From contig CAMYIN010000065.1 in assembly GCA_947258495.1 (NCBI GenBank), positions 1-47,287 on the forward strand: a DNA stretch of 47,287 bases. Reading direction: 5' to 3'. Made by a program: the position numbers and the translations under genes. Positions 1-47,287 of the stretch are shown here, piece after piece. This DNA comes from an uncultured Gammaproteobacteria bacterium (lineage in GTDB: Bacteria; Pseudomonadota; Gammaproteobacteria; Arenicellales; JAANXG01). Position 1 is the first letter of the stretch; the number at the start of each line of letters is the position of its first letter. The notes beneath the pieces were generated by a model. It had not been told where the DNA came from, did not search any database, and was given only the letters and a program-made list of their open reading frames with translations.

Positions 1-114
1 CATCAACGACGAGTTCGGCCACCTTGCTGGGGACGCCGTGCTCCAGGCCTTTGCCCGCATCCTGGAAAAGGGCATGCGCCAGACCGACGTCGTCGGCCGC
101 TACGGGGGGGAAGA
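1..114 (+). repeat. 114-bp perfect direct repeat, copy 1
   Basis: These bases are identical to 1467-1580. Base 115 differs (a versus g), 116-120 match again, and identity then drops sharply. The repeat covers the part of the GGDEF domain leading into the GGEEF active site. The identity may extend left of the window edge. Confidence 0.95.
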
Positions 115-358
115 ATTTCTCGCCCTGCTGCCCGAGACCGAGGCCGGGCACGCCGAACAGATTGCCGAGCGCGTCCGTGAACGCTGCGCCGAGTCGCGGG
201 TGAAATCGCCCACGAACGAGGATCTCGGATTCACTACCAGCGCCGGCGTCGCGCAACTCAAACCGGGCGAAGACGCGGAAACACTGTTGCGCCGTGTGGA
301 TCTATCGCTCTACGACGCGAAACGTGCCGGCAGAGACCGGATCGTGCTCGCCGCGTAA
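2..358 (+). CDS. Diguanylate cyclase, C-terminal part (5' end outside window)
   Basis: This reading frame is open from the left edge, so only the last 118 residues of a GGDEF domain are present. The active-site signature RYGGEEF is intact, and the domain ends in the usual LYDAKRAGRDR helix, so the missing 5' part should hold the GTP-binding N-terminal half. The family condenses two GTP into cyclic di-GMP. The first 114 bases are identical to bases 1467-1580 of the next gene, so the two genes are recent tandem duplicates or have exchanged sequence; downstream of base 120 they diverge. The next gene lies 272 bp away on the same strand. Function as a cyclase is well supported; the sensory input domain is not visible. 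Confidence 0.9.
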   Translation: MNDEFGHLAGDAVLQAFARILEKGMRQTDVVGRYGGEEFLALLPETEAGHAEQIAERVRERCAESRVKSPTNEDLGFTTSAGVAQLKPGEDAETLLRRVDLSLYDAKRAGRDRIVLAA

Positions 359-630
359 TGCATGCCCGCATGCAGCCACCGAGCCCACACATTACAGCGC
401 GGACGACCCAAGATACCGGCGCGGGTTCGATTGCGGGCCCGCGCTGGCGGCCCCCACAAGCCGGTTTCACCCCTGCCCGGCGTGCCTGGTGCGCTATTGC
501 GGCCGGAATGGGTGCATTTTCTATGATCTATACTTGATATAGCACTTTAACGCTTGGGCCTGCGCGAAGCTTGCGGAAAATCGGCGGATTCAAAAAGCGA
601 CAATAATGTAAGACTGCGGAGAGTTTATTT

Positions 631-1824
631 GTGCGGGATTCCGTTACCGACGTAGACCGGGGGATATCTCAGGAAAGTCGGACGCGTGATAAGCGATCGA
701 CGAACGAAGGCTCAATTGAGTGGGGGCGGGCGTTCTACTCGATGATTATGGATTTGACAACCAACCGTAATCGCACGGCGGATTTTCTCGGCACGCGGGC
801 GAATTTCATCCAGGACCGGGTCCGCGCCCTGGCGCTGGTGTTCGCGGCCGTGGTGTTCCTGTGGATGGGTCTCGACTACGTCATCATCCCGGACCCGGCG
901 GTGGTCGTTAAGCTCGCGCTGCTGCGCAGCCTGTGCGCCGCCCTCTATCTCGGGCTCGCCTTTCTTGCCTCGAAACCGCACTCCCTGCCCCGGGCGCGTG
1001 CGAAACTGGCGGCTCTGGTGACGCTGCCGTGCGCCTTTTACATCGCCTCGCGCTTCGTGCTCGCCGAGGGCGCACCCCCGGGGGCGCTGATGGTCTACGA
1101 TTTCTTCCCCTTCGTGGTCATGGTGCAACTCGCGATCTTTCCGTTGCCGCTGCTGGAGGGGCTGATGTTGTCGGTGCCGGCGTTTGCGACCTTGTTTGCG
1201 GTGGAGGCGCTGTTCGGGGAGATAATGTCGCTGTCGTTTCTCGGCAATCTGACGCTGCTGGTGCTGTTGATGTGTCTGGCGCTGTGGGCGTCGATGTCGG
1301 AGCTGCAGATGCTGTTGCGGCTCTACCGCCAGGCCACCCGCGACCCGCTGACGGGACTGTTCAACCGCGGGGCGCTGATGGAGCACGTGCAGCTCGAGAT
1401 TGGGCGCGCGCGTCGCTACGAACACGGCATGTGCGTGCTGCTGTTTGATCTCGACAAGTTCAAGCGCATCAACGACGAGTTCGGCCACCTTGCTGGGGAC
1501 GCCGTGCTCCAGGCCTTTGCCCGCATCCTGGAAAAGGGCATGCGCCAGACCGACGTCGTCGGCCGCTACGGGGGGGAAGAGTTTCTTGCGGTACTGGCGT
1601 GCACACGCAAGACCGACGCCGAGTCTTTGGCCGAACGCATTCGCGCGGCTTGCGCCGATGTCGAGGTGTCGAGCCCCGAGGGCGTACGTATTGAATTCAC
1701 CACCAGTGTAGGCATCGCCGAACTCGAAGCGTCCGAGGACGCCGAATCCCTGCTCAGTCGTGTGGACGAGTCGCTGTACAAGGCCAAAGACGCGGGAAGG
1801 GACTGCGTCATCGTTGCTGCGTAG
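631..1824 (+). CDS. Membrane-anchored diguanylate cyclase (GGDEF)
   Basis: This 397-residue protein should make cyclic di-GMP at the inner membrane. The N-terminal ~60 residues are polar; about six hydrophobic segments follow (roughly 65-215), forming an unrecognised membrane sensor module. A GGDEF domain occupies roughly 235-397, with FDLDKFKRIND metal-binding and G314-G315-E316-E317-F318 active-site motifs intact. The start used is GTG at 631, preceded by a purine-rich GCGGAGAG; an in-frame ATG at 742 is an alternative that would remove only the polar N-terminus. The gene follows a second GGDEF gene and precedes a GGDEF/EAL gene, so the stretch is a c-di-GMP cluster. Stop is TAG. The product class is secure; the signal sensed is unknown. 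Confidence 0.9.
   Translation: MRDSVTDVDRGISQESRTRDKRSTNEGSIEWGRAFYSMIMDLTTNRNRTADFLGTRANFIQDRVRALALVFAAVVFLWMGLDYVIIPDPAVVVKLALLRSLCAALYLGLAFLASKPHSLPRARAKLAALVTLPCAFYIASRFVLAEGAPPGALMVYDFFPFVVMVQLAIFPLPLLEGLMLSVPAFATLFAVEALFGEIMSLSFLGNLTLLVLLMCLALWASMSELQMLLRLYRQATRDPLTGLFNRGALMEHVQLEIGRARRYEHGMCVLLFDLDKFKRINDEFGHLAGDAVLQAFARILEKGMRQTDVVGRYGGEEFLAVLACTRKTDAESLAERIRAACADVEVSSPEGVRIEFTTSVGIAELEASEDAESLLSRVDESLYKAKDAGRDCVIVAA
1467..1580 (+). repeat. 114-bp perfect direct repeat, copy 2
   Basis: This is the second copy of the segment at 1-114, inside the GGDEF domain of the membrane diguanylate cyclase at 631-1824. The abrupt end of identity inside a coding region suggests gene conversion or a recent recombination rather than uniform divergence of an old duplication. 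Confidence 0.95.
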
Positions 1825-1998
1825 CGCAGGCCTTACAGGCGTGCTGCCGATCAAGCCGATAAGGAAGCGCGTTATGTATCGATTACTAATAACATAGGTT
1901 GCTAGGGGGCATCTATTGCAATCTGGTCCATGCGATAAACGGACGCGCGCAAAGTCCTTGACGGCCTGAGTGGCCGACGCCCGGAGGACCAACCGCAA

Positions 1999-4107
1999 GT
2001 GTCTGCTGCCGACTCGCGTCGAGCACGTCCGCTCAATCTTGCCAGATTGATGGTGATGCTGTTTGCCGCCTCCGCCACCTTAACGGTGGCGCTGTTACTC
2101 ATTGCTTCGGCACTGCTGAAGAGCGCCGCCGTCCACGACCTCTCCGAGGCGCACGCGCGGGAATTCGCCGACCTGGCGTTCCGCAATCTGTATCTGATCA
2201 TGAGTAAAGGCGGCGACCGCGCCGACATCGCCGACGCCATCGACGCCCTGAAGGCGGTCAAACCGGACCACGTCATACGCGTGGTGCGGGGAGAACCGGT
2301 GAGCCGTCAGTTTGGTCCCGGCGACGAAAGCGCACGGGCCGTCGAGTCGGATCATCTGGTGCGACAAGCCCTGGAACACGGCAACAAGATCCTGGATATC
2401 GGAGACGACGTCATCCGTTATGTATATCCAGTCAAGATGGAGCAGTCGTGCGTCGCCTGCCACAACGACGCGCGCATGGGCGAAGTGAACGGAGTCATCG
2501 ACATCACTCACCCGATCGACGATGTGCAAATCTCCATCGGTCCGATGTTGCAGCTCATCACCGGCTTCAGCCTGTTGTTCCTTGGCGTGCTGTTGCTTGT
2601 CGTGCACCTGAATCTGCGACATTTCGTCGTCCGGCCCCTGAGCGGGTTGGTCGATTTCATGCGGGACGTGATCCGTGATCCCGATTTACGCAGACGCGTG
2701 GAGCAGACGAGCCGCGTTCGAGAGATCGGTGAGCTGTCGGAATCCTTCAATCATCTGCTGGAGTCCATCGAAGACCATCATCGTCAGCTCGAGGAACTCA
2801 GCAACACGGATCCGCTCACCAAGCTCTACAATCGGCGTAAGTTCGAGCAATGTATCGGTACGCAGATCGAATGCGCGAAGCAATATAACGCGCGGTTTTC
2901 GATCATAGTGTTCGATCTGGATGGGTTTGGTCACATCAACGATGCGCACGGGCATCCGATAGGCGACCTGGTCCTCGCGGAGGTCGCCGAAGTGTTGCGC
3001 AAGGGGGTAAGCGATAAGGACGTCGTCGCGCGTACCGGCGAAGACGAGTTCGCGATCCTGTTGTCGGACGCGACGCTGCAGAAGGCGGAGAGCATGGCGG
3101 AAAATTTGCGTAACGAGATCGGGGTCATGGAGTTCCAGATCGACCAGGGGACCCTGCGCGTCACCGCGAGCCTGGGCGTGGTGGAGTACCCCAGCCACGG
3201 GCGCTCGGGCGAAGAGCTGACGATCGCCGCCGACGTCGCCATCTCTCAGGCCAAGGCCCGGGGGCGCAACTGCGTGGCGACGGTGAATGAGGACGAAATC
3301 CAGAAGGCGGCCCGAAGCCACGGCCGCGACGTTTGGCTGCGCCGGGCGATCGCCGAGGAACGCGTCATACTGCACGCGCAACCGATAATCGATCTGGCCG
3401 AGGATCGGAACTTCGGATACGAGATACTCACCCGCGTACGGGACGGAGATCGCTTATTGAGCGCCAACGCGTTCGTGCCCGATCTGGAAAGGCAAGGGCG
3501 CATCGAGGAGTTCGATCGATTCGTGGTCGAGAGGGCGTTGTACATGAAACGCCAGATCGCTGCGCTTGAGGGAGCGAAACTATTCATCAATCTGGCGCCG
3601 GCGAGCATCGAGAACCTGAAATTCATGCAGGAGCTGCCGCGATTGTTGCACGAATACCGCACGCCGCCGGGGGAGGTGGTCGTTGAGATCACCGAGCGCG
3701 AGGCGCTGCGGCAATTGTCGGCTATATCGAGTCTCATGCGCGAGCTCCGCGACGACGGGATCCTTTTCGCCCTGGACGACTTCGGCAGCGGCTTTAATTC
3801 GTTTCTCTATCTAAAGTACTTTCCCGTGGATTTCGTGAAAATCGAAGGCAGCTTCGTCCGCAATATGGCCAGGAGCCGGCGCGACCGGCTCATCGTTGAA
3901 TACATCCATGAAGTGTCTCAAGCGCTGGGAGTCAAGACCATCGCCGAACGCGTGGAAGACCGCGCCACACACGAGTTGGTACGAACCCTGTCTGTAGACT
4001 TTGCCCAGGGCTTTTACTACCAGGCAGCGACTGCGCTCGAAGGTGCGGCCGGAGACGACCCCGGCGACGCGATTCCGCGACTCCGGCACGCACGTACCGG
4101 GAGTTGA
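1999..4107 (+). CDS. Heme-binding membrane GGDEF-EAL protein
   Basis: The 702-residue protein has a TM helix at about 14-40, a periplasmic region of about 140 residues, a second TM at about 184-207, a HAMP-like linker, a GGDEF domain (about 265-430) and an EAL domain (about 445-690). The periplasmic part contains C151-V-A-C-H155, a c-type heme attachment motif, as in the Tll0287/DUF3365-like sensor family. The GGDEF active site is altered to G347-E-D-E-F, which probably abolishes cyclase activity. The EAL domain reads E475-I-L and keeps the Asn of FINL, the Glu of VEITE, D593-D594 of LDDFGSG and the Lys of VKIEG, so phosphodiesterase activity is plausible. Start GTG 1999 follows GGAGGA by about 10 bases. 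I infer a redox- or gas-sensing c-di-GMP phosphodiesterase. Confidence 0.88.
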   Translation: MSAADSRRARPLNLARLMVMLFAASATLTVALLLIASALLKSAAVHDLSEAHAREFADLAFRNLYLIMSKGGDRADIADAIDALKAVKPDHVIRVVRGEPVSRQFGPGDESARAVESDHLVRQALEHGNKILDIGDDVIRYVYPVKMEQSCVACHNDARMGEVNGVIDITHPIDDVQISIGPMLQLITGFSLLFLGVLLLVVHLNLRHFVVRPLSGLVDFMRDVIRDPDLRRRVEQTSRVREIGELSESFNHLLESIEDHHRQLEELSNTDPLTKLYNRRKFEQCIGTQIECAKQYNARFSIIVFDLDGFGHINDAHGHPIGDLVLAEVAEVLRKGVSDKDVVARTGEDEFAILLSDATLQKAESMAENLRNEIGVMEFQIDQGTLRVTASLGVVEYPSHGRSGEELTIAADVAISQAKARGRNCVATVNEDEIQKAARSHGRDVWLRRAIAEERVILHAQPIIDLAEDRNFGYEILTRVRDGDRLLSANAFVPDLERQGRIEEFDRFVVERALYMKRQIAALEGAKLFINLAPASIENLKFMQELPRLLHEYRTPPGEVVVEITEREALRQLSAISSLMRELRDDGILFALDDFGSGFNSFLYLKYFPVDFVKIEGSFVRNMARSRRDRLIVEYIHEVSQALGVKTIAERVEDRATHELVRTLSVDFAQGFYYQAATALEGAAGDDPGDAIPRLRHARTGS

Positions 4108-4453
4108 CCGCTTCCGCTTCGCGCCGCGAACGGCGTTTCCTGGACGTGCCGGGTGCGGCGCGGCGAACACCGGTGACCACGTAGGGCAGGGCAGTGCGCC
4201 GCGGCGCCCCACGCCACGGACCACGGTTTGTTGTCGGCACGATTCGTGCCCGCATTACTCAGCGCGACACTGGGAAATATAGACGATTGCAAACACGCTA
4301 CGCTTGCGGCGGGAGGATCTTGGGCCTACCCTGTGGGCATCCCTCAATCGCGGATCAAGCCTTGAAATCCAATTAGAACAGGCCGCATTACCGTGCCGCG
4401 CCAGTTTGGCTAGAATTAGATAGTTGCGGCAGCCACCGAGTGAGACAACCGAC
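4108..4453. other. 346-bp intergenic region
   Basis: No convincing gene is visible on either strand. The stretch separates the c-di-GMP cluster from nfnAB and should hold the nfnAB promoter; an AT-rich segment around 4365-4425 is the best candidate location, but I see no clear -35/-10 pair. Confidence 0.5.
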
Positions 4454-5329
4454 ATGTACAAGATACTGGCCAGAGAGGACTTCTCCGACACGACCTTCAT
4501 GCTCGAGGTCCTTCACCCCATGCTGGCGAAGGCCGCAAAACCGGGGCAATTCGTCATCGTCATGGTGAACGCGGACGGAGAGCGGATACCACTGACGATC
4601 GCCGATTTTTCCGCCGAACGCGGCAGCGTAACCCTGGTGATCCAGGCGGTGGGCAAGACCACCAGGGAAATGCAGCAGCTGTGCAAAGTCGGCAGCGTCT
4701 TATACGCCTTGGTCGGCCCCATGGGCATCCCGAGTCACATCGGCGAGGTAAAAAAGGTCGCGTGCGTCGGCGGCGGACTAGGTGTGGCGCCGGTTTTCCC
4801 GCAGGCGCGCGCCTTCAAGCAACGCGGCGCCTTCGTCATCGGCATCATCGGCTTCCGCAGCAAGGAGTTGATTTTCTGGGAAGACAAATTCAAGAGCGTC
4901 TGCGACGAGCTCATCATCTGTACCGACGACGGGTCCGCCGGGATCAAGGGGCTGGTCACCGACGGCATCGCCCAGGCGATGCAAGCACATCCCGATATCG
5001 AGGAGGTCCTGGCCATAGGCCCGCCCGTGATGATGAAATTCTGTGCCGAGGCGACACGGCCCCAGGGCATCAAGACCATGGTGAGTTTGAATCCGATCAT
5101 GGTGGACGGCACCGGCATGTGCGGCGGATGCCGGGTGTCGGTGGGTGGAGAAATGAAGTTCTGCTGCGTGGACGGCCCCGACTTCGACGGCCATCAGGTG
5201 GATTTCGACGAACTCATGCGTCGTCTGGGCAGGTTCAAAGAAGAAGAACGGCGTTCGTTGGAACGCTGGACGAGCAACAGCAACTGTCGCTTGCTGCAGG
5301 AAGAACCCAGCGTGTCGACGCACGCCTAG
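4454..5329 (+). CDS. nfnA: NfnA/SudB-type ferredoxin-NAD(P)+ oxidoreductase small subunit
   Basis: This 291-residue protein matches the small subunit of NADH-dependent ferredoxin:NADP+ oxidoreductase, also annotated as sulfide dehydrogenase subunit SudB. An FAD-binding beta-barrel (about 1-95, with PGQFVIV) is followed by an NAD(P)-binding domain (about 100-210, with CVGGGLGVAPVFPQ) and a C-terminal [2Fe-2S] site. Cluster ligands fit the Asp-plus-three-Cys pattern of the family: D218, C223, C226 and C237 or C238. The frame is also open from TTG 4424, but ATG 4454 gives the expected N-terminus (MYKIL). It is followed 70 bp later by its large subunit, so they form an operon. In the known enzyme, NADH and reduced ferredoxin are coupled to NADP+ by electron bifurcation; a sulfide/polysulfide role is the alternative reading. 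Confidence 0.88.
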   Translation: MYKILAREDFSDTTFMLEVLHPMLAKAAKPGQFVIVMVNADGERIPLTIADFSAERGSVTLVIQAVGKTTREMQQLCKVGSVLYALVGPMGIPSHIGEVKKVACVGGGLGVAPVFPQARAFKQRGAFVIGIIGFRSKELIFWEDKFKSVCDELIICTDDGSAGIKGLVTDGIAQAMQAHPDIEEVLAIGPPVMMKFCAEATRPQGIKTMVSLNPIMVDGTGMCGGCRVSVGGEMKFCCVDGPDFDGHQVDFDELMRRLGRFKEEERRSLERWTSNSNCRLLQEEPSVSTHA

Positions 5330-5399
5330 TGCCTCACTGGCAAACAACCGGGAAACCCGCGAATCGCGTACATTGACTATCCCTCTGTAGAGATCGTTC

Positions 5400-6914
5400 A
5401 TGGCCAAGAAAACTATCCGCAACATCCCGCAGGAGCGCACGCCCATCGCAACCCAGGACGCGACCGGCAGGATCGGCAACTTCGACGAAGTCGCCCTCGG
5501 CTACAGCGACGACGACGCCCTGCTGGAAGCGGAACGCTGCCTCATGTGTCCGCAGGAGCCCTGCGTGGCGGGCTGCCCCGTGGGTATCGATATACCGGGG
5601 TTTATCCAAAGCATCATCGACAAAGACTTGCGCGCTTCCTACGACATACTCGCGGATTCCACCCTGCTACCGGCCATCTGCGGCAGGGTCTGCCCGCAGG
5701 AGGATCAATGCGAGGGCGTGTGCGTCGTGGGCAATCACCTGGAGCCGGTCGCCATCGGTCGCTTGGAACGTTTCATCGGCGACATGGCGGTTGCCGAGGG
5801 CTGGACCAGCAGTCCGGTCATCGAACCGAATGGTTATAAGGTGGCGATTGTGGGTGCAGGCCCGGCGGGCATCGCTTGCGCCGCGGATATGGCCAAGGCG
5901 GGTTGCGAGGTGACGATCTTCGAAGCCCTGCATCGCCCCGGGGGCGTACTCACCTACGGAATCCCCGAGTTTCGTCTGCCGAATCCGATCATTGATGCGG
6001 AATTTCAAAAGGTCCTCGAACTCGGTGTCAAGGTCGAGTGCAACACCTTGGTGGGAAGGCTGTTCACCGTCGAGCAAATGCGCGACGAAATGGGCTTCGA
6101 CGTCGTCTTCATCGGCACCGGAGCGGGTTACCCGAGCTTCATGGGTATACCGGGCGAATCGCTGAACGGCGTTCTCTCCGCGAACGAATTCCTCACTCGG
6201 TGCAACTTGATGCAAGCCGGCGAGTTCCCGCAGACGGACACCCCCCTGGGGCTCGGCCGCAAGGTGGCGGTCATCGGCGCCGGCAATACGGCGATGGACG
6301 CGATGCGGGTGTCGTTGCGGCTGGGGGCGGAAGAAGTGCACTGTCTTTACCGACGCACCAAAGCCGAGAGCCCGGCGCGGGTGGAGGAGCTGCATCACGC
6401 CAAAGAGGAGGGCGTGATTTTTCAGTGGCTGACCGCCCCGGTCGAGATTCTGGGCGACGACAACAACGACGTGCGCGCGGTGCGTTGCATGCGCATGGAG
6501 TTGGGCGAGCCGGATGCATCCGGACGACGTCGGCCGGTCCCCATCGCCAACAGCGAATTCGAGTTCGAGTGCGATACCGTGATCTACGCCATCGGCACCA
6601 ACGCCAACCCGATCATCGGACAGACCTCCAAGCTCAAGTTGAACAAGTGGGGATACATCGAGGCGGACAAGGAGCAGAGCACGTCCCTGGCGGGCGTGTT
6701 CGCGGGCGGGGACATTGTCACCGGTTCCGCCACCGTCATCCTGGCCATGGGTGCCGGCCGCCGGGCGGCGCAGAGCATGAAGATCTATCTGGGCATCAAC
6801 GACCTGGAAGACATGACGGTATCAGACCCGGAACGGCAACGCATCTTCGGCATAGATATCCGCCAGAAACGATTCAGCCGCGTGCGTCTCCCCGCCCAGG
6901 TCCACAGCGCCTGA
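5400..6914 (+). CDS. nfnB: NfnB/SudA-type oxidoreductase large subunit (GltD-like)
   Basis: The 504-residue protein is a GltD-family flavoprotein and the partner of the upstream small subunit. The N-terminal ~115 residues carry two cysteine clusters (CLMCPQEPCVAGCP and CGRVCPQEDQCEGVC) that bind two [4Fe-4S] centres. Then come a FAD Rossmann motif, GAGPAGIACA at about 152, and an NAD(P) motif, GAGNTAMDA at about 294; a C-terminal FAD-closing segment reads GVFAGGDIV. Length is slightly above the ~465-residue norm because of an N-terminal extension. It ends 28 bp before the convergently transcribed ferredoxin-fusion gene of the kor operon, a neighbourhood that supports a ferredoxin-linked function. 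Cytoplasmic. Confidence 0.9.
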   Translation: MAKKTIRNIPQERTPIATQDATGRIGNFDEVALGYSDDDALLEAERCLMCPQEPCVAGCPVGIDIPGFIQSIIDKDLRASYDILADSTLLPAICGRVCPQEDQCEGVCVVGNHLEPVAIGRLERFIGDMAVAEGWTSSPVIEPNGYKVAIVGAGPAGIACAADMAKAGCEVTIFEALHRPGGVLTYGIPEFRLPNPIIDAEFQKVLELGVKVECNTLVGRLFTVEQMRDEMGFDVVFIGTGAGYPSFMGIPGESLNGVLSANEFLTRCNLMQAGEFPQTDTPLGLGRKVAVIGAGNTAMDAMRVSLRLGAEEVHCLYRRTKAESPARVEELHHAKEEGVIFQWLTAPVEILGDDNNDVRAVRCMRMELGEPDASGRRRPVPIANSEFEFECDTVIYAIGTNANPIIGQTSKLKLNKWGYIEADKEQSTSLAGVFAGGDIVTGSATVILAMGAGRRAAQSMKIYLGINDLEDMTVSDPERQRIFGIDIRQKRFSRVRLPAQVHSA

Positions 6915-6941
6915 GCGCAACTCGAACGGTCGAAGTCGTAC

Positions 6942-9206
6942 TCAATTAAAGGGTTCGGCGCGCCGAAGCAGTTCGTCCACCCCCGGTTCGTCGGGGTCGA
7001 CGGGTTTGCCGGGGTGGATGATACACACCGGACAGTTCTCGGCGGCCTCAATCAGATCGCGGTAGGTCCCCGCTTGCGCATCCCGGATGAAGGCTTGCTT
7101 GGCGTCGTTGTAGGCGAACATCATGGCGTTGCGGTCTGTGCAATCGTTGCAACTGGTGCACAATTCGGTGTCGATATAGGCTTGGTCCGTCACCGGCGCC
7201 GCCGTCGTCTCGACCTCTCCCTCCGCCTTAGGCGCCGACACCTCCGCGGCCGTCGCCACCTCCGCCGGTGCGGGGGCCGCCGCCGCGGTAGACTCGGGCG
7301 CCGGATCCTGTATCGCTCGACGGCGCTCCGCCTCGAGCAGGCGCAGCGCGTGCGAATTATGAATGCCGCCCAGCTCCTGAAGGCTCCGCCACAGTTCTGC
7401 GCAGCGGCGAGCCGCGGCTACGAGACCGCGCCGTACGATAACGCGATGCAGCGTGTTGCTCTCGTCGAGCATCCACACGTACGGCACCTTACCGAACGCC
7501 TTGGTGTCTTCGATAGCGAGGAAATCGCCCAAAGGGACCATATTCGGATGCCAGTCTTCCAGGGCGACGGGGACGTACTGCTGGGCGAAACGCGCGTCCA
7601 TGGCGAGAAAGTCCACCGCCGTGAAAGCGATTTCCTGCACCAAGGCCCGGCCGTCGGAATCTTCGTAATTGAAATTGTGTATCGGCCACGGTTCTTCGGG
7701 CTGCGGATTGCGCAGCAACGCGAATCGCTCGGCCCACTCCTCGCCGCGACCCGGATGGTGGACGAAGCAGGGAAAGGCGCGACTTTCCACCGCGCTCGCG
7801 CACCGCAGGTAACGCGACACGCCCGCCGTATCCTCCGCCGGGCCGGAGTACACGCAGTACAGCGCCGCGCCGTTGTAACGCATTCCCTCCACGACCTCGG
7901 TCTCGAGCCGGGGTAGCAGCGAGACTGTGGTCTGCATCACGAACGGCGTACGCAAGCCCGTTGCCATGCTCGCGAGGCTCGTGCTCCAGCCGCCGAAACC
8001 CGCCGGCCCCGCAACCTGGGATAACGTGTCCGGAATGGTGCGCAGTTCCACGAGCACCTTGATGGGGAGGTCGGAGGTGAGGATCTCGACCAGCGCGGAC
8101 TTGTTTTCCGCGTCGAACGCATGATCTTCCATATGCACGAACAAGGGCGGGAGACCACGCAGTTCTTCCGTTGTCAGGTGGTTCTGGTCGAAGGCGGCAA
8201 AGTACGCGTCGTGTCGGGCTTCATCGTAACGATTCTCGACCTCGAGTCGGGCGATGCGTACCGCCTTGAACAGCTCCACGACGTGCTGCAACTCGGCGTC
8301 CAGGCGCGCCAGCGCGTCGACGCAGCTGTCGCCGATCGATTCGGCGACCTGGCTGCGCCGCGGAAACTTGCCGTTCCCGGTGCCGAGCCGGCGGCGTTCG
8401 GCCTCGAGTACCTTCAGTACCGCGTGCAGACGCTTTCGCCGGCTGGTCTTGAGGGGTCTCTGGTGCTTGCTGCTGCGCAGCATCGAGGACAGGCGCTCGA
8501 AATCGATGCCGCCTGCGTGCTCGGAGCCCATCGCCGTGCGCAAGGCATCCGCCGACGTCGCCCTGGCCGACCGCATGCGATCGGCATCAATGATCGCCGT
8601 AAGCTCGGCGATCAGTTCCTCCAGGGTCTCGCGCGCCTGGCGCCCCTGCTCGGATTGAATACAATCCCAGGCATGGGTAAAGAAGCGGCTCGCAATCTGC
8701 GCGTCGCAATCGATAACGCGACCCTGCTCGTTGACGGCGGAGCGCGCCGTCTGCAGGTTGCTGCGCAACTCCTTGCGTCGCGAGGTTTCGGTCGCCTGTG
8801 ACAGGCAACGCTCCGTGGCCGCCGCCCACAATTTATCGAGCCGCTGCTCGGCGGCGTTCGTGGACAGAGCCTTGATGGTCCTCTCCAGCCGGTACAGGTC
8901 GCGCCGCAGTCGCTCGCCGGCGGCCCCTGCGGGGGCCTGCCGCGCAATCAATTCGTCTATGAGTTCAGACAGCGGCATTGCGACGCGCTCCGAGTCCGCT
9001 TCGAGCAATACCGCCGGGAAGTCGTAGCGCAGATCTTCCAGGTCCCGGTAAGCGCTGAACAACGCAGGCGTCAGAGCAGGCGGCGTACCGACCGAGGGCT
9101 CCTTGGGATATTCCCCGGGCCCCAGATGGATACGCAGAAGTTGTTTCAGGCGCCCGTCCTGGCGGACCGCAACCAGCTCTTCGCCGCGTTCCTCCGCTCT
9201 ATTCAC
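6942..9206 (-). CDS. Uncharacterised 754-aa protein with C-terminal ferredoxin domain, kor operon
   Basis: I do not recognise the first ~600 residues. They are largely helical, with an Arg/Glu-rich segment at about 90-330, then a more globular part that includes a segment rich in aromatic residues. An Ala/Pro/Glu-rich linker (about 630-670) leads to a ferredoxin-like domain with CTSCNDC and, 40 residues later, ENCPVC, enough for one [4Fe-4S] cluster. The frame stays open into korB, but GTG 9206 is preceded by a strong GGAGAGGG and leaves a 52-bp gap after korB, so that start is chosen. It is the third gene of the kor operon, and I infer that it is the dedicated electron acceptor or a structural partner of the 2-oxoacid:ferredoxin oxidoreductase. 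No alternative enzymatic role is supported. Confidence 0.75.
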   Translation of the reverse strand: MNRAEERGEELVAVRQDGRLKQLLRIHLGPGEYPKEPSVGTPPALTPALFSAYRDLEDLRYDFPAVLLEADSERVAMPLSELIDELIARQAPAGAAGERLRRDLYRLERTIKALSTNAAEQRLDKLWAAATERCLSQATETSRRKELRSNLQTARSAVNEQGRVIDCDAQIASRFFTHAWDCIQSEQGRQARETLEELIAELTAIIDADRMRSARATSADALRTAMGSEHAGGIDFERLSSMLRSSKHQRPLKTSRRKRLHAVLKVLEAERRRLGTGNGKFPRRSQVAESIGDSCVDALARLDAELQHVVELFKAVRIARLEVENRYDEARHDAYFAAFDQNHLTTEELRGLPPLFVHMEDHAFDAENKSALVEILTSDLPIKVLVELRTIPDTLSQVAGPAGFGGWSTSLASMATGLRTPFVMQTTVSLLPRLETEVVEGMRYNGAALYCVYSGPAEDTAGVSRYLRCASAVESRAFPCFVHHPGRGEEWAERFALLRNPQPEEPWPIHNFNYEDSDGRALVQEIAFTAVDFLAMDARFAQQYVPVALEDWHPNMVPLGDFLAIEDTKAFGKVPYVWMLDESNTLHRVIVRRGLVAAARRCAELWRSLQELGGIHNSHALRLLEAERRRAIQDPAPESTAAAAPAPAEVATAAEVSAPKAEGEVETTAAPVTDQAYIDTELCTSCNDCTDRNAMMFAYNDAKQAFIRDAQAGTYRDLIEAAENCPVCIIHPGKPVDPDEPGVDELLRRAEPFN

Positions 9207-9258
9207 CGTATCTTCCCTCTCCAATCTGCAGTCTGAAGTGGTTTTCCATGGTTCGCGG

Positions 9259-10242
9259 TCACGCCGCAGGCGATGCCGGCTGAACCGTGAACTTATCGAA
9301 CTCCCGCTCCAGCGCCGCGATCTTTTCTTCCGCCGAGAGATGCTCAACGCCGCTGCGGATGTCTTCGTAACAGGGTACGTCGGGATTCCGGTAAAGGATG
9401 CCCAGGGGCACCCTTTGCCGGTTTCGCGCCAGCTCGCGTGCGCGATCGATGTCACGCGGATCGTGTTCTTCGCGATGCTTGAAGCGGCGCGCTACCGCGT
9501 CGTCGACTTTCAGGCCCTGTGCGTGTGTGAGCAATACGATGCGCTCCGGGTCTTTCACATATTCTTCGAAATGATCGGGCAGGTAGTTGGGACAGCGCTG
9601 CATGATGCAGACGAAGGCGAGCCCGCGATGATGGAACGCCTGCTTGATGATGTCGAACAATACGCTTGGCACCCAGTCCACTGCGTGGGCGACAAAGGAA
9701 ATATTGGACATACCAAGGGTGGCCTCCAGCGGATTGAGCGGGTCGAGGTACGCGCCATGCGGGCTCGTATTGCTGACCAAACCGCGGGGAGACGTTGGGG
9801 AAGCTTGTTTCTTGGTCAGTCCGTAGATCTGATTGTCGTGCAGCAGCACAGTCATATTCATGTTGTAGCGAATGGCGTGCAGCCAATGCCCGGCGCCGAT
9901 ACTGCAGCAGTCTCCATCGCCGGTGGTCACGAACACGTGCAGATCGGGACGGCGGATCTTGATGCCTTCGGCGACCGGCAGCGCGCGCCCGTGCAGTGCG
10001 TGGAAACCGTAGGTGCCCATGTAGTGGGGCAGGCGCGATGAACAGCCGATGCCCGATACGCACACGGTCTTTTCCGGCGTAAGTTGCTCTTCGGCACACA
10101 GTTTCTGCACCGCGGTGAGGATGGCGTTGTTGCCGCAGCGATGACACCAGCGGGAATCGACGCCCTCGAAGTCGTCTAAGGAATAGGCGTCGTCGTCGAT
10201 GTCGGAGACGCTGGGTGAGAGAATCTCTATGGGATCAAACAC
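9259..10242 (-). CDS. korB: 2-oxoacid:ferredoxin oxidoreductase beta subunit
   Basis: The 327-residue protein carries the thiamine-diphosphate site of this family: GDGDCCSIG followed by N-x-x-M-T-V and an N-x-Q-I-Y-G-L-T-x-K segment. The [4Fe-4S] ligands are visible: C33 and C36 (WCHRCG), one in GIGCSSR, and one in QRCPNYLP. Start is GTG 10242, only 3 bp after the korA stop, indicating translational coupling. With KorA it oxidatively decarboxylates a 2-oxoacid to an acyl-CoA while reducing ferredoxin, or runs in reverse to fix CO2. Substrate (2-oxoglutarate or pyruvate) cannot be read securely from sequence; I name it korB by overall resemblance. Confidence 0.87.
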   Translation of the reverse strand: MFDPIEILSPSVSDIDDDAYSLDDFEGVDSRWCHRCGNNAILTAVQKLCAEEQLTPEKTVCVSGIGCSSRLPHYMGTYGFHALHGRALPVAEGIKIRRPDLHVFVTTGDGDCCSIGAGHWLHAIRYNMNMTVLLHDNQIYGLTKKQASPTSPRGLVSNTSPHGAYLDPLNPLEATLGMSNISFVAHAVDWVPSVLFDIIKQAFHHRGLAFVCIMQRCPNYLPDHFEEYVKDPERIVLLTHAQGLKVDDAVARRFKHREEHDPRDIDRARELARNRQRVPLGILYRNPDVPCYEDIRSGVEHLSAEEKIAALEREFDKFTVQPASPAA

Positions 10243-10245
10243 GGT

Positions 10246-12165
10246 TCACCCCCTGCTCAGTTTATTGCGGATGGCCTCGGCGACGGATCGCGGTTTCAGC
10301 GGTTGTCCCTGCACCTCCGACCAGCAGTCCACGTCCACCAGGTAACGCCCCCGCAGCAGCCACGCGAGGCTCGAATAACGGCGGTTTTCGCTGTCGATGA
10401 GCTCATCGTCGAGTCTATCGCCCCAGTTCATCTCTACCGTCATCACCATACGGTAGCGTTTCAGGATTTCGCCGATGCCCGACGGCATCGGTTGCAGATA
10501 GGTGAGGTGCAAGGCGGCCACCTGCCGTCCCTCCGCGCGCACCTGTTCCACCGCTTCTTCGATGACGCCTTTGGTGCTGCCCCAACCGACCACCAGCAGG
10601 TCTCCCTGCGGATCGCCGAACGCCTCGGGACAATTGAGGGTCTTCTGGAAGGCGGCGAGTTTCAGACTGCGGGCGCGGATTCCTTCTTCGTTGGTCGTCG
10701 GATCATAGGCCACACGGCTCTTGCGGTCGTGGGCGAGTCCGGTGAGGGTGTGCATGCCGCCGGGCTGCCCCGGCGTGAACCTCCTGTGCAGCCCGCTGAT
10801 GCGGTCCCAGTCGTACGGGGCCTCGCCCTCGGGTATGGGGCTCTGGTCGATGGGTGCGGCGAACCACTCTTTTCGGATCTTGGGTCTGGGGAAGGGCTGC
10901 TGGGCGGTGGCCAAATTCGCGTCGGTGAGCAGCACCACGGGCATGTTGAAGGTCTCGGAAATCTTTCTTGCGGTGATGGGCAGGTAGAAACAGTCTTCGA
11001 TGGTGGCCGCGGCCAGGACCACACGCGGGGCATCGCCATGATTGCCGAAGATCGCCTGCATCAGGTCCCCTTGCTCGACCTTGGTCGGCAGCCCGGTGCT
11101 CGGCCCCCCCCGCTGAACATTGATGATCACCAAAGGAATCTCGGCCATGGTGGCGAGCCCGATGAGCTCCTGCTTCAGCGCCATTCCCGGGCCCGAGGTG
11201 ATGGTGACCGCGCACTTGCCCGCGTAGGAAGAACCGATGGCGAACGCGCAGGCGGCGATTTCGTCTTCCGCCTGGTGCACCATCCCGCCCACGTTTTCGA
11301 ACACCTCGCTCAGGTAGTGCGAGGCCGACGTCGCCGGCGTGATCGGATACATGGCGCAGATCTCCATACCGGACGCCATGATGCCCAGCGCCAGGGAGGT
11401 ATTGCCGCTGACGACGATCTGGACCTGCTCGCGCGCCGCCCCGGGGATATGGAACCGCAGGTCCAGGTTGTCGCCGACCCATTGGTAGCCCGCTTCGAGC
11501 AGTTGGACATTGCGGTTGACGATATCGGCGCTCTTGGAGCGGAACGTAAACGCCACCTGCTCCCTGGCAAGTTCCAGATTTTGATCGTAGAGCCTGTTGA
11601 GCATGCCCAGCACGAACATGTTCTTTCCGCGCTGCGGGTTGCTGGTGAACTGCAGGCACACCTGTTCCATGGGGATCTCGTACACGCGGTAGCCGTCGGC
11701 TACCAGCTTCTGGTACGTGGAAGTGTAGGCCGCGACGATGGCCGGATCCTGGTGGTGCCGCCACTTGTTCTCGAGCAGTATGATGCAATCGGGCTTCAAC
11801 GCCCCCGCACGCACGCGTCCCAGGAGCACCTGCTCGTTGAACGCGATCACCAGATCGGCCTCGTCGCCACCATTGGTGACGTGGAAGGAACCGACCCGAA
11901 TGCGGTTGCCGCTGGCGCCCTCGATACTTCGAGCCGGCGGCTCGATCTCGGCCGGAATGATCTCCACGGTCCAGATGCCGTGGCCCATTTTCGCGGCAAT
12001 GCTGGCGAAGGATTGTCCGCATTTCTGGGCGCCTTCGCCGGAATCGCTGATGACCTCGACCACGTGGTCGGTGATCTCGCATACCTGTGGTGTCGGCGCT
12101 GCCGACGGGCCGGAATCGAAAGCCGGATCGTCGTCCGGCTTCGGGATCGCGGAAGAGTCGTTCAT
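10246..12165 (-). CDS. korA: 2-oxoacid:ferredoxin oxidoreductase, fused gamma-alpha subunit
   Basis: The 639-residue protein fuses a gamma domain (about 30-205, starting at VVEVISDSGEGAQKCG) to an alpha domain (about 250-630). The alpha part contains AMYPITPATSASHYL, the substrate-site motif, and TSGPGMALKQELIG. The order gamma then alpha in one chain is standard for two-subunit OFORs. ATG 12165 is the first gene of a minus-strand operon korA-korB-ferredoxin fusion, and a TATAAT box lies about 230 bp upstream at 12397-12402. The operon converges on nfnAB. The enzyme could serve the reverse TCA cycle or ferredoxin-linked 2-oxoacid oxidation; I cannot tell which, because no other rTCA gene is in the window. 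Confidence 0.88.
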   Translation of the reverse strand: MNDSSAIPKPDDDPAFDSGPSAAPTPQVCEITDHVVEVISDSGEGAQKCGQSFASIAAKMGHGIWTVEIIPAEIEPPARSIEGASGNRIRVGSFHVTNGGDEADLVIAFNEQVLLGRVRAGALKPDCIILLENKWRHHQDPAIVAAYTSTYQKLVADGYRVYEIPMEQVCLQFTSNPQRGKNMFVLGMLNRLYDQNLELAREQVAFTFRSKSADIVNRNVQLLEAGYQWVGDNLDLRFHIPGAAREQVQIVVSGNTSLALGIMASGMEICAMYPITPATSASHYLSEVFENVGGMVHQAEDEIAACAFAIGSSYAGKCAVTITSGPGMALKQELIGLATMAEIPLVIINVQRGGPSTGLPTKVEQGDLMQAIFGNHGDAPRVVLAAATIEDCFYLPITARKISETFNMPVVLLTDANLATAQQPFPRPKIRKEWFAAPIDQSPIPEGEAPYDWDRISGLHRRFTPGQPGGMHTLTGLAHDRKSRVAYDPTTNEEGIRARSLKLAAFQKTLNCPEAFGDPQGDLLVVGWGSTKGVIEEAVEQVRAEGRQVAALHLTYLQPMPSGIGEILKRYRMVMTVEMNWGDRLDDELIDSENRRYSSLAWLLRGRYLVDVDCWSEVQGQPLKPRSVAEAIRNKLSRG

Positions 12166-12396
12166 CGTTCTGGATCCATGGATAGTGACACGCCGGGCCG
12201 CAGTGCGCGTGATCTGCGCGGAGGTCCCGCCGGCCGAGTCCGTGCTACGGGATTACCCGCCTCTCGGGCAAACGCCGCAAGCGACGATAGCCGCGAGGCA
12301 TAGATTCTTCCGCCGCACCCCCTAGCCGACCCGTTGCGGTGTTCGGCGACCACGATAAAATTCTCTTAGTTCCGGTTCAGCTTGGCTTATACGCTG

Positions 12397-12451
12397 ATTA
12401 TAGCGCAAACGTTCGGGTTTTTATCGTTATCTAAGTCAAAAGAGGCGTCAA
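12397..12451 (-). promoter_or_regulatory. Candidate korA promoter
   Basis: On the minus strand a perfect TATAAT lies at 12402-12397, but without a good -35 at 17 bp. A second option uses TTGACG at 12451-12446 and TAACGA at 12429-12424 with a 16-bp spacer. Either would give a leader of roughly 220-260 bases before ATG 12165. Confidence 0.4.
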
Positions 12452-12653
12452 TTTTTGGGGACCTCAGCGGCGACCACGCCGGCGTCTCTCGGCGGTGTCC
12501 TCTCCGCTTTTCACGGCTGAGCGTGGCAACCGTAAGCGGCAGGCAGAGAGATTCGCCGGAGACGGCCGCCCCGCAGCAGGAGGCGGTACGCGTCCGTTCT
12601 CGGCACGCCCCCGGTGCGGTCGCGGAAGCGGCCGTTACCGCCATGAAAAAGGC

Positions 12654-12683
12654 AAAAAAAGGCCGGGGTTCGGAACCCCGGCC
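12654..12683 (-). terminator. Rho-independent terminator of the rhodanese gene
   Basis: A perfect 10-bp stem (GGCCGGGGTT, loop of three, AACCCCGGCC) occupies 12661-12683. On the minus strand it is followed by seven T residues (12660-12654). It lies 45 bp downstream of the rhodanese stop codon. Confidence 0.9.
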
Positions 12684-12727
12684 CGTTTCCATGTTGTGGT
12701 TGTCAAATCCAGAGCAAAGAAGCTCGC

Positions 12728-13765
12728 TTATTTTCCGGCCTCCGATTTCTTCTCGAGCTGGGCCATCTTCTTCTCCAGCGCCTTGAGTTTCTTGTTCAAG
12801 CCGGCGAAGTTGTACCACTGCTCGTCGGCCGCCGGGTAACTGATCTGCGACCCGTACACGCGCCAGGATTCGTCCCAATTGGCGACGTCTTGGAAGCCGA
12901 GCGCCCGCAGCTGGAGATAGGTCAACGTGGAGCGCGTTCCCGTCTGACAGTAGGCCAGGGTGCGCTTGGACTTATCCATGGAGCCGAAGGCCTTCTCGGC
13001 GGCGTCCGAGTCGAGATATGCCACCGGTTCCATCTTCCCACTCTTGGGGTTTTTTTCCTTCATCAGCGTATCGATATGCGACACGTTGACGGTGACGTTG
13101 GGCACGTGGCCGCCGCGGATGGCGCGTATGTCTTTTCCTATGAATTCCTTCTTGGTCCTGGAATCGACCAGCTGATTTTTCAGTTCGCCGGAGGCGATCT
13201 TGAGCACCTCGTCGGTCTCGCCGTATCTGCCCGCCATCACGTTCGCCTTGAAGGTGGTCGGCTCGCGCTTCACGAGTTTGTTGTCCAGGCGATAGCCGGC
13301 CTTGCGCCAGGCGTCCACACCACCGTTCAACACGTGCACCTTGTCGTGTCCGAGGTATTCCATGATCCAGAAACCGACGGTGGCATCCAGTAAGGTGCCG
13401 AGGTCTCCGCCGTAAAACACCACGTGGTCGTCATTGCCGATGCCGACGGCACCGAGGAGTTTTTCGTATTTCCCGGCGTCGCGGAAGACCCTGGAGGTGG
13501 CGTCGCGCAGCGCTTTTTTACAGCGATCACCAAAGCTGATGGCGCCGGGGATGTGGCCTTTGGCGTAGTCCTTCAGGCTGCGGCAATCGACGACAACCCA
13601 ATCGGCTTCGCCGGCATTAGCGTTGAGCGCCTCCGCCGTCATCAGCAGATCCGGGTTCGCCCACTTGGCCGCTGCCGGAGCCGATCCCAAAACGAACACA
13701 AGCAGGCCCAAAATTGCTCCAACCGTCGTTCGTGAACGCGCGTAATTTTCATCAACAAACTTCAT
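12728..13765 (-). CDS. Exported tandem-domain rhodanese (sulfurtransferase)
   Basis: The 345-residue product starts at ATG 13765, chosen because GGAGGG lies 8-13 bases upstream and a signal peptide follows directly (hydrophobic core about 14-26, cleavage near SAPAAA-KW). Two rhodanese domains follow: about 40-165, where the catalytic loop lacks cysteine (VVFYGGD), and about 180-310, with active-site C273 in YCQTGTRS. The C-terminal ~25 residues are a Lys/Glu-rich coiled coil. The family moves sulfane sulfur from thiosulfate or persulfides to acceptors; here it would act in the periplasm. An open frame continues upstream to 14011, but it overlaps the divergent GT2 gene and lacks a signal sequence position. 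A terminator follows at 12654-12683. Confidence 0.88.
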   Translation of the reverse strand: MKFVDENYARSRTTVGAILGLLVFVLGSAPAAAKWANPDLLMTAEALNANAGEADWVVVDCRSLKDYAKGHIPGAISFGDRCKKALRDATSRVFRDAGKYEKLLGAVGIGNDDHVVFYGGDLGTLLDATVGFWIMEYLGHDKVHVLNGGVDAWRKAGYRLDNKLVKREPTTFKANVMAGRYGETDEVLKIASGELKNQLVDSRTKKEFIGKDIRAIRGGHVPNVTVNVSHIDTLMKEKNPKSGKMEPVAYLDSDAAEKAFGSMDKSKRTLAYCQTGTRSTLTYLQLRALGFQDVANWDESWRVYGSQISYPAADEQWYNFAGLNKKLKALEKKMAQLEKKSEAGK

Positions 13766-13790
13766 CTCATGACCCTCCGAAAGACTCTTG

Positions 13791-13819
13791 TGAATAATCC
13801 AGAATACTCGCCCGTTTCT
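13791..13819 (+). promoter_or_regulatory. Imperfect ECF-type promoter candidate upstream of GT2 gene
   Basis: TGAATAAT (13791-13798), 14 bases, then CGTTTCT (13813-13819). This matches six of eight -35 bases and all of CGTTT, at the same 14-bp spacing as the sites at 23890-23916 and 25656-25683. It is 143 bp before the GT2 start. Confidence 0.3.
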
Positions 13820-13961
13820 TGTTTCCTGAAGATTTGTACTATTGTAGTCGACGCCTGGGAATGATTCATTTGCATCATTTGGCGGCTTGGTTCGCCGACG
13901 TTCCGCCCGCTTCCCAGGATCAAGCGGACTTTGACAACAACTATCGTCCGGCGTAGTCATC

Positions 13962-14957
13962 ATGAAACGCGGCAGAAATCCGAGCGTCTCCATCGTCATC
14001 CCGAACCGCAACGGCGGTGAAACCCTCGGCGATTGCCTTCGCGCCGCACTTGCGTCTCATTATCCCGATTTCGAGGTGATCGTGGTCGACGATTGTTCCG
14101 AGGACGACTCAGCGCGCATCGCCGAACGATACTCCTGCCGTCTCGTGCGGCTGAAAAAATCCGAGGGTGCCGGCAATGCTCGCAACCAGGGCGTACGACA
14201 TAGCCGTGGGGAGATACTTTTTTTTACGGATGCCGATTGCCTGTTGCAGCCTGGCGCGGTGGCCAGGGCTTGTGATGTCCTAACGTCGTCTTCGACCCCC
14301 CTGGTGGTCGGCGGCACCTATACTCGCCGCGCCGTGGACGACCGCTTTTTCAGTCATTTCCAGTCGGCGTTCATCCACTACTCGGAAACGAAACGCGCCG
14401 ACAATCCGGACTACGTAGCGACCCATGCCATGGCGCTGCGGGCGGACACCTTTCGTCAAAGCGGCGGGTTCTCACAATCTCTGCGTCCGATATTGGAGGA
14501 CGTCGAGCTGAGCCACCGTTTGCGGCGACAAGGTGTGAAGCTGATGGTCAATGCCGGTATTCAGGTCGGTCATATTTTTGATTTCTCTTTTCTCGGTTCA
14601 CTGCGCAATGCATTTCGCAAATCCATGTACTGGTCGAGATACTCCATCGAGCGCAGGGATCTGACGGCGGATTCCGGCACCGCCTCGATCGAGCTGAAAA
14701 CGAACGTGGCGATGCTTGTCCTGGGCTGGATCATGCTGGGCCTGTTCCTCGCCTCCGGAGCGGTTGCATGGTTGTGGCTGGCTGCCGGTGCGCAGACTTT
14801 GAACATCTGGATCAACAGGCATCTCCTGCGGGCGTTTCGCTACAGCGGCGACGCACTGTTTGCAGGCGGGGCAATGCTATATTATCTGCTTGTGTATCCA
14901 TTACCCGTGGGACTCGGAGCGTTCGTCGGTGCGATCCGATACTGGCTAGAAATATGA
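13962..14957 (+). CDS. Family 2 glycosyltransferase with C-terminal membrane segments
   Basis: This 331-residue GT-A enzyme starts with VSIVIPNRNGGETLGDCL, followed by VIVVDDCSEDDS and the sugar-nucleotide metal site FFTDADCLL (about 86-94). ILEDVELSHRLRRQG gives the downstream acceptor motif (ED and xRRQ). Two or three hydrophobic helices between about 243 and 325 suggest inner-membrane attachment and a lipid-linked or membrane-bound acceptor. Its TGA overlaps the ATG of the following radical SAM gene (ATGA at 14954), so the two are translationally coupled. Substrate sugar is unknown. There is only a weak ribosome-binding site before ATG 13962. Confidence 0.87.
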   Translation: MKRGRNPSVSIVIPNRNGGETLGDCLRAALASHYPDFEVIVVDDCSEDDSARIAERYSCRLVRLKKSEGAGNARNQGVRHSRGEILFFTDADCLLQPGAVARACDVLTSSSTPLVVGGTYTRRAVDDRFFSHFQSAFIHYSETKRADNPDYVATHAMALRADTFRQSGGFSQSLRPILEDVELSHRLRRQGVKLMVNAGIQVGHIFDFSFLGSLRNAFRKSMYWSRYSIERRDLTADSGTASIELKTNVAMLVLGWIMLGLFLASGAVAWLWLAAGAQTLNIWINRHLLRAFRYSGDALFAGGAMLYYLLVYPLPVGLGAFVGAIRYWLEI

Positions 14958-16042
14958 TCATGTATTCTCCCTGGCGGCATTGGCCCTCGGTGTTGTGGAA
15001 GCAACGACCGCTCCAGCTCACATTTTTCGTCACCCGCCGATGCAATGCACGCTGTCCTTTCTGCTTCTATCTCCGTGGAGCCCGCGCGCACGACGACGAC
15101 ACGTCGGAATTGAATTTGGAAGAAATCAAAAGGGTGTCCCGGTCGCTCAAGAACCTGCTGTGGCTCGCGTTCTCTGGTGGCGAGGTGTACTTGCGAAAGG
15201 AATTGGTGGAGATCAGTCGTATCTTCTATACCCAGAATCGCCCCGCCATCATGCTGTACCCGACGAATGGACTCATGCCGGAGCTGATCCGAGAACGTAC
15301 CGAGGAGATCCTGCAAAGCTGCCCCAGGAGCGTAGTTACGGTCAAGCTGTCCATCGACGGTTTGCATGATGAGCACGACCGTGTACGCAACACGCCCGGG
15401 AGCTTTGCCAAGATGCTGCAGACCTACGAGCGTTTGCACGGGCTGCTGGATGCCTATCCGAATTTCGAGCTCGGCGTCAACACCGTGTTTCTTTCCAAGA
15501 ACCAGGATCGGATGGATGCAATAATCGATTTCGTGGCTGCCATACAGGGTGTGCGGGTGCACACGATCTCGTTGGCGCGCGGAGACCTGGTCGACCCTTC
15601 CTACAAAGACGTGGACCTGGCCAAATATCGGACCGCCGCCGCGCGGTTGGCGAAAATGAGCGCCGACGGGCGTACCTACCGCTTTCGCGGCGCTCGGCTC
15701 AAGGCCGCCCAGGACGTCTTGCAGCGGCGGCTCATCCACGACACGGTGGAGGCGCAACGGCGCTTGATCGACTGCTATGCGGGCAGGGCCAATCTGGTGC
15801 TTACCGAGACCGGGGACCTCTACCCGTGCGAGATGCGCAGCGACCGTTTCGGTAACGTCAGGGATTACGGCTACGACGTCAACGCGGCGTGCCGAACGCC
15901 CCGCGCGCGACGTGTTCTAGACTCAATAGCGGACAAGGAGTGTTACTGCAGTCACGAGTGCTATTTCATGACGAATATTTTTTTAAACCCCGCTCTGTAT
16001 CCGCGACTGGCGCGCGAATATCGCCAGCTAAAGCACGCTTAG
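14954..16042 (+). CDS. Radical SAM protein with SPASM-like C-terminal cysteines
   Basis: The 362-residue protein begins at ATG 14954 within the ATGA overlap with the GT2 gene. The [4Fe-4S]/SAM motif is C-N-A-R-C-P-F-C (about 32-39), followed by FSGGEVYLRKEL, the usual SAM-binding GGE. The C-terminal third carries seven further cysteines (CYAG, YPCEM, KECYCSHECYF), typical of a SPASM or twitch domain binding auxiliary Fe-S clusters. Such enzymes modify peptides or small acceptors; coupling to a GT2 suggests surface-glycolipid or peptidoglycan-linked chemistry, but the substrate cannot be read. The frame is open back to 14768 inside the GT2 gene and that extension is rejected. Stop is TAG. Confidence 0.87.
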   Translation: MIMYSPWRHWPSVLWKQRPLQLTFFVTRRCNARCPFCFYLRGARAHDDDTSELNLEEIKRVSRSLKNLLWLAFSGGEVYLRKELVEISRIFYTQNRPAIMLYPTNGLMPELIRERTEEILQSCPRSVVTVKLSIDGLHDEHDRVRNTPGSFAKMLQTYERLHGLLDAYPNFELGVNTVFLSKNQDRMDAIIDFVAAIQGVRVHTISLARGDLVDPSYKDVDLAKYRTAAARLAKMSADGRTYRFRGARLKAAQDVLQRRLIHDTVEAQRRLIDCYAGRANLVLTETGDLYPCEMRSDRFGNVRDYGYDVNAACRTPRARRVLDSIADKECYCSHECYFMTNIFLNPALYPRLAREYRQLKHA

Positions 16043-16284
16043 TTAGACTCCCTCCGCTCTACCGGTCAGCGCACGCAGTAAGAGCTCCTGCGTCTGGTGA
16101 CCATCGATGTGTACCCGGTAGCGGTTGACGAGAACGAGTTCGAGCAAGATTTACCGCGACTCGCACCTGCAGGGATGCCGGCGCCGTGTTTGAATGAGTG
16201 TATTCTCAGCGTACCCCGGAGAATCGTGATCACATCAATGCTGCGTCAATCCGCAAATTCGTTGCGTACGGCGCCGAAATCGGT

Positions 16285-17820
16285 TCAGGCGCCCTTGCCC
16301 GCACCGAGCCGGCCCATGCCTTCAGCTTCGGTGTGAATGCTCGACGCCGATTGCGTGTTTCCACCGCTACCCTCTACCGCCTTGCGTTCGAACAGACGGT
16401 TCGTTGCCCACAGCCAGAACAAACCGCGTATTCCCTTGAGCGCGATAAGGCAATCGTTCCAGCTGCGGATCTGCAGCACGCGCTTGAACAGGAAGGAAGG
16501 GCGCGAATAGAAGTGTCGCAACGCCTTCTGGCGCAACCCCTGAATCTGCTCGCGGGTCATGGAGTAGGGGACGAAGGCCGCACCCTGATAGTTGTAGTCG
16601 GAGAGCCGGTCGGAGACCGTGCCGTATTTTCCGACGTTGTCGTGCAGATAGGTACCGGGGAAAGCGGTCAAGGCGTGAAAGTTCGCCAGATCCGGCGCGA
16701 GCTCGGCAGCGAACTCTATGGTCTTTACACCGTCCTCGTAGGTTTCGCCAGGGATGCCGAAAACAAAAGGCGTGCTCACCTTCAACCCGACCTTCTTGGC
16801 CGCCCGCACCGCCGCGCGAGTCTGGTCCAAGGTGATGCCTTTGCGCAGGGTATTGAGATTCTTCTGCACCCCGCTCTCGGCGCCGAGAAGAATGGCCCAA
16901 CAACCGGCGGCCTTCATCGCACGCAACAGGGGTTCGTCGACCTGGTTGACGCACGCCGAGGCGAACCAGGTGAAATCCAGGCGCCGCGCGCGGATTTCCT
17001 GTGTCAGCGCCATGGCGCGTCGATAGTCCGCGGCAAAGCTGTCGTCGACGAACTTGATCTCGCGGTAACCCATCTGCAAACACTGTTCGATCTCGTTGAC
17101 GACATTAGCGATGCTGCGAAAACGCACGCCGCGCGCGCCGCCCTGGCGCTCGCGGTCGATCTGAAAACAAAAGATGCAGCGCCGGCTGCAGCCCCGCGAT
17201 GTGAGCATGACCGCGACCGGCTTGCGCCGATAGGTCGCCGGCGGCGGTACACAGCGGTTCGGGTCGCCCAGCAGGTCGCGCGCGGGAAAAGGCAGGGCGT
17301 CCAGGTCCTCGATCAGCGGACGTGGCGGATTGGTGACGACGTGCCGCCCCTGTCTGTAGGCGACGCCCCGCACACCCTCCGGGCTGCGGCCCTGCTGCAA
17401 ACGTGCGACCAGCTCAGGTACCGTCTGCTCGGCCTCTCCGGTGACTACCGCATCGATGTGTCTGCCGCCGTTCCGCAGGCATTGTCCGCGCTTCGCGATG
17501 GGATAGGGCCCTCCCGCGCACACGAACACGTTCGGGTCGCGTTCTTTTATCGCACCCGCGGTCAGCGCCGCCCGCGGCCAGCCAAAGGCGGTGGCGTAGA
17601 TACCGGCGAAATTCGGTCGAAATGCCACGAGTTCGGCCATGAGTGCCTCATGATCGAGAAAAGCCCCATTCAAGAACTGGACCTCGTGTCCCGTCTGCCG
17701 CAGCGCCGCCGCCACGTACAGGGTGCCGAGCGGCTCCCAGTAATTGATTTGAAAGCCGGCGGTCTTGGCCGGGAACAGGTCCTCAGACCGCCACGCAGGG
17801 ATGATCAGTGAGCACTTCAT
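16285..17820 (-). CDS. B12-binding domain radical SAM protein
   Basis: The 511-residue protein has an N-terminal cobalamin-binding-like Rossmann domain (about 1-150, with GTLYVAAALRQTGHEV and VFVCAGGPYP) and a radical SAM core (about 190-410) with C-S-R-R-C-I-F-C. The segment VKFVDDSF-like (IKFVDDSFA) and GIPGETYED are typical of the class B/anaerobic-Mg-protoporphyrin-cyclase-like group. The C-terminus (about 440-490) is amphipathic to hydrophobic and may touch the membrane. The gene converges on the radical SAM gene upstream, leaving 240 bp without a gene between. Reaction unknown; methylation of an unactivated carbon or a rearrangement is typical of the family. Confidence 0.85.
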   Translation of the reverse strand: MKCSLIIPAWRSEDLFPAKTAGFQINYWEPLGTLYVAAALRQTGHEVQFLNGAFLDHEALMAELVAFRPNFAGIYATAFGWPRAALTAGAIKERDPNVFVCAGGPYPIAKRGQCLRNGGRHIDAVVTGEAEQTVPELVARLQQGRSPEGVRGVAYRQGRHVVTNPPRPLIEDLDALPFPARDLLGDPNRCVPPPATYRRKPVAVMLTSRGCSRRCIFCFQIDRERQGGARGVRFRSIANVVNEIEQCLQMGYREIKFVDDSFAADYRRAMALTQEIRARRLDFTWFASACVNQVDEPLLRAMKAAGCWAILLGAESGVQKNLNTLRKGITLDQTRAAVRAAKKVGLKVSTPFVFGIPGETYEDGVKTIEFAAELAPDLANFHALTAFPGTYLHDNVGKYGTVSDRLSDYNYQGAAFVPYSMTREQIQGLRQKALRHFYSRPSFLFKRVLQIRSWNDCLIALKGIRGLFWLWATNRLFERKAVEGSGGNTQSASSIHTEAEGMGRLGAGKGA

Positions 17821-17986
17821 GCGTACACCGTGTGTTTCTTGCGTCTCTGAGTTTCGATTATGCGGCGGGCCGCATGCGTTCCCTCCAAAGTTCGCGCATC
17901 GCCCTTAATGCGCATGCACACCACTCCGCATCCCGGCGTGGACGACGCGATCACGGACGAGATCCGCACCGCGCACACTCGCCGAA

Positions 17987-18199
17987 CTATTCCAGCAACT
18001 TTTTATAGTATTCCTCCATGTCGCTGCTCACGCCCTCGCTGGCCCCGCTGCCGCCTCCGGCGCTGGCGCCGTAACCGCCCGCCTCCGGCAACTCGAAAAA
18101 CCCGGGTTCGACCCCGGTGTGCGAGGACACACTGTAACCCAACAGTGATCCCACGAACGCGACTCCCACCGTCAGCACGATCCAGACACTATTTCTCAA
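17987..18199 (-). CDS. Tiny membrane protein, copy B of a paralogous pair
   Basis: A 70-residue protein with one N-terminal TM helix (about 5-24) ending in GYSVSS, a Gly/Ser-rich linker, and a charged tail SSDMEEYYKKLLE. The start is TTG 18199, supported by GGGAGGGCGGG about 7 bases upstream. It aligns without gaps over the first 31 residues with the neighbouring 18248-18433 product, and both end in the same SDM-x-EYY-x-x-L motif. It is the last gene of the minus-strand sulfur operon, 49 bp after its paralogue. I do not recognise the family; location next to tusA and yeeE suggests a membrane accessory for sulfur transport or transfer. Confidence 0.75.
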   Translation of the reverse strand: MRNSVWIVLTVGVAFVGSLLGYSVSSHTGVEPGFFELPEAGGYGASAGGGSGASEGVSSDMEEYYKKLLE

Positions 18200-18247
18200 T
18201 GTACCCGCCCTCCCAAGAACAATTTACACAGTCGCGTCCTGCGTCAC

Positions 18248-18433
18248 TCAATCGTCGCCTCTGAGCCTGGAGTAGTACTCCTGCATATCGTCACTCATTT
18301 CGGTCTTGATCCCCGCCTCGACGGATTTGCCGCCGATCATGCCGACCTCGATCATGGGTGACAGGCTGTAGCCGATGAGGAATCCAATAAATCCCGCGAC
18401 CATCACATTTACCGTCCACAGTGCGTTTTTCAT
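18248..18433 (-). CDS. Tiny membrane protein, copy A of a paralogous pair
   Basis: A 61-residue protein: TM helix at about 5-25, GYSLSP, a short linker, and the tail SDDMQEYYSRLRGDD. ATG 18433 is chosen over the upstream TTG 18463 because it gives an N-terminus (MKNALW) that matches the paralogue (MRNSVW). It lies 94 bp after tusA and 48 bp before its paralogue. N-in or N-out topology is not decided by the charges. The pair keeps an identical tail motif despite different linkers, pointing to a conserved binding partner for the tail. Function unknown. Confidence 0.75.
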   Translation of the reverse strand: MKNALWTVNVMVAGFIGFLIGYSLSPMIEVGMIGGKSVEAGIKTEMSDDMQEYYSRLRGDD

Positions 18434-18527
18434 TTCGTCATCACTCTCTATTTCCTCCGCCAACCCGAGTTAGCCGGTGCTACGCCACGAGCCGGCTCGG
18501 CTTACCATTTGCTCCGTAAGCCGCGGC

Positions 18528-18773
18528 TCAGGCCTTCTCGATATCCCAGATGAACTGGCCGCTCTCCTGCTTCCTGTTGATGATCTCGTCGCCCGTGGTC
18601 TCGCACATCGCGGCGATGGATTCGCCAGAAGACGGATTGTCGAAGACGACCTCGATCACGTCGCCGGACTGCACCTTGGAAAGTGCCTTTTTGGTGTATA
18701 TCTGCGGGTGCGGGCATACATAGCCTTTTACGTCCAGCACGTACACACCGTCGTCGCGCTTCGCAAACTTCAT
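18528..18773 (-). CDS. tusA: TusA family sulfur carrier protein
   Basis: This 81-residue protein has the family signature C20-P-H-P, in which the cysteine carries a persulfide. The fold order (beta-alpha-beta-alpha-beta-beta) is visible from alternating hydrophobic stretches, and length is typical. ATG 18773 follows GAGGAG by about 8 bases. It lies 33 bp after the YeeE/YedE transporter gene, an arrangement in which TusA receives sulfur taken up by the transporter. It acts in the cytoplasm, passing sulfur to DsrE-type proteins or to biosynthetic and oxidative pathways. The proximity of three small DsrE-like genes in the same operon supports this relay. Confidence 0.93.
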   Translation of the reverse strand: MKFAKRDDGVYVLDVKGYVCPHPQIYTKKALSKVQSGDVIEVVFDNPSSGESIAAMCETTGDEIINRKQESGQFIWDIEKA

Positions 18774-18806
18774 GATGTTTCTCCTCTTGGTATCAAACCT
18801 GAATGG

Positions 18807-20279
18807 TTACAAATCGCAGGAGGCGAACTCCTTCGCCATGCGCCGTTCCGTCCACCAGTTGAAAAATTTGACGCCGATGTAGGCGCCGCCGATCATGCCC
18901 AATCCGAACAGCCAGCCGGAGGTGTCGCCCTGCGCAACCCGGACGAAGAACGCGCCGACATTGCATCCAAGTCCGAGGCGCGAGCCGATGCCCATGAGGG
19001 CGCCGCCGATCATCGCCCAGATCGCGAGCTCGAGGGTGGGTTTCTTGAATTTGAACTCGTTGTGCAACAAGGCCATGACCGCCGCACCCCCGATCAACGC
19101 CAGGGACATCCAGTCTGCGGGGTTGATGGCCGGATTGGGGATCCCGTTCACCCAGCCGAAGTAGATGTTGTCCATGTTGTCGGCGCCCAGTTTGTTGAAC
19201 ACCCAGCCGACCCATTGGGCCTCCTGGGTGGTGACGTACCAGTATCCGGGGTCGAACACGGTGCCGTTGGCCGATATGCCGTAGTCGAATCCTATGCGTT
19301 CCAGCAGCGTGCCAGCGTTCTGCACGCCGAACTTTACGCGCAGGCCCTGCGTCACCAGCATCTGCAGACCGCAGAAGATGCCGAGCAGCAACCCCGCGAT
19401 CGCGGTGCGCCTGTTGGCGGTGATCATAGCCCAGTAGCCGGCCAGCTCGTCGTTAAAGGAGGTGTGGCCTCTCTCCTTTTCGCGCTTTCTCAGAAACGCG
19501 CGGCGCGACCAGCCGATGTACACCACGACCAAAAGCAGCGCCGCGGGAATGACCACGCCAACAAGCATATTCCCCGCAAACGCACCTGCAATGGAATCGT
19601 CCGCCAGACCGAACAGGGTGGCAAAGGTCAGGACCGGTTGGTTCCAGACGTATCCCGCCAGGTACTGGTCCACCCAGCCGTCACCGGCGTTGACGACCTC
19701 AGGCAGTCCTTTGGCCAGCGCCGACTGGTGCCACGAATCAGGCACCAGGTAGTTCGTCCAACCCGCCATGTCCGCAAACACCGCCTGGGTGACGCTGATG
19801 GAGAGAATCACGATCAAGGCGCTCATGTTGCCTTCGCCGGTCTTGTACAACGATCCGGAGGCGCAACCGCCGGCGAAAACCATGCCTACGCCGAAGATCA
19901 ACCCCGCTATGAAGGCGTGTACGCTGGTCGGTGCGGCGTGGAAGGTGCTCAAGCCCGTTGCCGTGACGAATGCGCTCACTGCCGCGAACAGCACTGTGGC
20001 GATCATGATACCTACGGCCATTCGCGGCACGCCCACTGCGAACAGATCCCGGAACGCGGAGGAAAAACAAAAGCGACCGTACTGAAGACACATGCCGTAA
20101 ATGAAACCGAACCAAAGATAGACGGAGAGGTAGATGTAGTACTCGTTGTACAAATAGGTGGCGATGCTGATTAAGGCGAAAAACGCTGCAATGCCGTATG
20201 CCCATAGGCGCTTCTTTCGCAGATCGTTTTCGACCTCGACCGCGTTTGTCGCGGCCACATCTATAGCAGTGGTACTCAT
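18807..20279 (-). CDS. YeeE/YedE (TsuA-type) sulfur compound transporter
   Basis: The 490-residue membrane protein has about 10-12 hydrophobic segments and the three cysteine motifs of the family: GRFCFSSAFRD (C71), GGCASGSLYKTGEGN (C139) and LGCNVGAFF (C439). In characterised TsuA proteins such cysteines line the thiosulfate path. ATG 20279 is chosen because it follows GAGGGGACC; the frame is open to 20366 but that region belongs to the upstream gene's end. It is 16 bp after the ArnT-like gene and 33 bp before tusA, so co-transcription is very likely. It probably imports thiosulfate or another sulfane-sulfur donor. Confidence 0.9.
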   Translation of the reverse strand: MSTTAIDVAATNAVEVENDLRKKRLWAYGIAAFFALISIATYLYNEYYIYLSVYLWFGFIYGMCLQYGRFCFSSAFRDLFAVGVPRMAVGIMIATVLFAAVSAFVTATGLSTFHAAPTSVHAFIAGLIFGVGMVFAGGCASGSLYKTGEGNMSALIVILSISVTQAVFADMAGWTNYLVPDSWHQSALAKGLPEVVNAGDGWVDQYLAGYVWNQPVLTFATLFGLADDSIAGAFAGNMLVGVVIPAALLLVVVYIGWSRRAFLRKREKERGHTSFNDELAGYWAMITANRRTAIAGLLLGIFCGLQMLVTQGLRVKFGVQNAGTLLERIGFDYGISANGTVFDPGYWYVTTQEAQWVGWVFNKLGADNMDNIYFGWVNGIPNPAINPADWMSLALIGGAAVMALLHNEFKFKKPTLELAIWAMIGGALMGIGSRLGLGCNVGAFFVRVAQGDTSGWLFGLGMIGGAYIGVKFFNWWTERRMAKEFASCDL

Positions 20280-20295
20280 GCTCTGGTCCCCTCGT

Positions 20296-22056
20296 TCATG
20301 TTTTTCTTGCGCGCTGGTAGATCTGTACGATGGTTCGATATCGGAACACGCCGCTGACCTGAGCAAATACCCGGGTCAACTCGTAATTCGCCAGGTCGCG
20401 GCGCAAAGGGCCGGGTAGATCCTGTGAATGATCGCTGGCGATGACGACGACGGTCTTATCGCTATCGGTATCCGTTCGCGGTACCGCCTGGTAGTACTCG
20501 GGCAGCGGAAACTCCCAGCTGAAACGGAGCGGCGAAGTGGCGATCCGGGGTGGGGGTGTGGCGTCGCCACCACCGGATTCACGGCGGTAGACGATCGGCT
20601 TGTGCGTAAACAGGTCCAGGATCGGCACCGAGATCGCCGGGTTGATGATCGAAAAACGCTGCGGGAGGGTGTAAACCTCGACGAGTTCTTCCGCGGTGGA
20701 ATTGAGGTACGCACCTGCCCGTTGCAGATTCACGGCGCTCATCGTCTGCAGGAAAACCAGGTGTCCCCATACGGCGACGACGAGGGACGAGGCCACCGCC
20801 GCAAGGGTAACGTAACGGCGCACCACGGCGTCTTTGATCGCGCTCAAACCGTAGGCGGCCATCAAGGCCAGCATGGGGAGCGCTATGACCGTGTACCGGA
20901 TCCGCTTCACCTCGAGCAGCAGCAACAGCAGCAACATCCACGATACGATCAAAAAGCGGAGGTCTCTGCGCCGCACCGCCACGAATACCGAAAAAAGCGC
21001 GGCGATCACCAGAAAAGGGTGTAATTGAAATAAGAACGTGGATATATAGCTCTCCCCCCAGCGGTGCAGTCCCGGCAGCTGGTAGGACATCAAGAATTTC
21101 ATCTGTGCGAGAAACAAATCACCCTTCCACAAAAACACCGGGATGACGATTACGGTCACAAAAGCGGCGAGCGCCAGCATGCGCCGCACCACCACGTTGC
21201 CCTGGCGGAAACCTTCGACGATGCCGATCACGGGAACGACGCTGAGCATCACCCAGTTCGAATACTTCGCCAACAATGCCAAGGTGATCGCCGCAGCAGC
21301 CAAGGCAAGTCGCGGCGCACCGCCCGCTTGCGCCGCACGCACGGTGGCAAACACCGCAAACGTGAGAACGCACATGCTGGGCACGTCGACCATTACCAAC
21401 GGAACCTGTACGAAAAGATACGGCATCGCCAGTAACAGCGCACCGGCCATCAAACCCAGAGATTTCGACCACAGGGCCCGGCCGATGAGATACGTGAGCA
21501 AAACCGTAGCGGCGAACAGGAATGTAGTCATCGCCTGGATGGCAACGCGCGACTCTCCGGCCGTTTTCATTGCGATTCCAAACAGAAACGGTACCAGGGG
21601 AAGATCGGTCCACGCGGGAATCGATTCGCCCCACTCGCGCAGGAAGTAAGCTGTCCCATAAAGCTCGATCTGTTTGGCCTGGGAAAAATATCGTGCACTG
21701 TCGACGATCACTTCCGGCTGTCGCCAGAATACGGCGCCGATTGCAAACGCCGACACAAACAGCAGCAGGGGCTGCCCATGGAGGCGCGCGGCTCGGAGAG
21801 CGAAAAAGTATGCCGCGGCCAAAGAGGCGCAGAGAACGGCGAAGAGCACAACAACGTCTGCGTCTGCGAACACCCATTGCCAACTCGTCAACCGATTGTC
21901 GTCCGCAGTGCGAAAAATAAACAACAACAAGAATATGCCTAGCGCTGTGAGGGCCACGAAAATGCAGCGCGGCAGGTACTCGCCGTGGATCGGCGATATG
22001 AAAGCGGGGAGTGCGCCGTCGCCCGCGGTATATTGGTTGACCGGGGCGCTGGACAT
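20296..22056 (-). CDS. ArnT-like family 39 membrane glycosyltransferase
   Basis: The 586-residue product has about 11-12 TM helices spread over residues 25-440 and a soluble C-terminal part of about 120 residues, the layout of dolichyl/undecaprenyl-phosphate-sugar glycosyltransferases (GT39/GT83). A charged loop after the first TM pair (DSARYFSQAKQIE) corresponds to the catalytic periplasmic loop. ATG 22056 is chosen; codons upstream to 22155 overlap the neighbouring small gene. The gene sits between the DsrE-like genes and yeeE with gaps of 47 and 16 bp, an odd position for a glycosyltransferase. It may modify an envelope glycolipid or protein; acceptor and sugar are unknown. Confidence 0.8.
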   Translation of the reverse strand: MSSAPVNQYTAGDGALPAFISPIHGEYLPRCIFVALTALGIFLLLFIFRTADDNRLTSWQWVFADADVVVLFAVLCASLAAAYFFALRAARLHGQPLLLFVSAFAIGAVFWRQPEVIVDSARYFSQAKQIELYGTAYFLREWGESIPAWTDLPLVPFLFGIAMKTAGESRVAIQAMTTFLFAATVLLTYLIGRALWSKSLGLMAGALLLAMPYLFVQVPLVMVDVPSMCVLTFAVFATVRAAQAGGAPRLALAAAAITLALLAKYSNWVMLSVVPVIGIVEGFRQGNVVVRRMLALAAFVTVIVIPVFLWKGDLFLAQMKFLMSYQLPGLHRWGESYISTFLFQLHPFLVIAALFSVFVAVRRRDLRFLIVSWMLLLLLLLEVKRIRYTVIALPMLALMAAYGLSAIKDAVVRRYVTLAAVASSLVVAVWGHLVFLQTMSAVNLQRAGAYLNSTAEELVEVYTLPQRFSIINPAISVPILDLFTHKPIVYRRESGGGDATPPPRIATSPLRFSWEFPLPEYYQAVPRTDTDSDKTVVVIASDHSQDLPGPLRRDLANYELTRVFAQVSGVFRYRTIVQIYQRARKT

Positions 22057-22103
22057 CGGCGTCGACTCGCTGCTCAACTTACCACGCACCGCAAATACGC
22101 CTC

Positions 22104-22307
22104 CTACGCCGTGGCATCCGTATCGTCGGGCGCCGCCTGCCAGGAGATCACGCAATCGTGGCTCTCGATCTTGTCGACGACTTCGGGGTAGGCGACGTCG
22201 CTGCCCGAAAAATCCATGACTTCGACACGGTGTCGCCTGGACTGGGTATCGATCATACGCGCCGCGTCCTCCCGGGAACCGTCAACCAATATATGCAGGA
22301 CATTCAT
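22104..22307 (-). CDS. Small DsrE/DsrH-superfamily-like protein (third of three)
   Basis: A 67-residue protein beginning MNVLHILVDG and carrying one cysteine (HDCVISW). The opening beta-strand and Asp/Gly turn resemble DsrH/TusB and DsrE-like proteins, but it is shorter than TusB (about 95 residues) and the assignment is weak. It follows the second DsrE-like gene by 31 bp and precedes the ArnT-like gene by 47 bp. If the three genes form a TusBCD/DsrEFH-like complex, this would be the smallest subunit; that is inference from size and gene order. Confidence 0.55.
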   Translation of the reverse strand: MNVLHILVDGSREDAARMIDTQSRRHRVEVMDFSGSDVAYPEVVDKIESHDCVISWQAAPDDTDATA

Positions 22308-22338
22308 GACACGTTTTCACCTACGGCGCGGCGCTTCG

Positions 22339-22641
22339 TTACAACACGATGACCCGGTCGGCCTCGTGGTTCATCACCGCGTTGTCGAACTGACTGCCGC
22401 GCACGATGCTTTCCGGAACGCGACTGAGATCGACGGCATGTTCCTCCGCGCTGTGGCGGCACACGCTCATGGACACTCCATTCAACGCGCACAGATTGGT
22501 GAATTCCGTGTTCTGTATAAGGTGGGTGCCCGCGTCCATGGAAAAAATCGAGACCTGGTGGCCCTTTTCGTTCGCCGCCCGCGCGATGCCGACGACATGC
22601 TGCAGATGTCGATCGCTGTTAACCAGGATGCCCAGTTTCAC
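22339..22641 (-). CDS. DsrE-family small sulfur-relay-like protein (second of three)
   Basis: A 100-residue protein with the DsrE-type pattern: first strand KLGILVNSD, helix HVVGIARAANEKGH, strand QVSIFSMDAGTH, then two cysteines (FTNLCALNGVSMSVCRHSAEE) where DsrE proteins keep a conserved cysteine. Start is GTG 22641 after AGGGGACGGA. It lies 75 bp after the first DsrE-like gene. In the family this cysteine carries persulfide and exchanges it with TusA. The rest of the operon (tusA, yeeE) supports a sulfur relay role. Confidence 0.7.
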   Translation of the reverse strand: MKLGILVNSDRHLQHVVGIARAANEKGHQVSIFSMDAGTHLIQNTEFTNLCALNGVSMSVCRHSAEEHAVDLSRVPESIVRGSQFDNAVMNHEADRVIVL

Positions 22642-22716
22642 TCCGTCCCCTTACGTAATAAACGACAAAAGAGGCCGACCCGCGCTGATCGGTTTCGCAC
22701 TCGCCGGCAACCGTAA

Positions 22717-22989
22717 TCAGTATGGCAGGACATGGTCGTACTCCGGCATCCGGTTCGAGATCTGTTCGGTGCTCAGGTATTCGGCGTAGTCCTGGTCCCG
22801 CACGTCCGAGTAGATGGGCAATTCGAGTTCCCTGATGGTGTCCAAATTTGCGGCAATACTGTCCGTGCGATCGAGCCTGCGACTCAATACATAGACATCG
22901 ACACTGTCGTCCATCAGCGTCAGCCCAATCGACATACGGAGCGCCTCTTCCTGGCGGTCGGTGACGATAACAGCTATCTTTCTGGCCAC
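22717..22989 (-). CDS. DsrE-like small protein (first of three), no cysteine
   Basis: A 90-residue protein, KIAVIVTDRQEEALRMSIGLTLMDD-type N-terminus followed by VDVYVLSRRL, the strand-helix-strand pattern of the DsrE/DsrF superfamily. It contains no cysteine, so it cannot itself carry persulfide and would be a structural subunit, as DsrF/TusC-type subunits can be. Start is GTG 22989. It lies 124 bp downstream of the PAS-LuxR gene, in the same direction. Confidence 0.65.
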   Translation of the reverse strand: MARKIAVIVTDRQEEALRMSIGLTLMDDSVDVYVLSRRLDRTDSIAANLDTIRELELPIYSDVRDQDYAEYLSTEQISNRMPEYDHVLPY

Positions 22990-23113
22990 CTTTTCTGCCT
23001 TGTCGCAATCGGCGTTGAAATGTGCACGCCAAGCCGCGCCGCTCGGCCACTGCTGCTATCGGCGATGGAGCCGTGTCTGCACGATGTGACTCGTCGATGG
23101 TGGGCATTTCCGT

Positions 23114-23776
23114 TCACGGCCACACCAAATCGTGCCGATAGGCGTAGGCCACGGCCTCTACCTGGCTGTGGACTCCCAACTTTTTCTGAATGTGCTGGAT
23201 GTGGTTTCGTGTCGTCGTCGCGCTGATGGTGAGGCGTTTCGCGATCACCGCCGCGGTGAGACCCTCCGCCAGCAACGCCAGCACCTGGTGTTCACGCGCG
23301 GTCAGACACGAGTCCGCGGGCCAGCATTTCGCCGGAGCGCCATTGTGTCGGCGCGGCGCCATCGAGGGATGCTTGTCCGACGCGTAGCTCAGGGAATCGA
23401 GGACATCTGGCTTACCGTTCCGGTGCAGCAGGTGGGCTACATTCCATTTATCTCTGCAACCCGACGGGATCAGCACGATGTTCACCGACAAGGTCAGCGA
23501 TTTCGCCCTGCTGTTGGTGACTTGAATCGAAAATCGGTTCGACGTGTCGCCTCCGTTACCGAGGCGTGCCACACGGCAATTGTGGCGGCAGAGAGAAGAC
23601 CGTGTCACCGGATCGCAGCCCTGCAGTACGTCGCAGCACGGCTTGCCCAACACCGAGTCCGAGGCGTAGCCCAACAAGTGCTCGCAGCCCTGGTCCCAAT
23701 AAATGATGCGCTGCATCGAATCGACAGCGAAGGCGCCATCGACCGCGCGATGCAGTACCTGACTCAAAGTTGGCAT
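23114..23776 (-). CDS. PAS-LuxR transcription regulator with six-cysteine sensor
   Basis: The 220-residue protein has a PAS domain (about 10-125) and a LuxR/GerE helix-turn-helix (about 155-217, LTAREHQVLALLAEGLTAAVIAKRLTIS). The PAS part holds C31, C47, C48, C54, C63 and C67, with the last five in a pattern seen in a family of PAS domains and suited to Fe-S binding or thiol redox sensing. ATG 23776 follows AGGGGTCGC and gives a natural PAS start; the open frame upstream to 23878 is rejected. It heads the minus-strand sulfur operon and has an ECF-type promoter candidate at 23890-23916. I infer a redox- or sulfur-responsive activator of this operon. Confidence 0.85.
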   Translation of the reverse strand: MPTLSQVLHRAVDGAFAVDSMQRIIYWDQGCEHLLGYASDSVLGKPCCDVLQGCDPVTRSSLCRHNCRVARLGNGGDTSNRFSIQVTNSRAKSLTLSVNIVLIPSGCRDKWNVAHLLHRNGKPDVLDSLSYASDKHPSMAPRRHNGAPAKCWPADSCLTAREHQVLALLAEGLTAAVIAKRLTISATTTRNHIQHIQKKLGVHSQVEAVAYAYRHDLVWP

Positions 23777-23889
23777 TCGGTGCGACCCCTGGTCATTAAT
23801 AGTCTTATAGAAAAACTCTGCTGCAATCGAAACCGCCGACCTGCTCCATTGCTTCGAGATAATGCCGATTGCAACCACTACCCTAGTAG

Positions 23890-23916
23890 AAACGCGGGAA
23901 AGAAAATATTTATTCC
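23890..23916 (-). promoter_or_regulatory. Candidate ECF sigma promoter for the PAS-LuxR/sulfur operon
   Basis: On the minus strand GGAATAAA (23916-23909), a 14-bp spacer, then CGTTT (23894-23890). The same two blocks at the same spacing occur at 25656-25682 on the plus strand. The site is about 114 bp upstream of ATG 23776 and lies in the divergent region shared with the ECF sigma gene. Confidence 0.6.
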
Positions 23917-24076
23917 CGAAGAGGTTTCGCCCTGCGAAAAAAAGCTTTCGCTAATATTGAAAGTCGGCAGGCGCGTTCGACTGCCTGGGCGAATCGATTG
24001 TGCGGTGCAGCGTCTGCGTATGGAATTTCACTAGAAACGCAGTATACTGCTGGCGTACGTCTGCGGCGATCTCGGT

Positions 24077-24649
24077 ATGAACTACGATTGTTCTTCACAC
24101 GGCCTTCCTAAGCGTCAACGCCTGGAGAGTTACCTGGACCGTCTGTTCGGTTACGCGTTCAGCCTCACCAAAGACCGCGAGCGGGCGCAGGACCTGGTGC
24201 AGATCTGCGCACTCAAGTCGCTTTCGGCTGAGCGTGTGCCGGTGGATGAGCCGGCGTACCGCGCATGGCTGTTCAAGATCCTGCGAAACGCGTTTCACGA
24301 CGAGGTGCGTAAAAAAAGCGCCGCAGAGATCGTCGTGGATGAATTGGACGGCGACGGAGAGTTCAATCGGAATAATAGCCAAGGGCTGGACGTTTCTTCC
24401 GTCGAGCAGAAACTGATCAACACCCTGGCGGTCAGGAAGGCCCTGTTGAAGATCAGGCTGGAGTACAGGGAAATCCTGGTTCTGGTCGATTTGGCGGGAT
24501 TCAGCTACAAAGAGACCGCGTGTCTGCTCGGGATTCCGGCAGGGACGGTGATGAGCCGACTGAGCCGGGCTCGGAAGGCTCTGCTCGATGAACTGAGCAG
24601 GCGTCAATCCCGTAGATTGCCCTTGCGCATCGTGAGAAGTCGAAAATGA
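24077..24649 (+). CDS. ECF-type RNA polymerase sigma factor
   Basis: A 190-residue sigma-70 family member with region 2 at about 18-82 (YAFSLTKDRERAQDLVQ... AYRAWLFKILRNAFHDEVRK) and region 4 at about 120-178 (LVLVDLAGFSYKETACLLGIPAGTVMSRLSRARKAL). Start ATG 24077. The following anti-sigma gene overlaps by ATGA at 24646. A TATACT at 24043-24048 could be a -10 for its own promoter, without a good -35. GGAATAAA-N14-CGTTT sites flanking the locus at 23890 and 25656 are the likely targets of this sigma factor. I infer that it controls sulfur-anion handling genes. Confidence 0.92.
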   Translation: MNYDCSSHGLPKRQRLESYLDRLFGYAFSLTKDRERAQDLVQICALKSLSAERVPVDEPAYRAWLFKILRNAFHDEVRKKSAAEIVVDELDGDGEFNRNNSQGLDVSSVEQKLINTLAVRKALLKIRLEYREILVLVDLAGFSYKETACLLGIPAGTVMSRLSRARKALLDELSRRQSRRLPLRIVRSRK

Positions 24650-25449
24650 AGGACAAAATTACCTGGGAAATTGTCAACGGTTACGTGGACGGAGAGCTTG
24701 CGCCCCGGGAAGCGGCGGAAGTCGCCAAAGCGGTGGCCACCGATCCGGAGATTGCCGAGTACGTGTCGATGTTGAGCTCGTTGAAGGCCGCGGTGGCGTA
24801 TTCGACCGACGGCGTGGCGCGCAACATCGATCTTTCACCGACGACAAAAAAATCGAAAAAATTTGGCTGGCTACCATGGGCGGCCGGAATTGCGACGTTA
24901 TTGATACTAGGGGCCCTGATGTCGGCACTGGTCGTGAAGCCAAACCTGTTGTATCCCGCCTCCGGCGTGCAGCTTGCGGAGATGATTCACACCGAGTGGC
25001 TCAAATCCGAATACGAGCGCCCGACCTCCAAGGACCGCGCCCTCCTTAAGGCTACGCTGGAAGGTCTCTACTTGGATGCTTACGTGCCCGACCTCACCAA
25101 GGTCAACCTCTCGTTCAGCGGCATCCGCCGGGTGACGGCACAGGGCGTGGAGGGCGTGCATATAGGCTACGTAGGTCCGCGGGGGTGCATGGTCAGCCTG
25201 GTGGTATTCAAGAACCACATCCGCCTGTCCGAGAAGATCTCCTATTTCAGGGCCGGTGGCCGGCCAGTGTACGGTTGGCGTGTGGGTACGACGGGGTTTT
25301 ATCTTCTCGCGCACAAAATGGATCCCTATCGGGTAGATTCCATTGCCGAGGTGGTGCATGAGCTGACCCGCGCCCGTCTGCCGCTCGACCCGCAGTCGGT
25401 GATCGCCCTCAACGACGCCCGGGCCTCGAGCGAGCCCTGCGTGACCTGA
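24646..25449 (+). CDS. Membrane anti-sigma factor
   Basis: The 267-residue protein has an acidic N-terminal cytoplasmic domain (about 1-65, ITWEIVNGYVDGELAPREAAEV, the usual anti-sigma opening), one TM helix at about 75-98 and a periplasmic domain of about 165 residues. It lacks the HxxxCxxC zinc motif of ZAS-type anti-sigma factors. The periplasmic domain (KVNLSFSGIRRV... GVHIGYVGPRGCMVSLVVF... GWRVGTTGFYLLAHKMD) has one cysteine and may sense the signal. Its ATG overlaps the sigma stop codon, so the pair is translationally coupled. Assignment rests on context and topology. Confidence 0.85.
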   Translation: MKDKITWEIVNGYVDGELAPREAAEVAKAVATDPEIAEYVSMLSSLKAAVAYSTDGVARNIDLSPTTKKSKKFGWLPWAAGIATLLILGALMSALVVKPNLLYPASGVQLAEMIHTEWLKSEYERPTSKDRALLKATLEGLYLDAYVPDLTKVNLSFSGIRRVTAQGVEGVHIGYVGPRGCMVSLVVFKNHIRLSEKISYFRAGGRPVYGWRVGTTGFYLLAHKMDPYRVDSIAEVVHELTRARLPLDPQSVIALNDARASSEPCVT

Positions 25450-25767
25450 GCGCAAACCCCCTCGGCCGCTAGCAGTGCTGCCGCGCGGGCTCGGCGCGGG
25501 CAGCCCCATCCCCCTCGAACGCGCGCTTTTTCGGGCGTCATCGCGGTGTCCCAGGCGACCTCATGCGCCGCTCTTCGATCCCACCGTCGCTGGGTGCTCG
25601 GCAGACGTTTGTTGCCATGCAACGGCAAACCCAGCCACCACAGAATTCTTGCACCGGAATAAAATTGACTTATGGCCCGTTTTCTCTTTCGACAGCCCGT
25701 GGTGCGGCCGGTGTCGATCGGCGAACCGCGGAAAGATTCACCGCAATAACGATGAGAGGGTAACGAC
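25450..25767. other. 318-bp intergenic region before the YeiH operon
   Basis: Apart from the ECF-type promoter candidate at 25656-25683 I see no gene here. Short open frames lack ribosome-binding sites. Confidence 0.6.
25656..25683 (+). promoter_or_regulatory. Candidate ECF sigma promoter for the YeiH operon
   Basis: GGAATAAA (25656-25663), 14 bases, CGTTTT (25678-25683). Identical in both blocks and in spacing to the minus-strand site at 23890-23916. It is about 85 bp upstream of ATG 25768. Confidence 0.6.
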
Positions 25768-25941
25768 ATGGTAGAGATTGGGACAGCAGTGGATCAGGAA
25801 CAGAAGTCGGCGCAGGCCCTGCTGGGCGAGGCCGAACCGTGGGAACCGTGGGAGACCCAGCTCGTGGGATGGAGCATCGGCATTGGCCTCGCGGGCCTGG
25901 TAGTTCTCGGTTTTCTCATCAACGCCTTTTTGCTGCCGTGA
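25768..25941 (+). CDS. 57-aa single-TM protein upstream of YeiH
   Basis: ATG 25768, preceded by GAGAGGG 11-17 bases upstream, opens a 57-residue frame. The first 30 residues are acidic with a repeated W-E-P-W-E motif; the rest is one TM helix (about 34-55) ending in FLLP. It is 24 bp before the 84-aa gene and both precede the YeiH-family exporter, so it may be a small accessory subunit of that transporter. I recognise no family. Confidence 0.7.
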   Translation: MVEIGTAVDQEQKSAQALLGEAEPWEPWETQLVGWSIGIGLAGLVVLGFLINAFLLP

Positions 25942-25965
25942 TTCGAGATTTCACGGAAAGCGCGC

Positions 25966-26220
25966 ATGAAAGCCGACGTTGAATTGAATCTGGTGCACGA
26001 CGGGGAACAGTGGATCGCCCGCGGTGACGCACTGGTCGCCGTGGGGGAAACGCTGCAAGACGTGGATTCGAATATCGGTCGTGCGCTGCGGGACTCCGGG
26101 GCATTCCCGAGGGGATCATCGGTGACCGTGTTCATGGGGTTTGATTTCGACACGATACCGACGTGGTTGCGCCAATATCACACGCACTATTTCAACCGTT
26201 ACATCACCGTAAACCTTTGA
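25966..26220 (+). CDS. Small soluble protein, DUF5395-like
   Basis: An 84-residue protein starting VELNLVHDGEQWIARGDALVAVGETLQDVDSNIGRALR; this ubiquitin-like or beta-alpha pattern recalls DUF5395, a family I associate with sulfur oxidisers, but I hold the assignment loosely. It has no cysteine and no TM segment. It lies between the 57-aa membrane protein and the YeiH exporter in one operon. Role unknown; a cytoplasmic accessory of the exporter is the contextual guess. Confidence 0.65.
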   Translation: MKADVELNLVHDGEQWIARGDALVAVGETLQDVDSNIGRALRDSGAFPRGSSVTVFMGFDFDTIPTWLRQYHTHYFNRYITVNL

Positions 26221-26255
26221 ACTCGGAATAAGCACATAACTCGGCATAAGCACAT
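26220..26255 (+). repeat. Two tandem 18-bp direct repeats
   Basis: AACTCGGAATAAGCACAT at 26220-26237 is followed directly by AACTCGGCATAAGCACAT at 26238-26255, differing at one base. The first copy starts at the final base of the preceding stop codon. They lie 43 bp before the YeiH start and could be a binding site or a slippage duplication. Confidence 0.9.
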
Positions 26256-26297
26256 AACGAGGACCACCGTCACAGGTGGCAACGAGGAGGTAAAAAT

Positions 26298-27965
26298 ATG
26301 GCGGCTGTAAACAGAAAATGGACCGACGGGATGCTCCACACCGAGGACTGGTGGGCGGTCTGGCTGGGATTGATCATGTTCTTTGCCGGGCTACTCACCA
26401 TCTGGGGTGTGGATCTCGTCGGCTGGATGACCAAGACCAAGACCTGGGAATGGGGCAAGTTCTGGAGTGATCCCTCCTTTAACAAGCTGCTCGCAGCTGC
26501 GCACACGAAAGAGGGCCAGGCTTACGCGGGTATGGGCGGCTTTGCTTCGCTGTTGGTGACCTATATCGTTTTCACCGCGCTCACCTGCATCGGCGCCTAT
26601 TTTCAGAAACTGGACGTGAAGAAGTTCTTCATGGGCTTCACCTGCATCTTCTTTATTACCTGGGGGGCGTGGATCATTGGCCACGAAGCGCACTTCAAGG
26701 CGCTGAAAACGGGCCAGTCCATCACGCAGGCCGAGATATACGGCGACAATGTGTTCTGCACGACCAAGGTCAACAAGTGCTCGGCGCAGATCAACAAGGC
26801 GCTCAAAGGCATGGGCGTCGACGTCATGGCCGGCCAGGTGCCCACGCAGGAGCAGGCGGCGGCAGCGGTGGGTAAGTCCAAGAACGCGATACGTATGTCC
26901 TGGGGCCTGCAGCTTGGCGGCGGCTTCTCCTACATGCTGGCGCTGGCGGTGGGATTGATTATCGGTAATTTATTCAAGGGATTCGCCGGATTTCTCAAAG
27001 AGGGGGCGAAGCCCGAGTGGTTCATCAAGACCGCGATCGTCTATCTGGGCATCAAGCTGGGGCTGATGTCGATGAAGGCCGCCGGCTTTGCCTTGGAGTT
27101 GGCGCTGGCCGGTGCTGCCGCCACCTTCGTCGCCTACCTGTTGTTCTGGCCGATCGTCTACTGGATGGGGCGCAAGCTGTTCAGGCTTCGGCGCGACGCC
27201 TCGGCGGTGCTGTCCTCGGGCATTTCCATCTGCGGTGTGTCGGCGTCCATTGCCACCGCCGGCGCGATCCGTGCCAAACCAATCCTGCCGATCGCGGTGT
27301 CCATGCTGATCGTGGTCTTCGCCATGATCGAGTTGGTGATCCTGCCGACGTTCTACGCCACGGTGGCGCCGGGACAGCCCATCGTCAACGGCGCGGCCAT
27401 GGGCATGACGGTGAAGACCGACGGCGCCGACGCGGCCGCCGGCGCCATCCTCGATGAAATGATGGTGGCCAACCACTACCGGACTACGGGCGAGACCTGG
27501 GAGGCGGACTGGATCCTGAGCGCCGCCATCCTCACCAAGATCTGGATAGACGTGTTCATCGGCGTGTGGGCGTTCGTACTCGCCCTGATCTGGGTCTACA
27601 AGGTGGAGCGAAGACCGGACCAGGACCACGTCGGCGCATCGGAGATCTGGTTCCGGTTCCCGAAATTCGTCATCGGCTATTTCATTGCCTGGCTGACCTA
27701 TGTGGCGATCGCGGTGTGGTTTCCGGACGCCATCAAGGCCGCGTCCTCCGGTGCCGGCGTGGTGCAGAGTCCGATGCGGAAGATGATGTTCATGCTGACG
27801 TTCGTCGCCATCGGCGTCATCACCGACTTCAGTAAGCTCAAGGGCATGGGCAGGCTGACGGTGTTGTACGCGATTGCGCTGTTTATCGTCATTGCCCCCA
27901 TAGCCTACTTCGTGGCATGGATCTTCCACCACGGCATGATGCCGCCGATCGCGCAAGCGGGTTAA
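26298..27965 (+). CDS. YeiH-family putative sulfate/sulfite exporter, long form
   Basis: The 555-residue membrane protein has the YeiH signature SSGISICGVSASIATAGAIRAKP (about 305-327) and at least 11 hydrophobic segments. E. coli YeiH is about 350 residues; this one has an extra N-terminal region of about 190 residues with three TM helices and a soluble loop (about 130-185) containing two cysteines. ATG 26298 has an ideal GAGGAGGT site. The family is thought to export an anion such as sulfate or sulfite. Upstream small genes and the ECF-type promoter suggest induction when oxidised sulfur accumulates. Confidence 0.87.
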   Translation: MAAVNRKWTDGMLHTEDWWAVWLGLIMFFAGLLTIWGVDLVGWMTKTKTWEWGKFWSDPSFNKLLAAAHTKEGQAYAGMGGFASLLVTYIVFTALTCIGAYFQKLDVKKFFMGFTCIFFITWGAWIIGHEAHFKALKTGQSITQAEIYGDNVFCTTKVNKCSAQINKALKGMGVDVMAGQVPTQEQAAAAVGKSKNAIRMSWGLQLGGGFSYMLALAVGLIIGNLFKGFAGFLKEGAKPEWFIKTAIVYLGIKLGLMSMKAAGFALELALAGAAATFVAYLLFWPIVYWMGRKLFRLRRDASAVLSSGISICGVSASIATAGAIRAKPILPIAVSMLIVVFAMIELVILPTFYATVAPGQPIVNGAAMGMTVKTDGADAAAGAILDEMMVANHYRTTGETWEADWILSAAILTKIWIDVFIGVWAFVLALIWVYKVERRPDQDHVGASEIWFRFPKFVIGYFIAWLTYVAIAVWFPDAIKAASSGAGVVQSPMRKMMFMLTFVAIGVITDFSKLKGMGRLTVLYAIALFIVIAPIAYFVAWIFHHGMMPPIAQAG

Positions 27966-27999
27966 GTCAGGCGAGCGCATCCAGCTTCCTCAGGGCCGA

Positions 28000-28027
28000 A
28001 GAGACCGCGGTCACGGCCGCGGTCTCT
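28000..28027 (+). terminator. 11-bp perfect hairpin after the YeiH gene
   Basis: AGAGACCGCGG, a 6-base loop, CCGCGGTCTCT. The stem is perfect and GC-rich, but no T-tract follows (CAGCTTTGA). It may be a weak terminator or an mRNA-stabilising structure marking the end of the YeiH operon. It also argues for the downstream ATG 28054 rather than TTG 28033 as next start. Confidence 0.6.
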
Positions 28028-28053
28028 CAGCTTTGACCCTGCTGGGATGTGGC

Positions 28054-28602
28054 ATGGTTGAAGTCGAGCAATCCGTCGACATCGATGCCGACCCGGGCGA
28101 GGTCTTTGCCCTGGTGACGGACGTGGCACGAAAGGCGCGCCTGAATCCGAGCGTGCGCGTGCTCGACGTAATCCAGGAGACCGAGGGACCGATCGGGATC
28201 GACACCACGTTTCACTATCGTTTGGTCGCCGAGGGGAAGATCAGGGACTACCGCAGCCGCTGCGTGGCCTTCACGCCGGGACGGATGATGGAGACGATAT
28301 CGGATTCCGAGCCGCCGTTCACCGTCCGCGTCACCGTCGAACCGCTGGCGGCGGGCGCGCGCCTGACGCAGACGGAGTCGTTCTCACTCCCGCAGATACG
28401 CATCCCGCTTCCCACCGCGGACGGATGGCGCGGAACTTTGTTGCGCATCCTCTTCGGAAAGCGGGATTCGATCGGCCAGGACAGCGGCGTCGTCGAAGCC
28501 GAGGAGGCGCAGTTAGCGGCGAAACTGCAGCCGCGTCTGTTAAACTGGCTGCAGGCAATAAAACGGGAGCTCGAGTCCGGCCGCAGCAATCTCGAGGCGT
28601 GA
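28054..28602 (+). CDS. SRPBCC-family (START/polyketide-cyclase-like) protein
   Basis: The 182-residue protein opens with VEVEQSVDIDADPGEVFALVTDVA, the beta-strand and helix start of SRPBCC ligand-binding proteins, followed by RFRVTV-like beta strands (FTVRVTVEPLAAGARLTQTESF). The C-terminal helix is typical. No cysteines form a metal site. ATG 28054 is preferred over TTG 28033, which lies next to the 28000-28027 hairpin. It probably binds a hydrophobic ligand; no partner is evident. Confidence 0.75.
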   Translation: MVEVEQSVDIDADPGEVFALVTDVARKARLNPSVRVLDVIQETEGPIGIDTTFHYRLVAEGKIRDYRSRCVAFTPGRMMETISDSEPPFTVRVTVEPLAAGARLTQTESFSLPQIRIPLPTADGWRGTLLRILFGKRDSIGQDSGVVEAEEAQLAAKLQPRLLNWLQAIKRELESGRSNLEA

Positions 28603-28649
28603 TCGGCGGCGCCACGGCCCCGAAAAGCGCCGGGTCGACGACAGAATTG

Positions 28650-28901
28650 ATGCCAGTGAACACGCCTGTGTTATCCCTGATCCTGCGCATTACCGCCGGC
28701 GTCTTGGCCTTGGCCTGCCTGGTCCTGGTGGCTTTGCGCCTCTACTATCTGTTCGTTGTCGATATCGAGCTCGAGCCCGGCGAGGGATTCGTAAACGTGC
28801 TGCGCATCTTGTTCCCGCTGTCGCTGGGCCTGATTGCCGCTTACATCGCAGTCAAAGGAGGTCTTCCGTTTGGCGAATCCCGCGACGACCGCAAGCAATA
28901 G
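28650..28901 (+). CDS. Small two-TM membrane protein
   Basis: An 83-residue protein with TM helices at about 8-32 and 47-68, joined by an acidic loop (DIELEPGEGF). Start ATG 28650; the open frame upstream overlaps the SRPBCC gene and is rejected. Stop is TAG. No family recognised. It is followed 26 bp later by another two-TM protein, so both may form one membrane unit. Confidence 0.65.
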   Translation: MPVNTPVLSLILRITAGVLALACLVLVALRLYYLFVVDIELEPGEGFVNVLRILFPLSLGLIAAYIAVKGGLPFGESRDDRKQ

Positions 28902-28927
28902 CGTGTCCGTGCCGGCGGTAGCGGGCA

Positions 28928-29194
28928 GTGCTCGACTCCGCGGGAGCGGCGCGCCGGTGTCGGGGGTCTGCGAATAACGTGACGGCGCTGTCGCTACTTG
29001 GGGCGGTATGCGTGGTGCTGGGCGCCGTATTGATTGCCGCGCGTGCCGGCGCGGCGCGCAGAATGGCGGAATTCTACAGTAGAATCGGGATGGATGTCCC
29101 GCAAGACCGCTACCGCAAACAGTTTGTCTTTGTTGGCGTGATGCTCGTGGTTTTCGGGTTCCTCGTCGCCACGGGATTGATTTTTCAAATCTGA
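28928..29194 (+). CDS. Small two-TM membrane protein
   Basis: The frame is open from GTG 28928 (88 residues); GTG 28979 would give a 71-residue protein that begins directly with its first TM helix and is the more natural start. TM helices lie around residues 22-42 and 66-87, separated by a charged segment (ARRMAEFYSRIGMDVPQDRYRKQF). No family recognised. Confidence 0.6.
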   Translation: MLDSAGAARRCRGSANNVTALSLLGAVCVVLGAVLIAARAGAARRMAEFYSRIGMDVPQDRYRKQFVFVGVMLVVFGFLVATGLIFQI

Positions 29195-29263
29195 GTTCTC
29201 CCGCCTTTTGCCTGCCCATGGGCGCGGCTTTAAGTAGAATGCCCCGATCTAGTTCGAAATTCT

Positions 29264-29953
29264 GTGCCGGACATGAAAGATTCCATGCAGCGTAGCCGAA
29301 GCGAAGATTCGACCGATTCGGAACGCCAAGGACAAGACGCGGACGGCCTGCGGCTCGGCGTGACCGGGTTTCGTTACGCCGATTTGTACGACCCGGTACG
29401 CCTGGGAGACCTGCTCGAGGCGTTCGAGAACGAGCTGCAGCAGGCCGACACGGAGCTCTTTGCCGCCTACGCGGCCTATCGGCAAACGCGCGGCGCGGGG
29501 CTGTCTCCGCCGCAGCTCTCGGAACTGCTCGTTCGTCTCGCCCCCCACGTCGGCGGTTTCGTGGCGTGCTTGTTCGGCGTGGAAGCGGCACGTGCCGCGC
29601 AGATGAAGCGCGTCGCGGATGAGATGGACACTATCTTCGGCTTTCGCGATGGTGTCGTCGCCGCTGCGAGAAAGCAATACGGTGCAGTGGACGTGGACGG
29701 CTGGGACCTGCCGCGACTGCAGAAGCAGCTCAAACTGTTGCGACAGATCCTGGCGCCGGAATCTTCGACGGATAGCGATCCCGAGTTCGTCACCGCCCAC
29801 GTCGGCGGCACGCTGCATCGACTCTGCCAGGCATTTGGAGCGACCGATGAGGACGCCGACGCCGCGCCTCGCGATCGCGAAATGACGCTGCTGCGCGATC
29901 GACTGAGCGCGCACCCCGAGGGGGGTACGCTGTTCTCCGCCGCGCTCGAGTAG
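29264..29953 (+). CDS. N-terminal part of large ferredoxin-NAD(P)H oxidoreductase, before an in-frame TAG
   Basis: This 229-residue reading frame (GTG 29264 or ATG 29273) is largely helical and contains DLYDPVRLGDLLEAFENELQQADTELF and a long helix with LSPPQLSELLVRLAPHVGGFV. It ends in TAG at 29951-29953, but the frame remains open after the TAG and runs straight into the next, 1011-residue coding region without a start that has a ribosome-binding site. I therefore take it as the first ~230 residues of one ~1250-residue protein split by a nonsense codon (or a sequencing error). The segment itself has no cysteine cluster and I do not recognise its fold. Confidence 0.75.
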   Translation: MPDMKDSMQRSRSEDSTDSERQGQDADGLRLGVTGFRYADLYDPVRLGDLLEAFENELQQADTELFAAYAAYRQTRGAGLSPPQLSELLVRLAPHVGGFVACLFGVEAARAAQMKRVADEMDTIFGFRDGVVAAARKQYGAVDVDGWDLPRLQKQLKLLRQILAPESSTDSDPEFVTAHVGGTLHRLCQAFGATDEDADAAPRDREMTLLRDRLSAHPEGGTLFSAALE

Positions 29954-29992
29954 CAGGATCCTTCCAGATTCGCGGAGCATCTGCTCGATGCG

Positions 29993-32900
29993 TTGCACCG
30001 CTGGTGCCACGCCGCAGACGCGGTCCCGGACCTGAAAAGTGAGGTCGCCGATTGGATCAGCTTCAAGCAAGCGAAGAAGACGAACTTCAAATACCTCGTT
30101 CCCTCCGTGGAACTGCAGAAAGCAGGATTTACCGCTTTACGGGGACCGCCGGCGGATCGGCGACGGCGCGACGGATTCGCCCTCACCGACCGTCGCTACG
30201 GTGCGCGCGAAATCTATTACGAGCTCGACCGCTGCATCTACTGCCACAAGAGCGACACCGATTGCTGCGCCAAGGGCATGCGCAACAAGAAAACCGGCGA
30301 CTTCAAGACCAACCCGTTGTCGATAACGCTGACGGGCTGTCCACTGGAGGAAAAGGTCTCGGAAATGCACATGGTCAAACGCCGGGGAGATAACATCGCC
30401 GCGCTGGCGTTGATCATGATCGACAACCCCATATGTCCCGGAACCGGCCATCGCATCTGCAACGACTGCATGAAGGCCTGCATCTATCAGAAGACCGAAC
30501 CCGTCGACATCCCGCAGGTGGAGACAAACGTGCTGACCGAAGTGCTGTTCATGCCCTTCGGTTTCGAGATCTACGCCCTGCTCACACGCTGGAACCCGCT
30601 TAACGTCCAGCGCCCGCACGCCTTGCCCTACAACGGAAAGAACATCCTCGTCGTCGGCCTGGGACCGGCGGGGTATACGCTGGCGCATTATCTGCTCAAC
30701 GAGGGTTTTGGCGTGGCCGGAATCGACGCCCTGAAAATAGAACCTCTTCCGGTCGAGCTGGTGGGCGACGCCGAGCGTTTGCCGTCGCCGATACGCGACT
30801 TCCGCGAGTTGTACGAGGAGCTGGACGAGCGCGTGATGGCGGGGTTCGGCGGCGTCGCCGAGTACGGCATCACCGTGCGCTGGGACAAGAACTTCCTCAA
30901 GGTGATCTACCTCACCCTTGCTCGGCGCCGGCACTTGCTCTGCTACGGCGGCGTACGTTTTGGCGGCACGCTCACCATCGACGATGCCTGGGAGTTGGGT
31001 TTTGACCACATCGCGCTGGCCACCGGCGCCGGCAAGCCCACGATCATAGATATTGAAAACAACGTTACGCGCGGCATACGCAAGGCGTCGGATTTTCTCA
31101 TGGCGCTGCAATTGACGGGCGCCGCAAAGGCGTCGTCGCTCGCCAACCTGCAGGTGCGCATGCCGGCGGGCGTGATCGGCGGCGGCCTTACCGCCATCGA
31201 CGCCGCCACCGAGATTCTCGCCTACTACCCGGTGCAGGTGGAGAAGGTCCTGCGACGATACGAGGCCCTGACGGGTTGCGACGGCGCCGAGCAGGTGCTG
31301 GCGGACTACGACGAAGAGGAGAGGGCGATTCTCGAGGAATTCCTGGCCCACGGCAGGGCGGTGCGCGCGGAGCGCAAACGCGCCGAGGCCGCGGGTGAGA
31401 CGCCGGACTTCCTGCCGCTGATCAACGCCTGGGGCGGGGTTACGATCTTTTACCGCAAGGGGCTTCGCGACGCGCCCGCCTACCGTCAGAACCACGAAGA
31501 AGTGCACAAAGCGCTGCAGGAAGGCATCGCCTGGGCGCCGGGTATGAGTCCGGTGGAGGCGATGGCGGACGGATACGGGCATCTGCGCGCGATCCGGTTT
31601 GCCCGCATGGCGGAGGCAGACGGCGCGTGGCGCGAGTCGGGCGAGCACCTCGAGGTGCCGCTACGCACCTTGCTCGTCGCCGCGGGCACCGCGCCGAACA
31701 CGACCTACGAGTACGAACACCCCGAAACCTTCGCACTCGAGGATCGATTCTTCCAGCGTTTCGAGCCGGCGAGCGAGCGCGGTGTGGAGCCTCTGCAACC
31801 CGTGCACGACATGCGCTGGCCCAAGATCGGCAAGCCGGCGCCGTTCACGTCTTACGCCAAGGACGGCAGACACATCAGCTTTTACGGCGACAACCATCCC
31901 GTGTACGCCGGCAACGTGGTGAAGGCCATGGCCAGCGCGCGGGACGGTTACCCGTACGTCGTACGCCTGTTCGCGGAGGAGTTGACGAATCTCGACGCGG
32001 ACGAGCAGACGGAGCGCGAAGCGCGTTTCGCGGCGATGAGACAACGGCTGGACACCAAGCTTCGGGCCACCGTCGTCGACGTGCAGCGCATTGCACCGAG
32101 CATCATAGAGGTCACGGCCCATGCACCGATGGCGTCAGAGAAGTTTCAACCGGGACAGTTTTACCGGGTGCAGAATTTTGAGGCCCTCGCTCCGGTCATC
32201 GACGACACCGTGCTGGCGGCGGAAGGTCTTGCCCTCACCGGTGCCTCGGTGGACAAGGCCAGGGGCGAGGTCTCGCTCATCACCCTGGAGATGGGCGCGT
32301 CCTCGCGCTTGTGCGCCGGCTGGAAACCCGGCGACCCCATTGTGGTGATGGGTGTCACCGGAGCACCCACGGAACTGCCGCGGGGCAGCCGCGTGATGCT
32401 CGTCGGCGGCGGACTCGGCAACGCCGTGCTGCTGTCCATCGGACGCGCCCTGCGCGCCGCCGGGAACCGGGTGATCTACTTCGCCGGCTACAGAACGCCC
32501 GATGGCGTGTTCAAGTCCGATCAAGTCGAAGCCGCCGCCGATGTCGTCGTCTGGGCGGTGGACGCAGCGCCGGGCGTGGAGAAGATTGCCGCCGCCCGAC
32601 CGCAGGACAAGTCCTTCGTCGGCAACGTCGTCGAAGCCATGCTCGCCTATGCCGAAGGAAGGTTGGGACACACCCCGATAGCGTTGCACGAGGTCGACCG
32701 TATTATCGCCATCGGCTCGGACGGGATGATGGCGGCGGTGAAGCAGGCGCGTGTCGGCGTGTTGCAGACCCATCTCAAGCCGGGCAACATTGCCATCGGT
32801 TCCATCAACTCACCGATGCAGTGCATGATGAAGGGCGTGTGCGCACAATGTCTGTGCAAACACGTCGATCCCGAAACCGGCAAGGCGTACTATGTGTACT

Positions 32901-33028
32901 CCTGCTACAACCAGGACCAACCGCTGGAACGGGTGGATTTTCCCAATCTGCACCAGAGGCTGCGGCAGAATTCGGTGCAGGAGAAATTGACCAGCAAGTG
33001 GCTCGATCACCTGCTGAATCAACGTTGA
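29993..33028 (+). CDS. NfnB-NfnA-like fused FAD/Fe-S oxidoreductase (main part)
   Basis: The 1011-residue part begins at a TTG lacking a good ribosome-binding site and is in frame with 29264-29953. In order: a cysteine-rich region (about 80-165; CIYCHKSDTDCC, TGCPLEE, CPGTGHRICNDCMKAC) for Fe-S clusters; GltD-like FAD (VVGLGPAGYTLA, about 218) and NAD(P) (VIGGGLTAIDAATE, about 390) domains; an FNR-like flavin/NAD module from about 690 (FQPGQFY; MLVGGGLGNAV, about 800); and a C-terminal [2Fe-2S] site (CMMKGVCAQC ... CYNQDQ, about 943-975). This is the domain order of NfnB plus NfnA in one chain, a paralogue of the pair at 4454-6914. It probably couples ferredoxin and NAD(P)H. Confidence 0.82.
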   Translation: MHRWCHAADAVPDLKSEVADWISFKQAKKTNFKYLVPSVELQKAGFTALRGPPADRRRRDGFALTDRRYGAREIYYELDRCIYCHKSDTDCCAKGMRNKKTGDFKTNPLSITLTGCPLEEKVSEMHMVKRRGDNIAALALIMIDNPICPGTGHRICNDCMKACIYQKTEPVDIPQVETNVLTEVLFMPFGFEIYALLTRWNPLNVQRPHALPYNGKNILVVGLGPAGYTLAHYLLNEGFGVAGIDALKIEPLPVELVGDAERLPSPIRDFRELYEELDERVMAGFGGVAEYGITVRWDKNFLKVIYLTLARRRHLLCYGGVRFGGTLTIDDAWELGFDHIALATGAGKPTIIDIENNVTRGIRKASDFLMALQLTGAAKASSLANLQVRMPAGVIGGGLTAIDAATEILAYYPVQVEKVLRRYEALTGCDGAEQVLADYDEEERAILEEFLAHGRAVRAERKRAEAAGETPDFLPLINAWGGVTIFYRKGLRDAPAYRQNHEEVHKALQEGIAWAPGMSPVEAMADGYGHLRAIRFARMAEADGAWRESGEHLEVPLRTLLVAAGTAPNTTYEYEHPETFALEDRFFQRFEPASERGVEPLQPVHDMRWPKIGKPAPFTSYAKDGRHISFYGDNHPVYAGNVVKAMASARDGYPYVVRLFAEELTNLDADEQTEREARFAAMRQRLDTKLRATVVDVQRIAPSIIEVTAHAPMASEKFQPGQFYRVQNFEALAPVIDDTVLAAEGLALTGASVDKARGEVSLITLEMGASSRLCAGWKPGDPIVVMGVTGAPTELPRGSRVMLVGGGLGNAVLLSIGRALRAAGNRVIYFAGYRTPDGVFKSDQVEAAADVVVWAVDAAPGVEKIAAARPQDKSFVGNVVEAMLAYAEGRLGHTPIALHEVDRIIAIGSDGMMAAVKQARVGVLQTHLKPGNIAIGSINSPMQCMMKGVCAQCLCKHVDPETGKAYYVYSCYNQDQPLERVDFPNLHQRLRQNSVQEKLTSKWLDHLLNQR

Positions 33029-33045
33029 TCGACTATCTCACTGCA

Positions 33046-34179
33046 TCAGCTTATTAAGCTTTTCCGCTTGTACCCGGGTGCGATCTCGCCGGCGGACCGA
33101 AGCTCGTGGTTGACCACCAAGGCGGCGGTGAACAGGAGCAGCGCACCGCCCTGATGCGCCGCCGCCAGCGCCGTGGGCACGACATACAATAAGGTCGCCA
33201 GGCCGAGTCCGAACTGCAGTATTGCCGCCGCCAGCAACGCGTGTACTGCAAGCCGCGCGCCGAAATGCAGCGCGCGGGATCGAGACCAAAGCCAGAAGAC
33301 ACAGACGGCGACGAACAGCGCCGTCGCCAGCCAGCGGTGATTGAACTGCACCGTGGCGATGTTCTCGAAGAAGTTGACCCAGACCGGCGTCAAGGCATAC
33401 AGGCTGTCCGGAATCCACTCGCCGTTCATAAGGGGATAGGTGTTGAACGCGAATCCCGCCCGGGTGCCCGCCACGAAACCGCCGCTGACGACGGTAAGCG
33501 CAATGAATGCGGTGATCAGCCACGCCATGCGCCGCACGCCGGTGGCACGATCGGTCAATGGCCCGGGCCTGTGCGGCCTCAACAGGTCCAGCGCTACCCA
33601 GAACATGTAGGCATAGATCGCAAACGCCGCCACCAGGTGCGCGGTCAGCCTGTACTGACTGACTCTCGGCTCATCGACCAGGCCGCTCATAACCATGTAC
33701 CAACCGAGCACTCCCTGCATCGCGCCGAGAACAAACATGGCGATCAGCTTAGGCGCCAACGCACGCCGGATGCGTCCGAGAAACAGGAATACGAGGAACG
33801 GAACCAGGAACGCGAGGGCGATGATTCGTCCCAGCATGCGGTGGGCGTACTCCAAAAAGAAGATAAATTTGAACTCCTCGAGGCGCATTCCACGGTTGGT
33901 CTGCTGGTATTCGGGGTATTGCTGATACTTCAGGAAGGTCTGCTGCCAATCGTGCTCGGTGATAGGCGGCACCACTCCCATAATGGGATCCCACTCCACC
34001 ATTGACAGCCCGGAATGAGTAAGACGGGTCACGCCGCCGAGCACCACCATCGCAAACACCAGCGCGCAGCACGTCAGCAGCCATATTCCGAGCGGACGAT
34101 CCCTGTCAAGGTTTACAACGCCGACCCCCCGAGGGCGGCCGGTGTTCCGGGTAGCTGCGCCAAGACTGTATCTCTCCAC
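33046..34179 (-). CDS. ctaA: Heme A synthase, COX15/CtaA type
   Basis: The 377-residue protein has eight TM helices in two similar halves. Each half carries heme-ligand histidines in conserved surroundings: RLTHSGLSMVEW with EYAHRMLGR in the first, and FNHRWLAT and AAHQGGAL in the second. The sequence WEPI/WDPIMGVVPP after the first helix is characteristic of the type found with cytochrome aa3 oxidases. Start GTG 34179 follows GGAGCAGA. It oxidises the C8 methyl of heme O to a formyl, giving heme A. It implies a heme-A oxidase elsewhere in the genome. It converges with the large oxidoreductase (17 bp between stops). Confidence 0.92.
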   Translation of the reverse strand: MERYSLGAATRNTGRPRGVGVVNLDRDRPLGIWLLTCCALVFAMVVLGGVTRLTHSGLSMVEWDPIMGVVPPITEHDWQQTFLKYQQYPEYQQTNRGMRLEEFKFIFFLEYAHRMLGRIIALAFLVPFLVFLFLGRIRRALAPKLIAMFVLGAMQGVLGWYMVMSGLVDEPRVSQYRLTAHLVAAFAIYAYMFWVALDLLRPHRPGPLTDRATGVRRMAWLITAFIALTVVSGGFVAGTRAGFAFNTYPLMNGEWIPDSLYALTPVWVNFFENIATVQFNHRWLATALFVAVCVFWLWSRSRALHFGARLAVHALLAAAILQFGLGLATLLYVVPTALAAAHQGGALLLFTAALVVNHELRSAGEIAPGYKRKSLIS

Positions 34180-34339
34180 GATCTGCTCCGATGCGAGCCA
34201 GCGATAATCGCCGCACGATATGACATCGAGAGCTAACCGGCAACTGTGGGATGCGGCTTCGAGAAAAATCTATGACCAATGACACTTGGCGGCCAGCATG
34301 CGCGCAGAGCTGACTACTACAATACCAGGATTGATGGTT

Positions 34340-34972
34340 TCACTGCTCCGGCAGCGGTACAGATGGGTAATACTGCGGTGCTTCTCGGCGATTGAGCATG
34401 CCGTAGTCACGCATCACTTCAAATACCCGGAAGTATTCGGTCGTCGAATCGGCAAACAAGTGTCGGCCGAAATCAATACCGGCGTCAGACGAGGGTACGT
34501 CAACAAGACGAGCGAAAACGCCGGGTCTGTAGACGCTCTCGTAGTCGTCCCGGTTCCAAGAATTTTCTACCGAAAGCTCTCGATCGAGGGATTCCGAGGC
34601 GACGACAAAGGTCGGCGCCCGCCTTTCGGGATTGTTATACGGACTCAGACGTTCAGGGCGCCACGCCGCCGTGTTCGGCCGTTCCTCGTGGACGACCTGT
34701 GCGACACGAATGCGGTAATCGTCGAAGATTTTTTCACGGCCTATTTCCTGAACTGTGTGGTGCCGTGCATCGACCCGCCAAGCGGTCAGCGACCCCTCGT
34801 CCTGCCAAATCTGATAGGAAAGCAGCAGGTTTCTTCGGGTCAAGCTCTTGAACCTGTCGATGGAGAGACAACCGCCCATGGCGTCCAGGGACGGTTTCAA
34901 TGCAGCCGCAAGATCCAAATAGCGCTGTATTTGCCCCTCTCTGACCTGAACTTCAAAAAATAGCGAGATCAT
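34340..34972 (-). CDS. Antibiotic biosynthesis monooxygenase (ABM)-domain protein
   Basis: The 210-residue protein has an N-terminal ABM-like ferredoxin-fold domain (about 1-95): ISLFFEVQVREGQIQRYLDLAAAL, a central SLTRRNLLLSYQIWQDEGSLTAWR and a conserved His-pair segment RHHTVQEIGREKIFDDYRIRV. The C-terminal ~110 residues are unrecognised. ATG 34972 overlaps the stop codon of the preceding small antitoxin-like gene (ATGA), so it is the last of three coupled genes. Such proteins cleave or oxidise small aromatic or heme-like substrates; the substrate is unknown. Confidence 0.72.
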   Translation of the reverse strand: MISLFFEVQVREGQIQRYLDLAAALKPSLDAMGGCLSIDRFKSLTRRNLLLSYQIWQDEGSLTAWRVDARHHTVQEIGREKIFDDYRIRVAQVVHEERPNTAAWRPERLSPYNNPERRAPTFVVASESLDRELSVENSWNRDDYESVYRPGVFARLVDVPSSDAGIDFGRHLFADSTTEYFRVFEVMRDYGMLNRREAPQYYPSVPLPEQ

Positions 34973-35124
34973 AGCCGTTTTAGGAGAAGGGAACTGACCC
35001 TTTTGGAGCTAGGGTAGAGATTAATCAAACTCTGATATGGAATAACCATTTCTTCCGACAGGTCCTTAAAGTTATCGGTCGTCGGTTCCTCAATTCGGAT
35101 AGTGATTTGCTTCTTAAGTATCAT
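34969..35124 (-). CDS. CopG/BrnA-like antitoxin fragment, 51 aa
   Basis: ATG 35124 overlaps the upstream gene stop (ATGA at 35121-35124), and its own TGA overlaps the next start (ATGA at 34969-34972). The first 37 residues (KKQITIRIEEP ... EEMVIPYQSLINLY) match the ribbon-helix-helix antitoxins of the CopG/BrnA type up to the LINLY motif. After that the sequence (PSSKRVSSLLLKRL) departs from the family, which continues with LxxC-type residues. A single-base deletion at the junction would restore LYLAPKG, but then ends soon. I read it as an antitoxin with an altered C-terminus. Confidence 0.6.
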   Translation of the reverse strand: MILKKQITIRIEEPTTDNFKDLSEEMVIPYQSLINLYPSSKRVSSLLLKRL

Positions 35125-35513
35125 AGCGGAGCCTTCTCAAACCGCTCCGCGAAGCCTTGGCGTGCGTCTTCAATGAAGATGAAAAGCTCGCTCTCTGGGA
35201 CCCGCACTACATCAATGTTCTGTTGCGCCGCCTCGGAAGTTAGCAAATCGGCGTCGTCTCCGCGCGGAATGAACAGCGTCTTAGGTAGCTGCTGCTTGTG
35301 TCGTTCCGCACTCTTCAACAGGCGACGGCACGCATCGAGACTAGGTTCCTCGACAGTTTCAGGAATTAACTCCGAGCTTAGAATGAAACAACTTGCTGCA
35401 TCCATCAACGCAATGCAGTTGAAGTTTCCGTCACGCTCCGTCCGAATAGGCTCGTTATTGAGACGGAACGCGATCCAGGCCTCGTTAACCTCGAATTGAT
35501 TAGGATGAAGCAT
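35121..35513 (-). CDS. Hypothetical protein coupled to an antitoxin-like gene
   Basis: A 130-residue acidic protein beginning NEAWIAFRLNNEPIRTERDGNFNCIALMDAASCFILSSEL, then a helix-rich second half ending EDARQGFAERF. I do not recognise the family. It has no TM segment. Its stop overlaps the antitoxin-like start (ATGA), and it is preceded by 256 bp of AT-rich DNA, lower in GC than most of the window, suggesting horizontal origin. A toxin role is possible because of the coupling, but nothing in the sequence (no RelE, PIN or MazF motif) demonstrates it. Confidence 0.65.
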   Translation of the reverse strand: MLHPNQFEVNEAWIAFRLNNEPIRTERDGNFNCIALMDAASCFILSSELIPETVEEPSLDACRRLLKSAERHKQQLPKTLFIPRGDDADLLTSEAAQQNIDVVRVPESELFIFIEDARQGFAERFEKAPL

Positions 35514-35769
35514 GCATATTTCGTACTAGTGATACCTAACTATCAATTGATTTGGATTATTGAGGTCCTGTTATTTTACGAACGTGCAACGTAGTATTCC
35601 CGAATTCCATACAATCAACGGCTTAGGTCTAAATAAACGTTCAATAGTGAATTATAGTTTGCCCCGCACCCATGATCGAAAAAACATTAGGTTAAGTTAT
35701 CGGTAGCACCTGAATCGGATCAATGACCGTAAGCTTTGTGGAAATAATGCGAAAGTCGTTTTCGGATCG

Positions 35770-36669
35770 CTACGCGACCTCCGGCGCCGTCGCGCGCCGT
35801 GCGTGGAGGCGCCCTTCGAGAACGTGCACGGCAAGCCCGGTCCAGATCAGGCCGAAGGTAATCGTCTGCGCCGTGCCGACCGGCTCGTCGTAGACGAAGA
35901 CGCCGAGAAGAAATTGCAGCGTCGGCGTCAGGTAGAAGACCAGGCCCATGGTGGCCAGGGGCAGTCTTTTCGCGCCGGCGACGTACAACAGCAGAGGTGT
36001 GCCCGTCATCACTCCGCCGAAGATCAGCAGGAGATCGGTGGTCCAGCCGCTGTGCATGAACGCGGCGTTTCCGCTCGCGTCCAGCCACCACATCCATGCG
36101 GCGGCGAGCGGCGCGAGCAAGGCGGTCTCTACGAGCAGTCCGGTCGCGGAATCGCAGCTTACGAGCTTGCGCAAGGCACCGTAGCCGGCGAAGCTCAGAC
36201 CTACGCTGAGGCTCACCCAACTCGGCGTCTGGCTGAACACCAGTTGATTGACGACACCGGCGAGCGCCAGTAACACCGCAATCCATTGCCACTGTCGCAG
36301 TCGCTCGTGAAAAAAGATCACGCCAAGGGCTACGCTCAACAGCGGAGTGAGGAAATAACCGAGACTCGCCTGCACCACTCGATCGTGGTTGACCGCCCAT
36401 ATGTAGACGCCCCAGTTGATGCTGATGAGGCAGGTGGAGAAAATCAGGAGACGTAGTTGTTTTCGATCCCTTACGGTCGGATACACCGTGCGCCAGCGTT
36501 TGATCATCACCAGCACCACGGTGGTGAAAGGAACGGTCCAGAAAACTCGGTGTGCCAGGATCTCCAGCGCATCGACATGGACGAGCCACTTCCAATAGAT
36601 TGGGAACAACCCCCAGATCACATATGCGGCTACGGCGAACGCGTATCCCGCCATCGACGGTGTATGCAT
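35770..36669 (-). CDS. rarD: RarD/EamA-family transporter
   Basis: The 299-residue protein has ten TM helices arranged as two EamA repeats. It begins AGYAFAVAAYVIWGLFPIYWKWL, the RarD hallmark, and retains HRVFWT and NWGVYIWAVNHDRVVQASLGYF. Length is typical (about 295). The family are inner-membrane exporters of small metabolites; RarD substrate is not firmly known. ATG 36669. Isolated gene with no obvious partners. Confidence 0.9.
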   Translation of the reverse strand: MHTPSMAGYAFAVAAYVIWGLFPIYWKWLVHVDALEILAHRVFWTVPFTTVVLVMIKRWRTVYPTVRDRKQLRLLIFSTCLISINWGVYIWAVNHDRVVQASLGYFLTPLLSVALGVIFFHERLRQWQWIAVLLALAGVVNQLVFSQTPSWVSLSVGLSFAGYGALRKLVSCDSATGLLVETALLAPLAAAWMWWLDASGNAAFMHSGWTTDLLLIFGGVMTGTPLLLYVAGAKRLPLATMGLVFYLTPTLQFLLGVFVYDEPVGTAQTITFGLIWTGLAVHVLEGRLHARRATAPEVA

Positions 36670-36843
36670 TAACCTGCTGGTTTTTTGGATACTTCAGGCA
36701 TGGTGCCCGGATAATGCACCAGGCCGGCCGAAACGTGAACCGATAGGCGGGTCAGGATGCAATACGGACGGGGCTCGACCCGCGCAGTCATTGAGTTGTA
36801 GTGTATTAGTTTCTGCTATCAGCAAGAATCTACGGAGGAAGTC

Positions 36844-37317
36844 ATGAGCAAGAGTGCATTGACGTTTTCGAGCCTGTTTTTGCTGGTCGGGACTTCGGCG
36901 CCAAGCGAAGTCCTGGCGGAAAGCGGCTCGGGCACGGTGACCTACGTGCCTGTGGCAAGCGAAACCATGCAGGATTCCAGCGGCAAGACGATCACACGCG
37001 ACCACTTGAAGGGGGTGATCCTGGCCAGCGATCCAGGTATCAAGTTTCATCTCGCCACGCAGGACTGCAAAGGTACTACCGTCGTTTCCGCCTACGGCAA
37101 CGACCTGGTCGTTAAAGGCTATTGCGATGCCATAGACCGTGACGGCGACGTGTGGTGGCTTTGGTATGACGGCACTGCGCAAGGCAGCACCTGGGGAATC
37201 CTCGGCGGCACGGGGAAATACGCGGGAATGACTGGCGGCGGCACCACCACAACCGAGAAGCCCGCGCCGGACGGACGGTTCGTCATCCACTGGGAGGGTA
37301 GTTGGGACATACCCTGA
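36844..37317 (+). CDS. Exported hypothetical protein
   Basis: A 157-residue protein with a signal peptide (hydrophobic core about 7-18, cleavage near VLA-ES, residue 25). ATG 36844 follows GGAGGAAG. The mature part has one pair of cysteines (C75 and C97-type) and a Gly-rich beta segment (TWGILGGTGKYAGMTGGGTTT) that recalls allene-oxide-cyclase-like barrels in bacterial exported proteins. It is followed by a bidirectional terminator. Function unknown. Confidence 0.75.
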   Translation: MSKSALTFSSLFLLVGTSAPSEVLAESGSGTVTYVPVASETMQDSSGKTITRDHLKGVILASDPGIKFHLATQDCKGTTVVSAYGNDLVVKGYCDAIDRDGDVWWLWYDGTAQGSTWGILGGTGKYAGMTGGGTTTTEKPAPDGRFVIHWEGSWDIP

Positions 37318-37341
37318 GCAGGCCGAAAGCCGTGCGCGCAT

Positions 37342-37368
37342 AAAAAAAACCCGGCTCGAGGCCGGGTT
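37342..37368 (-). terminator. Terminator between exported protein and hsp20
   Basis: An 8-bp perfect stem AACCCGGC, loop TCGAG, GCCGGGTT at 37348-37368. On the minus strand it is followed by eight T residues, so it terminates hsp20, 21 bp after its stop; it may also slow transcription from the plus-strand gene. Confidence 0.85.
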
Positions 37369-37389
37369 CCAAAGAGACCGATGTCTGTG

Positions 37390-37905
37390 TCAGTTGATTT
37401 GAATCTTCTGCCGCTTGGCCGTTTCCGTCTTCGGCAACACCACGTGCAACACTCCGTTCTTAAACGTGGCTTTGACCTTGGTGCCATCCACGGTTGCCGG
37501 GAGCGCCAGAGATCGAACGAATTCGCCGTGTCCGGTTTCCCTGTAGTAGTAGTATTCGCCCTCCTTCACTTCCTGCTCTTCCTCCTTGATCGTGCCACGC
37601 AGCGTGATCGTATTGTCGCTCAACGAAATGTCGAGATCTTCTTTTTTGACCCCAGGCATTTCGGCGCGAATGACGATCTCGTCGTCCCGATCGGAGACGT
37701 CTACTCTCGGCAGTACGCCGCGTTCCGTTCCGCTCTCGAACGGCCACCAGCCTTTTGGATGCATCCATTCCCTCAGTAATGAACGACCCAACAGTCGATC
37801 AAACACCTGGTCCATCTCTTCGAAGGGATCGGTCATCAGACTGCGGCGTCCCTTCGACTTGTCCCGCGAAATAGGCAAATGTTTAATTTTCTCTGCTAAC
37901 GTCAT
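37390..37905 (-). CDS. Hsp20 small heat-shock protein
   Basis: The 171-residue protein contains an alpha-crystallin domain (about 65-165) with PRVDVSDRDDEIVIRAEMPGVKKEDLDISLSDNTITLRG and the A-x-x-x-N-G-V-L motif (ATFKNGVLHVVLPK), with the C-terminal I-x-I anchor (KIQIN). Such proteins are ATP-independent holdases. A GAAGGAG site precedes ATG 37905. I see no clear sigma-32 or CIRCE element in the 310-bp upstream gap. Confidence 0.93.
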   Translation of the reverse strand: MTLAEKIKHLPISRDKSKGRRSLMTDPFEEMDQVFDRLLGRSLLREWMHPKGWWPFESGTERGVLPRVDVSDRDDEIVIRAEMPGVKKEDLDISLSDNTITLRGTIKEEEQEVKEGEYYYYRETGHGEFVRSLALPATVDGTKVKATFKNGVLHVVLPKTETAKRQKIQIN

Positions 37906-38215
37906 TTCATAACTCCTTCTGCTGCTTGCAAATTACGTATGACGACTGAAAGACCACCGGCAACCTATGCCGCGTTCGCGGAAGTCGCCGCTGGTTACTA
38001 TCTGTGTGGGGACGGTGGGTACGAATTTCAAGACCGGGAAAAGGGGACGGATTTATTTTTTGAATGTACTATCTCCCATCGACTCGTCGACAACGCCTAA
38101 CGAGTACGGATCGCTGTCATAGGCGGATCGATGCGTAAGTGGTTGGTCACAACGTTAGTCGTGACGGGGATGATTGAGCCGACCGTGCAACGCCCAGCAA
38201 GTCGCACGCTGCATG
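37906..38215. other. 310-bp intergenic region with an A/T-rich element
   Basis: No gene. It contains GGGGACGGATTTATTTTTTG at 38043-38062, similar in type to short dispersed phrases (REP/transposase-end related) I know from other proteobacteria; no transposase is present. Confidence 0.35.
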
Positions 38216-40765
38216 TCAGCTGTAGCGGGTTTTTGACCTGACCCAGCTAATCGCTCTCGCCAAGGGCTCGTGATACGCCGAGGGTAGATTGTTGTACAAC
38301 TTTTCGTCGGAACGGCTGCTCACGTTATCCTGAATGTTCTTTATATACCGCCGCATCTTTCCTTCGATTCTAGTCACGATCTTTGGGTCGTCCGATCCGG
38401 AGAGCGATCGGGCGGCTCGTTCCGGATCCCAGCCGTTTGCGCTCAAGCACTCGATGCACAGTCCCCGCAGGTGATTGGACAATGTGCGTGACTTATGACT
38501 GAGTCCCAGTTCCGCCTCCGCGGATTTGATCTGAAATCGGTGTTTTCTGAGTACGACCAGCTCCACCGGAGCTTCGGTGTCGGCAATGTCGTGGGCACGC
38601 GCAGCCGGCGTATCGGGAGCAGTGGCGGCCGACACCATCGATTCGCGCTCGGACATCTGCGCAACCCGGAGCTTTTCCGACAGATATCCGGCGCGCAGGA
38701 CGTTGTCGTCTTCCAGCAGGGCCTTGCCGATGGCCTTGTGTATTTCTGATATGAGTTCGCGAGCATTTCCCACTGCGTAGGAGTACCGGCTCAGCAGATG
38801 CATGGCCTTGGGCGACACGACTGAGATGTCGTGCTTGAGTTCCTTGCCGATCTTGGCGGCGAAATGCTCCACGAGCAGAGGAATATCCTCGGGCCGTTCC
38901 CGTAGCGGCGGCACATCGACCCGCGCGCCGATGCGTGCCAGCACATCGGCCTGAAACGTGCCTTCCGACACCAGCTGCGCAGGATCTCGGTTGGTGGCGA
39001 AAATAAACTTCACCGATACCGAGCGCGGCCGCCCCCGCCCGATCCCCGGCTCAAACGATTTCCCCTCTAAGGGATACAACAGCAGGTCCTGGACGTTGAG
39101 GGGAAGGCGGTCGAAGTCGTCGAGAAACAGCGTGCCGCCGTCGCTTTCCTCCAGCAGACCGCTTTGCCCTTCCTTGGGCACATTGGGCAGGCCATGCCCG
39201 GTGCCCACGCCGAACAGTTTCCCGAGCGCGAAGGCGGGATCGGCGTGCTCGAACTGGGCGCAGCTGATTGTTTTGCAGATGTGCTCGCTGCGGTCGCTCA
39301 TCAGGTGAACGGCCTCGGCGACGTGCGTTTTACCGGTTCCCGATTCACCGACTATCATCACCGGTGCGGTACCGCGCGCCGCCACCGCGGCTTGTTCGAA
39401 TACGCCCTCCCAGAGCGGGCTGGCGCCGATCAAGGCTTCCCGCCGAATCGGTCCGAGCTGTGGAAACCGCTCCTCCAGCTTGCTCAGCCTGGGGGTGGTT
39501 TCCACCGCTCCTTCTCCCGCGCTTTCCGCACGCGCATACGCCTCGAGTTCCGTGCTCAGCTGGTCGAGCTCCTGGGTCATTTCACGGATTCTCTGGTCGC
39601 GGCGCATCACCGCGGATTTTTGTTTCGCCAGACGGGTCCCGAGCAGCTTCATCCGGCCCCGGATGATGCCACGTACCCCGAACAGCTCGTGGTTGGTAAT
39701 GGATAACGTGATGGCGAGGGGGAACAGGGATACCGGGACCAACAGCCAATCGAAGCGGTGTATCAGCGGGTGGCCGAGAAATAGAACGGGAAGGTTCCAC
39801 AGCACAAGGAATGACGCGGCAACGATCGCCATCGACGCAACGATCCACCGTGCGCCTTCGCGCAGGGCAGGCGACCGGCAGTGACGGTAACCGACGAACA
39901 TTAGCACTGTAATCAACACCAGCAACACGCTGTTGAGCGGCAATCGGGCGTCGTGCGCCGCGGCCATCTTCTCGGGCAGGCCCGCGTCCGCAAATAGCAT
40001 GGCGAAAATCGGAATAGCCACGGTCAAGACGTAAAGGGGAATCGGCAGCCAGGGATATTGCCGCAGGATCCGCCGGCGCTCCGGAAAAAGCAGACTGATG
40101 TGCAGCAACGTGCCCATTAACGCCTGCAGGAAAAGGATTTCGAGCAGGTCGACAATGATAATCTGCGTGAATGCGGCGCCGCGAATCAACGGAGAGAAGA
40201 ACCAAGGCCAATAGGGGTTGCCGCTGGCCAGCCACAGTACGGCGAAACAAAAACACAGACATACCAACGATGCATCCCGCTCCCTCGATTTCGAGCTCAA
40301 GATGTAGCCGACGAGTCCCATCAAGACCAGCATTAGTACCGTCCGGAAACCGTAAAACACCCACATTTCGGCACCGCTCAAAGGCCGCGGGATGAGCCTG
40401 AGTGACACCGGGCCGGCGTCCCGGGTGACCTCATAGGCGACCTCGGTGTCGCGGAGCGCATATCGGCGGTTTGAATAGGACCGTAGATCGGACCGGTACC
40501 ACCGGCGCCATTCGGATACGGGGATATCGTCTACTTGTGATACAACGTCACCGACGCGAAATCCCGCCAGCTGTGCCGGGCTGTTGCGTTCGATCGCCGT
40601 GACGACGAATCGTTCGTCCTGCCACTTGCCGTGGAAGCCGATAAGGTAGGTGTTATGGCTGATCGGTATAAAAACCAGCAGGAAGTAAACCGCGGAGATC
40701 GAGACCAGTATCAGCGGGGTCGATTTGCTGAAATAGGCCACGGAGAGAACCCTTGTGTTGGTCAC
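38216..40765 (-). CDS. Membrane PDZ/AAA+ regulator lacking the GAFTGA loop
   Basis: The 849-residue protein has an N-terminal TM (about 16-35), a PDZ-like segment (about 57-105, NSPAQLAGFRVGDVVSQVDD), about eight TM helices (about 130-350), a coiled coil (about 375-415) and a sigma-54-activator-type AAA+ domain with Walker A GESGTGKT (about 475) and Walker B GTLFLDDFD. The sigma-54-contacting loop should read GAFTGA, but here it is GHGLPN, so classical sigma-54 activation is unlikely. The C-terminal ~110 residues have a possible helix-turn-helix. GTG 40765 follows GGAGA. I infer a membrane signalling ATPase, possibly a non-sigma-54 regulator; its target is unknown. Confidence 0.85.
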   Translation of the reverse strand: MTNTRVLSVAYFSKSTPLILVSISAVYFLLVFIPISHNTYLIGFHGKWQDERFVVTAIERNSPAQLAGFRVGDVVSQVDDIPVSEWRRWYRSDLRSYSNRRYALRDTEVAYEVTRDAGPVSLRLIPRPLSGAEMWVFYGFRTVLMLVLMGLVGYILSSKSRERDASLVCLCFCFAVLWLASGNPYWPWFFSPLIRGAAFTQIIIVDLLEILFLQALMGTLLHISLLFPERRRILRQYPWLPIPLYVLTVAIPIFAMLFADAGLPEKMAAAHDARLPLNSVLLVLITVLMFVGYRHCRSPALREGARWIVASMAIVAASFLVLWNLPVLFLGHPLIHRFDWLLVPVSLFPLAITLSITNHELFGVRGIIRGRMKLLGTRLAKQKSAVMRRDQRIREMTQELDQLSTELEAYARAESAGEGAVETTPRLSKLEERFPQLGPIRREALIGASPLWEGVFEQAAVAARGTAPVMIVGESGTGKTHVAEAVHLMSDRSEHICKTISCAQFEHADPAFALGKLFGVGTGHGLPNVPKEGQSGLLEESDGGTLFLDDFDRLPLNVQDLLLYPLEGKSFEPGIGRGRPRSVSVKFIFATNRDPAQLVSEGTFQADVLARIGARVDVPPLRERPEDIPLLVEHFAAKIGKELKHDISVVSPKAMHLLSRYSYAVGNARELISEIHKAIGKALLEDDNVLRAGYLSEKLRVAQMSERESMVSAATAPDTPAARAHDIADTEAPVELVVLRKHRFQIKSAEAELGLSHKSRTLSNHLRGLCIECLSANGWDPERAARSLSGSDDPKIVTRIEGKMRRYIKNIQDNVSSRSDEKLYNNLPSAYHEPLARAISWVRSKTRYS

Positions 40766-41362
40766 ACTGCATCTCCATCCGTTTCACAATCAATTCCTTA
40801 ACACAAATTCACACATATAACCACGGCTTGATAAAGCGTATTGAGAAGTCAGCAGTTATTTGCGTTCGGCACCGCATCCATCAGTCGCACGCGATCTTGA
40901 TTCGCAGGCAGGAGAAGCTGAGAAAACCCACCGCCTTAGTCAAATATAGTATTACGTGTGCGCGTCGAAAGAAGCACTCCGGCGTAAACGAATCAGTGTC
41001 GTGGCATCGCGCCGACACGGTGTACGTTTACCGGCTGCAATGCACGGGCCGACCTCGGTAAGAGTTATCGGATGCGCTTTCTAGGTAACTGCGCCCTGCG
41101 CGTTCACGCCCTTAGGTACCCCGTCACACGTTTCGCCCACACCCTGCCCACACATTGCCGCGAAAATCACCGACACCGCTTCACACGTTGACCCATTCCA
41201 TGCACGTCGATCGCGCTGAAACCCAGTACCGGCGTGGCTGGCGGCTACCTGGCACGAAGTTTGATTACCTTGGCAATCGGGCACGTAAGAAAACACCGTT
41301 TGATGCGTGCCCGAAACGGGACGTACAAATTCCAGTGTTTCTAAATTAAGGAGGGTATGACC
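40766..41362. other. 597-bp intergenic region
   Basis: I see no gene, RNA or repeat. It separates two divergent genes (AAA+ regulator and esterase), so it must hold both promoters, but no clear pair of boxes stands out. Confidence 0.5.
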
Positions 41363-42316
41363 ATGAAAAGGCTCTTGCGACATCCAACTTCGATATCGGC
41401 ATTAGTCCTCGCCTGTGCGCTGTCGCCAGGGTGGGCGTATGCCGAAATCACCTTCGAAAGAATGTGTATCTTTGGCGACAGCCTGTCCGACACCGGCAAC
41501 GTCTTCGAAGAGACCAGCGACGTATCGACGCGCCCCTACGATTTGATTCCATCGGCGCCGTATCCGATCGGGGGCCCGACATTCACCAACGGTCGGTCTT
41601 GGGTCCAGCACTTCGCCGAGTCGTTTGGATTAAAAAACGATGCCAAACCGGCGTTTCGCAGTTCCGGCCCGTTTTGCAACTATTCCTTTGGGGGCGCCCG
41701 GGCCAGGGCGAGGGACGGACGGCCGTTCGATCTTCCGGGACTGGTCGCCCGGTACCTGGCCGACACGGGAGGAACGGCGGACCCCAACACGCTCTACATC
41801 GTGTCCGTGGGTGGCAACGATATCCGGGATGCCCTCGAAACCCCTGCGCAGGCGATGGACATTCTCACGACTGCTGTTCAGTCGATCTTCGATAATATCT
41901 CGGCCTTGGTCCAAGCTGGAGCGACGAAGTTCCTGGTGGTGAATGCGCCGAATCTGGGGTTGGTGCCCGCGGTGACACTGCAAGGTGCACAGGATCCGGC
42001 TAAGTTTCTGTCAGAACTGTTCAACATTGGACTCGCGGGCGTTTTAGGGTATTTCCCGCCGGACTTGGGTTTGCTGACCTACGATCTGTTTTCGTTTACC
42101 GATGCGATTGCCGATTCACCTCCGGACGGGGTCACCAACACGACCGATTCGTGCATCACGCCCGGCGTACGTAAAGGCGCGGTCTGCGCCGATCCGGATC
42201 AGCATATGTTCTGGGACGGTATACATCCCACAAACGTAATTCATGCCGCGCTCGCGGAAGAGGTTGCGCAGGCCTTTCCCTACATGTCGGCCACCGTAGC
42301 GTCGAGCCAGCCGTAA
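41363..42316 (+). CDS. Secreted SGNH/GDSL esterase or lipase
   Basis: The 317-residue protein has a signal peptide (cleavage near AYA-EI, about residue 28) and the GDSL blocks: FGDSLSDTGN (catalytic Ser), VGGND (oxyanion Asn) and DGIHPT (Asp-His dyad), in the order of plant-like/phospholipase-type SGNH enzymes. Two ATGs compete: 41357 lies 1 base after the GGAGGG site, too close, while 41363 is 7 bases after it, so 41363 is chosen. A hairpin at 42369-42395 follows the gene. Substrate is an ester, perhaps a lipid. Confidence 0.9.
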   Translation: MKRLLRHPTSISALVLACALSPGWAYAEITFERMCIFGDSLSDTGNVFEETSDVSTRPYDLIPSAPYPIGGPTFTNGRSWVQHFAESFGLKNDAKPAFRSSGPFCNYSFGGARARARDGRPFDLPGLVARYLADTGGTADPNTLYIVSVGGNDIRDALETPAQAMDILTTAVQSIFDNISALVQAGATKFLVVNAPNLGLVPAVTLQGAQDPAKFLSELFNIGLAGVLGYFPPDLGLLTYDLFSFTDAIADSPPDGVTNTTDSCITPGVRKGAVCADPDQHMFWDGIHPTNVIHAALAEEVAQAFPYMSATVASSQP

Positions 42317-42368
42317 ATCATTCGCTCGAACGCCGGCGGCGATGCGATCGGTCGAGACCTCAGCAAAT

Positions 42369-42395
42369 CCCCGGGCAGCCGAAGACTGCCCGGGG
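42369..42395 (+). terminator. Hairpin downstream of the esterase gene
   Basis: A 10-bp perfect stem CCCCGGGCAG, 7-base loop, CTGCCCGGGG. It is not followed by a T-tract, so it is a weak or structural terminator about 52 bp after the stop. Confidence 0.55.
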
Positions 42396-42504
42396 AGTAA
42401 TCGTGCTTCGCTGCAATACATCTGACGATTACCGACCCGCTGTCGAGTCGGCCGGCGCACGTCCATTTCCATTAACCGTCGCGAGGGCGAAAGCGGAGGA
42501 AGGC

Positions 42505-43803
42505 ATGATCTGGACAAGAACAACTCGAGATGCAATCGGGCTTCCCACCTGCGCGAAGACGCTGGGGCTCGCTGCGTTGACCGTATGGCTTACCGCTGGC
42601 TGCGTCACCACCCCGAAACAGGTCGGCGATGCACGCATCGATTGTACCGCGTCAAAACAATGCGGGGAGGTATGCCGCGTGTATGCGGACGCCGAGGACG
42701 GCAGCGCCGGCAGCCAGGCACTGCTTGGGCGATGGTACGAAACCGGAGAGCATGCATGTGTACCGCGGGACGACGAGAGCGCCCTGTCCTGGTACCGCCG
42801 GGCGGCCGCTCAGGGAAACGCGAGCGCGATGTACGCCATGGGCGAGGCGTACGAAAACGGAAGGGGGGTACCGAAGGACCCGATGAAGGCGGTGGAGCTG
42901 TACCGGCGTGCGGAAAAAGCCGGCTACGACAGTGCCTGGAATCGTTTCAATCGAAGTTCCGCCAAACACGGTCCCGCCACGGCACGGCAGCGACATTCGG
43001 CACTTGCGGCCAGGCATGCGCCGGAATTGTTGAGAGAAAGTAGTAAGCGCCTGTCTGAACTTGCTCGCCTGGCGGTCGCCACCCGCTGGAAGGCTGGTGA
43101 ACCGAAGCTCGGCAAACCGCACGGCGGCGCCGCCGTCGTGAGCGGGCGGCTGGCATCCAGCGGCGCTGTGTCTCTGATCGTCCCGTTCTACGGAGTGATC
43201 ATGGCTTACGGCGCAGTCATGACCGGTATCGAAGACGGCAAGGCCGGCAGGGCGGTGCACGAAAGCTTGAACGGCTTTTTTCGGCAGATGGATCTCGCAA
43301 GTATGGTGCGCGAGGAAATGCGGTCTGCATTGGAGGAAGCCAATCTTGCGGTGACTCCCGAGATTTCGACGCCCGATTCACAGCAACGGTCTCAGGAACC
43401 GAATCAAGTGCGTATCGAGCTCGAGTTTGAAAACGCGAAAATCGATAACGTCACCTACGCCTGGCAATTCGAGGCTTCCCGTCGTCCCGGTCTTGTTCTG
43501 GTGCTGGACGCGACCGTGCGCGCCATACGCGGCGGCGCAGAAAGCCCGATGTTCGAACTGCCGATCACATACCAGGGCCGTAATACCCTCGGCGGATCGG
43601 AAGCGCCCTTTCGTGCCGAGGTCGGAAACGCGGCCCGGTATCTCGCCCGTACGATCCTGCTCCGGCTTGTAGAGCTCCCCCGGGAGGAGGTCACGCCCAC
43701 AACAAGTCAGAGGTATACTGATGTCGCAGGCGGTATCTCTGTAAGAATCAACCTGAATCCGTCGAGCTCAAGTGTCGCCGGTCTGCCGATCGCTAGTTGC
43801 TGA
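42505..43803 (+). CDS. Sel1-repeat lipoprotein
   Basis: The 432-residue protein is chosen to start at ATG 42505, preceded by GGAGGA. Signal ends LTAGC, a lipobox (L-T-A-G-C at about 29-33). Two Sel1 (TPR-like) repeats follow at about 72-140 (GSQALLGRWYETGE and YAMGEAYENGRGVPKDPMKAVELYRRA). The remainder (about 160-432) is an unrecognised region with a hydrophobic stretch near 215-245 and a beta-rich C-terminus. It probably sits in the outer or inner membrane and binds a partner through Sel1 repeats. It overlaps the OmpA-like gene by 11 bp at the 3' end, in convergent orientation. Confidence 0.85.
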   Translation: MIWTRTTRDAIGLPTCAKTLGLAALTVWLTAGCVTTPKQVGDARIDCTASKQCGEVCRVYADAEDGSAGSQALLGRWYETGEHACVPRDDESALSWYRRAAAQGNASAMYAMGEAYENGRGVPKDPMKAVELYRRAEKAGYDSAWNRFNRSSAKHGPATARQRHSALAARHAPELLRESSKRLSELARLAVATRWKAGEPKLGKPHGGAAVVSGRLASSGAVSLIVPFYGVIMAYGAVMTGIEDGKAGRAVHESLNGFFRQMDLASMVREEMRSALEEANLAVTPEISTPDSQQRSQEPNQVRIELEFENAKIDNVTYAWQFEASRRPGLVLVLDATVRAIRGGAESPMFELPITYQGRNTLGGSEAPFRAEVGNAARYLARTILLRLVELPREEVTPTTSQRYTDVAGGISVRINLNPSSSSVAGLPIASC

Positions 43804-44851
43804 TATTGACCAGCGTCACTCGGCGGTTCAAGGCGCGGCCGTCGTCCGTAGCGTTGGAGGCGATCGGTTGGGTTTCTCCGAAGCCTTTGACTTCAAAAAT
43901 GCTTCCCGGAATCTCGTACTCTTCCGCCAGCGTCCGCATCACGGTGATCGCACGGCGATACGACAGATCCATGTTGTAACCATCTCCGCCCGTGTTGTCG
44001 GTATGGCCTTCAATACGGATACGCGTACCGTTGAGTTCCGGGGACTTCAGGGCATTCGCGATTTCCAGAATCTGTACGTGTCCCTCGGATTTGATCTTGT
44101 CCGAGTCGTACGCGAAGTTCACGGTCAGATCGACTTTTCCTTGAGACGTCGACAGGGCATTTTTAATGTCCCGGGCGGGCGTTACCGAGGGACGCGCCGT
44201 GGCGGCTTGACTCGGACAGGTGGCCGGCCCGTCGAATATTGCACCGGAGGTCGTTGCGCCCCCCATGTCGTTGCCCACGAGTTTCGCGCCCACGAGCACG
44301 GCACCCGTGAAATCGGTGTTGTCCAGGTCGTTACCGACGATTTTCGCGTTGACCAGGCAGGAGTTGCGTAAGGCCGCCCCGCGCATATCAACGCCCTTGA
44401 ATTTGGCCTCCTTCAGGTTTGCGCCGGACATGCGCGCGCCGCGCAGGTCGGAGCCGGTAAAGATCGCCCCCGCCAGATTGGCGTTAGTGAAATTGGCGCT
44501 GCGCAGATCGGAGCTGCTGAACACCGCGCCGGCAAGATCCTGTCCGCTGAAGTCGTGACCGCGCAGGTCGCTGGCTACGAAGCGTTTTCCCGAAACTGAA
44601 CCACCGCCTTCGGCTTCTTCGTCGATGATTACGCCGGGAACGGCGATGCCTCCATTATTTATAATGACGCCGGGAAGCCTTACACCCCCTTCATCCACCG
44701 TCACACCCGGTAATTTCACGCCTTCTTCGGTAATCTCCACTCCCGGCAGCCGGATCGTCCCTCCACCAGCGGGTTGGTCCGCAATTGTCATCGTCGGAAC
44801 GAATGCGAACGTCAACGCCGATGCCAAGATACCTATACGGGTGTTAGACAT
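43793..44851 (-). CDS. Pentapeptide-repeat OmpA-family protein with LPGV repeats
   Basis: The 352-residue exported protein starts at ATG 44851 after AGGAGG; the upstream frame to 44899 is rejected. After a signal peptide it has four ~12-16-residue repeats built on LPGV or VPGV (about 30-75). Then come pentapeptide repeats of the A-(D/N)-L-x-x type (about 95-205; SDLRSANFTNANLAGAIF), and a C-terminal OmpA peptidoglycan-binding domain (about 240-350; RIRIEGHTDNTG, RRAITVMRTLAEEY, RALNRRVTL). Fusion of pentapeptide repeats to OmpA is unusual. It should bind peptidoglycan and present the repeat solenoid in the periplasm or at the surface. Confidence 0.87.
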   Translation of the reverse strand: MSNTRIGILASALTFAFVPTMTIADQPAGGGTIRLPGVEITEEGVKLPGVTVDEGGVRLPGVIINNGGIAVPGVIIDEEAEGGGSVSGKRFVASDLRGHDFSGQDLAGAVFSSSDLRSANFTNANLAGAIFTGSDLRGARMSGANLKEAKFKGVDMRGAALRNSCLVNAKIVGNDLDNTDFTGAVLVGAKLVGNDMGGATTSGAIFDGPATCPSQAATARPSVTPARDIKNALSTSQGKVDLTVNFAYDSDKIKSEGHVQILEIANALKSPELNGTRIRIEGHTDNTGGDGYNMDLSYRRAITVMRTLAEEYEIPGSIFEVKGFGETQPIASNATDDGRALNRRVTLVNISN

Positions 44852-45102
44852 AGGAAACCTCCTGCACATGAATTTATGCCCAATATTTAAGCGCGACACG
44901 CCAGGCTGTCTCTGGATGTTCAGCCTATGAAACCGGAAATTTGCGCGATTTTATAGTGAGCTTAGACCGCGAAACCCGGATAACAAGGTAATTCTCCGGC
45001 GGTGGGCCCGGCGTGCTGGGATCGGCGCTGCTCCCGCACGCGTGCGTATGCAGGTGCCGGCTGCCTCGGGTTCGCGCGGCGCGTGATGTCGTACGGCCGC
45101 GT

Positions 45103-45378
45103 TCATCCGCCGATGACCACGTTCCACGGGCGGATGGTCCATTTCGTCACCAGACCGTTCTTGACGTAGGGATCGTCTTCAACAAATCGTTCGACCACGG
45201 ACACGTCTTCGACGTTGAATATCAGCGCCGCGCTGTAGGGCCGTTCCGTGAATGCGCCCGCCATCTTCAGCTCACCGCGCTGCAGTGCCTGCTTGGCTCC
45301 CGCCAGGTGCGCGTCTCTGTACGCTTCCCGGCGCTCAAGGTACTCATCCACGTAGTCGTAAAAAAGCATGTAATACAT
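45103..45378 (-). CDS. YciI-like protein
   Basis: A 91-residue protein with the YciI/ABM-like fold: YYMLFYDYVDEYLERREAYRDAHLAGAKQAL, the conserved R-x-A-H pattern with His, GGE-like turn (RGELKMAGAF) and D-P-Y motif (EDDPYVKNGLVTKW). Family members are small dehydrogenase- or monooxygenase-related enzymes of uncertain reaction. ATG 45378 follows AGGAGGCA. It has no functional partner nearby. Confidence 0.85.
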   Translation of the reverse strand: MYYMLFYDYVDEYLERREAYRDAHLAGAKQALQRGELKMAGAFTERPYSAALIFNVEDVSVVERFVEDDPYVKNGLVTKWTIRPWNVVIGG

Positions 45379-45696
45379 AGTGCCTCCTCGTCTTTTACCG
45401 TCAACTCGATGTAATTGAATGCCGGCGTCTTTGTCAACTTGTTGGGGACAACGAGAGTAATTCCTCGGTAGCTTCTATTGTCAATACTCAAAAGGCGCAC
45501 GTAGCCTGCTACCATAAGGAAAATGCCTGTGAGCGAAATGCCCAATAACGATACGCGCTCAATAGATGACGACCGATCCGAAACGGATTGTGAATTGCAC
45601 CATGGATTGCTAGGAGGCATCGTGTATGACCGGGTGGCTTGAATCGTCGCTTCATCCACGTACCGCCTATCCCCAAGATCGTCTCTGTCATTTTTT
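45379..45696. other. 318-bp region without a gene
   Basis: No open frame resembles a protein. It is moderately AT-rich and precedes RND-pump debris, so it is probably degenerate accessory DNA. Confidence 0.45.
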
Positions 45697-46731
45697 CAAG
45701 GCTGTTCGCTGTTGGTGGCCGCGAGCCTGCTGTTAATCCCATATCTGGGCACCGAGTTTCTACCGCCTAGTGACGAGGGCGAGGTGCGAGTAACCGCTCA
45801 TTTCGAAGTCGGTACGCGCCCTGCTCGCACGCCGGGTTGCTGAGGGCGTCGGCGGCATACACGGGGTCACCGACGTCGAGTTGAGCCGCGAGGCCGGCAT
45901 ACCGCAGCGGGTAATCCACGTTGATCGCGACAAGATCGCGGACCTGGGCTTGAGCGTGCGTGACGTCACTCGCGTCATTGAGACCGCGGTTGCCGGATCC
46001 ACCGCCGGCGAGTATCGCGCCCAGTACAACTCCTACCGCATCCTGTTGCAGCTGGAAGACGCGGAGAAACGCTCGCTGGACGAGATTCTCGACCTGACAC
46101 TGCGCATACCGGACGGCGATCTGGTGGTGCTGCGCAACCTGGTGTCCGTGGAAACAGGATCGGGGCCGGTGACCATTGAACGCAAGGACCAACAGCGGCT
46201 GATCAGTGTGACCGCCAACGTCGCCGGCCGCGATCTGGGCTCGGTGGCTGCGGAGGTGCAGGAACGTCTGGACCAGATTCCGCGGCCGACTGGCTACGAC
46301 TTGATCATCGCCGGGAATTTCGAAGAACAACAGAAGGCATTCGACGAATTGCTCATCTCGTTACTGCTCGCCCTGGCGCTCGTATACATGGTGCTGGCAT
46401 CGCAATATGAATCCCTGCTGGATCCGCTGGTGTCGATGCTTTCGGTGCCGCTGGCCGCTGTGGGGGTGGTGCTGACATTATTTCTCACCAACACCACCCT
46501 CAACCTGCAGTCCGGTATTGGTTGCATCATGCTCGGAGGTATCGTGGTCAACAACGCCATTCTGCTGGTGGACCAAGCCGGCCAATCGCGCCGCGCGGGC
46601 CTCGATACGCAGGCGGCAGTGGCCGAGGCGGGCCGGCGCCGTCTACGGCCCGTGCTCATGACCACGTTTACCACCATTCTCGCGCTGCTGCCGCTGGCCC
46701 TGGGCATAGGCGAGGGCGCCGACCAGCAAGA
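45697..46731 (+). pseudogene. Remnant of an RND-family efflux pump
   Basis: Only the middle of an HAE1/CusA-like pump is left. A first frame encodes LLVAASLLLIPYLGTEFLPPSDEGEVRV up to about 45815; the homologous reading then jumps to another frame ([22 protein letters not shown]) that runs as an intact 290-residue stretch through the periplasmic domain to TM helices [27 protein letters not shown] and [16 protein letters not shown], ending at LGIGEGAD. The start half is missing and the last ~100 residues are replaced by unrelated sequence. So it is truncated at both ends and frame-shifted by a small deletion. Confidence 0.85.
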
Positions 46732-46749
46732 ACGGAAAAGTTGGAAGGA

Positions 46750-46917
46750 ATGAGAACGCTGATCGGCGCGCATAAGCGTGTCGCGTTGGACACTTCCGTC
46801 TGGATCTATCATTTGGACAGGACACAATATGGCAGAAGTGAAGTTTGCGACCTTATAGCAGCAACAATGATAGGTCGAACTGGCCTAAGATCGATCATGC
46901 TTGGCGGGTTATGGTGA
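46750..46917 (+). pseudogene. PIN-domain toxin fragment
   Basis: ATG 46750 encodes a 55-residue product starting [18 protein letters not shown], the first strand and first acidic residue of a PIN ribonuclease domain. After about residue 30 it no longer looks like PIN and stops at TGA 46915. The directly upstream bases (…GERKSWKE-type end before the ATG) may be the tail of an antitoxin gene fused to the RND remnant. Only a fragment remains; no activity is expected. Confidence 0.6.
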
Positions 46918-47287
46918 CACCGCATCGTATGCATTCGACCGTTTCGATACCTCCTTCAATACCGAACCCAAACGTTTTGTTAATCATACGAAAATCGTGA
47001 TACCCCAGCCTGCAAAGGAGTCAAACGAGCAAAAACGGCAATTTTCGCGTAGTGTGTGACAGGTTGTAATCCTCATCCGCAACCAATTGACTCAAACTAC
47101 TGCGCCGCTGCAGCGTCGTTACCATGGGTATGCTCAACGTCACGCTGAACGATGGTGCGCAGGTTGCGCCAAAGCACATAGCACTCATTGAATCGTGTTC
47201 GAAATCAGCTCGCTTTTAATTTGTGTGGGGCGGCGTGTCTTTTCGATCGCGCTGCGTAACAATCTCAGCATACCGAAGCGCGTCGTT
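46918..47287. other. 370-bp region at the right edge without a gene
   Basis: I see no open frame with protein-like composition and no repeat or RNA. It may continue degenerate accessory DNA. Confidence 0.4.

Follow-up and report, generated by a model that had tools for sequence, protein, structure and literature searches.

Two small genes, here called A and B, which lie directly downstream of yeeE-tusA in the window (the whole 47,287-nucleotide stretch of DNA analyzed here, from an uncultured Gammaproteobacteria bacterium, contig CAMYIN010000065.1), are real, are paralogous, and belong to a specific gene module. The host system, i.e., sulfur import by YeeE, TusA, and DsrE, is already known, and the A/B family is new. 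Our preferred reading, to which we give a probability of roughly 0.4, is that the two products assist YeeE as accessory proteins and that their tails, in the periplasm, would dock a sulfur donor, probably an exported rhodanese.

The Tandem Genes A and B

The positions of the two genes are reported in Table 1. The ATG of B lies 94 nt downstream of the stop codon of tusA, and the TTG start codon of A is preceded, about 8 nt upstream, by the sequence GGGAGG. The B sequence can be outlined as MKNALWTV...GYSLSPMIEVGMIGG...DMQEYYSRLRGDD and that of A as MRNSVWIV...GYSVSSHTGVEPGFFELPEAGGYGA...DMEEYYKKLLE. The two N-termini are alike, both in the first residues (MRNSVWIV in A, MKNALWTV in B) and in the following GYSVSS (A) or GYSLSP (B).

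The first-pass annotation had described a tandem pair of paralogous small membrane proteins with similar N-termini; this is borne out by the open reading frames of Table 1, by the homology of the A and B profiles (hhalign probability 99%, E 3e-18), and by the maintenance of the pair in 16 genomes. It had also described an identical tail. The motif DM-[EQ]-EYY-x-[KR]-L is indeed common to both proteins, but the tails, ending in SSDMEEYYKKLLE (A) and SDDMQEYYSRLRGDD (B), are not strictly identical: the S preceding DM is differently placed in B, and S-DM is not shared.

The alignments of A and B (15 rows each) have a mean column identity of 59–60% across nine families. A harbors an additional segment after the helix, TG-x-EPG-x-F, whose defined residues are invariant in its 15 rows together with YG and the tail YY (15/15), while the second tail Tyr, and with it the full EYY motif, is gone from B in the most divergent lineages. 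No Cys occurs in any of the 15 A and 15 B sequences. Moreover, the median pN/pS among six genomes of the family of the window is 0.19 for A and 0.23 for B; with values of about 0.2, both genes are under purifying selection, and their conservation and pN/pS rule out that they are chance frames. Genes of 183–213 bp are not unusually small for modern gene finders.

Probing Pfam and NCBIfam, known precursor families included, did not retrieve any match to A or B up to an E-value of 1, in agreement with the earlier statement that no described family was known for them. The A profile did not match any PDB chain, and no small partner of YeeE came to light in literature searches. In the libraries and papers covered, this protein family and its extended cluster thus seem not to have been described.

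Organization of the Surrounding Genes

The genes of the window were mapped onto 15 loci, open reading frames were clustered all against all, and a sixteenth locus was added; together, these data reveal one module. The module has the order luxR, dsrE-like, dsrE, tusB-like, PMT_2 glycosyltransferase, yeeE, tusA, B, and A, followed by a FAD oxidoreductase (in 12 of the 15 loci), the B12-binding radical SAM gene, the radical SAM and GT2 genes on the opposite strand, and the tandem rhodanese. In the dsrEFH-type trio, one gene matches DsrE (E 6e-6) and the other two gave no Pfam match. The YeeE alignment shows conserved Cys. Three loci (L054, L057, and L060) gave no match to the dsr trio at its usual place and have the rhodanese upstream.

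Table 1. Coordinates of the genes of the module in the window and of the type C loci.
Feature	Position	Strand	Evidence and remarks
B, 61 aa, one helix, first of the pair	18248..18433 with stop (18251-18433 without)	minus	ATG start
A, 70 aa, one helix, second of the pair	17987..18199 with stop (17990-18199 without)	minus	TTG start
tusA, cytoplasmic sulfurtransferase (CPHPQIY)	18528..18773	minus	Pfam TusA PF01206, E 9.5e-18; 5' of the pair in all loci
yeeE, long (490 aa) YeeE/YedE-family sulfur transporter	18807..20279	minus	Pfam Sulf_transp PF04143, E 5e-41
Membrane glycosyltransferase, PMT_2/GT39-like	20296..22155	minus	Pfam PMT_2, E 2e-9; start codon uncertain; syntenic in all loci
Small dsrH/tusB-like protein of dsrEFH-type-II-like trio	22104..22307	minus	Position and literature; syntenic; no Pfam match
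DsrE-family protein	22339..22641	minus	Pfam DsrE, E 6e-6
Second DsrE-like protein	22717..22989	minus	Position; syntenic; no significant family match
PAS-LuxR regulator, head of the cluster	23114..23878	minus	Pfam GerE and PAS; syntenic in 11 loci
B12-binding radical SAM enzyme, 3' of A	16285..17820	minus	Pfam; in pair-positive genomes only
Radical SAM protein, weak SPASM match	14840..16042	plus	Pfam; syntenic
Family-2 glycosyltransferase (GT2)	13962..14957	plus	Pfam; syntenic
Tandem rhodanese, signal-peptide-like N-terminus, basic C-terminal helix-like extension (NKKLKALEKKMAQLEKK)	12728..13780	minus	Pfam Rhodanese, two stretches; alignment; phmmer to thiosulfate sulfurtransferases
Type C loci, after YeeE2	L127-L136, L152		
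Type C locus L061	4715-5080	minus	
Type C locus L119	~5143-5457	plus	

In positions 12728-22155 of the window and in the syntenic loci, the genes for sulfur import are tied to those for PMT_2, GT2, the FAD oxidoreductase, and two radical SAM proteins, and this module looks like a biosynthetic pathway. Just past the sulfur cluster, a putative membrane transporter (Pfam Cons_hypoth698, YeiH-like) is encoded on the plus strand (26298-27965).

Phylogenetic Distribution of the Pair

A pattern scan of GTDB contigs retrieved B, with 66–74% identity, from five gammaproteobacterial MAG loci, each of which (5/5) also harbors A in tandem. Within the family of the window, the pair is present in 6 out of 13 genomes. 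A combined profile retrieved it from nine further genomes belonging to eight other families of the class, and a tenth came from a search around one of these nine. Overall, the tandem pair lies directly 3' of yeeE-tusA in 16 of 16 loci, corresponding to 16 genomes (counted as such, and not as independent evolutionary events) of nine gammaproteobacterial families. Hence, homologues near sulfur genes and the corresponding frames in relatives, both of which had been singled out for checking, were found, and the proposed tie to tusA/yeeE is strict.

Of 369 genomes drawn from the class, exactly the 10 with a YeeE at least 70% identical to that of the window harbor the pair (10/10 versus 0/359). Seven genomes harbor a YeeE about 50% identical, in a different gene order (tusA'-yeeE-tusA-dsrE-dsrE-tusB; the upstream tusA' was unseen in L085), and none of them has the pair (0/7). 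The B12-binding radical SAM gene is confined to pair-positive genomes (9/10; in the remaining one, the contig ends soon after A). Taken together, the pair-less YeeE-TusA clusters and this restricted distribution show that A and B are a feature of a specific module, and not of YeeE-TusA in general; the seven clusters rule out that the pair is a general partner of any YeeE-TusA. A draw of 329 genomes of the phylum contained the pair only in the window's own genome.

Some matches and absences were discarded. Weak matches in three genomes (G169, G380, and G595) look like chance ones, falling inside other or broken frames, and no loss of the pair is demonstrated in G001, where the contig carrying part of the flanking module stops before the expected site. 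As a separate observation, loci L082-L088 represent an alternative YTD arrangement devoid of the small pair, most of them with the extra upstream tusA'.

A dsrA match was found in all the pair-positive genomes but one (72% complete), fragmentary in some of them. Six genomes of the window's family (G001-G004, G007, and G011) harbor a dsrA-type gene scoring about 477 bits, accompanied in most of them by another, full-length gene scoring about 640 bits, which suggests the existence of two Dsr systems in these organisms.

The strict co-occurrence of the pair with the B12-binding radical SAM gene, always beside A and B where the contig reaches, raises the main alternative to our reading. According to it, A and B would be a pair of ribosomal peptides anchored in the membrane and serving as substrates of the B12-radical SAM enzyme, the radical SAM/SPASM-like enzyme, or the glycosyltransferases; the sulfur needed for their modification would come from YeeE, TusA, the DsrE proteins, and the rhodanese. 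In every locus with coverage, synteny extends to the second radical SAM, GT2, and GT39-like genes, and tandem small paralogues with short conserved motifs and variable linkers resemble precursor peptides. However, A and B have no Cys and match no known precursor family, and conservation extends over their helix in addition to their tail; we regard this explanation as unlikely.

Type C Proteins and the Tandem Rhodaneses

The combined profile also matched, in two genomes of the family, a frame next to a second YeeE (YeeE2, about 399 aa). It encodes another one-helix mini-protein, named type C, which lies immediately 3' of yeeE2 in the window's own genome (contig C103) and in the other genomes of the family bearing YeeE2. 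The likeness of type C to A and B resides in tail motifs: in the window's family, the tail carries repeats of the EAGGYG type (the GGYG motif of A), and in five genomes of the same genus the C-terminus has a motif of the DMEEYYKRL type resembling that of A.

Across the class, type C follows YeeE2 (at least 55% identity) in 11 of 11 loci. Outside the family of the window, most of the type C tails carry SPC(G/S)L repeats, and one genome (G370) has a GGYG tail. Among YeeE2 sequences of 52–53% identity, four out of six (L137, L138, L139, and L141) are followed by a small one-helix protein ending in CAPCGAPCPS, and below 50% no such mini-protein was seen. None of these type C flavours matched Pfam or NCBIfam above the cut-off. 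In many genomes, DUF6969 and a rhodanese come after type C.

At the type C loci of the window's family, no match was found to the tusA, radical SAM, or glycosyltransferase genes of the main module. The presence of the same tail motifs beside YeeE2, away from these putative modifying enzymes, is a further argument against the modified-peptide explanation.

A tandem rhodanese is encoded in both the A/B module and the YeeE2 module; in either case, its N-terminus resembles a signal peptide and its active-site Cys is intact. The two differ at the C-terminus: a basic extension, with a net charge of +5 to +8, is present in 8 out of 8 rhodaneses of the A/B module and in none (0/9) of the YeeE2-module type. 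Its charge is opposite to that of the acidic A and B tails, and a charge-based docking of the tails on the rhodanese may be suggested from the sequences. Among the genomes searched, only four, all with a type C of the Cys type, yielded a YeeE2-module rhodanese (at least 48% identity); at the same threshold, it was absent from the family of the window and from G370, both with a GGYG-type C, and from G465, whose type C is of the Cys type. This pattern fits a tail that follows its donor, in a small sample from which G465 departs.

Predicted Topology and Possible Role of A and B

The hydrophobic stretch of the aligned A and B proteins (15 of each) begins within residues 4–11, and at least one K or R precedes it in nearly all of them. 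All tails except that of the B protein of locus L052 have a net acidic character. By the positive-inside rule, the positive charge before the helix and the acidic tail predict an N-in/C-out topology with a periplasmic tail. In the AF2 models of both proteins, which are of low confidence (mean pLDDT 61–64), a disordered linker separates one long helix from a short one that covers the tail motif.

The predicted topology bears directly on the earlier proposal that the tail may dock on TusA; in this alternative, tails in an N-out/C-in arrangement would bind cytoplasmic TusA and recruit it to YeeE. The position of B directly 3' of tusA would agree with this idea, and the conserved Tyr and Leu of the tail could form a docking helix. 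Nevertheless, the charge asymmetry predicts a tail on the side opposite to TusA, the seven YeeE-TusA clusters mentioned above are devoid of the pair, and loci without a tusA match harbor type C, which shares these tail motifs. For these reasons, docking on TusA is not supported and we consider it very improbable; the other partner proposed by the first-pass annotation, YeeE, is a possible docking site, near its outer face.

Our preferred reading assigns A and B an accessory role at the YeeE transporter. In each protein, a flexible linker would join the N-in/C-out transmembrane helix to a periplasmic tail that is short, acidic, and helical. The helix would be placed beside YeeE, and the tail would keep a sulfur donor of the periplasm at the channel mouth. 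The most likely donor would be the tandem rhodanese exported from the same cluster, which bears the basic extension at its C-terminus; from it, sulfur would cross YeeE and reach TusA and the carriers of the DsrE type. Since they have no Cys, A and B cannot relay a persulfide themselves, and a role as persulfide carriers is ruled out.

Several observations argue for the accessory reading: the place of the pair directly 3' of yeeE-tusA in all 16 loci, its coincidence with YeeE of at least 70% identity, the charge asymmetry, the short helix on the tail in the AF2 models, the association of type C with YeeE2, the presence of a tandem rhodanese with a signal-peptide-like start in both modules, the basic extension of opposite charge to the acidic tails, and the absence of the YeeE2-module rhodanese from the examined genomes with a GGYG-type C. 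Other data count against it: seven genomes with YeeE of the ~50% type, TusA, and DsrE manage without the pair, so that YeeE function does not generally require it; the tie of the pair to the B12-radical SAM/glycosyltransferase module is as strict as its tie to YeeE; the Cys-type C of G465 lacks a matching rhodanese; and the EYY motif is lost from divergent B tails.

The same genomic evidence is compatible with A and B being assembly or stability factors of a membrane complex of YeeE, or of the glycosyltransferase, with tails making no contact with a donor. Larger membrane complexes are often stabilised by single-helix mini-proteins. Yet the strong conservation of the linker and tail in A (TG-x-EPG-x-F, YG, and YY) suggests more than a helix-only role, and this explanation appears doubtful.

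If the accessory reading is extended to type C, then A, B, and type C could represent one class of exchangeable membrane-tethered periplasmic arms coupling an exported rhodanese to a YeeE channel. A persulfide would be relayed by arms with Cys repeats (SPCGL, APCGAPC), those of the Tyr/Gly kind (EAGGYG, EYY) would serve for docking only, and a change of rhodanese partner would bring an exchange of the tail. This generalization is speculative, and we hold it to be rather unlikely.

Comparison with Known Systems

KdpF, CydX, and AcrZ are single-helix accessory mini-proteins of membrane complexes. A and B resemble them in being tiny one-helix proteins encoded beside, or working with, a large membrane protein (no sequence relation is claimed), and differ from them in having conserved tails that are predicted to be periplasmic. 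As for the YeeE-YeeD (TsuA-TsuB) system, we know of no small single-helix partner. This system of E. coli and Spirochaeta (PMC11073785) shares with the module described here a YeeE-family transporter and a TusA-like cytoplasmic partner. The YeeE of the window is 490 aa long, versus 330–350 aa for TsuA/SoxT (PMC11582611).

The yeeE-tusA-dsr part of the module corresponds to the YTD cluster (yeeE-tusA-dsrEFH type II), as presented in the passages searched of PMC13293266 and PMC13047784. Both occur in dsrA-bearing organisms and combine a YeeE/YedE transporter with TusA; the DsrE-like trio of the YTD cluster has a putative counterpart here, in which one gene matches DsrE. Compared to the cluster in those passages, which mention no small membrane pair, the module described here additionally includes A and B, a PMT_2 gene between the dsr genes and yeeE, the radical SAM genes, GT2, and the exported rhodanese.

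Finally, the hand-over of sulfur from the periplasm to YeeE-type importers in sulfur oxidisers is discussed as an unresolved step (PMC11582611). The SoxT transporters of Hyphomicrobium described there are also YeeE-like and import sulfur for oxidation, and a periplasmic, DsbA-like protein is proposed to present the sulfur to them. In that case the proposed donor is thioredoxin-like, whereas here it would be an exported tandem rhodanese assisted by membrane-tethered tails. Conserved, undescribed one-helix proteins with predicted periplasmic tails, lying beside two YeeE subfamilies each tied to an exported rhodanese, are thus candidates for this hand-over step.
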